From Candidatus Omnitrophota bacterium (GTDB taxonomy: Bacteria > Omnitrophota > Gorgyraeia > Duberdicusellales > 4484-171): a stretch of DNA of 42,469 nt. The translations under genes and the position numbers were made by a program. The stretch's first letter is position 1, and every line of letters starts with the position of its first letter. The notes beneath the pieces were generated by a model. That model was not told the DNA's origin. It saw nothing but the letters and a program-made list of their open reading frames with translations, and searched no databases. Of the stretch, positions 1-42,469 are shown piece after piece. The DNA lies in NCBI GenBank assembly GCA_014729775.1, contig WJJJ01000034.1:1-42469 (forward strand). Reading direction: 5' to 3'.

Positions 1-262
1 CACAGGGACGCTGTCCCTATGACACTTCTCTCGAAGTTTCTCAAAGAAGATTTTCTCGCTCGCTGTCACCCTGAAGAGAATCAGTGAAGAGAAATGAAAT
101 CCCGGTGTCACGGTCGGCACGCACTCCTTGGCATCCAGGATTAAGCATCAAGGATCCAGGATCCGCCGCCTCCCTCACCAATTTCTTCATCCCACCTTTA
201 CGAAAAAAACACACTAATCTATAACCTTCACTTTATCAAACAGTTGTAAAAGTATTTTTTGG

Positions 263-290
263 TTGAAATTTTTATGATTTGCGGTAATAT
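263..290 (+). promoter_or_regulatory. candidate sigma70-type promoter (TTGAAA-16-TAATAT) upstream of LysM/M23 gene
   Basis: TTGAAA at 263-268, TAATAT at 285-290, start codon at 339. Confidence 0.45.
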
Positions 291-338
291 AAACATGTTT
301 CACCGTATTCGTGACGTTCTTATATTTCTATTTTTCGT

Positions 339-980
339 ATGAAGTTCGTAACCGTTTTCATCCTTCTATTTATGCTCTCCTGTGCCCCGGCACGCACTCC
401 TTATCGATCTCAACCGGTAGATATTCCGCCCGCTCAAGGGACGGAATACCTCGTACGCAAAGGAGATTCCTTATGGAGAATTTCCAGAAGATACGGAGTA
501 TCGGTAGAAAAACTCATGGACCTCAACAACCTTGCCTCCCCGAGGATGCTCAAAACAGGTCAGAAACTCGTCATCCCCGAACAGCACACTCCGCACACAC
601 GCGGAACAGATCAATTTATCTGGCCGGTGCAGGGTCAAATTGTCCGTTCCTTCGGAGAAGAAGTAGACAATCTGAAGAATAAGGGAATCAACATCAAGAG
701 TTCCTCGAGCATGGTGTATTCTTCCGGGGATGGGACAGTCGTCTTTGCTGACTACTTACGGGGATGGGGCAATACTCTGATCGTATCTCACCCTTCGGAT
801 ATCTACACTATTTACGCGAACCTCAATCAAACCACGGTCACTCCCGGCACATCCGTTTCCAAAGGAAAAAAAATCGGCACACTGCAAACCGACAGGGAAG
901 GAAATTATATTCTTCATTTTGAAATCAGGAAAAAGCATTCCCCCCAGGATCCGTTAAAGTTTCTGGTGAAGACCAAATAA
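339..980 (+). CDS. LysM domain plus M23/LytM-like peptidase-fold protein, probably non-catalytic (NlpD/EnvC-like)
   Basis: Lipoprotein-like N-terminus (LLFMLSCAPA), LysM motif YLVRKGDSLWRISRRYGVSVEKLMDLNNL, LytM-like GDGTVVFADYLRGWGNTLIVSH...ILHFEIR with active-site His/Asp replaced. Confidence 0.8.
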   Translation: MKFVTVFILLFMLSCAPARTPYRSQPVDIPPAQGTEYLVRKGDSLWRISRRYGVSVEKLMDLNNLASPRMLKTGQKLVIPEQHTPHTRGTDQFIWPVQGQIVRSFGEEVDNLKNKGINIKSSSSMVYSSGDGTVVFADYLRGWGNTLIVSHPSDIYTIYANLNQTTVTPGTSVSKGKKIGTLQTDREGNYILHFEIRKKHSPQDPLKFLVKTK

Positions 981-981
981 G

Positions 982-2697
982 ATGGAATATATACTCGACG
1001 CCTGGACACACAAACTATTACCTCTCGATAAACGCATAAAAGGTTTTTTACACGGATACCGGCAAAATATCGCGTTATTGGGCGATGACCCGGAAGAAAA
1101 CTCCTATTTGATAGAAAGTTATTTTTCGTCGGGCACTTTTCCGGAATGCGTCCGAATTCATCTTACCGCGGCGCACATCGGCCGGAAGGAATTTTACAAA
1201 GGAATTATCCGTTCCGTCCTGACAACGCACTGCCCGGGCGAACACCACATTGATACTTTGATCAATCATTGCAGCGAAACACTCCCTCATACCGTCGCTA
1301 CGATAAAAACGGCGTTTAAAAAACATGCTCTGCATTTTACCGATATTTTGGAACTCATTACCGTATATCTTGACGAATCAGACACACGTTGCATTCTCTG
1401 CATCGAGGAATTCCATCAATTAACGCACATATTCAAAAACTGTTTCAAAGCTTTTTCAAAATTTCTTCTTCTGCAGAGAAACTGCATGGTAGTGATCGCC
1501 TGTTCACTTCCCAAAGAAGGGGAAAGGATACTCAACGGAGAACTAAATCTCCTTTTCGGGAATTTCGAAAAGATCCATCTGTCGGATCAGTCTTTTCTTA
1601 ACTCTTATCTGTTCCTCCGGGAACGCCTGAAAAGCATCCCGTTGCCGCCGTTCCCGCTTTCGTTCCTCATCCACCACACCGGGAACAACACGCTTTACAC
1701 CGATTATCTCGCCGAACAGCTCACTGTCCACTGGATCCGGGAAGGCAACTCGGTCGATCTCACCGCACTGTTCTCCGAACTGCTCTACCGCAGAGAAAGC
1801 TTTTTCTTCAAAAAGTTCTCGTCCCACGTTTCCCTGATCGAGGAAAAGCACCGCGACGCGCGGCTGTTACTAAAACTGCTCATCTCACTCAGTGAAGGAT
1901 ACATGAGAAAAAAAGAACTCGCGGAATCGGTGTTTTGTGACACCCGGGAGATCCGGCATAAACTCGCAAAATTAACCGATCTCAATTTCGTGCAGAAACT
2001 CGGCAATATTTATAAAATCAAAGACCCGCTGTTTTCTTTCTGGCTGAAACACGTGTATCGAACATATTACGATCCGCCGACCACCGACCCATTTCAAAGA
2101 AAACGTATCTGGAAACTCAAAATTGAAGAAACAATTAATATTTTTAAAGAGGAGTTTTATAAAAACACTTTGCAGAAAATTCTGGACTTGGTTCTTTCGT
2201 TCCAGGACGACAAACTCAAAGCACATTCAAAGAAATACAGTCTTCCTTCAATCCAAAGGAACACGCTTCTTTCTTACCCTCACCAGAATCTCTCCATCTT
2301 AATAGGGGAAGGAAAAGAAGTCGTGTTCGCGGGAATTGTGGAACGTGACATCGCGGATCCGGATATGTTCGATTTCCTCGAACGCGGGAAAAACATAAAA
2401 GGAAAAAAAGTAAGAAAAATATTCATCGCGCTCGGCCGTATTCCCGCGACATCGAAACTCATCGCGAAAAAGAACAAACTGCACGCGTGGGATATTGACG
2501 ATTTAAATAATCTTTTGCGTATATATAATAAACCCATTATTTCATTTACGCCCAGCCCGGCGGAGACCGTTGCTGAACCGCCGTTCCCGGCCGAAGGACA
2601 AGAAGCATACCCCGGTAAGCATACGGGGGCTGAAATGCCGCAGATGTCAAACCAGTCGAATTCACGATTCCTCTCCCCGCCGGACGCGGATGTATGA
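982..2697 (+). CDS. archaeal-type AAA ATPase/DUF234-like protein with degenerate P-loop
   Basis: Walker-B-like CILCIEEFHQL, winged-helix region and YKIKDPLFSFWLKHVY resembling DUF234-type ATPases; Walker A replaced by GDDPEENS. Confidence 0.5.
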   Translation: MEYILDAWTHKLLPLDKRIKGFLHGYRQNIALLGDDPEENSYLIESYFSSGTFPECVRIHLTAAHIGRKEFYKGIIRSVLTTHCPGEHHIDTLINHCSETLPHTVATIKTAFKKHALHFTDILELITVYLDESDTRCILCIEEFHQLTHIFKNCFKAFSKFLLLQRNCMVVIACSLPKEGERILNGELNLLFGNFEKIHLSDQSFLNSYLFLRERLKSIPLPPFPLSFLIHHTGNNTLYTDYLAEQLTVHWIREGNSVDLTALFSELLYRRESFFFKKFSSHVSLIEEKHRDARLLLKLLISLSEGYMRKKELAESVFCDTREIRHKLAKLTDLNFVQKLGNIYKIKDPLFSFWLKHVYRTYYDPPTTDPFQRKRIWKLKIEETINIFKEEFYKNTLQKILDLVLSFQDDKLKAHSKKYSLPSIQRNTLLSYPHQNLSILIGEGKEVVFAGIVERDIADPDMFDFLERGKNIKGKKVRKIFIALGRIPATSKLIAKKNKLHAWDIDDLNNLLRIYNKPIISFTPSPAETVAEPPFPAEGQEAYPGKHTGAEMPQMSNQSNSRFLSPPDADV

Positions 2698-3191
2698 AAG
2701 TATTAGTCCTTTCCGACACTCATATTCCCACTAATGCCGATACCCTTCCGGAACGGGTGATCGAAGAGGCGAAAAAATGCGACTGCATCGTGCACGCCGG
2801 AGATTTTGTGTCTTCGCAGGTGCTGGAACAGCTGGAAAAATTTGCCAAGACCTACGGAGTGGCCGGGAACATGGACGGCGAGAAAATCCGGCGCAGACTG
2901 CCGAAAAAACAGGTATTTCAGCTGGAAGAGATCCTAATCGGGCTGTTTCACGGACGGGGGAGTCCATTCCGCATTGTGCAGACGGTCGAAGAAGAATTCT
3001 CCGACGCGTCGAAAGATATCGACATGTATATATTCGGGCACTCCCACGTGCCGTATCACGAAAAAAAAGGGGGCAAGATATTTTTCAACCCCGGATCGGC
3101 GACGGATTCGGTTTTTGCTCCTTACCCGTCTTTTGGATTACTGGAAATTCACGGAAACTCGGTAAACGCAAGGATCGAAAAAATTGGATAG
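2694..3191 (+). CDS. YfcE/MJ0936-family metallophosphoesterase
   Basis: MKVLVLSDTH, CIVHAGDF, GVAGNMD, LFHGRG, IFGHSHVPY, FNPGSAT motifs. Confidence 0.85.
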   Translation: MKVLVLSDTHIPTNADTLPERVIEEAKKCDCIVHAGDFVSSQVLEQLEKFAKTYGVAGNMDGEKIRRRLPKKQVFQLEEILIGLFHGRGSPFRIVQTVEEEFSDASKDIDMYIFGHSHVPYHEKKGGKIFFNPGSATDSVFAPYPSFGLLEIHGNSVNARIEKIG

Positions 3192-3657
3192 ACTTTGGGC
3201 ACCCTGGAGAATGGAGTATATACTCGGCGAAAAATCTCAGGAATGCGTGTTTTGCCAGATACTGCGTGAACGAAACGACGAAGACAATCTCGTACTGCGC
3301 AGATCCCGGCACTGTTTCGCGATGCTCAATAAATTTCCCTATAATAACGGACATCTGCTGATCGTCGCCAACCGGCATATCGCCAATCTGACCGATCTTT
3401 CCCCGGAAGAAATCCAGGATATGATGAAGTTGGCTCAGGAAATGATCAAAATCGAAAATGAAACGATGAATCCCGACGGCTTCAATACCGGAATCAATAT
3501 CGGCCAGTCGGCCGGTGCCGGAATCATCCATCATATTCACATGCATATCGTTCCCCGGTGGTCCGGCGACACGAATTTCATGCCGGTTACCGGCGGCACG
3601 AAGATCATTCCGCAAAGTTTGGAAGAATTGTATTCACAATTCAAAAAATTGCTGTAA
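3184..3657 (+). CDS. HIT family protein (Ap4A phosphorylase-like)
   Basis: N-terminal LWAPWRMEYI, CVFCQIL, NNGHLLIV and histidine triad HHIHMHIVPRW. Confidence 0.88.
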   Translation: MDRLWAPWRMEYILGEKSQECVFCQILRERNDEDNLVLRRSRHCFAMLNKFPYNNGHLLIVANRHIANLTDLSPEEIQDMMKLAQEMIKIENETMNPDGFNTGINIGQSAGAGIIHHIHMHIVPRWSGDTNFMPVTGGTKIIPQSLEELYSQFKKLL

Positions 3658-3668
3658 AATAATACGTT

Positions 3669-4712
3669 ATGACAACCAAGAAAAAATACGATTCTATATT
3701 TTCCTCATTTCACACCATTTACCGGCTGATCACCACTTCCGGCGACATTAAAAACTTCTCGGTGGGCATCTGCCGGATATACCGCAACGCGTTCAAATCG
3801 GACAAGGTAGTAATGGTGTGCAAGAACGCAAACTCCTACGCGTTCATGAAAGTCCGTCTTGAAAAAAATGTGCATGCCATCAAAAAAGGCGGCGCGTCGA
3901 TCCTCACCGCGCGGGAAAAAGATATTCTGAGCCAGGAAACGGAAATCGTCCTCGACAACCGCATGATCTATCCCTTTAACTTTCTCAACACGCTGGGAAC
4001 CATTTATATCAAAAGAAAAAGCAGTAAGGGGAAATTCACTGAAATAGAAAAGAAATGGTTTCTCTCACTGTGCGAAGAAGTCAGTATCGGACTGAAAATT
4101 TTCAATTTATACCGGGAAGAAAAGAAGATCATGACCAGCTATATCAAATCGTTCACTAAACTGCTGAGTCAATACGTGCCGACGTCGTATATCCACATTA
4201 AAAGTATTTTTCGGCTCATCCGGGCCCTGGGCAAATCCATGAAATTATCGGAAATGGAGATCCAGTCGCTGGAGTATGCATCCCTCCTGCATGACGCGGG
4301 AAAAATTCAACTGCCCACGAAATTATTGAAAAAGGAACAACCGCTTACCAACGAAGAGTTCAAACTGATCATGAAGCATCCCCGAAAGGGAGTGGAGATG
4401 ATAAAAGACTTGGCCATTCTTCGGCCCGCGCTCCCGATCATTCTCCATCACCATGAACGGTTTGACGGAAAAGGGTATCCTTCCAAGCTGAAGAGAGAAC
4501 AGATCCCCGTAGGCGCACGGATACTTTCGATAATTGACGCCTTTGACGCGATGTACTTCGGCCGGCCGTACCGAAAGAGAAAAACCATGAAAGAAATCGA
4601 GAAAGAACTCCGCAAACAAAAAGGAAAGCAGTTTGACCCCCATATCGTGGAAAAATTCCTGAAAATACTCAATCGCAAAAGCATCAAAAAATACTTGCGT
4701 TCTTCCGTGTAA
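3669..4712 (+). CDS. HD-GYP domain protein (putative c-di-GMP phosphodiesterase) with N-terminal GAF-like region
   Basis: SLLHDAGKIQLP ... HHHERFDGKGYP ... ARILSIIDAFDAM. Confidence 0.85.
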   Translation: MTTKKKYDSIFSSFHTIYRLITTSGDIKNFSVGICRIYRNAFKSDKVVMVCKNANSYAFMKVRLEKNVHAIKKGGASILTAREKDILSQETEIVLDNRMIYPFNFLNTLGTIYIKRKSSKGKFTEIEKKWFLSLCEEVSIGLKIFNLYREEKKIMTSYIKSFTKLLSQYVPTSYIHIKSIFRLIRALGKSMKLSEMEIQSLEYASLLHDAGKIQLPTKLLKKEQPLTNEEFKLIMKHPRKGVEMIKDLAILRPALPIILHHHERFDGKGYPSKLKREQIPVGARILSIIDAFDAMYFGRPYRKRKTMKEIEKELRKQKGKQFDPHIVEKFLKILNRKSIKKYLRSSV

Positions 4713-4788
4713 ATTCATATAATACTGTACACTGGTATCTGGAATATCTTATTGTTTTTCATAATATTTAATAATTTTCTTACTCGAA

Positions 4789-5394
4789 ATGCGACAGCGC
4801 CAGCTTGACTTTTTTGGCGGAGAGGAAAAAAAACCCATGAAAAAAAAATACTCTCTCACGCTTGCGCTCGACACGCTCATTCTCATCGGAATTGTTTTCG
4901 GCCTGCTGCTGACGATCACCTTTTCACTCGGCGTGGAAAGGGGACGGAAAATGGCGTATCTGGATCAGGAAAAACAGAATATTCTGCCGGAGTTTGCCCA
5001 GCACAATTCCTCCCGGATCGCCAATATTCCGGAAACGGAGCCGGACGAATCTTTGACCCCGGAAATACCTGAAACCGCGGAGGAAGCGTCAGAACCGCCG
5101 CTGAGAGAAGTCGCGGCCCCTGAACCAGTCGAAGAACCGCCCAGAGAAACCGCCCCGGAACCGACCTCAACCGACACAGGATACCGGATCCAGGTTGCCA
5201 CCTATGTGCATAAAAGCAGAGCCCAAAAAGAAGCGCAACGGTTAAAAGAACAGGATTTCCCTACGATCGTGGAGCAGCAAGGACAATATTCGGTTTTATT
5301 CGTCGGCAATTTTCCCCGCAGGAATCTAGCCGAAGCACAGATGAGAAAGCTCAAAAAACGTTACAGCGATTGTTTCATAAAAAAGATAAACTGA
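4789..5394 (+). CDS. SPOR domain-containing membrane protein
   Basis: N-terminal TM segment, Pro/Glu-rich linker, C-terminal YRIQVATYVHKSRAQKEAQRLKEQDFPTIV...YSVLFVGNF SPOR repeat. Confidence 0.75.
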   Translation: MRQRQLDFFGGEEKKPMKKKYSLTLALDTLILIGIVFGLLLTITFSLGVERGRKMAYLDQEKQNILPEFAQHNSSRIANIPETEPDESLTPEIPETAEEASEPPLREVAAPEPVEEPPRETAPEPTSTDTGYRIQVATYVHKSRAQKEAQRLKEQDFPTIVEQQGQYSVLFVGNFPRRNLAEAQMRKLKKRYSDCFIKKIN

Positions 5395-5416
5395 CATTCA
5401 AAAGGAGGGAATCCAT

Positions 5417-5644
5417 ATGACGTTGCATCCATCGCTCAAACGCGCACAAAAACTTTCGGCGGCCCGATCCGTAATGAGCCGGACCGAACGCATTAAATGG
5501 CTCATGGATCGGGAAAAGTGGCATGAAGACCATCCGGTGACAGGACTGCCGAAAATCAAAGTGGTCAAATTGAAAGCCGCGAAGAAAGAACGTCCGCAGG
5601 AAGCCGAATCTTCGGAAGAAAAGAAAGAAGAATCGAAAAAGTAA
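5417..5644 (+). CDS. small basic protein, TIGR04137-like (Chlamydiae/Verrucomicrobia small basic protein)
   Basis: MTLHPSLKRAQKL..ARSVMSRTERIKWLMDREKW...GLPKIKVVKLKAAKK; AGGAGG upstream. Confidence 0.7.
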   Translation: MTLHPSLKRAQKLSAARSVMSRTERIKWLMDREKWHEDHPVTGLPKIKVVKLKAAKKERPQEAESSEEKKEESKK

Positions 5645-5653
5645 CCTAGGTGT

Positions 5654-6625
5654 ATGAAAAAATACCACGCCCTCGCGTCAATATACCGTTTCGGGGTGGT
5701 CACAATTTTCTTCACGGCGTTCGCCGCCGGAGCACAACCGGCCCGGTCAGCCGACTTTTACCGGATCCGCGGCAGTAAAATCAACATCAGGACCGATTCC
5801 ACCGTACAGTCCCAATCATTGGGATACGCCGATCAGGGCGACATCGTCCAAGTCCTTGAACAGAATTATCAATGGATGAAAGTACGGCTTCCGCGCCGGT
5901 TCTCATGCTACGTCGCCTCCGACTACGTGAAGCGTATCGGCAAGAACAGGGGAGAAGTGACCGCGGATACCCTTAACCTGCGGGCGGCGCCCAGGCGCGC
6001 GTCCCCGCGCGTCGGCCAAATACATCAAAACGACCAGGTATACATACTGACTTCCACGGACGGCTGGTATGAAATCAAAGGGTACCCCTATATGTGGGGA
6101 TGGATACATGAGCAATTTTTAGAAAAGATTGAAACGTCGGCGGAGGAAACCGCCGCCGAAAAATCACCCCAGCCGCCAAAACCGTCCCATCCCGCGCAGA
6201 CATCCCCGGAAGAGACCGCCGCGCTGGATGAAATCATCAGCCGGCTCAAAGAACCGGACATGAACAAGAAGAAAGAAATTCACCGCACGCTGATCGACCG
6301 GGGGCCGTCACTGGCACAGGAACTCCATCCGAAACTGAAAGGAATCGACAGGCACGCAGCCTACAGCATTATTCACGTACTCAGTGAAATCGGGAAAGAA
6401 CACCCGATCCTGTGTCTGCATTTTCTTTCGAAGACTGATCCGGAACAGCCCCGGGTAGCGGGCATCTATCTGGACATCGCACAAAATATCCTGAAAACCA
6501 AGAAAGCCAAAACTCCTTTCTATTTCCTCGCGACCAAAAATAAGCTCTCCGCAGCGGAAATACTGGACGCGAAAACGCTTTTTCGCCGGATCTATATAGA
6601 GCGGTTTGAACTTTCGAAGGACTGA
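5654..6625 (+). CDS. bacterial SH3-domain secreted protein (two SH3-like repeats)
   Basis: Signal peptide; YRIRGSKINIRTDSTVQSQSLG and VTADTLNLRAAPRRASPRVGQI repeats. Confidence 0.7.
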   Translation: MKKYHALASIYRFGVVTIFFTAFAAGAQPARSADFYRIRGSKINIRTDSTVQSQSLGYADQGDIVQVLEQNYQWMKVRLPRRFSCYVASDYVKRIGKNRGEVTADTLNLRAAPRRASPRVGQIHQNDQVYILTSTDGWYEIKGYPYMWGWIHEQFLEKIETSAEETAAEKSPQPPKPSHPAQTSPEETAALDEIISRLKEPDMNKKKEIHRTLIDRGPSLAQELHPKLKGIDRHAAYSIIHVLSEIGKEHPILCLHFLSKTDPEQPRVAGIYLDIAQNILKTKKAKTPFYFLATKNKLSAAEILDAKTLFRRIYIERFELSKD

Positions 6626-6652
6626 ACCGGAGTCCCTTTCAACATCATATAC

Positions 6653-7273
6653 ATGAATATATTCTTTTTACTCATTATTCTTTTTTCCATTACCGTCCAC
6701 GAATACATGCACGGATTCACGGCTCATGTGCTGGGTGACCCTTCGCCCAAAGTCTCCGGAAGACTCACTCTTAATCCTCTCGTACACGTGGATCCGGTCG
6801 GCACCATAATTCTGCCGATGCTGTTTTTGTTTTCCAGCGTCCTTTTTTCCGGTCAACCGTTCGCGCTGGGATACGCCAAACCCATGCCGGTAAATCCTTA
6901 TCACTTTAAAAAACCGAGACGGGACACGATGTGGATCGGCATAGCCGGTCCGGGAATCAATTTTCTTCTGGCTCTCGGACTGGGACTGATCGTCCGCACC
7001 GGAATTTCGACGCCCTGGGCCGATCTCCTTATATGGGGGATCATCGTAAATCTGATTCTGGGATTTTTCAACCTTCTCCCGATCCCGCCTCTGGACGGAT
7101 CCCGCATCCTGGCTGCGCTTCTTCCGTACTCTCTTTCTTACCGTTATCTCAAGATGGAAATCGCCGGATTCTTCCTCATCGTACTTTTGATTCTCTCCGG
7201 GCTCTTTGACTGGTTCCTTGTACCTGCGGTCCGCATGGTCATCGGGATATTCGGCATCGGAGGGGTCATCTGA
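6653..7273 (+). CDS. site-2 protease family (M50) membrane metalloprotease
   Basis: HEYMHGF motif, GPGINFLLAL, NLLPIPPLDGSRIL. Confidence 0.88.
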   Translation: MNIFFLLIILFSITVHEYMHGFTAHVLGDPSPKVSGRLTLNPLVHVDPVGTIILPMLFLFSSVLFSGQPFALGYAKPMPVNPYHFKKPRRDTMWIGIAGPGINFLLALGLGLIVRTGISTPWADLLIWGIIVNLILGFFNLLPIPPLDGSRILAALLPYSLSYRYLKMEIAGFFLIVLLILSGLFDWFLVPAVRMVIGIFGIGGVI

Positions 7274-7274
7274 C

Positions 7275-8384
7275 ATGAAACAGGAAAGTTTCTCCACACT
7301 TACCGTGAAAACACCCCGGACAAAATATCCGATCCATATAGGATACAACCTGGCCAATTCTCTCAATTCCCGGATTCACTCTCTGAATCTGGGCAATCAC
7401 GGAGTCGTGCTCACGTCTCCTAAGGTCGCCCAGCTGTATAATTTGAAAAAAATGTTCGGTGCGACCTGTCCGGATATTCTCAGAATTGCCGACGGAGAAA
7501 AAGCAAAATCGAGAAGGTGGGTATTTCGCATTATCGACGAGTTGCTCGCCGCGGACACGTGGAATAAAAAATTATATCTCGTCTGCGTTGGAGGAGGAAC
7601 GATCGGAGATCTCGGCGGATTCATCGCTTCCGTCTATAAACGGGGAATTCCCTACGTACAGGTTCCTACGACTTTACTCGCCCAGATCGACGCCAGTATC
7701 GGAGGAAAAACGGCCATTGATCTTCCCCAGGCAAAAAACGTGATCGGCACCATTTATCAGCCAAAGGCGGTTTTTGTCGATCCCGATTTCCTTTTAACCC
7801 TGGAAAAAAGAGAACTGCTCCAGGGATTAGCGGAATGCATCAAATACGCAGTAATCACCGCGCCGCGGCTGTTTTCCTTGCTGGAAAAGAACGCAGAGAA
7901 GATCCTTGATCTGGACCCGCATCTCCGAAAAACAATCATTACTCGTTGCGCCGGAATCAAGACAAAAATCGTGTCAATGGACGAAGATGAGAAAAAGGGA
8001 ATCCGCACCCTGCTCAATTTCGGACACACGCTCGGGCACGCCCTGGAAACCTCCACGGGATACCGCCGGGCGCTTTCCCACGGTGAAGCGGTCGCGATCG
8101 GTATGCTTTACGCGGCGTTTCTTTCGCATGAACTCGGATTTTGTTCCCATAAATCGGTAGCAAGAATCCGTGATCTGCTGCTCCGGTTCCGACTGCCGGT
8201 CAAAATCAGGGGTAATCAAGAAAAAATATTCGAGGCGATACGATACGACAAGAAATTCATTTCCGGAAAAGCCAGAATGGTCCTTATACGAAAGATCGGG
8301 AATGCCCTGGTCCAGGACGACATCCCGCTGCCGGTCATCAAACGTGCCCTGAAAAATTATTGCAGATTCGTTGACAAGACCTGA
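7275..8384 (+). CDS. aroB: 3-dehydroquinate synthase
   Basis: VGGGTIGDLGGFIASVYKRGIPYVQVPTTLLAQIDASIGGKTAID, GFGHTLGHALE-like NFGHTLGHALE; start ATG 7275 chosen within longer ORF. Confidence 0.93.
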   Translation: MKQESFSTLTVKTPRTKYPIHIGYNLANSLNSRIHSLNLGNHGVVLTSPKVAQLYNLKKMFGATCPDILRIADGEKAKSRRWVFRIIDELLAADTWNKKLYLVCVGGGTIGDLGGFIASVYKRGIPYVQVPTTLLAQIDASIGGKTAIDLPQAKNVIGTIYQPKAVFVDPDFLLTLEKRELLQGLAECIKYAVITAPRLFSLLEKNAEKILDLDPHLRKTIITRCAGIKTKIVSMDEDEKKGIRTLLNFGHTLGHALETSTGYRRALSHGEAVAIGMLYAAFLSHELGFCSHKSVARIRDLLLRFRLPVKIRGNQEKIFEAIRYDKKFISGKARMVLIRKIGNALVQDDIPLPVIKRALKNYCRFVDKT

Positions 8385-8399
8385 AAAATGTGGTATAAA
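8371..8399 (+). promoter_or_regulatory. candidate sigma70 promoter inside 3' end of aroB
   Basis: TTGACA (8371-8376), 17 bp spacer, TATAAA (8394-8399). Confidence 0.65.
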
Positions 8400-8427
8400 T
8401 TGGGGATTATCGGTAGGAGAGAACAGA

Positions 8428-8757
8428 ATGGAAGAAAAACGTACGCATCCCCGGGCAGCAGTTTCATTTCCCATAGAATGCAGTCTGCAGTCTGAAAAAG
8501 CCGTTTTTTACACGGTAAGCACCGATTTAAGTCTCGGCGGCACGCGCATAGTAACGGAGGAACCGTTTCGCGAAGGGAAAGAGCTGACTCTGCGGATTAA
8601 TTTAATCGAACGAACGGTAAAACTGAAGGCACAGGTACGTTGGAGCGGCCGGGGAACCAACTCTCACCGATTTGTGGCAGGAATCCAGTTTAACGAATGT
8701 ACAGGGGAAAATAGACAAATACTCAACGGATTTTTAAAACGAATATTTAATTCTTAA
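8428..8757 (+). CDS. PilZ domain protein
   Basis: MEEKRTHPRAAVSFPIEC ... DLSLGGTRI ... VRWSG ... AGIQF. Confidence 0.8.
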   Translation: MEEKRTHPRAAVSFPIECSLQSEKAVFYTVSTDLSLGGTRIVTEEPFREGKELTLRINLIERTVKLKAQVRWSGRGTNSHRFVAGIQFNECTGENRQILNGFLKRIFNS

Positions 8758-8759
8758 TT

Positions 8760-8912
8760 ATGAGTAAACGCAGCGAAGCCAAAAGAAAAAACTGTCAGAG
8801 TTGCAACAAATCCTTGAGCCGGGTCGATTGGTATTACCGGAACGGGAAACATTTTTGTAATAAAAAATGTTACAAGGAATTTGAACAAAAGCAAACGCAA
8901 GAAGCTTCCTGA
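8760..8912 (+). CDS. 50-aa Cys4 zinc-finger-like miniprotein
   Basis: Manual translation MSKRSEAKRKNCQSCNKSLSRVDWYYRNGKHFCNKKCYKEFEQKQTQEAS; stop overlaps ATG of next PilZ gene; below the ORF-track size cutoff. Confidence 0.6.
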   Translation: MSKRSEAKRKNCQSCNKSLSRVDWYYRNGKHFCNKKCYKEFEQKQTQEAS

Positions 8913-9280
8913 TGGTCGAAAGACGCAAATACCCGCGCGTAAAGAAAAACCTTCCTCTGAAGATATCGGACGATGAGTACGATATCCTCACGGAAACAAA
9001 GAACATCAGCGGCAGCGGCGTATATTGTTCGGTCAATAAACCTATTCCAATTATGACCAAATTGAACATGGTGCTGCTTGTGCCGCTCAAAAAGAACCGT
9101 AATAAAGGTGACGTTAAAAAAATTAATTGTGAAGGGGTCGTAGTCCGAAGCGAACAGATGCGGGATAACGGAGAACATCCCTACCGGGTCGGAATATACT
9201 TTAACGACATAAAGGAAAAAGACCGCAAAGCCCTCGTTTCATATATTAATACGGCAGTAAAAGCCGGAATCCGCACGTAA
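8912..9280 (+). CDS. PilZ domain protein
   Basis: ERRKYPRVKKNLPLKI ... NISGSGVYCSV ... VGIYF. Confidence 0.8.
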   Translation: MVERRKYPRVKKNLPLKISDDEYDILTETKNISGSGVYCSVNKPIPIMTKLNMVLLVPLKKNRNKGDVKKINCEGVVVRSEQMRDNGEHPYRVGIYFNDIKEKDRKALVSYINTAVKAGIRT

Positions 9281-9286
9281 AATTCA

Positions 9287-9847
9287 ATGCTCGTCCGCCA
9301 GCCGCCGCGTCCAGTGAAATTCTTCTTCGGCGTTCTTTATTCCGAAGAATCAATCTATATCCGGGCCAGAGAACTCCTTGCGGAAAAATACGGCACATGT
9401 GATTTCGAAACCAAACCGGTCCCATTTACCTTTACCGATTACTACCAAGAGGAGATGGGATCGGGACTGCTCCGCAGATTTTTTTCATTGCGGACGTTAC
9501 GGACACCGGCGCGACTGGTCGGGATAAAACTAGACAGCATAGGAGTCGAAAAAAAGTTCTCCGTCGGAGAAAGGAGAAAAATCAATATAGACCCGGGGTA
9601 TATCAACGAGGCAAAACTGGTCCTCGCCAGCACGAAAGACTTCTCTCACCGTATCTATCTTTCCCGGGGGATATTCGCCGAAGTAACGCTCACCTATCAA
9701 CACCGGAAATTCCGGCCGCTTCCCACGACGTTTCCCGACTACCGGACAGAATGGTACAGGGAACAATTCGAGCAAATACGGACGCGGTACCGGGAACAAC
9801 TACTTGAGAAACCACATGAATACCGAAGAAAAGATCACCCGGCTTAA
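9287..9847 (+). CDS. DUF4416 family protein
   Basis: FFFGVLYSEESIY...FTDYYQEEMGSGLLRRFFSL...INIDPGYINEAKLVLASTKDFSHRIYL. Confidence 0.8.
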   Translation: MLVRQPPRPVKFFFGVLYSEESIYIRARELLAEKYGTCDFETKPVPFTFTDYYQEEMGSGLLRRFFSLRTLRTPARLVGIKLDSIGVEKKFSVGERRKINIDPGYINEAKLVLASTKDFSHRIYLSRGIFAEVTLTYQHRKFRPLPTTFPDYRTEWYREQFEQIRTRYREQLLEKPHEYRRKDHPA

Positions 9848-10751
9848 AAAAATCGACTCCCGGCTGTGGAATACGCTTGCGCACTGCACTCTTTGTCCCC
9901 GCGCCTGCGGATGCGACCGGCTCGCGGATACACGGGGAACATGCGGGGAGGGGAGAAGAGCAAAGGTGTATACGGCTTTTTTACACCCCGGAGAAGAGCC
10001 GCCCATCAGCGGAACCCGGGGAAGCGGCACGATATTCTTCTCCGGCTGCAGCCTTCGCTGCGTATACTGCCAAAACCATCAGTTCTCTCACCAGAACCGC
10101 GGGACGCCCGTCACGGAAGCAAGCTTGGCTGAAATCTTTCTCCGTCTCCAGGGAAAAGGCGCCCATAACCTGAATTTAGTGACCCCCACCCACATCTTCC
10201 CGCAAATCGTACGCGCGCTTATTAAGGCGTTCGAACAGGGCCTGCACATTCCGATCGTGTATAACAGCTCGGGATACGAATCGCCGGAGCTGGCCGATTT
10301 GGTTTCCCATACAGCGGATATATTTCTCATCGACGCAAAATACCTACATGCAGACACTGCCGCCCGGTATTCTCAGGCACCGGATTATCCCGAATGCAAT
10401 CGAGAATTTCTTGAAAAAGTGGGCGGGCGCCAACCGGTATGGGACGGCCGGCTGCTCCGCCGGGGCACCGTCATCCGCCATCTGGTCCTGCCGGGACACA
10501 GCGCGGAATCAATCGAGCTTCTCGAAATACTCACCAGAACCTGCCCCCGGGCATTGTTCAGCATCATGTTTCAGTACCGTCCTTTTTTCCGCGCTTGCGA
10601 CTACCCGGAAATCAACCGGGCCGTTTCGCACGAGGAATATTGTCAGGTTCAAAACGCCCTGGGAACAATGGATTTTGAAGGCTGGGTGCAGGAATTCAAT
10701 CCGCCGGAGGACCTCGCAGGCACGAATTTTCCGGATTCACTTGAAATATAA
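9816..10751 (+). CDS. radical SAM protein, PflA-like (COG1313 type)
   Basis: CTLCPRACGCDR, FFSGCSLRCVYCQNHQFS; ATG 9816. Confidence 0.85.
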   Translation: MNTEEKITRLKKIDSRLWNTLAHCTLCPRACGCDRLADTRGTCGEGRRAKVYTAFLHPGEEPPISGTRGSGTIFFSGCSLRCVYCQNHQFSHQNRGTPVTEASLAEIFLRLQGKGAHNLNLVTPTHIFPQIVRALIKAFEQGLHIPIVYNSSGYESPELADLVSHTADIFLIDAKYLHADTAARYSQAPDYPECNREFLEKVGGRQPVWDGRLLRRGTVIRHLVLPGHSAESIELLEILTRTCPRALFSIMFQYRPFFRACDYPEINRAVSHEEYCQVQNALGTMDFEGWVQEFNPPEDLAGTNFPDSLEI

Positions 10752-10770
10752 ACCGGCCATAGTATATACT
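10741..10770 (+). promoter_or_regulatory. candidate promoter for the free-standing structured RNA
   Basis: TTGAAA 10741-10746, 18 bp spacer, TATACT 10765-10770. Confidence 0.45.
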
Positions 10771-10778
10771 TTAACATG

Positions 10779-10967
10779 CCGGTAAGGGCAAACTCCGAGA
10801 AATTGGGGGGCGTCCCTTGGCGCGACAGGCGCGAGGGACCCCGCCGCGAATATTCGGGGCGGGGCAAAGCTACGGGCCTAAGGCAGTCCAAGAAGCCGTT
10901 GCTCTAACTGTAAGGGTGGGCAAGTGAGGCACTTGCGGCGCTGCTACGGTCGCCGGGTTGCAATCGG
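10779..10967 (+). ncRNA. structured RNA resembling a GEMM/c-di-GMP-I riboswitch aptamer with extra hairpins
   Basis: AAGGGCAAAC (10784-10793), GCAAAGCTACGGGCCTAAGG (10864-10883), GGTCGCCGGGTTGCAATCGG (10948-10967); terminal pairing CCGGT/ATCGG; inserted hairpins 10812-10839 and 10839-10864. Confidence 0.55.
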
Positions 10968-10979
10968 AACGCTGATTCC

Positions 10980-11009
10980 GGGCCCTTATCGGCCCTTTCT
11001 TCTTATTTT
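10980..11009 (+). terminator. rho-independent terminator downstream of the structured RNA
   Basis: GGGCC CTTATC GGCCC followed by TTTCTTCTTATTTT. Confidence 0.6.
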
Positions 11010-11286
11010 ATTGCGTCTTCTCGATGAAGAAACCAACCTTTTTCTCTTTTCCCGGTCCGGTAATCACGATATGATGGATGTTCGATACCGGGATAATCGC
11101 CAGATCATCGCCTTCCAGCGCGACATCCACGATCAGAAACGGCTCAAACTGAGCCACGCTGGGCTGGACGATTTTGTAAATAAACTTCGTTTCATAGGTC
11201 TTCCCGTTCGTAAGCGAAATCACGGCGCTGTGGGTATCGTTCTCCTTCAAAAAATCCTCGGTAGTACGGATGGCCATCAAATCCAT
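11008..11286 (-). CDS. uncharacterised 92-aa protein
   Basis: Strong SD AAAGGAGG upstream of ATG 11286; compact beta-rich sequence. Confidence 0.6.
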   Translation of the reverse strand: MDLMAIRTTEDFLKENDTHSAVISLTNGKTYETKFIYKIVQPSVAQFEPFLIVDVALEGDDLAIIPVSNIHHIVITGPGKEKKVGFFIEKTQ

Positions 11287-11409
11287 GCGTTCTCAACCTC
11301 CTTTCGGGCTTCTGAAACAAGAGGATATAGTGTATAATTGTATAAGGAGAACAGCAAACGTGCAAGTCTTATATCTGCCGAGAACCACGGGCAGGTTTCA
11401 GCGAATCCT

Positions 11410-12273
11410 ATGAACACATATATTACAGGAATATGCGTGCTTCTGCTTATCGCTGCCCCGATATCCCGCGCCGCAGCAGACGGAAAAGACCAAGACCACC
11501 TCAAAGAAGAATTTTATCCCGGAGGAGAGCGCAAACGGAAAATCCCTTATGATGAATCCGGCCGGATCTCCGGCACGGTTACCCGGTGGTATCCTGACGG
11601 AACGACAAAAGCAGTACTGCCGTTTATCCAGGGAAAAGCGCATGGAGAACATCGCCGCTTTTACCCGGACGGCAGCCTGAAATCAAAAATCCCTTACATC
11701 CGCGGTACTCAGTCCGGAACAGGATACCTGTACTATCCCGACGGCCGGAAAAAAGCGAAACTTCCCGCTGAACCAGACCCCCGTATCGAATATTATCGGG
11801 ACGGAACCACAAAAAAAACCACTGCACAGCGCAACGGGATTCCTCACGGCGCGGAACGGGAATATTACCGTGACGGAACGCTGATGGCCGCGCGTAGGTA
11901 CCATCAAGGCACCCAGACCGGGACGGAGGAACAATTTTACCCCTCCGGGACGCTCATGAAGGAAATTCCCTACCAGAACGGAATCCGGCACGGCACAATG
12001 TCCGTATATTATCCCGATGGCACGCTCAAACGGGAAACCGAATACTGCCGGGGACAGCCCTGCGGACTTACCCGCACCTATTTCCGCTCAGGGACTCCGG
12101 CGGCGGAGATCCCCTACGAATCAGGAAAACGGCACGGAACCGTGCGCAAATTCCGCCGAGACGGTACCCTGAAGTCGGCACAGACCTATCGCGAAGGGAT
12201 TCTGATACCCGCAGCAGCACCTCCGGCCGGAGAAAACTTGTCACCCCAGGAGCCCCTCGGACACAAGAAGTAG
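11410..12273 (+). CDS. secreted MORN_2/YwqK-type repeat protein
   Basis: Signal peptide MNTYITGICVLLLIAAPISRAAA; tandem repeats of (F/Y)YPDGTLK...PY..G..HGT. Confidence 0.8.
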   Translation: MNTYITGICVLLLIAAPISRAAADGKDQDHLKEEFYPGGERKRKIPYDESGRISGTVTRWYPDGTTKAVLPFIQGKAHGEHRRFYPDGSLKSKIPYIRGTQSGTGYLYYPDGRKKAKLPAEPDPRIEYYRDGTTKKTTAQRNGIPHGAEREYYRDGTLMAARRYHQGTQTGTEEQFYPSGTLMKEIPYQNGIRHGTMSVYYPDGTLKRETEYCRGQPCGLTRTYFRSGTPAAEIPYESGKRHGTVRKFRRDGTLKSAQTYREGILIPAAAPPAGENLSPQEPLGHKK

Positions 12274-12664
12274 ACGTCTCCGGCCGCCATTTTACTCCCA
12301 GTCAAAGTTCACCGCGAAAATTCCTCAGTCCGTTTCCCGGGCACCCCGAAGTAACTATATACCACTACAGAGAAGTACGGCTCCGACAAATCACAAGTTG
12401 TAAACAAAATAGGAATATCCCTTTATTTCCGGGAAAAAACCCTCTATCGGCGCTATTCATAAAGTTAACATAAGATATATTATAGGAAGTTATACCACGA
12501 CGGGAATGCTTGTCTGTGACAGGGATATTCTTGGGCCTATGGAACTCTTTCCGGTCTCCGCTGGGAACACTTCTCCGATTCTCCAATCGCACAATGGTAA
12601 AGTCTCTGACGAAAATACGCGTACGCAGTTTTCTGAACCGAAACCGCCGCTCAGCGTTCATAGG

Positions 12665-12780
12665 AATCATGGATGCGCCTATACCCAACGGTTCCTGGCA
12701 CCGCAGTAGGGCATGCACTCCGGGCCGCCATAGAAATACAGAAAAACTCAGGACGACCCTCCCTTCCGGGGCTTTGTGAA
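12665..12780 (+). pseudogene. possible remnant of a class III adenylate/guanylate cyclase domain
   Basis: Frame-shifted pieces IMDAPIPNG and GHALRAAIEIQKNSG resemble the cyclase AFFGAPIP..DHALRAvrAAlEMQ region. Confidence 0.25.
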
Positions 12781-12841
12781 AAAAATCACATATGGAGGCT
12801 ACTCCGGCACATGCTCTTTACCCACATACTTTGTTACTCTC

Positions 12842-13759
12842 CTAGGCAGGAACCACGGTTTCTCGCAGCGCATCCCGTGCCGAGAACCGGTAACGGAAGC
12901 CGCAGTCAAGGAGTTTGCCGGTGCAGTATTCGCGGTCCTTGAGAAAAAATTTAAGCTGTCTCCCCAGCACCGGAACCCGGCACGCCGCCCCGGTGAGACA
13001 GCGGGGTACGCGCCACGGCACAGGCACCCCCATAGCCTCAGCCATGATCCGCATCACCTCTCCGTGGGAATACGCCTCCTGGTCGGCAATAAAAAATTCT
13101 TCTTGATCATATTCGGGATGATCCAGAAGAAAAAGCAGCGCGTCCACCACGGTTTTTACATATACCAAATGAAAGGTATAGCGCCCCTCCTCCAGCAAAG
13201 GAAAGCAGCGGTGCCGCAGAGCCCACATGAGCTGAGGCAGGGCGTGCGGTTCACCGCGGCCGTACACCATACAGGGACGCAGGATCGGAACCCCGATCCC
13301 GGCGGCACGCCACCAGCGTGCGATTTTCTCCGCCTGCATCTTGGTTTCCCCGTAATAATTGGTGGGTGCATAGGGAAGGTCTTCAGTCAGGGGTATCTGG
13401 GGATTACCGCTGACCACCGCGACCGAACTCAAATGCACGACGCGGGCAACACCGAGCCGGTCGGCGAGACGGAATACGCGATCCGTTCCGATCACGTTTC
13501 CCTTGAACGCGCGCTGGCGCGGCGAGTTCCCCACATATCCCGCACAGTGAAAAATAAGGTCAAACCTCCCGCGCACCCGTTTGAGCGCACCGCGATCGGT
13601 GAGATCAGACTGGATCAGCCGGACGGGAAGCGTACGCAGATATTCGGTATTACTGGAGGGGCGAACAAGACAGCTGACGGCATACCCGCGGCGGACCAAC
13701 TCCTCCGCTAAAAAACGACCGATGAATCCGGTTGCCCCGGTCACAAGCACGTTCATCAC
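12842..13759 (-). CDS. NAD-dependent epimerase/dehydratase (extended SDR)
   Basis: VTGATGFIGRFL, HLSSVAVV, YYGETK catalytic YxxxK. Confidence 0.88.
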   Translation of the reverse strand: MMNVLVTGATGFIGRFLAEELVRRGYAVSCLVRPSSNTEYLRTLPVRLIQSDLTDRGALKRVRGRFDLIFHCAGYVGNSPRQRAFKGNVIGTDRVFRLADRLGVARVVHLSSVAVVSGNPQIPLTEDLPYAPTNYYGETKMQAEKIARWWRAAGIGVPILRPCMVYGRGEPHALPQLMWALRHRCFPLLEEGRYTFHLVYVKTVVDALLFLLDHPEYDQEEFFIADQEAYSHGEVMRIMAEAMGVPVPWRVPRCLTGAACRVPVLGRQLKFFLKDREYCTGKLLDCGFRYRFSARDALRETVVPA

Positions 13760-14733
13760 GCGTCATGCTCCGCGAGCTTTCGGTCCCGTTCTTCCAGGAT
13801 CTCTCGAATCTGCGCCAGCACCGCGGGACTGAGCGTTCCCGCCTGGCTCAACGCGTTCTCGCGCATCTGTACGCGTGACCGGGCTCCGGTCAACACCGAC
13901 GTGATCCCCTCCTGCGCCGCGGTCCACTGCAGCACCAGCTGGCCAAGAGATTTTTCCTGATCCCGGGCGATCGATCGGAGCCGGCTGAGCGTTTCCTTAT
14001 TCACCCCTGCGCGCGGCTCTCTGAGATCCCTGTGTTTCCTGCGGAGAATGTCATTGGGGATCTTTACGCGATCGAAAAAGAACTTCCCGGTCAGAATTCC
14101 GGAATGAAGCGGCGCGTAGGCCAGCACCGCGATCCCCTTCTCCCGGCAAAAGGGTAACAGTTCAGATTCAATTTCGCGGCGGAACATGTTGTAGGGAGGC
14201 TGGAGAAAATGCAGGGGACATTCGGTCATAAATGTTTCCATCTGGACGGCGGAATAGTTACTCACCCCCACGGCCCGGATCTGCCCCTTTTCATAAAATT
14301 GACGCATCTGTTCGGCCGTTGCCTCGATGGGCGTATCGGAATCCGGCCAGTGCACCTGGTAGATATCAAAATAATCGGTACGCAGACGGCGGCGCGATTG
14401 ATCAAATTCTTCGCGCATTCGGCGCGGCGAGAGATCATGAAAAATCCGCGGATCTTTTTCTCTCCATTTCAGGCCGGTTTTCGTGGCGAGAATCACACGG
14501 TCGCGGCAGCGATGGTGTGCGATAAATTCGCCGATCACCTCTTCGGAATGCCCGCGTCCGTACACCGGCGCGGTATCAACAAGATTCACCGCCCTGGAAA
14601 GCGCTTCATCCAGCACCTCCCAGGACCGGCGGTCATCTTGATGCCCCCACCAGGCATCAGAGCCGAACGCCCAGGTTCCCAGGCCGATCGACGGCACCCG
14701 GATCCCGCATTGAACGGCCTCGCGGTATTCCAT
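13756..14733 (-). CDS. aldo/keto reductase
   Basis: GLGTWAFGS, LVDTAPVYGRGHSEE, YQVHWPD, GVSNYS, overlaps epimerase start by 4 nt. Confidence 0.9.
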   Translation of the reverse strand: MEYREAVQCGIRVPSIGLGTWAFGSDAWWGHQDDRRSWEVLDEALSRAVNLVDTAPVYGRGHSEEVIGEFIAHHRCRDRVILATKTGLKWREKDPRIFHDLSPRRMREEFDQSRRRLRTDYFDIYQVHWPDSDTPIEATAEQMRQFYEKGQIRAVGVSNYSAVQMETFMTECPLHFLQPPYNMFRREIESELLPFCREKGIAVLAYAPLHSGILTGKFFFDRVKIPNDILRRKHRDLREPRAGVNKETLSRLRSIARDQEKSLGQLVLQWTAAQEGITSVLTGARSRVQMRENALSQAGTLSPAVLAQIREILEERDRKLAEHDA

Positions 14734-14757
14734 TTACTCCTCTACGCTGGGCAGGAA

Positions 14758-14952
14758 TTACATCTCGTGGCTCATGTTGAGGAAATCGAGCAGAATCTTG
14801 CGGATATACACCGACGGCTCCAGATGCGCTTTTTCGGCCCACAGCATCACCTCTGACCACTGATTCTTGGTCAGCCGCACGTTCACCGACTTGTTGAATT
14901 TTGCCGCCTTTTTAGGACGGCCTCGACGAGTCTTTTTCGTTGTGGTCGACAC
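14758..14952 (-). CDS. small ribbon-helix-helix-like DNA-binding protein with AT-hook-like N-terminus
   Basis: RRGRPKK followed by SVNVRLTKNQWSEVMLWAEKAHLEPSVYIRKILLDFL; SD AAGGAGG upstream. Confidence 0.55.
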   Translation of the reverse strand: MSTTTKKTRRGRPKKAAKFNKSVNVRLTKNQWSEVMLWAEKAHLEPSVYIRKILLDFLNMSHEM

Positions 14953-15000
14953 TGATAACCCCTCCTTATACTATAAATTTTTCTGAAAACGCTTACAGTA

Positions 15001-15029
15001 ATTATACCACGAACACCGGTGAATTTCAA
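15001..15029 (-). promoter_or_regulatory. candidate sigma70 promoter for RHH-AKR-epimerase operon
   Basis: TTGAAA-17-TATAAT on - strand; spacer holds palindrome CACCGGTG (15014-15021). Confidence 0.65.
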
Positions 15030-15157
15030 GTGGACGAAAAAACACAGAAAATGGAACCTGGCTTTTGGGGATTCGATCCCGGGACTTGAGCTAAGATAAG
15101 AATTATGACGGATATGCTGATATAGGAGCATGACCAAGATTGATCCGGGGTTGGACT

Positions 15158-16984
15158 TTATCCGGAACCATTCGGATTTTTCCATGACCCGGCCATACCG
15201 GAAGCCGCAACAGGTGAAGAACTCCCCTCCTCTCCCACGAGAGTCACCGGATATATCCCCCGGACGGAATTACAGAGGAATAGAGCCTCCGCCCGGAAAA
15301 GATCCTCCACCCGGATCACCTTCTCTGTGACCATTCCCGAATCCAAAGCATACCGGCGGAAGGTCCCCGGCAAAAGCCCGCACTCTACCGGCGGGGTATA
15401 GCGTCTCCCTTTAAGTTGAACCACCACATTGGCGATCGTCGATTCCGTCACCTCTCCGGCCGGGTTCCGTAACAGGACATCGTCGGGCCCGGGACACGCC
15501 GCGCGCGCCCTTTCATACACGGCACGGCGAGTGGTTTTATGATACAAGTACCGGCACTGCCGGTCGATGGAAAAGGGTGCCAGCCCGACCGTACGCGGCC
15601 CGGTCACCGACTGAAACGGTTCTCCCGCGCAGGAAAACTGTCCCTCGGCATTCAAAAGGATTTTTATCCGGTGTTTCGCGCGGGGCAGATGCCGCACATA
15701 TTCGTTCAGGCACGACATCATCCGCTTTTCGTGATAGGCATAGCCGAAATAACGGGCCGAGCGCCGCATTCGGCGCAGATGCGCCGACAAGAGAAAAAAT
15801 CCCCGCGAGGGCTCCCACAACAGCGTTTCAAATAACTCAAAGGAAGGCTCGTCACGGGTAAGCACCTCGGCCTTCAGCAGACATTCCCGGTATTCCGCCT
15901 CACGTTCGGAATCCCACACGATCCCTCCGCCGGTACCGTACTCGGCTGTGCCGCTGAGATGATCCACCGTCACCGTCCGGATGGCGACGTTGAACTGAGC
16001 CGTCCGCTCAGGTCCGATATAGCCTGCCGCGCCGGTATAGACACCGCGGGGAGTCGTTTCCAGTCCGGCAATGAGCTCCATTGTCTTGGCCTTGGGCGCC
16101 CCGGTAATGGAAGCGGCAGGAAAAAGCGCGCCAAAAATCTCCGGGATCCCGGCCCTGGTCCGGGCTTGTACCCTGCTCACCATCTGCCATACCGTGGGAT
16201 AACGCTCGGCCCGAAACAGCGCGGGCACCGATACGCTTCCCGGACGCGCGATCTTTCCCAGATCATTGCGTACCATATCGACGATCATGATATTTTCCGC
16301 CCGGTGTTTCGCGGTATTGAGTCCCCGGCGCATTCGTACATCTCCCTCGGGAGTCAACCCGCGCGACATGGTACCTTTCATCGGTGCAGAGAAAATCCGC
16401 TGTCCGTCAAGACGGAAAAAGAGTTCCGGAGACGCACTGCACACCGAAAAATCATGGGTACTCACATACACCGGATAGGTACTTTCATGCGCCCGCACGA
16501 GCCGCTGAAAAAAAGTCCAGCAATCTCCCGAGAATCTGGCCCTGAGACGAAACGAATAATTCACCTGATAGGTAAGCCCGCATTCGATATGCTCCTTTAC
16601 CGCGCACAGCGCCTGTGCATACTCGTTCGCGGAACATAACGGATGCCAGTCCGGAAAATGACCGCCGCCCCCCCCGGCATCCGGAATCCCGCGCATCGGC
16701 AGATAATCCTTATACAACCCGAACCATACCAGCGGGATCCGGGAGGAGTGCTGCCTGGTACGCAACGCAGGATCAAATGCCGCGGCGGATTCATATCCCA
16801 CAAAACCGGCCGCGTATCCTCCGCCCGCGCTCCATTTCGCGGCTGACTCAAGCACCGCCCGCACCTCATTTACCCGGTACGCTGCCGCCGTACGCACCGG
16901 ATGGACGAACGTCATCCACCCCTGCCGCGCATCCCGAAGGACTACCGTGGCATTTCCGGACGTGCTTTTATTCGTATCTTTCAT
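15158..16984 (-). CDS. pabB: fused aminodeoxychorismate synthase component I / aminodeoxychorismate lyase (PabB-PabC)
   Basis: Chorismate-binding SITGAPKAKTMELI, MVRNDLGKIA; C-terminal class IV aminotransferase LLRNPAGEVTESTIANVVV, GLLPGTFRR. Confidence 0.85.
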   Translation of the reverse strand: MKDTNKSTSGNATVVLRDARQGWMTFVHPVRTAAAYRVNEVRAVLESAAKWSAGGGYAAGFVGYESAAAFDPALRTRQHSSRIPLVWFGLYKDYLPMRGIPDAGGGGGHFPDWHPLCSANEYAQALCAVKEHIECGLTYQVNYSFRLRARFSGDCWTFFQRLVRAHESTYPVYVSTHDFSVCSASPELFFRLDGQRIFSAPMKGTMSRGLTPEGDVRMRRGLNTAKHRAENIMIVDMVRNDLGKIARPGSVSVPALFRAERYPTVWQMVSRVQARTRAGIPEIFGALFPAASITGAPKAKTMELIAGLETTPRGVYTGAAGYIGPERTAQFNVAIRTVTVDHLSGTAEYGTGGGIVWDSEREAEYRECLLKAEVLTRDEPSFELFETLLWEPSRGFFLLSAHLRRMRRSARYFGYAYHEKRMMSCLNEYVRHLPRAKHRIKILLNAEGQFSCAGEPFQSVTGPRTVGLAPFSIDRQCRYLYHKTTRRAVYERARAACPGPDDVLLRNPAGEVTESTIANVVVQLKGRRYTPPVECGLLPGTFRRYALDSGMVTEKVIRVEDLFRAEALFLCNSVRGIYPVTLVGEEGSSSPVAASGMAGSWKNPNGSG

Positions 16985-17018
16985 GACGGTTCGTTCTGTA
17001 GGCAATCGCTCCGCGCGA

Positions 17019-17693
17019 TCAGCGACCGGAAGGAAGTTCCTGCAGAAGCCGGGAAAGCACCTCCGCGACGCGGCCGTGTCCGCGGGCGCGCCGCCGTAGT
17101 AAGTCGTATACCTTCCCGTGCTGCCGGGCGTGAGCGGCCAAGGACCACCGCGCCGAATAAAACAAAAGCGCTTCGTTTACCCGCGCATCGGATACCTTTT
17201 GTCCTTTGGGCGGCGGCACATAATCGAGTACGGAGATGATTTTTCCGACCGGAGCGAGATCCCCGCTCGCGGTAAACTCAGCCCATAAAAAATCAAGGTG
17301 GTACGGGGTATCGGGTTCCGGCGACCGGAAATTTTCCGTTTGGTAGACGATCTCCCTCACTACTTCCCGGGAAACTCCCGTAGAATTTTCCGAGAAACGG
17401 CGCAGTCGCTGAAGAAAGTCGTGATTCTGCCTGGCGGCAACGGCGACAAAGTGAATAAAGGGCATCACATGGGGCGTGTCCCGCACGAATTCTTCCTGAT
17501 TGACCAGCGCTTCGGTAATCTGCATCAATCGATCATAGTCACGGTCAATATAAAAAAAATTAAGCGTGCGTTCGAATTCCCGGGAGGAAATACCGTATGC
17601 CCGCAGGGCGTCTTGAACCCCGGCCCGGACCGGCACCGCCACCAGACATAGCACGACACATGCATATGCCGCCGCCCGGCGGACCTGAACCAT
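17019..17693 (-). CDS. hypothetical secreted protein
   Basis: Signal peptide-like N-terminus; coupled to upstream ORF by TAATG. Confidence 0.55.
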   Translation of the reverse strand: MVQVRRAAAYACVVLCLVAVPVRAGVQDALRAYGISSREFERTLNFFYIDRDYDRLMQITEALVNQEEFVRDTPHVMPFIHFVAVAARQNHDFLQRLRRFSENSTGVSREVVREIVYQTENFRSPEPDTPYHLDFLWAEFTASGDLAPVGKIISVLDYVPPPKGQKVSDARVNEALLFYSARWSLAAHARQHGKVYDLLRRRARGHGRVAEVLSRLLQELPSGR

Positions 17694-18358
17694 TACCCCT
17701 CTCCTCCGTCCCCGCCCGGCGCGGTCGCCGCCTGTTTCACCTGCCGGTAAACCTGCACACAGTGATCAAGTATGGTTTCGTAAGTTTCAACTTCAAAAGG
17801 AACGATTTTGCCCCGAAGCAAATCATGCTTTTTCATCGGGAAATTCTGAGTTTCGATTTTAAACCATTCGCTGCGGCCGCCGTAAGATTTGGAGCTGCCG
17901 CCTTTAAAATAAAATTTCTTCACTTTGGAATCTAGAAATTCTTTCAAATTCACAATTTCATTCGTGAGTTCAAGCGGCAGCAGCCGTTTCCGCAGTTCTT
18001 CTTCGCGCGGAGCCTCCCACAGGAAAAAACGCCGGTCAAAAAAATCATTGCCTGTGGCCGGGTGAGTCCTGAGCAACCCGGGACTGTCTTCAAACCAGAA
18101 GTCTTCGCGCTCTTTGAGCGCCGGCGATACGGCGATGAATGAGAACCCGTTGGTATCCAGCAAAAAAAAGGCGTCATCATCCGCCACGCGTATTTTGAGC
18201 GCCGGCAGAGCAGGATGCTCTTTGAATTTCGTGATTTCCCCTTTGCGCTTGAACAGCATTTTCCGGTACACATCACGAATCGCGTTGTTTTTTTTCTTGC
18301 TCATCCCCAGCAAATGGGCAGCGGCAACGACTACCATGCCGATTAATACGTAGTACAC
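17693..18358 (-). CDS. hypothetical N-terminally membrane-anchored protein
   Basis: MYYVLIGMVVVAAAHLLGM TM segment; long ORF in operon. Confidence 0.55.
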   Translation of the reverse strand: MYYVLIGMVVVAAAHLLGMSKKKNNAIRDVYRKMLFKRKGEITKFKEHPALPALKIRVADDDAFFLLDTNGFSFIAVSPALKEREDFWFEDSPGLLRTHPATGNDFFDRRFFLWEAPREEELRKRLLPLELTNEIVNLKEFLDSKVKKFYFKGGSSKSYGGRSEWFKIETQNFPMKKHDLLRGKIVPFEVETYETILDHCVQVYRQVKQAATAPGGDGGEG

Positions 18359-18378
18359 ACACCCTCCTTTGCCGGCCG

Positions 18379-18861
18379 TTATTCGGCATTTACCGAAATC
18401 AGAAAATTGTTCAGTTTGCGCGGCTCGATATGCCGCGCAAACGCAATATCGCGCCTGGTCCCGTATTCAGCAAAATCCCGCGGAGTTTCGGGAATATTGA
18501 TCCTCACCGTTTGAAAGAATACCGGATCGGGACTATGAGGAGAAAGAATCGTCACCTCGTAGAACTCCCATTCAGCGCCGGTCCAGGCCGCCTCCTCAGC
18601 GAGAATTTTTAGTTGAATCCACTGATCCAGGAGCACGATCTTCACCTTCGAGAGCGTTTTCTCATCGGGATCATACGCACGGGCCAACAGTGAATAATTA
18701 CTCTCGGCGAGAGCTTCATCCACACGGCGTTTCTGTTCCGATATCGTCGCGGTCCGGTAGAACCCGTACCCCAAAAATCCGGTCAATGCCAGTCCCACAA
18801 CGATCATAATTCCCAGTGTCACCGCCGAACTTCTCCGCAACCCAAACATGCCACTTTTCAT
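18379..18861 (-). CDS. hypothetical single-TM protein
   Basis: TM segment SAVTLGIMIVVGLALTGFLGYGFY; SD-like AGGAGT upstream. Confidence 0.55.
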   Translation of the reverse strand: MKSGMFGLRRSSAVTLGIMIVVGLALTGFLGYGFYRTATISEQKRRVDEALAESNYSLLARAYDPDEKTLSKVKIVLLDQWIQLKILAEEAAWTGAEWEFYEVTILSPHSPDPVFFQTVRINIPETPRDFAEYGTRRDIAFARHIEPRKLNNFLISVNAE

Positions 18862-18901
18862 AACCTGGACACTCCTTTCCGAAAAATAAAAATACCAGCG
18901 T

Positions 18902-19474
18902 TCAATGCCACCCGGCGAATTGTTTTTTTACTTCGGCCCGGGTGAGAAAATAGACGCAGCACGCAGCCAGCAGACCGAACCCCGCGCCGAGCAGGAACAA
19001 ATAGTCACGAAATACCGAAAGCTGAAACACAATACTCTGATATAAATCCGACGGATCGGCGATCACGTACACCGACTTTTTAATGTAAAACAGAGAGATC
19101 GCGGGCAAAAGATAGAGGGACTTCACGAAATAAAAGAAGGGGTACAGCACTACGCACAACAGCACCATCCTCCTCCACTCTTCCCTCCGGCGGATGATCC
19201 CGACCCCGCCGAGCACAAAAAGAAAAGCGAGCGCGGGCAGAATGAAAAATTGAACCAGGAAAAATACCGGATGCTGCATGGAATTCTGCCACAGAATATT
19301 TTGAAGTATTTCTCCTTGAGAAGGTGCGATCCCCGTGATCACCTGCAGCGCTTTCAAAAATAAATTTCCTTCATGGAAAAAAGTAATCGTGTGAAACACG
19401 GCGGCCAGAAAAGCGGTCCCGCCCCCCAGGATACATACGATGCCGAACAGTATTACCGCGACTTTACTTTTCAT
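18902..19474 (-). CDS. hypothetical multi-pass membrane protein
   Basis: About four hydrophobic segments; GGAGGTG upstream. Confidence 0.55.
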   Translation of the reverse strand: MKSKVAVILFGIVCILGGGTAFLAAVFHTITFFHEGNLFLKALQVITGIAPSQGEILQNILWQNSMQHPVFFLVQFFILPALAFLFVLGGVGIIRRREEWRRMVLLCVVLYPFFYFVKSLYLLPAISLFYIKKSVYVIADPSDLYQSIVFQLSVFRDYLFLLGAGFGLLAACCVYFLTRAEVKKQFAGWH

Positions 19475-19543
19475 AATTCACCTCCGTCCGCGGCGGCTTC
19501 ACCCGACTTTGCATCTCGAATAGATCCGCCTTTTCTCTTTGTT

Positions 19544-19708
19544 TTACTTGGCAGTGAGCGCCTTTTCGATTAAAATCCGCAATTCGTTCACTTGTTCACG
19601 GGGCAAACGGAACTGCGTCCGCAAAGAAGGGGTGGTAATGATAAATTCGAACAGATTTTTATTGTGTTGGATTCTTCTGATACGTATTTCCATCGGTACT
19701 TCGGGCAT
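19544..19708 (-). CDS. 54-aa hypothetical miniprotein
   Basis: Manual translation MPEVPMEIRIRRIQHNKNLFEFIITTPSLRTQFRLPREQVNELRILIEKALTAK; between two co-directional genes. Confidence 0.45.
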   Translation of the reverse strand: MPEVPMEIRIRRIQHNKNLFEFIITTPSLRTQFRLPREQVNELRILIEKALTAK

Positions 19709-19756
19709 GACACCGGACTCCTTCCCCGCGTGACACGGCTTTCTCCCCGTCTCTGC

Positions 19757-21709
19757 TTACTGTGCCTCATACCGGCCGCCAAGATACGTCGCCAGGAACT
19801 TCTCGGCGGTTTCATAGAAGTGCAGACGGTTTTCCGGTTTCACGAATCCGTGACCTTCGTCGGGAAAAACAAGATACATATATTCAATCCCTCTGCGTTC
19901 GAGCGCCTCCACGATTTGTTCCGATTCTTCCTTTTTGACCCTCGGGTCATTTGCTCCCTGAGCGATCAGAAGCGGGATCCGTATTTGATCCACGAAAAAC
20001 AACGGAGATCTTGATTTTAAGAATTCTTCATCCTTCTCCGGATGGCCCACTCGTTCATAGAGCATCGCCCGAAACGTCGCCCAATACGGAGGGATGGATT
20101 GAATAAAGGAGATAAGGTTACTCGGTCCCACGATATCCACCGCGCAGCGAAACACGTCGGGAGTAAACGTTGCCCCTACCAATGCCGCATACCCTCCGTA
20201 TGATCCTCCGTAAACAGCTACCCTTTCAGGATCGGCGATCCTTTGCGCAACAGCCCACTGCACACCGTCGATCAGGTCATTGTGCATTTTCCCGCCCCAT
20301 TCCCGGTTCCCCGCGTTGAGAAACTCCTTTCCGTAACCGGTAGAGCCCCGATAATTGATCTGCAGAACCGCGTATCCCCTGTTTGCCATCCATTGAACCG
20401 TGGAATCATACCCCCAGGTGTCGCGGGCCCAGGGACCACCGTGCACATACACGACTAAAGGAAGATCCCGGACGACCGTCTCCGGAGGATAGGTGAGGTA
20501 CCCGTGAATGCGCAGTCCGTCACGGGAAACGTACTGTATCGGAAACATCGGAGCGAGTGTGTATTCGGTAAGTTCGGGTTTATGGTAAAATAAAAAATCG
20601 GCGGACTTTTGGCCGCGGTGATACACGTGAAACGCAATGGGCCCGGTATCCTTGATATACCCTATGACCCACCGTTCGTCGTCGTTACTCCGGCTGTAAA
20701 CGACGAAATCTCCTTCGTCCAGATCCCTCAACTTCGCAAAATCATCCCGCAGAGTTTCGTCCAATACCACCCACTCCGTCCTCGCTTTGGTGAATGCGGC
20801 CGCCTGCACCCGGTAGGTATCGGAGTCTATCATCACCCTGCTCACGTCGTATCTTTCATCGGCGGCAATGACCTCTTCAGTGCTTCCGTCCGTGGAGGAA
20901 ACCCTTACCAGCCGCGTCGCGTTTGCCCCTCGGGAATCGAAAAGCAGCAGGGACTCTCCGTCCCGGGTAAACGTGATCGGCCCGCTGGAAAGTGCGTCCA
21001 CCGCCTCCCAACGAATCAGTTCCCGCCAGGAAGTTTCTTCGGAATCACGGACGTACAGCACGCTTCCGCCGGACGTTTCAGCGACCACTTTCCCCCGCAC
21101 CCGCAAATGATAATCAGTAACCCAGGAGATCACGTTTCCCGGATTCCTGGCCACCCGCGCAAGATCTCCTGACCTTAAATCAAGGCGGTACACATCGTGA
21201 AATTGAGGACGTTCTTTATTTATGCCGAGCAGTACCGTATCCGGGTAATGCTTGGTATGGTCGATTATCCGGACCTGTACGTTTTCAAAGGGAGTAAAAT
21301 CCCGCACCTTTCCGGTCTCCAGTTCAATCCCGTAGAGCCTCCAGTTTTCGTTGCCTCCGACGTCCTGCAGATACAAAATGAACTGATTGTTCTCAGCCCA
21401 GAAAAAACGGCGGACCCCGCGGTCACGGTCATGGGTGAGGACCCGGTCATCCTCTCCTCCCAGTGTCCGCATCCACACGTTCAGCACCCCTTCTTTTGGA
21501 GCCAGATAGGCAATTTGTCCGCCGTCGGGAGAGATTTTCGGGCTTGTGTTTTTAGGATTGCCGAACAGGACCTCCCGGGGAATGAGCTCAACGGCATGCT
21601 TATTTTTCATCATGCACGAAACTCCGTTCAGTCCCCCCAGCACGATCCCCAGGATTACGAGTACATGGGTAAGTATTGGTTTGTGCTTCACCGTATTGAT
21701 TTCCGTCAC
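19757..21709 (-). CDS. S9 family peptidase (prolyl oligopeptidase / acyl-aminoacyl-peptidase-like)
   Basis: Beta-propeller N-terminus, YGGSYGGYAAL (GxSxGG), GANDPRV, DEGHGF triad. Confidence 0.9.
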   Translation of the reverse strand: MTEINTVKHKPILTHVLVILGIVLGGLNGVSCMMKNKHAVELIPREVLFGNPKNTSPKISPDGGQIAYLAPKEGVLNVWMRTLGGEDDRVLTHDRDRGVRRFFWAENNQFILYLQDVGGNENWRLYGIELETGKVRDFTPFENVQVRIIDHTKHYPDTVLLGINKERPQFHDVYRLDLRSGDLARVARNPGNVISWVTDYHLRVRGKVVAETSGGSVLYVRDSEETSWRELIRWEAVDALSSGPITFTRDGESLLLFDSRGANATRLVRVSSTDGSTEEVIAADERYDVSRVMIDSDTYRVQAAAFTKARTEWVVLDETLRDDFAKLRDLDEGDFVVYSRSNDDERWVIGYIKDTGPIAFHVYHRGQKSADFLFYHKPELTEYTLAPMFPIQYVSRDGLRIHGYLTYPPETVVRDLPLVVYVHGGPWARDTWGYDSTVQWMANRGYAVLQINYRGSTGYGKEFLNAGNREWGGKMHNDLIDGVQWAVAQRIADPERVAVYGGSYGGYAALVGATFTPDVFRCAVDIVGPSNLISFIQSIPPYWATFRAMLYERVGHPEKDEEFLKSRSPLFFVDQIRIPLLIAQGANDPRVKKEESEQIVEALERRGIEYMYLVFPDEGHGFVKPENRLHFYETAEKFLATYLGGRYEAQ

Positions 21710-22288
21710 TCACTCAGTTTCCTTCCGGGGCACGAAATCCAGCGCCACGGAATTGATACAATAGCGGGTGTGCGTCGGCGGCGGGCCGTCGTCGAACACA
21801 TGCCCTAAATGAGCGTCACACCGCGCGCAGCGCACCTCGGTCCTGCGAAGAAAAAAGCGCCGGTCTTCGTGCAGGGTGATATTATGAGAAGAAACGGGAG
21901 CCGTAAACGAAGGCCATCCGGTGCCCGATTCAAACTTGGCGTCGGAACTGAACAGGTCAATCCCACAGCAAATGCAGGTATATGTTCCTGCTTCTTTCAA
22001 ATCGTAAAAGCGGCCCGAAAACGCGGATTCGGTACCGCCCTCACGGGTCACATGATACTGCTCCTTGGTGAGCTCTTCTCTCCACTGTTCGGGTGATTTA
22101 CGCACCTTATTCTTTAACACCAATCCCTCCTGAGAGACATCATACACTGGTATCGCGGTTCTTTCCCTCCCCCAGGCGTGTTCTTCCACTGCACCCCCGC
22201 GGAGCCCGAAGACGACTGTCAGAAAAAATATCCCCACCCGCCCGGTGACTGCGCACGCAGACCGGGATTTCAGCAAATTCTTCCCCAT
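21710..22288 (-). CDS. msrB: exported peptide-methionine (R)-S-oxide reductase
   Basis: YTCICCGIDLFSSDAKFESGTGWPSF, VRCARCDAHLGHVFDDGP, RYCINSVAL. Confidence 0.9.
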   Translation of the reverse strand: MGKNLLKSRSACAVTGRVGIFFLTVVFGLRGGAVEEHAWGRERTAIPVYDVSQEGLVLKNKVRKSPEQWREELTKEQYHVTREGGTESAFSGRFYDLKEAGTYTCICCGIDLFSSDAKFESGTGWPSFTAPVSSHNITLHEDRRFFLRRTEVRCARCDAHLGHVFDDGPPPTHTRYCINSVALDFVPRKETE

Positions 22289-22289
22289 A

Positions 22290-23015
22290 TTACCGCCGCT
22301 GGAGTTTTGCCAGCAAACGTAAAATTTCAATATACAGCCAGATCAGCGTCACGATCAATCCGAACGCCCCATACCATTCCATATACTTAGGCGCTCCATA
22401 TTCGGCCCCGCGTTCAATAAAATCGAAATCAAGCACCAGGTTCAGCGCGGCAATGACGACGACGAACAGACTGAACCCGATGCCGACGATCCCGCTCTCG
22501 TGAATAAAGGGCATCTGCAGTCCGAATAACCTCATCCCAAAACTGATCAAGTAGACAACCATGATCCCTCCGGTCGCCGCGACCACCCCCAGCCGGAAAT
22601 TTTGGGTTACCTTGATGAGCCCCGATTTATACGCGAACAGCAGCGCGAATAACGTGCCGAACGTCAGCCCTACGGCCTGCATGACAATCCCCTGATACTG
22701 CTGTTCGACCACCGCGGAAATCACGCCCAGAACCACTCCCTGGACGGCCGCGTACAGGGGAGCGGTGACCGGCGCCCATTGTTTTTTGAATACCGTCACA
22801 ATCCCGATAATCAGTCCCAGGATAAGCGCGGGAAAAAGAAACGGCTGAAAATCTGCGAGGTGATTCCACACCCATGACGCGCTGAATACCGTCAGCATCA
22901 ACAGGAGGAACGTTTTATTGGTAGTTCCCTCAATCGTCATGCTCTGCGCGCCCGGAACCGCGGCCGAGCCCTGGAAAACATTCGCTTTTAACGCGGGGTT
23001 TGCTGTCCTCATCAT
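22290..23015 (-). CDS. Bax inhibitor-1/YccA family membrane protein
   Basis: Seven hydrophobic segments; LNLVLDFDFIERG, APKYMEWYGAFGLIVTLIWLYIEILRLL. Confidence 0.88.
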   Translation of the reverse strand: MMRTANPALKANVFQGSAAVPGAQSMTIEGTTNKTFLLLMLTVFSASWVWNHLADFQPFLFPALILGLIIGIVTVFKKQWAPVTAPLYAAVQGVVLGVISAVVEQQYQGIVMQAVGLTFGTLFALLFAYKSGLIKVTQNFRLGVVAATGGIMVVYLISFGMRLFGLQMPFIHESGIVGIGFSLFVVVIAALNLVLDFDFIERGAEYGAPKYMEWYGAFGLIVTLIWLYIEILRLLAKLQRR

Positions 23016-23021
23016 CTCCTC

Positions 23022-23417
23022 CTATTCCGATAACACCGTTTCGACATAGTTACATATGGCTTTTTTATCCTGCGAGGCGATATCCTCAAACGCAATGCCG
23101 ATCCGATAATTCCCGCCTCCGGCTTTCTTTTGATATACGATCTTCCCCGTGATATTCATTTCCAGCATCCGGTCCTCCATGCTGGTCACCGTAGGATTCA
23201 CAAGAGTAAATTTGATTTTTAATCTGTCTTCGTCACTCAACCGTTCCTGGGTCAATAAAGCCAAACCGCCCTCACTCAAATCGACCATCTCAGCTTCAAA
23301 TTCCCGCTTTCCCATCACGATCTGGATAAGAAACGGGCGTTGGAACGCGTATGTGAGCGTAAAATCAACTTTGGCACGTGAATGCTTCCGCCGCTCGGAT
23401 GCCGATTTCTCCTTCAT
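23022..23417 (-). CDS. PilZ domain protein
   Basis: ERRKHSRAKVDFTLTY ... DLSEGGLALL ... IGIAFEDI. Confidence 0.8.
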   Translation of the reverse strand: MKEKSASERRKHSRAKVDFTLTYAFQRPFLIQIVMGKREFEAEMVDLSEGGLALLTQERLSDEDRLKIKFTLVNPTVTSMEDRMLEMNITGKIVYQKKAGGGNYRIGIAFEDIASQDKKAICNYVETVLSE

Positions 23418-23514
23418 GCATGCTCCTTTCCTGTTGTAACGTATGCGCCCGGAATAGGTTATTAACATATTCTATCCTATGGGCCGTGAATGTCAATGGG
23501 CTCGGCCGGGAAGA

Positions 23515-23928
23515 CTACTCTCCGGGCCCCGGCGGAGGACGGCGGAGCCGCTTTTTCTCGCTCCGTTCCTCTTTGATTTTGCGCAGTTTTGCTTTGGTTC
23601 GCGCCGACCGTTTCCGTTTCTGCCGCCTGATCTTGGCGATCCGGGCCTGTTCCCGGGACCGCGCGCCCCGCCGGCGCCGTTCGATTTTTTCAGTGAGAAT
23701 CCTCCGCGCCAGAAAGCGGTTCACCGCCTGGGACCGTTCTCGTTGGCATTTCACCTCTATTCCGGTCGGGAGATGTTTAAGATACACGCACACCGCGGTC
23801 TTATTGGTCTTTTGACCGCCTCGTCCTCCGGCACGGATGAAATGTTCCTCGATATCCTCCTCTCTGATCCCGAGATGATCCATCCTTTCCTGCAATTCCT
23901 GCTGTTTATTTCTCCGCACCGCGGTCAT
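23515..23928 (-). CDS. peptide chain release factor-like protein (ArfB/RF-1 domain)
   Basis: GGQ motif RAGGRGGQKTNKT and basic C-terminal tail. Confidence 0.8.
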   Translation of the reverse strand: MTAVRRNKQQELQERMDHLGIREEDIEEHFIRAGGRGGQKTNKTAVCVYLKHLPTGIEVKCQRERSQAVNRFLARRILTEKIERRRRGARSREQARIAKIRRQKRKRSARTKAKLRKIKEERSEKKRLRRPPPGPGE

Positions 23929-25226
23929 CCGTTCCCTCTCTCCCGCCGCATTCTGATACTCTCACCGCGATCCTTTCCGACCGTCCGGCCCGCCGCCCTG
24001 ATCAGGGCTTCCAGAGACTTCCGTACCCCCAGAGGTGCCCCTTTCTGCGGTTTTCCGGGATAAATCTGATAATGCTGCCGGTACCGTGCCGGAGTAAGAT
24101 CCGGCATGATCACGTTTGCGCCGCAGCGCAGCGCCTGTTCCCGCGCCGGCGCGTCCCGGGTCGCCAGCGCAGTGGTAGCCGGAAGATGCGTATCCGGACA
24201 AAGAATGCGGGTGAGCGCCACGGCGCGCAGCGCCCGCAAAGAATCCCCGGGATCTTCTTTTCCCAAAGGAGTACCGGGATGCGGAATAAAGGGCCCTATC
24301 CCGACCATATCCAGATCCAAGCTCCGCAGACAGCATACATCCCGCGCCAATATACGGTCGGTCTGCCCGGGCACACCGGTAAGCAGACCCGATCCTGTCT
24401 GATAATGCAGTTGTTTGAGCCAACGGATACAACGAAACCGCTGCGCATAGGATGAATCCGGCTTCAGCATCCGGTACAGTGCCCGGTCCGATGTTTCAAA
24501 CTTCAGCAAATACCTGTCCGTTCCCGATTCCCGCAGTTGCCGGTATTCGGAAAACGTTTTTTCGCCGCTGCTGAGCGTCACCGCACAGGAAAAATCTTTT
24601 TTTATCCGTCTGATCAAGGTACACAATTCTCCCAGAGGATAACCGCACTCATCACCAGACTGCAGTACGACCGTCCGGTATCCCAGTTCGGCGGCCGCCC
24701 GTGCGGCACGGTAGATCTCCTCCGGATTCATCCGATATCTTGTCACGCCGCGGTGCTGCCTTCTGATACCGCAATACATGCAGTCCCGCCGACAGATGTT
24801 CGAAAATTCGATGATCGCCCGCAAATGCACCTCCCGGCCGCAAAACACCTCCCGCACGGTATCAGCGCTGGTAAAGAGCGCGGCATCATCTTTTCCGGCC
24901 AGCGCCGCAGCGAGCTGATCCTGGGAATGATACCGTTCAAACGCATAAAGCCGCAAGGCAACCGCGCGGATGTTGCGGATTGTATCCGCAGGCAGGCGGG
25001 CTCCTCCATAGATCAGCAGACCGAACGAATCACTGATCCGGATCCGGCAGAGATCAAACCGGTCTGCATCCGGAGGCAGATCGCCGTCAAGAAAGGACCA
25101 TCGCTTGCCTCTGACCTCGGCCAGTTGTAGGGTCGCCGGATTCTCGCCCAGCCAGCGGCACAGTGCACGAAAGCGAATTAATCCTTCAGAAATAAAGATC
25201 CCGTTCGCCGTTTTTGATCCGCTCAT
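23925..25226 (-). CDS. hydE: [FeFe] hydrogenase H-cluster radical SAM maturase HydE with N-terminal extension
   Basis: IIEFSNICRRDCMYCGIRR, LQSGDE, GIGPFIPHPGTPL, TTALATRD; follows HydF/HydG. Confidence 0.85.
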   Translation of the reverse strand: MSGSKTANGIFISEGLIRFRALCRWLGENPATLQLAEVRGKRWSFLDGDLPPDADRFDLCRIRISDSFGLLIYGGARLPADTIRNIRAVALRLYAFERYHSQDQLAAALAGKDDAALFTSADTVREVFCGREVHLRAIIEFSNICRRDCMYCGIRRQHRGVTRYRMNPEEIYRAARAAAELGYRTVVLQSGDECGYPLGELCTLIRRIKKDFSCAVTLSSGEKTFSEYRQLRESGTDRYLLKFETSDRALYRMLKPDSSYAQRFRCIRWLKQLHYQTGSGLLTGVPGQTDRILARDVCCLRSLDLDMVGIGPFIPHPGTPLGKEDPGDSLRALRAVALTRILCPDTHLPATTALATRDAPAREQALRCGANVIMPDLTPARYRQHYQIYPGKPQKGAPLGVRKSLEALIRAAGRTVGKDRGESIRMRRERGNG

Positions 25227-26682
25227 AATATTCGATGAATTGAGGATAGACCGCCGGGAGCATCCGCCGGATCTCGTCAATCTCGGCATCAAGGACCCGT
25301 TCCCCGGCCGCCTGCGTCTCTTCGCTGGCAAAATCATCGATCCACTCTCGGAAAGTCAGGACCGCGTTCAACTTGCAGAATTTCCCTTCCTGCCCGGTGC
25401 GCAGTAAATCCATTATGCATTTTCCGGTTCGTCCGCAGCGATACCCTGCGGTGCAAAAGGAAGTGATCAATCCCCGCTGTGCGAATTCACGAATAAGCTC
25501 ATCCAGACTTCGCGTATCGCCCAAAAGAAACTGCTGACGGTCCTGATCCTGAGTCCGTGTCGCGTCGCTGTACCCTCCGATCCCGATCCGGGTAGAGGCA
25601 TCGGTCTGGGTAATACCGCGGTCAAGCGAAAGACTCCGGATCCGGGGAGTTTCCCTGGCGGTAATAATCATTCCGGTATAGGGCACCGCCAGCCGTATCA
25701 CGGTGATCAAGCGCAGGAAATCTTCATCATTTACCCGGTAGGGAGAATTCTTCGTCACCGCAGAGTTTGCCGCGGGTTCCAAACGCGGGAAGGAAATCGT
25801 ATGCGGACCGATGCCGAACCGGGCCTCCAGTTCATGAGAATGCGCCACCAGGCCTAAGACCTCAAACCGCCAGTCGTAAAGACCGAACAACGCCCCCAGC
25901 CCCACATCGTCCACCCCGGCGTCGAACGCCCGGTGCATCGAGTATAACCTCCATTGATAATCGCCTTTGACGGTGTGTGAGGGATGCATTCTGCGATAGG
26001 TCGAATGATGATAGGTTTCCTGAAAGACCTGATAGGTGCCGATCCCGACTTCCCGGAGCCGGATGAGATCCTCGATAGATAACGGCGGCGCGTTCACGTT
26101 CACCCGGCGGATTTGTCCGTAGCCGTGACGGGTCTTTTCCTTGACCCCGTAAATGGTCTTAATCGACCGCTCCATGTATTCTGTATCGTTTTGCGGATGC
26201 TCTCCGTACACAACGATAAGCCGCTTGTGTCCTATTTTCCCCGCGAGCACCCCGGCTTCCTCCCGGATCTCTTCTGCGGATAATACTTTCCGCCGCGCTC
26301 CCGGGTGCGAAGTGCGGAACCCGCAGTACAGACAGTCGTTCACGCAGTAATTGCCCAGATACAGAGGCGCGAAGGTCACGATCCGGTTATCGTATACCTT
26401 TTTTTTGACCGCCAGAGCCGCCCGGTCAAGCTCAGCCCGGGTATCCGGGTCTTTTACCGCCAGCAGGAGCGCGGTCTCCTTCAGAGACAGCGTTTCCACC
26501 GCCAGCGACTTGGCGACAATATCTTTTACCTGTTCTTTGTCCGGCTCCCCTGTTTCGTGCAGAAGACGTTCCATGCGCGCATCATCAATAAAGTCACCTC
26601 CTCCTCCGGTGTATTTCACAATTTGACCGGGTTGAATTCTGCGGCTGATCCACCGGGTAAGTGATTCACTTCGATCGTTCAT
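25186..26682 (-). CDS. hydG: [FeFe] hydrogenase H-cluster radical SAM maturase HydG
   Basis: APLYLGNYCVNDCLYCGFR, VFQETYHHSTYRRMHPSHTKGD-like, SFCTAGYRCGRTGKC ... FCKLNAVLTF. Confidence 0.92.
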   Translation of the reverse strand: MNDRSESLTRWISRRIQPGQIVKYTGGGGDFIDDARMERLLHETGEPDKEQVKDIVAKSLAVETLSLKETALLLAVKDPDTRAELDRAALAVKKKVYDNRIVTFAPLYLGNYCVNDCLYCGFRTSHPGARRKVLSAEEIREEAGVLAGKIGHKRLIVVYGEHPQNDTEYMERSIKTIYGVKEKTRHGYGQIRRVNVNAPPLSIEDLIRLREVGIGTYQVFQETYHHSTYRRMHPSHTVKGDYQWRLYSMHRAFDAGVDDVGLGALFGLYDWRFEVLGLVAHSHELEARFGIGPHTISFPRLEPAANSAVTKNSPYRVNDEDFLRLITVIRLAVPYTGMIITARETPRIRSLSLDRGITQTDASTRIGIGGYSDATRTQDQDRQQFLLGDTRSLDELIREFAQRGLITSFCTAGYRCGRTGKCIMDLLRTGQEGKFCKLNAVLTFREWIDDFASEETQAAGERVLDAEIDEIRRMLPAVYPQFIEYYERIKNGERDLYF

Positions 26683-27947
26683 TTTTCCCCCTTTTGCATG
26701 CGCAGCGCCTTTTGCCGGCGCTGAAACCGGTCCAATGCCGCCGGAAACGGTGAAAGAACCCGGGACAGCACTCCCTGAAGAAAAGCAATACACAGCCCGT
26801 AATTGGTCAGAGGAACTCCGGCCTCTTTGGCTTTTTGAATACGCATCAGTTTTTCCCGGCGGGTGATCATACAGCCGCCGCAATGTACGATCAGCGAATA
26901 ATCCGAAAGACGAGCGGGAAAATCCCTGCCGGCGCATACGTCGAATCGTACCTCTCCGCCGGCGTACTGCCGGAACCACCGGGGAATCTTCACCCGTCCG
27001 ATATCGTCCTGGATCGGATGATGACTGCAGCTTTCAGCTATCAGCACCCGGTCTCCTGGCTTTATCCGGGCAATCATCGCCGCCGCGGCCGCCTCTTCGA
27101 CCAGATCTCCTTTGTACCGGGCGAACAGAATAGAAAACGTCGTGCATTTCACCTGAGCGGGAGTATCCGCGACCATCTTCAGGACCACCTGAGAATCACA
27201 TGCGACAATATCCGGCATCACTCTTAACTGCCGGTACACATGGGCATATTCCCGTTCCTTCACCACCATCATTGCCGCGTCGTGATCAAGCGCGTCCCGG
27301 ATCGTCTGCACCTGAGGCAGAATGAGCCGGCCCTTGGGCGCCTGCAGATCAATAGGGACCACCAGCACTCCTAATCCTCCAGCTGGGAGGAGATCACCGA
27401 TCAGCGGCGGCGGATGCACAAAATCTTCCGGACAGATCTCAATCAGATATCGTTTCAACCGGCTCAACGTGGCTTCTTTCGCCGCCGGATCCGTACTTGC
27501 GCTGACGAGCACGTGCGCCGAATGGGCGCTCAGCTCATCACGGAACTTCGCCGAGGGCGGACATTGATCCACCTTATTGATCACGATTACCAAAGGAGCC
27601 TTGCGGCGGCGGGCTTCCGCAGCGATTTTCGCTTCGAACTCTCCCCATATATCCGGCTCCACTAAAAGAACGTATATATCGGCCCGGTCGAAAATTAAGG
27701 AAGTTTTTTCAACGCGCTGAGCGGAAAGAGCCGAAACATCGTCTATCCCCCCGGTATCCAAGAACACCACCGGTCCCAGAGGAAGAAGCTCCATCGGTTT
27801 TTCCACCACGTCGGTAGTCGTCCCCGGAATCGGTGAGGTAATCGCCACCCGCTGATCGGTGAGGTGATTCAGGAACGTCGACTTCCCGACATTGGTCCTT
27901 CCGAAAAGCCCTATCTGCAATCGGAGTGATTTCGGCGTTTTAAACAT
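26679..27947 (-). CDS. hydF: [FeFe] hydrogenase H-cluster maturation GTPase HydF
   Basis: GRTNVGKST, DTGG, NKVD; iron-sulfur motifs ESCSHHP and HCGGC. Confidence 0.92.
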   Translation of the reverse strand: MFKTPKSLRLQIGLFGRTNVGKSTFLNHLTDQRVAITSPIPGTTTDVVEKPMELLPLGPVVFLDTGGIDDVSALSAQRVEKTSLIFDRADIYVLLVEPDIWGEFEAKIAAEARRRKAPLVIVINKVDQCPPSAKFRDELSAHSAHVLVSASTDPAAKEATLSRLKRYLIEICPEDFVHPPPLIGDLLPAGGLGVLVVPIDLQAPKGRLILPQVQTIRDALDHDAAMMVVKEREYAHVYRQLRVMPDIVACDSQVVLKMVADTPAQVKCTTFSILFARYKGDLVEEAAAAAMIARIKPGDRVLIAESCSHHPIQDDIGRVKIPRWFRQYAGGEVRFDVCAGRDFPARLSDYSLIVHCGGCMITRREKLMRIQKAKEAGVPLTNYGLCIAFLQGVLSRVLSPFPAALDRFQRRQKALRMQKGEK

Positions 27948-29319
27948 CTTCTCGGTACCCCAACGCCGTAATTCGGTCAGCCGAGAGTACCCCGGCCACC
28001 GCTTCTTCGCCCAGCTTTTCTGCCAGGAAGGTCCGAAACGAACCTCCTGCCTGATTCCGGAACTCCCGGACTAATTCCGTCGCGCGATCATACCCGATCA
28101 GAGGAAGGAACGCGGTAATGATCGTCACGCTTCGCTCCACCGCCGCTTGGCATCGCTCCCGCGACGCGTCGATTGCCTCAACACAGGGCCGCAGCATCTC
28201 TGCGGCCGCACGCAGCGCATCGAGCTGCTGCAAGAGCGCATCGGCCAGCAGCGGCAGGAATTCGTTGATCTGAAGCGTAGCGCGCGAGGCCGCGTCGCTC
28301 ACGATCCCCTCCTGCGCCCGGGCGTAAATCCCGGCCTGAATGACGGCTTCACACACGACCGGATTAACCTTGCCCGGCATCAAAGACGATCCGGCTTGGG
28401 CCGGCGGAAGACGGATCTCCCCCAGAAAATGAAGCAGGCGGAGATCATTGGCTATTTTTATGAAATTCTGCGCGCAGGCATTCAGCACTCCCGAAACCTC
28501 CACGCAGGCATCGGAATTGGCCGTCTCTCCGACAAGATTTTCCCCGCGGGTGATCCCGGCGCCGCTTACCGCCCGAAGTTTTTCGTTCACCAGAAAAATA
28601 TAACTTCGCGGCGCCGTCAGCCCGGTGCCGACGGCGGTCCCGCCGATATTCACCACCCGCATCCGTTCCTTACATTTACACGTTCGCCACCGGTCGCGCG
28701 ACAACGCGTCGGCAAATCCGGAAAATTCAGCCCCGAGCGTGATCGGCACCGCTTCCTGGAGCTCGGTACGTCCAATCTTCACGATCCCGGCAAACTCCTT
28801 TTCCTTGGATTGCATTGCTCCCTGAAGGAAGGCAATCGCCTCTTCCAGCCGGTTGAGCATGCGAATCGCGGCGATCTTCAGCGCCGTAGGCAGTACGTCA
28901 TTGGTAGACTGATGCAAGTTCACTTGGGCAAGCGGATGAATATATCCGTAATCTCCCCGTGGGCGTCCCGCTAGTTCAAGGGCACGGTTGGCGATTACTT
29001 CGTTCAAATTCATGTGGGTAGAAGTGCCGGCGCCGCCCTGCAGAGCATCGACTACAAACTGATCCGACCACTTCCCGTCGACGATTTCACGACAGGCTCC
29101 TCCGATATACGAAGCCTTTTCCGGAGGCAAGAACCCCAATTCTGCGTTCGTATCAGCGCACACCTGTTTTACCAGGGCGCCGGCCCGGATCAACGCCGCG
29201 TGCACCGGCCGGCCGGCCGCCGAGAAATTACGCCGGGCCCGTTCGGTATGAATGCCCCAGTAGCATGCCGCGGGAACGCTCAACTCGCCCAGCAGATCAT
29301 GTTCGACCCGGTATTCCAT
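27940..29319 (-). CDS. aspA: aspartate ammonia-lyase
   Basis: Fumarase/aspartase signature GSSLMPGKVNPV; QGGAGTSTHMNLNEVIANRALE; STNDVLPTALKIA. Confidence 0.88.
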   Translation of the reverse strand: MEYRVEHDLLGELSVPAACYWGIHTERARRNFSAAGRPVHAALIRAGALVKQVCADTNAELGFLPPEKASYIGGACREIVDGKWSDQFVVDALQGGAGTSTHMNLNEVIANRALELAGRPRGDYGYIHPLAQVNLHQSTNDVLPTALKIAAIRMLNRLEEAIAFLQGAMQSKEKEFAGIVKIGRTELQEAVPITLGAEFSGFADALSRDRWRTCKCKERMRVVNIGGTAVGTGLTAPRSYIFLVNEKLRAVSGAGITRGENLVGETANSDACVEVSGVLNACAQNFIKIANDLRLLHFLGEIRLPPAQAGSSLMPGKVNPVVCEAVIQAGIYARAQEGIVSDAASRATLQINEFLPLLADALLQQLDALRAAAEMLRPCVEAIDASRERCQAAVERSVTIITAFLPLIGYDRATELVREFRNQAGGSFRTFLAEKLGEEAVAGVLSADRITALGYREDV

Positions 29320-29429
29320 TGTCTTCTCCTCTTTATAGCTCCCCCTGCTCGATCCGCGATCCTGGCGGCATTGATACCAAAATGCGAAATCCCGTATCCA
29401 GGACCAGAATCCCGTCCGCCTCCAAAAAA

Positions 29430-29681
29430 TTATTTCCTCTTTCCCAGCGCTGATTTGACCGATACTCCGTCAATCGCGCCCAGCTTTCCGGTGAGTGCGC
29501 CAATTTCGTCGCTGGTGGCGTCCACGATCAGAGTGATCACACTGCAGGAACGTTCCGGATAAGGAACGCCCATCCGCCCGGCGATCAAAGCGCCGTATGC
29601 AGACAACACTGCATTCACCCGTGCCGCCGAGCGGTTACGGTCCTCGACGATAATCCCCACAAAACCGAGTCTCTTCTCCAT
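29430..29681 (-). CDS. TM1266-family iron-only hydrogenase system putative regulator
   Basis: MEKRLGFVGIIVEDRNRSAARVNAVLSAYGALIAGRMGVPYPERSCSVITLIVDATSDEIGALTGKLGAIDGVSVKSALGK; GGAGG SD. Confidence 0.85.
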   Translation of the reverse strand: MEKRLGFVGIIVEDRNRSAARVNAVLSAYGALIAGRMGVPYPERSCSVITLIVDATSDEIGALTGKLGAIDGVSVKSALGKRK

Positions 29682-29693
29682 GCGAATTCCTCC

Positions 29694-29732
29694 AAAAAAA
29701 ATCCCAGTCCTCTCCTGCGGGAAGACTGGGAT
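29694..29732 (-). terminator. intra-operon rho-independent terminator/attenuator
   Basis: On - strand ATCCCAGTC-loop-GACTGGGAT followed by T tract, just before SD of TM1266-like gene. Confidence 0.75.
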
Positions 29733-29788
29733 CATTCCTTTCCCTTAGCTCAGGCCGGCCGCCCTCACCGCAGGTTTCCGTGTTCCTC

Positions 29789-31537
29789 TTATTTTTTATA
29801 CGTCGGACGCGGCTTGTACTTAGTATGCAGCAACTCGTGCGCTTTTTCACTTAACGGCGCGTCCAAAAACTTCTTGTACAATTCCTTGATGTAAGGATTA
29901 TCGTGCGCGTACTGAATTTCCCGATTTTCGTCATCCGAATAAAGGCCCTGCGCCCGGGCGGTCCGTAACTTATCGGTAACCCCGTAGGGCTGTCCGCCGC
30001 CGCCCACGCATCCTCCGGGGCAGGCCATTACCTCCACGAAATGATAGGGAGGCTCTTTCCCGGCCGCCAACGCTTCGCGTATCTTGTTCAACACATACTC
30101 CACATTGCCTATTCCGTGCGCGATCGCAATGCGAATCGGTGCCCCCTGGATTTCGACCGTCGTTTCCTTCACGCCTTTTAATCCCCGGACACTCTCGAAT
30201 TCCACCCGGGCGACATTCTTACCGGTCACGAAATAATGCGCGGTACGCAGGGCGGCTTCCATGACGCCGCCGGTCGCTCCGAAAATTACGCCGGCGCCGG
30301 TATACTCTCCGAGGATATGGTCGGATTCCTCTTCAGGAAGATTTTCAAAATCAATACCCGCCTGTTTAATCATACGCGCGATCTCCCGCGTCGTCAAAGA
30401 TACGTCAATATCCTGATATCCGGACGAAAACATCTCGTTACTCCGGCTGATTTCGTATTTTTTTGACGTGCAGGGCATCACCGAAACCATGAACATTTTC
30501 TCCGGATCTACATTCTGCTGCTTCGCGTAATAGGTTTTGGAAAGCACTCCCACCATCTCGTGGGGCGACTTGGCCGAAGAGAAATGTTCGATCATATCCG
30601 GATAAAATTTCTCCATAAAATCAACCCACGAAGGACAGCAGGTGGTAATAAGCGGCAGTTTCCCTTTTTTATGGGTAAAGCGCTGGACGAATTCCGACGC
30701 CTCCTCCATGACCGTAAGGTCGGCGCCGAATGACGTATCAAATACCGCCCGGAACCCCAGCCGGCGAAGGGCCGCGTACAGCTTCCCGGTAAGATTCTCT
30801 CCGTCTTTAAACCCGAACGCTTCGCCGATGGCGACACGAACGGCGGGAGCAATCTGCACTACACAATATTTCTCCTGATTATACAGCGCCTGCCACACTT
30901 TGCGCGTATCGTCATGCTCGGCGATCGCCCCGGTCGGACAATGAGCCGAACACTGGCCGCAGCGAATGCACGGACTCTCCCCCAGATTAATGTCCCCGGC
31001 CGGAGAAATGCGGGTCTTGATCCCCCGCTCTAAAAAAGACAACGCCCATACGTCCTGGTGATTTTGGCACACGTCCACACAGCGTCCGCACAGAATACAT
31101 TTATCGGGAACCAGCGTAATCGTCTTCGTCGAATCATCTTCGGGCAGGTTGCGCAAAAACTGATCATACGGCACCTGGCGGATACCGAAATCAGCGGCGA
31201 GCTTCTGCAGTTCACAGTTATTATTCCGGGCACACTGCAGGCAGTCGTTGGGATGATTGGAAAGGATAAGTTCCACGACCGTTCGGCGAACATCCTGAAG
31301 TTCGGCATCGTGGGTAATGATTTCCATTCCCGTTTCCAGCGGGGTGCAACAGGCGCGCAGCATCTTACTGCTTCCCTTGACCTTTACCACGCAGATTCCG
31401 CAGGCGGCAGTCGCGTCAAGATCCGGATGCTTACACAATACCGGAATATGTACATGCACCTTTTTCGCCGCGTCAAGAATGGTGGTTCCCTGTTTTACTT
31501 CAACCGGAATATCGTTGATTTTCGCTTTGACCATCAT
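29789..31537 (-). CDS. hydA: [FeFe] hydrogenase catalytic subunit (HydA-like, second set)
   Basis: N-terminal 2Fe-2S and HxxxCxxCxxxxxC motifs, two 4Fe-4S motifs, H-cluster motifs TTCCPSW, MPCTSKKYE, EVMACPGGCVGGGGQP. Confidence 0.95.
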   Translation of the reverse strand: MMVKAKINDIPVEVKQGTTILDAAKKVHVHIPVLCKHPDLDATAACGICVVKVKGSSKMLRACCTPLETGMEIITHDAELQDVRRTVVELILSNHPNDCLQCARNNNCELQKLAADFGIRQVPYDQFLRNLPEDDSTKTITLVPDKCILCGRCVDVCQNHQDVWALSFLERGIKTRISPAGDINLGESPCIRCGQCSAHCPTGAIAEHDDTRKVWQALYNQEKYCVVQIAPAVRVAIGEAFGFKDGENLTGKLYAALRRLGFRAVFDTSFGADLTVMEEASEFVQRFTHKKGKLPLITTCCPSWVDFMEKFYPDMIEHFSSAKSPHEMVGVLSKTYYAKQQNVDPEKMFMVSVMPCTSKKYEISRSNEMFSSGYQDIDVSLTTREIARMIKQAGIDFENLPEEESDHILGEYTGAGVIFGATGGVMEAALRTAHYFVTGKNVARVEFESVRGLKGVKETTVEIQGAPIRIAIAHGIGNVEYVLNKIREALAAGKEPPYHFVEVMACPGGCVGGGGQPYGVTDKLRTARAQGLYSDDENREIQYAHDNPYIKELYKKFLDAPLSEKAHELLHTKYKPRPTYKK

Positions 31538-33282
31538 TACTCCCGTGTTACCGCGTCGAACTTACAGACTTCAAAGCATTGACCGCATTTCACGCATTTC
31601 TCCACATCAATTCTGTACCCTTCCTCGCGGCTGCCGGAGATCGCATTCACCGGGCAGTGCATCGCGCACACGCCACATCTTTTACACTTTTCCTGCTTAA
31701 TTTTATACCTGAGCAAATCAATACATTTCCCCGCCCGGCACCTGCGTTCGCGAATGTGTTCCAGATATTCTTCCCGGAAAAAGCGAAGAGTGGAGAGCGT
31801 CGGATTCGGCGCGGTCTGTCCCAATCCGCACAACGCCGCTTTCTTGGTCGCCCGGCAAATCGCTTCCAACTTATCCAGATCGTCTTCCCCGGCCTGCCCG
31901 GACGAAATCTTCTGTAAATAATTACGCATCTGAAACGTGCCGATGCGGCCCGGAGAACATTTCCCGCACGCCTCATCAACACAGAAATTCAGGTAAAATT
32001 TCGCGATATCCACCATACAGTCCTCTTCGTCGATAACGATCATTCCCCCCGAACCCATGATCGATCCCAATTCCATCAGGTGTTCGTAATCAACCGGGGT
32101 ATCCAGGAATTTATCGGGGATCACTCCTCCGGAAGGACCGCCGGTCTGGACCGCTTTTAATTTTTTCCCTTCGGACAACCCTCCGCCGATTTCATAGACG
32201 ATCTCGCGCAGGGTAATGCCCATAGGAACCTCGATGAGTCCCGAATTCTTGACCTTCCCCGTCAGCGCGAAAACTTTGGTCCCTTTTGCCGTTTGGCTGC
32301 CGATTCCGGAAAACCACGCTCCGCCCCGGTCAAAGATCACCGGAATATTGGCGAGCGTCTCCACGTTATTGATCACCGTGGGCATCCCCCAAAGTCCCTT
32401 GACCGAAGGATACGGCGGACGGGGAGACGGATAGCCCCTTTTCCCCTCCACCGAGGCGATCAACGCGGTTTCTTCGCCGCACACGAACGCACCGGCGCCA
32501 AGACGGATTTCCAGATCGAACTGAAATTCTGTTCCGAGGATATTCCCGCCGAGCAGACCGTAGTCCTGCGCCTGTGCGATCGCTCTTTGAATGCGCTCAA
32601 TCGCCAGGGGATATTCGGCTCGAATATAAAGAAACCCTTTTGAGGCCCCTACCGTATACCCGGCAATGATCATCCCCTCGAGCACCGCATGCGGATCTCC
32701 TTCAAGCACGCTGCGATCCATGTACGCGCCGGGATCACCCTCATCCCCGTTACAAATAATGTACTTCTCTGCCGCTTCGACTTTGCGCGCGAAATTCCAT
32801 TTCATCCAGGTCGGGAATCCACCGCCGCCGCGGCCGCGCAGCCCGCTCGTCTTCAGCTCGTCGATAACCTGCTCCGGAGTGAATTCGGTAAGCACTTTCT
32901 TTAACGCTCCGTATCCTCCGTGTAGAATGTAATCATCGACGCTTTCGGGATCGACCTCCCCGCAATTCTTCAGCACCACCCGCATCTGTTTTTCCCGCGG
33001 AGTATACAGGAGATCCTGCACCGGATTGCTCTTTTTTAATGAAGTCTGCACTATTTTCGGTACATCTTTTGCTTCCACGTTCACGTAGGTATATTCATCG
33101 GGCAGTATTTTTACCACAAGACCGTACCCGTACATTCCCAAATCGCCGGCCCGGACGACCTGCACCTCTTCCTGGAGACCTTCTTCGCGTAAACGTTCCA
33201 GGAACAGATTGAAGAACTCCTTGGTCCGGTCGAGAGCTCCGGTATCCTTAAGAAGAAGGGTTTTCCTGTAGCGTGCTTCCAT
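31537..33282 (-). CDS. hydB: NuoF-like hydrogenase subunit (HydB-like, long form with C-terminal 2x[4Fe-4S])
   Basis: GRGGGGFPTWMKW, ICNGDEGDPGAYMDR, ACGKCSPGRIG, CKRCGVCAMHCP, CVKCGQCFEVCK. Confidence 0.93.
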   Translation of the reverse strand: MEARYRKTLLLKDTGALDRTKEFFNLFLERLREEGLQEEVQVVRAGDLGMYGYGLVVKILPDEYTYVNVEAKDVPKIVQTSLKKSNPVQDLLYTPREKQMRVVLKNCGEVDPESVDDYILHGGYGALKKVLTEFTPEQVIDELKTSGLRGRGGGGFPTWMKWNFARKVEAAEKYIICNGDEGDPGAYMDRSVLEGDPHAVLEGMIIAGYTVGASKGFLYIRAEYPLAIERIQRAIAQAQDYGLLGGNILGTEFQFDLEIRLGAGAFVCGEETALIASVEGKRGYPSPRPPYPSVKGLWGMPTVINNVETLANIPVIFDRGGAWFSGIGSQTAKGTKVFALTGKVKNSGLIEVPMGITLREIVYEIGGGLSEGKKLKAVQTGGPSGGVIPDKFLDTPVDYEHLMELGSIMGSGGMIVIDEEDCMVDIAKFYLNFCVDEACGKCSPGRIGTFQMRNYLQKISSGQAGEDDLDKLEAICRATKKAALCGLGQTAPNPTLSTLRFFREEYLEHIRERRCRAGKCIDLLRYKIKQEKCKRCGVCAMHCPVNAISGSREEGYRIDVEKCVKCGQCFEVCKFDAVTRE

Positions 33283-33284
33283 TG

Positions 33285-33635
33285 TTATTTCACCTTTACA
33301 TTAAACACATGATCGTTCACCAGCCGTTTCCCCGAAACGTGTTTATCGACAATCTTCAATGCGGTGTCCTTATCCACTTTTCCGTACACGGACCGGGGAA
33401 CACCCTCCACGCACACCTCCACCAGCGGTTCGGCATAGCACATCCCCGCGCATCCGCATTTTTCCACTCTTACCGCGAGGCCGCGTTTTTGGACCTCTTC
33501 GTTTATCACGCGGTATACCTCATCGGCGCCGGCCGCGATCCCGCACGTGCTCATGCCGACTTTAATCCAGTCGCCTTTGTTTTCCTCCAGCTCTCTACGG
33601 AAAGAATCCAATGACTGGTGGGTCAGTTTGGCCAT
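33285..33635 (-). CDS. (2Fe-2S) thioredoxin-like ferredoxin domain protein
   Basis: KVGMSTCGIAAGADEVYRVI ... KCGCAGMCYAEPLVEV. Confidence 0.85.
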   Translation of the reverse strand: MAKLTHQSLDSFRRELEENKGDWIKVGMSTCGIAAGADEVYRVINEEVQKRGLAVRVEKCGCAGMCYAEPLVEVCVEGVPRSVYGKVDKDTALKIVDKHVSGKRLVNDHVFNVKVK

Positions 33636-33639
33636 CCGG

Positions 33640-34527
33640 CTACGCCTCCTTCTCGTTCTGGGCATGTTCTTTCTTGACAAACTGTGAAACGATATCCATC
33701 ACCTGATTTTTCCGGACTTTAGGGAACACTTTTTCATTCACGGTAATGACCGGAGCCAATCCGCAGCAGCCCAGGCACCGGACAACCTGAAGATGAAACA
33801 GCCCGTCGGCGGTCGTCTGCCCCTCTCCAACCGAGAGTACTTTTTTTAATTCTTCCAGAACCTGGGGAGCCCCTTTCAGGTAACAGGCGGTACCCATGCA
33901 CACCGAAATCACGTATTTCCCCGGTTCGTCGAGCTTGAAAAAATTATAAAACGTGATCACCTCGTAAATCCGGGCCAGAGGAATCCCCAGCAGCCGGGAT
34001 AATTCAAATGAAATCCCGCGGGGCACATACCCGTAATGATTCTGAATTTCATGCAGGATCATCACCAGATTCCCCGGTTTGTCACGCCACCGTTCCACCA
34101 GCGTCTGAATCTGCTGGACAACTCTCCGATGCGATTCTCCGGTCTGCACGATATAGGTGCGGATGAGTTTCAACAGCGCGTCCGGCCGCACCGGCTTTTC
34201 GACGATCGCTTTCACCGGCAGAGCTTCGGTTCCCGCCTTGAGTTCAAAAGGCAGATCCATTCCCTTACGGGCCCCCGTAATGAGAATGACCGGGATATCT
34301 TTAGTTGCCGCGTCTTGCGAAATCGTTTTCGCGGTTTCGGCGCCCTCGGTTTTGTAACTGAGCATGAGATCAAGCAGAATAAGATCCGGGGACTCCGACC
34401 GCACCTTCTGGAACCCTTCTTTTCCGTTGGTCGCATTCACGACCTCGTAGCCGTTCGCTTCCAGCAGCACCTGGGTCGCTTCGATGAAATCGGGATCATC
34501 ATCGATAAGAAGTACTTTGTTTCGCAT
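33640..34527 (-). CDS. response regulator receiver domain fused to NuoE/HydC-like [2Fe-2S] subunit
   Basis: Receiver residues DDD, LLDLML, ILITGAR, VEKPV; then NuoE with VCMGTACYLKG and RCLGCCGLAP. Confidence 0.92.
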   Translation of the reverse strand: MRNKVLLIDDDPDFIEATQVLLEANGYEVVNATNGKEGFQKVRSESPDLILLDLMLSYKTEGAETAKTISQDAATKDIPVILITGARKGMDLPFELKAGTEALPVKAIVEKPVRPDALLKLIRTYIVQTGESHRRVVQQIQTLVERWRDKPGNLVMILHEIQNHYGYVPRGISFELSRLLGIPLARIYEVITFYNFFKLDEPGKYVISVCMGTACYLKGAPQVLEELKKVLSVGEGQTTADGLFHLQVVRCLGCCGLAPVITVNEKVFPKVRKNQVMDIVSQFVKKEHAQNEKEA

Positions 34528-34578
34528 GACTTTCCTTGCCTTTCCTGAATTTTGCCGCTCTCCTCCGAGAGCGCTCTA

Positions 34579-36420
34579 TTATACACGTTTTATTCGAAAA
34601 TAAAAGGAATTTCCGTTTTCTTTCGGCTCGGCCCACACCGTCCCGCCGTGATGCTCGACGATTTCTTTGGTAATAAACAACCCGATTCCGGTTCCCTTGA
34701 CCTTTGCCACGCCTTCATAGGAAAGCCGGGAAAATTTTTTAAACAGTTTCGGCAGATCTGGTTCGGGAATCGGGTATCCTTCGTTAAACACCTCGATTTC
34801 CGCTTCTTCTTCCCCGCTGCGCGAACGCAGCCGGATCAACCCGCCCGCGGCGCCGTATTTCACCGCGTTATTTAAAAGATTGTTCATCACGATCTGCATA
34901 AGGTCGGGATCCGCCCGCACCTTCAAATCGGTCTGGATTTCATTCTCGACCCGCATTCGTTTCTCCTGTGCCTGATGCGCAAATGACTCCACCGCGACAT
35001 CGACGATGTCTTCCCGAAACAGCACTTCTCTCCGGTTTACCGCCATTTCGCCTTTTTCGATACGGCTCAAATTCAGGAAATTTTTCACGGTCGCCGCCAG
35101 GTAATCGAGATTCCTTGACATCGACCGGAGCGTTTTTTTCTGAGGATCGCTCACCGGACCGAGTAATTCGTTCTGTAACGAATACACGTTAAGAATGATC
35201 GAAGACAAGATCCCTTTCAGTTCATGGGAGACAAAACCCACCAGATCCAGATACCGTTTATTCAGCACCTCCGCCCGTTCTTTTGCCTCCCTGACGCTCT
35301 GTTCCCGGTGCGTTAATGTCGCGGCCATGGAATTGAACGCCCGGCGCAGCTGATCAAACTGTTTGATCGCATGCGGACCCTGAATCCGGTAGGAAAAATC
35401 TCCCTCGGCGATTTTTTGAGTCGCCATCACCGCCGAATATACCGGTCGGGTAATTTTATGCGCCAGTAAATAGGCGAAGAATACCGCCAGCAAACCGGTG
35501 AGGCCGGTAATCAGCATGAACACAAAAAAGATATTCCGTTGAAGATCGATGAAGGGTTTTTCCAGGATCCCCACGTACAGAATGCCGATTACCTCACCAG
35601 CCAGGTTACGGATCGGTTCATACGCGGTATAATACCAGTCGGTCACCACGAACGCCCGGTCCTGCCAGCGGGTATGCTTCTCCAGCACCTCATTCGCCAC
35701 CACTTCCGACACGCGCGTGCCGATCGCGCGCTCCCCTTGCGCGGTGAGCACGTTCGTCGCCACGCGGGTATCGTGCTGAAAAATCGTGACGGTTCCGACC
35801 GGTGTATTTTCATATAACTCGTTCCCGAACACCAAATCCCGGATTTTGTCCACTAACGCTGAATCACGGTTCAGAATGCGCCCCCCGAAACGAACCGCAC
35901 TCACCTTGCCGTGAATATCGTGAATCGGCATCGCATACTCCAGCGCCAGCGCTCCCTGCACTTTTCCCTTGTCAGTGGGCTTCGCTTTCGGCGTAAAACG
36001 CACCGCTATGGTGAATTCCTCTTCCGGCAGTCCCGGCGCAATAAGGCGGAACTCGTCTGCGGAAATAACCCGCGTGCCGCCGATCCCCTCTCCCTGGAAC
36101 GCGCGACGGGCCAGGGGGCTCAAAATCCCGTCCTGCTGGTAGGCCGGCACCTCGTAAATATAATCCAGCCCGACGACGTCTTTGATTTTATAGAGTTCAT
36201 CGGCCGAAACCAGCTCTAAGGCGATCCGGATATTCTCGATCTCATTTTCGTACACGACCTCGGCGGCCTGGATCGCGTTGCGGACCTCTTTCTGCGCCCG
36301 TTCAATGATATCGTTCTGAATGACCCAGAAACCCAGGCCGGTAATGAGGACGCCGAAGACCAATAGCAGCACAAAGAACGCCCCGAACAGATAGATTTTT
36401 AAATCTCTATTTTGCCTCAT
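34579..36420 (-). CDS. sensor histidine kinase (Cache-like sensor, HAMP, HisKA, HATPase)
   Basis: TM1, extracytoplasmic domain, TM2, HAMP, H box FVSHELKG, N box NNLLNNAVKYG, G box KGTGIGLFITKEIVEHHGG. Confidence 0.92.
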   Translation of the reverse strand: MRQNRDLKIYLFGAFFVLLLVFGVLITGLGFWVIQNDIIERAQKEVRNAIQAAEVVYENEIENIRIALELVSADELYKIKDVVGLDYIYEVPAYQQDGILSPLARRAFQGEGIGGTRVISADEFRLIAPGLPEEEFTIAVRFTPKAKPTDKGKVQGALALEYAMPIHDIHGKVSAVRFGGRILNRDSALVDKIRDLVFGNELYENTPVGTVTIFQHDTRVATNVLTAQGERAIGTRVSEVVANEVLEKHTRWQDRAFVVTDWYYTAYEPIRNLAGEVIGILYVGILEKPFIDLQRNIFFVFMLITGLTGLLAVFFAYLLAHKITRPVYSAVMATQKIAEGDFSYRIQGPHAIKQFDQLRRAFNSMAATLTHREQSVREAKERAEVLNKRYLDLVGFVSHELKGILSSIILNVYSLQNELLGPVSDPQKKTLRSMSRNLDYLAATVKNFLNLSRIEKGEMAVNRREVLFREDIVDVAVESFAHQAQEKRMRVENEIQTDLKVRADPDLMQIVMNNLLNNAVKYGAAGGLIRLRSRSGEEEAEIEVFNEGYPIPEPDLPKLFKKFSRLSYEGVAKVKGTGIGLFITKEIVEHHGGTVWAEPKENGNSFYFRIKRV

Positions 36421-36425
36421 CTCGA

Positions 36426-36443
36426 TTGTGAATTTTTTTACAA
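36426..36443. promoter_or_regulatory. candidate Rex operator upstream of the histidine kinase
   Basis: TTGTGAATTTTTTTACAA, near-palindromic 18 bp Rex-type box 6 bp before HK start codon. Confidence 0.7.
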
Positions 36444-36454
36444 GGGGAGTGAAA

Positions 36455-36481
36455 GAAAAAGAGCAGCCCCCCCGCTCTTTT
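36455..36481 (-). terminator. candidate intrinsic terminator between CMD gene and histidine kinase
   Basis: - strand AAAAGAGC-GGGGGGGCT-GCTCTTTTTC. Confidence 0.5.
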
Positions 36482-36508
36482 CCCCGCGCTTGACCTCAGG
36501 AAATCCCT

Positions 36509-36856
36509 TTACTTTTGAAGCTCTTCGATCGCCTGATCAACCAGCGTCACGAACGTCATCACGCTCGAACCGCCGACCAGCACCGCGACCATGCACGCTT
36601 CCAGCATTTCTTCCTTGGTCCATCCGGATTCCAGGCAGTGTTCCACGGCCCGCGGAATACATACCGGACATTTCTGCGTCACGCTGGCGATAAGCAGCAA
36701 CAGCCATTTCGTCTTTTCAGGAATTTTGCCGTCTTTGGTCACGACGGATTTTTCCTGGATAAATGCCGCGTATTCATCCGGAATCGCCTGACGGATGTTG
36801 ACCATGCGCTTCTTGAACTCATCCAACGTGCTTTTTGATTCGTACAACATAGGCAC
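36509..36856 (-). CDS. carboxymuconolactone decarboxylase (AhpD-like) family protein
   Basis: CPVCIPRAVEHCLESGWTKEEMLEACMVAVLVGG. Confidence 0.8.
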   Translation of the reverse strand: MPMLYESKSTLDEFKKRMVNIRQAIPDEYAAFIQEKSVVTKDGKIPEKTKWLLLLIASVTQKCPVCIPRAVEHCLESGWTKEEMLEACMVAVLVGGSSVMTFVTLVDQAIEELQK

Positions 36857-36857
36857 C

Positions 36858-38786
36858 TCACCTTTTTTTCTTTTTCCCGGACGGGGAAGCGCCCTGCTTC
36901 CCTATCCACTTTCCCCGGACAGTATAGCCGGTATGGAGCAGCTCGTGGCTTTTATGCCCGCAGGGACCTTCGGTCAGGAACTCGGCGTATATCTGCTGAA
37001 CGATCGGATTTTCGTGCGACTTCCTCACAGTCAGAGTTTCGTCTTCGGCGTAGATCGCGTTCGCGCGCAGCTGTCTGATTTCTGCGGAAGTGGGAACGGG
37101 CTGGCCGCCACCGCCCAGACACCCGCCGGGACAGGCCATCACCTCCACGAAATGATACCCTTGCAGATCTCCGGAAGCGAGCATATCCATCAGCTTTCGG
37201 GCGTTGGCCGTGCCGTGTCCCACCGCGACTTTTAACGTCGCCCCTTCCAGGAATTTCCATTCTTTTTTCGCGCTTTTGATCGGGACCTCAGCCTTGCGGA
37301 CGCCTTTCATTCCCCGGACGGGCTTTACTCTCAATTTTTCAAAGGGAATTTCCTCGCCGGTCACGATTTCATAGGCCGTACGGATCGCCGCCTCCATCAC
37401 CCCGCCCGTGGCTCCGAAGATGAGACCGGCTCCGCTGCCGATTCCCAGCGGATCGTCAAAATTCGATTTGGGCAGATTGGGCAGATCAATGCCGCATTCC
37501 TTGATCATTCCCGCCAATTCCCGCGTAGTCAGCGCGTAGTCGACATCCTGCAGACCGGAATCATCCATTTCCGGCCGTTCACATTCGAATTTTTTAGCCG
37601 TACAGGGCATCAGTGACACGCTCACGATATTTTTCGGATCGATATCGTGCTTTCGGGCGTACCAGGTTTTAATCAGCGCACCGAACATCTGCTGGGGACT
37701 CTTTGCCGTAGACAGGTAATCAAGCTTATCCGGATAGAAATATTCCATGTACTTAACCCAGCCCGGCGAACAAGAGGTAAACTGGGGCAGTTTTATGTCT
37801 GGATCTTTATCCACCAGCGCTTTTTTCAGTCTCAGCAGCAGCTCGGTTCCCTCCTCCATAATGGTAAGATCAGCGGTAAAATTAGTATCAAACACCTTAT
37901 CAAACCCGATTCGCTTCAGGGCGGTATTCATCTGTTTGGTCACGCTGGTACCTGGCTTCAGACCGAATTCCTCTCCCATCGCCGCCCGCGGACTGGGTGC
38001 GGTCTGGATCACCACGTGCTTTTCCGGATCATCAATCGCCTTCCAAATGTCATCCACGTTGCTCTTTTCGGTAAGCGCACCGGTAGGGCAGCGGTTCACG
38101 CATTGGCCGCAATTGATGCATATCACGTCGTTCAGCGGCTTATCGAGATAGGTTGAGATCTTCGTTTCCTGGCCCCGGTTGATCGATTCCAGCACGCCGA
38201 CTTCCTGCATGTCAATGCAGGTACGCACGCACCGCTTACACAACACGCATTTATCCATGTCCCGGACGAGGGAAAAACTCGACTCGTCGCGCGCGTAACG
38301 CGGCGTGTCTCTATGTCCGAATTTATATTCGGTCACCCCATACTCCTCGGCCAGCTTCTGCAGTTCGCAGTTATTGTTCTTTTCGCAGGAATAGCATTCG
38401 CCGATATGGTTCTTCAGCAGCAAATTGAGAATATTGTGTCTTGCCCTTCTGACCCGCGGCGAGTACGTTTTCACCTTAGTCGCGTGGAACAACGGATAGG
38501 AACAGGCCGCCTGGAGCGTGCGCTGTCCCTCCACTTCCACCACACAGACGCGGCACACCCCGGCCAGACATAAATCGTCGTGATGACACAGTGTGGGAAT
38601 TTTGATGTTCACCGTCCGGGCGGCGTCAAGAATAGTCGTTCCCATGGGGACTTTTACCTCCATGTGATCGATTGTCACCGTCACCATCCCGCCCAAAAAA
38701 TGCTTATTTTTTACCTGCTCCGCCGGCTGCGATCTCTGGCTGACCGGCGCACGGGAGGTATTCTGCGTAAAAGGTTTCTTGCTCAT
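36858..38786 (-). CDS. hydA: [FeFe] hydrogenase catalytic subunit (HydA-like, first set)
   Basis: 2Fe-2S, HIGECYSCEKNNNC, 4Fe-4S motifs, H-cluster motifs TSCSPGW, MPCTAKKFE, EVMACPGGCLGGGGQP; ATGA overlap with upstream gene. Confidence 0.94.
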   Translation of the reverse strand: MSKKPFTQNTSRAPVSQRSQPAEQVKNKHFLGGMVTVTIDHMEVKVPMGTTILDAARTVNIKIPTLCHHDDLCLAGVCRVCVVEVEGQRTLQAACSYPLFHATKVKTYSPRVRRARHNILNLLLKNHIGECYSCEKNNNCELQKLAEEYGVTEYKFGHRDTPRYARDESSFSLVRDMDKCVLCKRCVRTCIDMQEVGVLESINRGQETKISTYLDKPLNDVICINCGQCVNRCPTGALTEKSNVDDIWKAIDDPEKHVVIQTAPSPRAAMGEEFGLKPGTSVTKQMNTALKRIGFDKVFDTNFTADLTIMEEGTELLLRLKKALVDKDPDIKLPQFTSCSPGWVKYMEYFYPDKLDYLSTAKSPQQMFGALIKTWYARKHDIDPKNIVSVSLMPCTAKKFECERPEMDDSGLQDVDYALTTRELAGMIKECGIDLPNLPKSNFDDPLGIGSGAGLIFGATGGVMEAAIRTAYEIVTGEEIPFEKLRVKPVRGMKGVRKAEVPIKSAKKEWKFLEGATLKVAVGHGTANARKLMDMLASGDLQGYHFVEVMACPGGCLGGGGQPVPTSAEIRQLRANAIYAEDETLTVRKSHENPIVQQIYAEFLTEGPCGHKSHELLHTGYTVRGKWIGKQGASPSGKKKKR

Positions 38787-39985
38787 CGGACCAGCTCCTT
38801 TCGTTGAGAAGTAGACAGGGGACACTCCTTGGGGAACTTCTCCAGTATCGATACCAGCGCGTTCGGCGCGGACTGTCCCAGACCGCATTTCGACGCCAGC
38901 TGCATTGTTTCGCTCAGCGAATACACTTCTCCCAGCTCGTTCCGGGTAAGCTCGCCGGCACGCAGTTTTTCCGCGTATTCGAGCAATACCGGCACTCCTT
39001 CACGGCAGGGCGTACACTGTCCGCAGGATTCCTCGGCGAAAAACTCGAGGAAATTATGGACCACGTCGATCAAAGAACGGCGGGAATTGAATACGATGAC
39101 CGACCCGCCGGTAGAGAGATCTTCGTAGGCAATGACACGCCCGAACTCTTTTTTGGGAACGCAGGTGCCCGAAGCTCCCCCGACTTGTACCGCCTTAGTA
39201 TCTTCGGCCTCGACCATTTTGAGGATCTGTTTAATCGAGGTTCCGAAAGGCACTTCGTATACTCCCGGTTTGCGGCAGTCCCCGGACACGCTTAGAAGCT
39301 TGGAACCTTTCGATTTTTCTGTCCCGAACGACGCGAACCACTCCGCGCCTTTGGCGATAATGTGCGGCACCGCGGCAAACGTTTCCACGTTATTCACTAC
39401 CGTCGGAGACCCGTGCAATCCGGTATTAGTGGGAAAAGGAGGCCGGTTACGGGCTTCTCCGCGGTATCCCTCCAGAGATTCGATCAGCGCGGATTCCTCA
39501 CCGCACACGTAAGCGCCCACGCCGAAACGGATCTCGATATCAAAATGAAAATCTTTCTTTCCGAGGATCGCATCCCCTAAAGCTCCTTCATCTTCCATCT
39601 GCTGCAGCACCTGTTCGAGATGCGGGCCGAACGACCGGTACTCGCCGCGCAAATAGACGTATCCATGCTGCGCCCCAACCGCGTATCCGGCGATCACCAT
39701 GCCCTCGAATACCGTCCGGGCGTACTCTTTGAGAAGCACGCGGTCTTTAAACGTACCCGGTTCGCCCTCGTCAGCGTTGCACACGATAAATTTCCGCTCT
39801 CCTTGGGCGGTTGCCGCTAAATTCCATTTGACCCCGGTAGGAAAGCCGGCACCGCCTCTGCCTTTGATCTGCGAGTTCCTCACTTCACCGATCACATCGG
39901 CGCGGGACTGGCCGAGAGCAGCTTTGAGTCCTTCATCCGGCGCGATTCCGCTGAATATGATCGGCCCTTGTCTTTGTGTTTCCAT
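38783..39985 (-). CDS. hydB: NuoF-like hydrogenase subunit (HydB-like, short form)
   Basis: GRGGAGFPTGVKWN, CNADEGEPGTFKDR, SCGQCTPCREG, KCGLGQSAPN; no N- or C-terminal ferredoxin-like domains. Confidence 0.93.
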   Translation of the reverse strand: METQRQGPIIFSGIAPDEGLKAALGQSRADVIGEVRNSQIKGRGGAGFPTGVKWNLAATAQGERKFIVCNADEGEPGTFKDRVLLKEYARTVFEGMVIAGYAVGAQHGYVYLRGEYRSFGPHLEQVLQQMEDEGALGDAILGKKDFHFDIEIRFGVGAYVCGEESALIESLEGYRGEARNRPPFPTNTGLHGSPTVVNNVETFAAVPHIIAKGAEWFASFGTEKSKGSKLLSVSGDCRKPGVYEVPFGTSIKQILKMVEAEDTKAVQVGGASGTCVPKKEFGRVIAYEDLSTGGSVIVFNSRRSLIDVVHNFLEFFAEESCGQCTPCREGVPVLLEYAEKLRAGELTRNELGEVYSLSETMQLASKCGLGQSAPNALVSILEKFPKECPLSTSQRKELVR

Positions 39986-40006
39986 GAATCGACTCCTTTT
40001 CCTTGA

Positions 40007-40483
40007 TTATTTTAATGAAGCTAAAAGAGTTTTCACTTTCCTCGGACTCATCTTCCCGATCAGTTCGTCGTTCACCAGCGCCGCCGGCGCCTGATCGCAC
40101 ATACCGATGCATGCGGTTTCCTCCAGAGTTATCTTACCGTCCCTGGTCGTCTCTCCCATCCGTATCCCCAGTTCTTTTTCGAACGCCTTGCGCACTTTTT
40201 CCTGACCGGCCATTTTACTGGTAATGCACTGGCTCAACCGCACGATATACTTCCCTTTTTTTTTGGTGTGCAGGAACGAATAAAAGCTCACTACTGAATA
40301 AACTTCGACGGGATGGATGCCCAATTCATCGGCGAGCTTCTGCATTGCCTTATCCGAAATATATCCCCTGCGGTTCTGGATTTCCTGCAGACGGGGCAGC
40401 AGCACGCCGCGGGCATCATCACACACCTGTTCCAATCTGCCGCCTTTTTTGATTTGCGTTTTCACTGCGCACATTTTCTTCAT
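40007..40483 (-). CDS. hydC: NuoE/HydC-like subunit with altered [2Fe-2S] motif
   Basis: NuoE fold sequence; YIVRLSQCITSKMAGQEKV and ETACIGMCDQAPAALVND. Confidence 0.88.
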   Translation of the reverse strand: MKKMCAVKTQIKKGGRLEQVCDDARGVLLPRLQEIQNRRGYISDKAMQKLADELGIHPVEVYSVVSFYSFLHTKKKGKYIVRLSQCITSKMAGQEKVRKAFEKELGIRMGETTRDGKITLEETACIGMCDQAPAALVNDELIGKMSPRKVKTLLASLK

Positions 40484-40494
40484 ACCTGCTCCTT

Positions 40495-40869
40495 TTATCC
40501 TTGCAATACCGTTTCGATTTTTTTTATCAGACTCTGTGGACTGACCGGCTTTTCTAAAAAATCCTCGCAGGGCAGCACATCCTGATCGCACTTTCCGTAC
40601 TGCTGACCGGTCACTTTACTCACCGCGCTCAGCATCACGATGGGAGTGCTCACTCCCTGCTTGCGAAGCGCATGGGCCAGTGCGATGCCGTCATCTGGCT
40701 GGTCCATCATGATATCAAGAAAAATAATATCCGGCTGGTCCGATACCGCTTTCGCTTTTCCTTCGTCGGAATTTTCAGCCAATACTACCGTATGTCCCTG
40801 CGCTTGAAGCACCGTCGCGCAGGATTCCAAAAACTCCCGGTCGTCATCCACCATCAACACCTTTGCCAT
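40495..40869 (-). CDS. stand-alone response regulator receiver protein
   Basis: MAKVLMVDDDREFL, IIFLDIMM, IVMLSAVSK, FLEKPVSP; no output domain. Confidence 0.9.
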   Translation of the reverse strand: MAKVLMVDDDREFLESCATVLQAQGHTVVLAENSDEGKAKAVSDQPDIIFLDIMMDQPDDGIALAHALRKQGVSTPIVMLSAVSKVTGQQYGKCDQDVLPCEDFLEKPVSPQSLIKKIETVLQG

Positions 40870-40894
40870 TTCTACCTCCCTGATTCCTGCGTGG

Positions 40895-41512
40895 TTACAT
40901 ACAGGCATTACAAAATAAAGAAAGAAATTCGATCGAAAAATCGATATCCTTCACCATGACGTTGCGGGGCACGGCAATCGTCGTCGGCGCGAAATTCACG
41001 ATCCCCTTTAACCCCGACAAAACCAGCATGTCCGCCACTTCCTGACTTGCCCTTTCCGGAACCGCGATGATACCGATATCGGCTTTTTTCTGCGCGATGA
41101 TCCGGGGCGCGTCCTTCGCCGCGTATACCCGTACTCCGTTGATCACCGAACCGATTTTTTCCTCTTTTTTCTCGAACGCCGCGATGATCTTGATCTTATT
41201 TTTCTGGAAACCGGGATACTGCAGGATCGCCGTTCCCAGATTCCCGACGCCGAACAGCACCAGCTTCACGCAGTTATGCTGGAGCACGAATTCTTCGAGC
41301 GTATCTTTGAGTTCCTGGGTATTGTATCCGATCCCCGGCCGGCCGATGCGCGCGAAATTGGAAATGTCTTTTCGAATCTGCGCGTCGGTCACGCCGACAA
41401 TACGCGCCAGCTCTTTTGATGAAATTAAATTGCGTTTCTGCCGGATAAGCGTGTCCAAAGTGCGAATATACAGAAACACCCGGGCAATGGTCTTACGGGA
41501 TATGTGAGTCAT
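40895..41512 (-). CDS. rex: redox-sensing transcriptional repressor Rex
   Basis: Winged helix SSKELARIVGVTDAQIRKDISNFARIGRPGIGYN and Rossmann GVGNLGTAI, NFAPTTIAVP. Confidence 0.95.
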   Translation of the reverse strand: MTHISRKTIARVFLYIRTLDTLIRQKRNLISSKELARIVGVTDAQIRKDISNFARIGRPGIGYNTQELKDTLEEFVLQHNCVKLVLFGVGNLGTAILQYPGFQKNKIKIIAAFEKKEEKIGSVINGVRVYAAKDAPRIIAQKKADIGIIAVPERASQEVADMLVLSGLKGIVNFAPTTIAVPRNVMVKDIDFSIEFLSLFCNACM

Positions 41513-41514
41513 AT

Positions 41515-41533
41515 TTGTGAAATTTGTAACGAA
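41515..41533. promoter_or_regulatory. candidate Rex operator at the rex/hydrogenase promoter
   Basis: TTGTGAAATTTGTAACGAA, imperfect Rex-type palindrome between -10 and rex start codon. Confidence 0.6.
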
Positions 41534-41542
41534 TGAAAATAT

Positions 41543-41571
41543 ATTTTATCGATTCCGGTTCCGGCTGTCAA
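41543..41571 (-). promoter_or_regulatory. candidate sigma70 promoter of the rex-hydrogenase operon
   Basis: - strand TTGACA (41571-41566), 17 bp spacer, TAAAAT (41548-41543). Confidence 0.75.
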
Positions 41572-41595
41572 GGAACTTTCCCGAAAAAACCGCGG

Positions 41596-42453
41596 CTAAT
41601 CAGAATTTTGAGAAAGGACTTTGAGAAACAGGTCTATTTTTCCGAGGAGTTTCTCGTCCTGGGTCAACTCTTTCGCCCGGTGAAATGCCTGCCGGGCCTC
41701 GGCGGGACGGTCCATATCAAAGTATATCACTCCCAGATTGAAATAGGGCAGACACACGCTTTCGTTCAGGTCAATCGCTTTTTTAAACTCATTCAGCGCT
41801 CCCGGATGATTTCCCATGGCAAAATACACGCCTCCGAGATGCACGTGCGCTTCGACAAAGCCGCCGTCCAGCTCAATCGCCCGCAGAAAATACCTGGCCG
41901 CTTTCCTCCAGTTGCGTGAGACCTCATGCACCAGGCCGATCCGGTAAAAAAGATCGGCGTTTGCCGGCGAAAGCCGCAGCGCACGGCGATAATATGCCAG
42001 AGCCCTCTGATACTCCTGCTGCGTATAGCACCACACCCCCAAATTCACCGCTGCCGCCAGATGATCGGGACGGGCATCTAAGGCCCGCCGCAAATAATCT
42101 TTTGCCTGCGCGTAGTTGCCCTGATGCAGAAAAACCACGCCCAAATTATTCATCACGTTTGCGTCGCCTGAATTGCGCTGTAACGCTTCCCGGTAATGCG
42201 TAATCGCGTATTCGTACTGCCCGATCGCGTCATAATAAAATCCGAGACTGGCATGGGCATGCGCGATCCGGTTTTGCAAAAAAGGAAAGCGGGGATCAAT
42301 CTCCTTTGCTTCTTCATAGCAATTGAGCGCCTGCTGATATTCTTCATCCAGCATGGCGTGATCTCCCTGCTGAACGAAATATTCGACTTTTGACGCCGTT
42401 TGCCCCGTTTCTTCCAGCGGCGCGACCGACTGCCCTTCTATTGACTTGACCAT
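41596..42453 (-). CDS. TPR repeat protein (5' end may extend beyond window)
   Basis: Multiple TPR units, e.g. ANVMNNLGVVFLHQGNYAQAKDYLRRALDARPDH. Confidence 0.85.
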   Translation of the reverse strand: MVKSIEGQSVAPLEETGQTASKVEYFVQQGDHAMLDEEYQQALNCYEEAKEIDPRFPFLQNRIAHAHASLGFYYDAIGQYEYAITHYREALQRNSGDANVMNNLGVVFLHQGNYAQAKDYLRRALDARPDHLAAAVNLGVWCYTQQEYQRALAYYRRALRLSPANADLFYRIGLVHEVSRNWRKAARYFLRAIELDGGFVEAHVHLGGVYFAMGNHPGALNEFKKAIDLNESVCLPYFNLGVIYFDMDRPAEARQAFHRAKELTQDEKLLGKIDLFLKVLSQNSD

Positions 42454-42469
42454 CGAAAGCGGATAACTC

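Follow-up and report, generated by a model that had tools for sequence, protein, structure and literature searches.

The c-di-GMP riboswitches are known as switches ahead of genes, and ligand sensors inside trans-acting small RNAs are known from Rli55 of Listeria and EutX of Enterococcus. The RNA described here shares with Rli55 and EutX the idea of a sensor within a small RNA, but aptamer and ligand differ and the present RNA has no known target. The one described case of a free-standing c-di-GMP riboswitch found in a literature search is merRNA of the predator Bdellovibrio bacteriovorus, a non-coding RNA of 445 nt with no conserved ORF after it, which is hugely expressed by measurement (in the attack phase), is not conserved outside Bdellovibrio and has been proposed to store the ligand (PMC3627812), a role that is unproved. 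In the pilM c-GAMP ON-switch, aptamer and terminator are mutually exclusive, resulting in ON logic (PMC9262584). No publication mentioning Omnitrophota together with riboswitches was found in a literature search, and the main text of an Omnitrophota survey mentions neither c-di-GMP nor riboswitches (PMC10066038).

The present locus lies in a 42,469-nt stretch of Omnitrophota DNA (the window, meaning the whole stretch analysed), which by its relatives comes from a metagenome-assembled genome of this phylum and for which the initial annotation had proposed a free-standing c-di-GMP-I RNA with its own promoter. Judged from its sequence, this is a real, conserved stand-alone c-di-GMP-I RNA, for whose ligand binding, expression and function there are no experimental data; promoter and RNA recur in 24 families, which bears out the proposal. 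The RNA resembles merRNA in being free-standing with a c-di-GMP aptamer and in lacking a conserved downstream ORF, whereas it is only about 130-230 nt long across copies (predicted from sequence), is conserved class-wide in a different phylum and has no expression data; the two sequences were not compared. The features of the locus and of the surrounding genes are the following.

9287-10751, + strand: upstream genes, DUF4416 and radical SAM (Pfam, synteny)
10741-10770, + strand: promoter TTGAAA-N18-TATACT, matching 10 of 12 consensus bases (consensus scan) and ending 7 nt before the RNA
10778-11009, + strand: window RNA, from aptamer through terminator tail (RF01051 and relatives)
10778-10788, + strand: 5' arm GCCGGUAAGGG of the closing helix (T-stem), including the P1 5' strand and G20 (pairing in 68 loci, compensatory changes)
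10793-10808, + strand: P2 hairpin CUCCGA-GAAA-UUGGGG with a GNRA tetraloop (alignment with P2 of insert-free relatives)
10813-10838, + strand: inserted hairpin 1, 26 nt, specific to the window copy (absent from the other seven A2 sequences; folds alone)
10839-10864, + strand: inserted hairpin 2, 26 nt, specific to the window copy (absent from the other seven A2 sequences; folds alone)
10865-10961, + strand: remaining aptamer, with CAAAG (A47), P3 with the CCUAA receptor strand, and GGGUUGC (C92) (RF01051 alignment, P3 covariation)
10983-10993, + strand: 3' arm CCCUUAUCGGC of the closing helix, partner of 10778-10788 (pairing in 68 loci; MFE fold of the window)
10996-11009, + strand: U-rich stretch behind the 3' arm, read as intrinsic terminator tail and predicted RNA 3' end (U-tract count over 68 loci)
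11008-11286, - strand: convergent 92-aa gene, possible antisense target of read-through (ORF and homologues; best Pfam match far below cut-off)
8371-8757, + strand: PilZ gene, confirmed
8912-9280, + strand: PilZ gene, confirmed
23022-23468, - strand: PilZ gene, confirmed
3669-4712, + strand: HD_5 gene of HD-GYP type, confirmed

The full RF01051 model aligns to window positions 10777-10965 (+) with 34.8 bits (E 3.2e-5, cmscan), 0.2 bits short of the curated cut-off of 35, and a gathering-threshold scan of the whole window is empty because this match falls just under it. The Infernal search suggested with the initial annotation thus yields a full-length match without passing the cut-off, and the aptamer blocks that it had listed in order were all found at 10778-10961, aligned to the full model. 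The alignment places the binding-site residues G20, A47 and C92 in the window RNA, in a numbering inferred from the Rfam consensus and from Vc2. The GAAA loop of P2 and the CCUAAG strand of P3 satisfy the GNRA loop/receptor criterion. The G20 motif is present in 70 of 70 aligned copies, and the A20 criterion of GEMM-Ib/c-AMP-GMP aptamers is not met; the C92 motif is kept in 69 of 70, and strict GCAAAG around A47 in 51 of 70, the other 19 not having been inspected singly. GCAAAG, with A47 kept, occurs both in the window and in locus L131, and the G at position 47 that defines RF03167 (consensus CGCGAA) is not met, although some copies score above the RF03167 cut-off all the same. In 19 of the 20 related loci scanned, the RNA exceeds the RF01051 or RF03167 cut-off (L154, L126 and others, up to 76.9 bits).

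Compared with RF01051 (GEMM-I), the Omnitrophota RNA has the same aptamer core, GNRA-loop P2, CCUAA receptor strand in P3 and residues G20, A47 and C92, but it is free-standing, has a closing helix and U-tract formed from its own 5' end, and carries a P3 extension. The extension (AAGCCGUUGC...GCAAGUGAGGCA in the window RNA) is common to several other families. Its conserved form AAGCCGU...AGUKAGGCA (window 10882-10935; copies of families f2, f19 and f4) contains two asymmetric internal loops.

The window copy further differs from RF01051 in its two inserted hairpins, which had been placed at about 10812-10839 and 10839-10864 and are real, with exact bounds 10813-10838 and 10839-10864. Alignment with relatives lacking the insert indicates that the extended P2 of the initial annotation is better described as extra sequence inserted at the 3' base of P2, at GGCG|CAAAG in the window and GRCG|CAAAG in the relatives. 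The two-hairpin insert is unique to the window copy among the copies compared and aligned. A genomic repeat was ruled out as its source, no second copy being present in the window's genome. The two 26-nt hairpins probably keep the window RNA under the RF01051 cut-off, and the insert might impair this copy's own aptamer. It cannot be excluded that the 5' strand of P2 pairs instead with UCGGGG of hairpin 2, as in the cmscan alignment. P2 is also elaborated in L153 (RNA 1501-1718, -), in a manner unlike the window insert.

The most constant added feature of the RNA is the closing helix, in which the initial 11 nt (GCCGAUAARGG) pair at 10 or more of 11 positions with the 3' arm CCYUUAUCGGC in 68 of 68 loci. 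This conserved 11-bp pairing exceeds the 5-bp closure CCGGU/AUCGG and replaces the CCGGT/ATCGG closure proposed earlier. A U-tract (at least 5 U in 10 nt) follows the 3' arm in 63 of the 68 loci. A few copies have a poor U-tract, and L142, which has none after the 3' arm, was set aside. The helix is 99.6% paired and shows compensatory changes at 7 of 10 pairs, mostly in single sequences, with a repeated A-U/G-C exchange at position 9; sliding the alignment by one column halves whole-structure pairing. Together with covariation of the P3 helices, these changes supply the covariance from homologues that had been named as a check. MFE folding recovers the helix in the window and in 67 of the 68 loci, while helix and U-tract together occur in none of the 26 ordinary c-di-GMP-I loci of the family. 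The 68 loci were picked with a model that contains the closing helix, which inflates the helix frequency and is why a comparison restricted to RF01051-derived loci matters: of 32 loci brought in by RF01051 alone and scored with model R2 (see below), four free-standing ones reach 89.6-133.6 bits and all ordinary ones stay at or below 68.3 bits, a clean split that counts for a stand-alone RNA gene.

The 10th pair of the closing helix involves G20. Since the helix covers both G20 and P1, helix and ligand binding should exclude each other, as far as can be predicted from the pairing. CG follows the C92 motif in 50 of the 68 loci, like the short P1 of RF03167. The terminator had been placed at 10980-11009, and its hairpin GGGCC-CUUAUC-GGCCC and T-run are indeed present, but at chance level (1 found, 1.1 expected); the long-range stem 10778-10788/10983-10993 is the better-supported terminator stem. 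A local hairpin P4 overlapping the 3' arm was considered as a general competitor and rejected, being no more frequent than in shuffled sequence, and is suggestive in some members.

The promoter at 10741-10770 is the one given in the initial annotation. Of 67 loci, 61 have a -35/-10 promoter that ends 2-10 nt before the RNA; in shuffled upstream sequence the rate is 1.9%. A second hairpin terminator lies within 110 nt downstream in 29 of 68 loci; a restricted scan counting 6-bp stems only found one in 20 of 68, against 0.9% in shuffles.

The distribution of the RNA was established with two successive covariance models. When the RNAs of eight genomes of the window's family were aligned, both ends showed invariant blocks, and model R1, built on this alignment, found high-scoring full-length copies across the class. 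Model R2, built on 43 copies, was run on 384 sampled Omnitrophota genomes, of which 99, from 24 families and all of the one class to which the window belongs, yielded 100 matches scoring 84 bits or more; no match in the other Omnitrophota classes sampled reached 84 bits, the maximum being 73.6 bits among the matches listed. The RNA is nearly always present as one copy per genome, with two only in G018. One of the 100 matches (L157 of G057) was set aside as resembling an ordinary switch: it has a local terminator of its own, and 35 nt downstream lies a gene. In viral contigs, 16 exact pattern matches were found, none of which was this Omnitrophota RNA by covariance model.

The genes around the RNA are far less constant. 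RNA and DUF4416/radical SAM genes adjoin in most of the family f1 loci first compared, and a sister genus keeps the order DUF4416, radical SAM, RNA and convergent 92-aa gene, with an RNA of 68 bits and a plain P2. The gene after the RNA is often convergent, as in f2 and in the window (where, as annotated, it lies on the opposite strand), varies between families, or stands behind a second terminator. In f19 both flanking genes are on the opposite strand, one of them encoding REC-GGDEF-MshEN. In L101-L113 and related f19 loci, the 3' end of the RNA abuts the 3' end of this convergent gene, whose signature is GGDDF in the copy examined. Over 68 loci, no conserved co-directional gene follows the RNA, and the cis-regulation criterion of a riboswitch is not met; this absence concerns use as a riboswitch, not homology of the aptamer. 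The HD-GYP gene and three PilZ genes that the initial annotation had noted in the window were all identified.

These features are, on balance, best accommodated by a stand-alone small RNA gene with a c-di-GMP-gated closing helix, whose product works in trans or stores the ligand, a reading that we regard as reasonably probable. The near-consensus promoter would place the transcription start on GCCGAU or no more than a few bases away, and the transcript would fold the c-di-GMP-I aptamer. Pairing of the first 11 nt with the 3' arm before the U-tract would give a closed, terminated RNA, in which the closing helix would occupy P1 and G20, both required by the ligand-bound aptamer. Binding of c-di-GMP would hold the helix open, giving a longer transcript (to the second terminator where present) and a free 3' arm. 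Because no conserved gene follows the RNA, its ligand-controlled product would most likely be a trans-acting small RNA or a store of c-di-GMP. Aptamer homology, promoter, covarying closing helix, U-tract, overlap of helix and binding site, and variable, often convergent neighbours are read directly from the sequences; the ligand, switching and its direction, expression and trans action are inferred, in the absence of transcript, ligand-binding or termination data. A class-wide regulon, in which the RNA alternates between a closed terminated and an extended form whose free 3' arm acts on RNAs or proteins under c-di-GMP control, can be put forward only tentatively. The 5'-arm sequence, sought elsewhere in the genome as a possible sign of targets, occurs at 18 sites and its reversed pattern at 6, a difference not interpretable alone. 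As a further free-standing case beside merRNA, independent of it, much more broadly conserved and likewise from a lineage proposed to be predatory, the RNA would make it testable whether second messengers act through free RNA.

It is also conceivable, though unlikely, that the RNA is a passive c-di-GMP reservoir in the manner of merRNA, an abundant RNA that stores and releases ligand and whose closing helix is only a terminator or stability element. Most Omnitrophota are proposed predators or parasites (PMC10066038), as Bdellovibrio is a predator, and the near-consensus promoter fits high expression, for which there are no data. A mere store has no need of a helix in competition with the binding site, whereas this very helix is the most constant addition to the RNA.

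Two further explanations, both improbable, make the RNA a regulator of an adjacent gene. Read-through controlled by c-di-GMP could silence the convergent 92-aa gene by antisense, as the initial annotation had envisaged and as is possible at the window, where the RNA lies opposite to a gene within 500 nt like antisense-acting riboswitches; among the riboswitch families of one survey, c-di-GMP shows the strongest enrichment in antisense orientation (PMC9943018), and the gene is convergent within 15 to 65 nt in the window and in G005. The supposed target is, unlike that of such riboswitches, not conserved with the RNA: the gene, which is well conserved in four genomes and has no Pfam match above cut-off, occurs in only 4 of 42 searched genomes of the order, with the RNA beside it in only 2 of the 4, and neighbours in other families are unrelated. 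The RNA could instead be an ordinary cis ON-switch, in which ligand blocks termination and a long leader reaches a co-directional gene, in the window the MORN-repeat gene. Its terminator stem is built on the aptamer 5' strand, comparable to the pilM switch (PMC9262584), and in f4 a GH1 gene often lies 32-188 nt downstream, mostly behind a second terminator. The pilM switch controls a downstream gene, whereas the gene after the Omnitrophota RNA, which keeps G20, varies by family and faces the RNA from the opposite strand in about 25 of the 68 loci (counted from the neighbour listing); a second terminator cuts it off in many non-convergent loci, and the window MORN gene has its own TATAAT box just upstream. 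Cis control stays possible in several families, where a co-directional gene lies within a few hundred bases and no second terminator was detected. The decay of a riboswitch whose gene was lost is already disfavoured and barely credible, since promoter, helix and aptamer are maintained over 24 families, even though the window copy carries an insert and falls under the Rfam cut-off.

The window's genome contains nine further RF01051 matches above cut-off. The ordinary RF01051 aptamers L001 (C18:55341), L002 (C13:30374) and L004 (C17:81023) of this genome, as well as L019 and L020, have AAGAGC with A at position 20, which suggests, from sequence, possible c-AMP-GMP sensing; the ordinary RF01051 aptamers L028, L034 and L037 have AATAGC. 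Tandem c-di-GMP-I aptamers (L003 and L005, C29:21618-21723 and 21774-21880) lie upstream of a co-directional 394-aa ORF in the same genome. The window also encodes two iron-only hydrogenase large subunits on the minus strand (29789-33282 and 36858-39985); near each of the two lie NuoF-like and thioredoxin-like ferredoxin genes.
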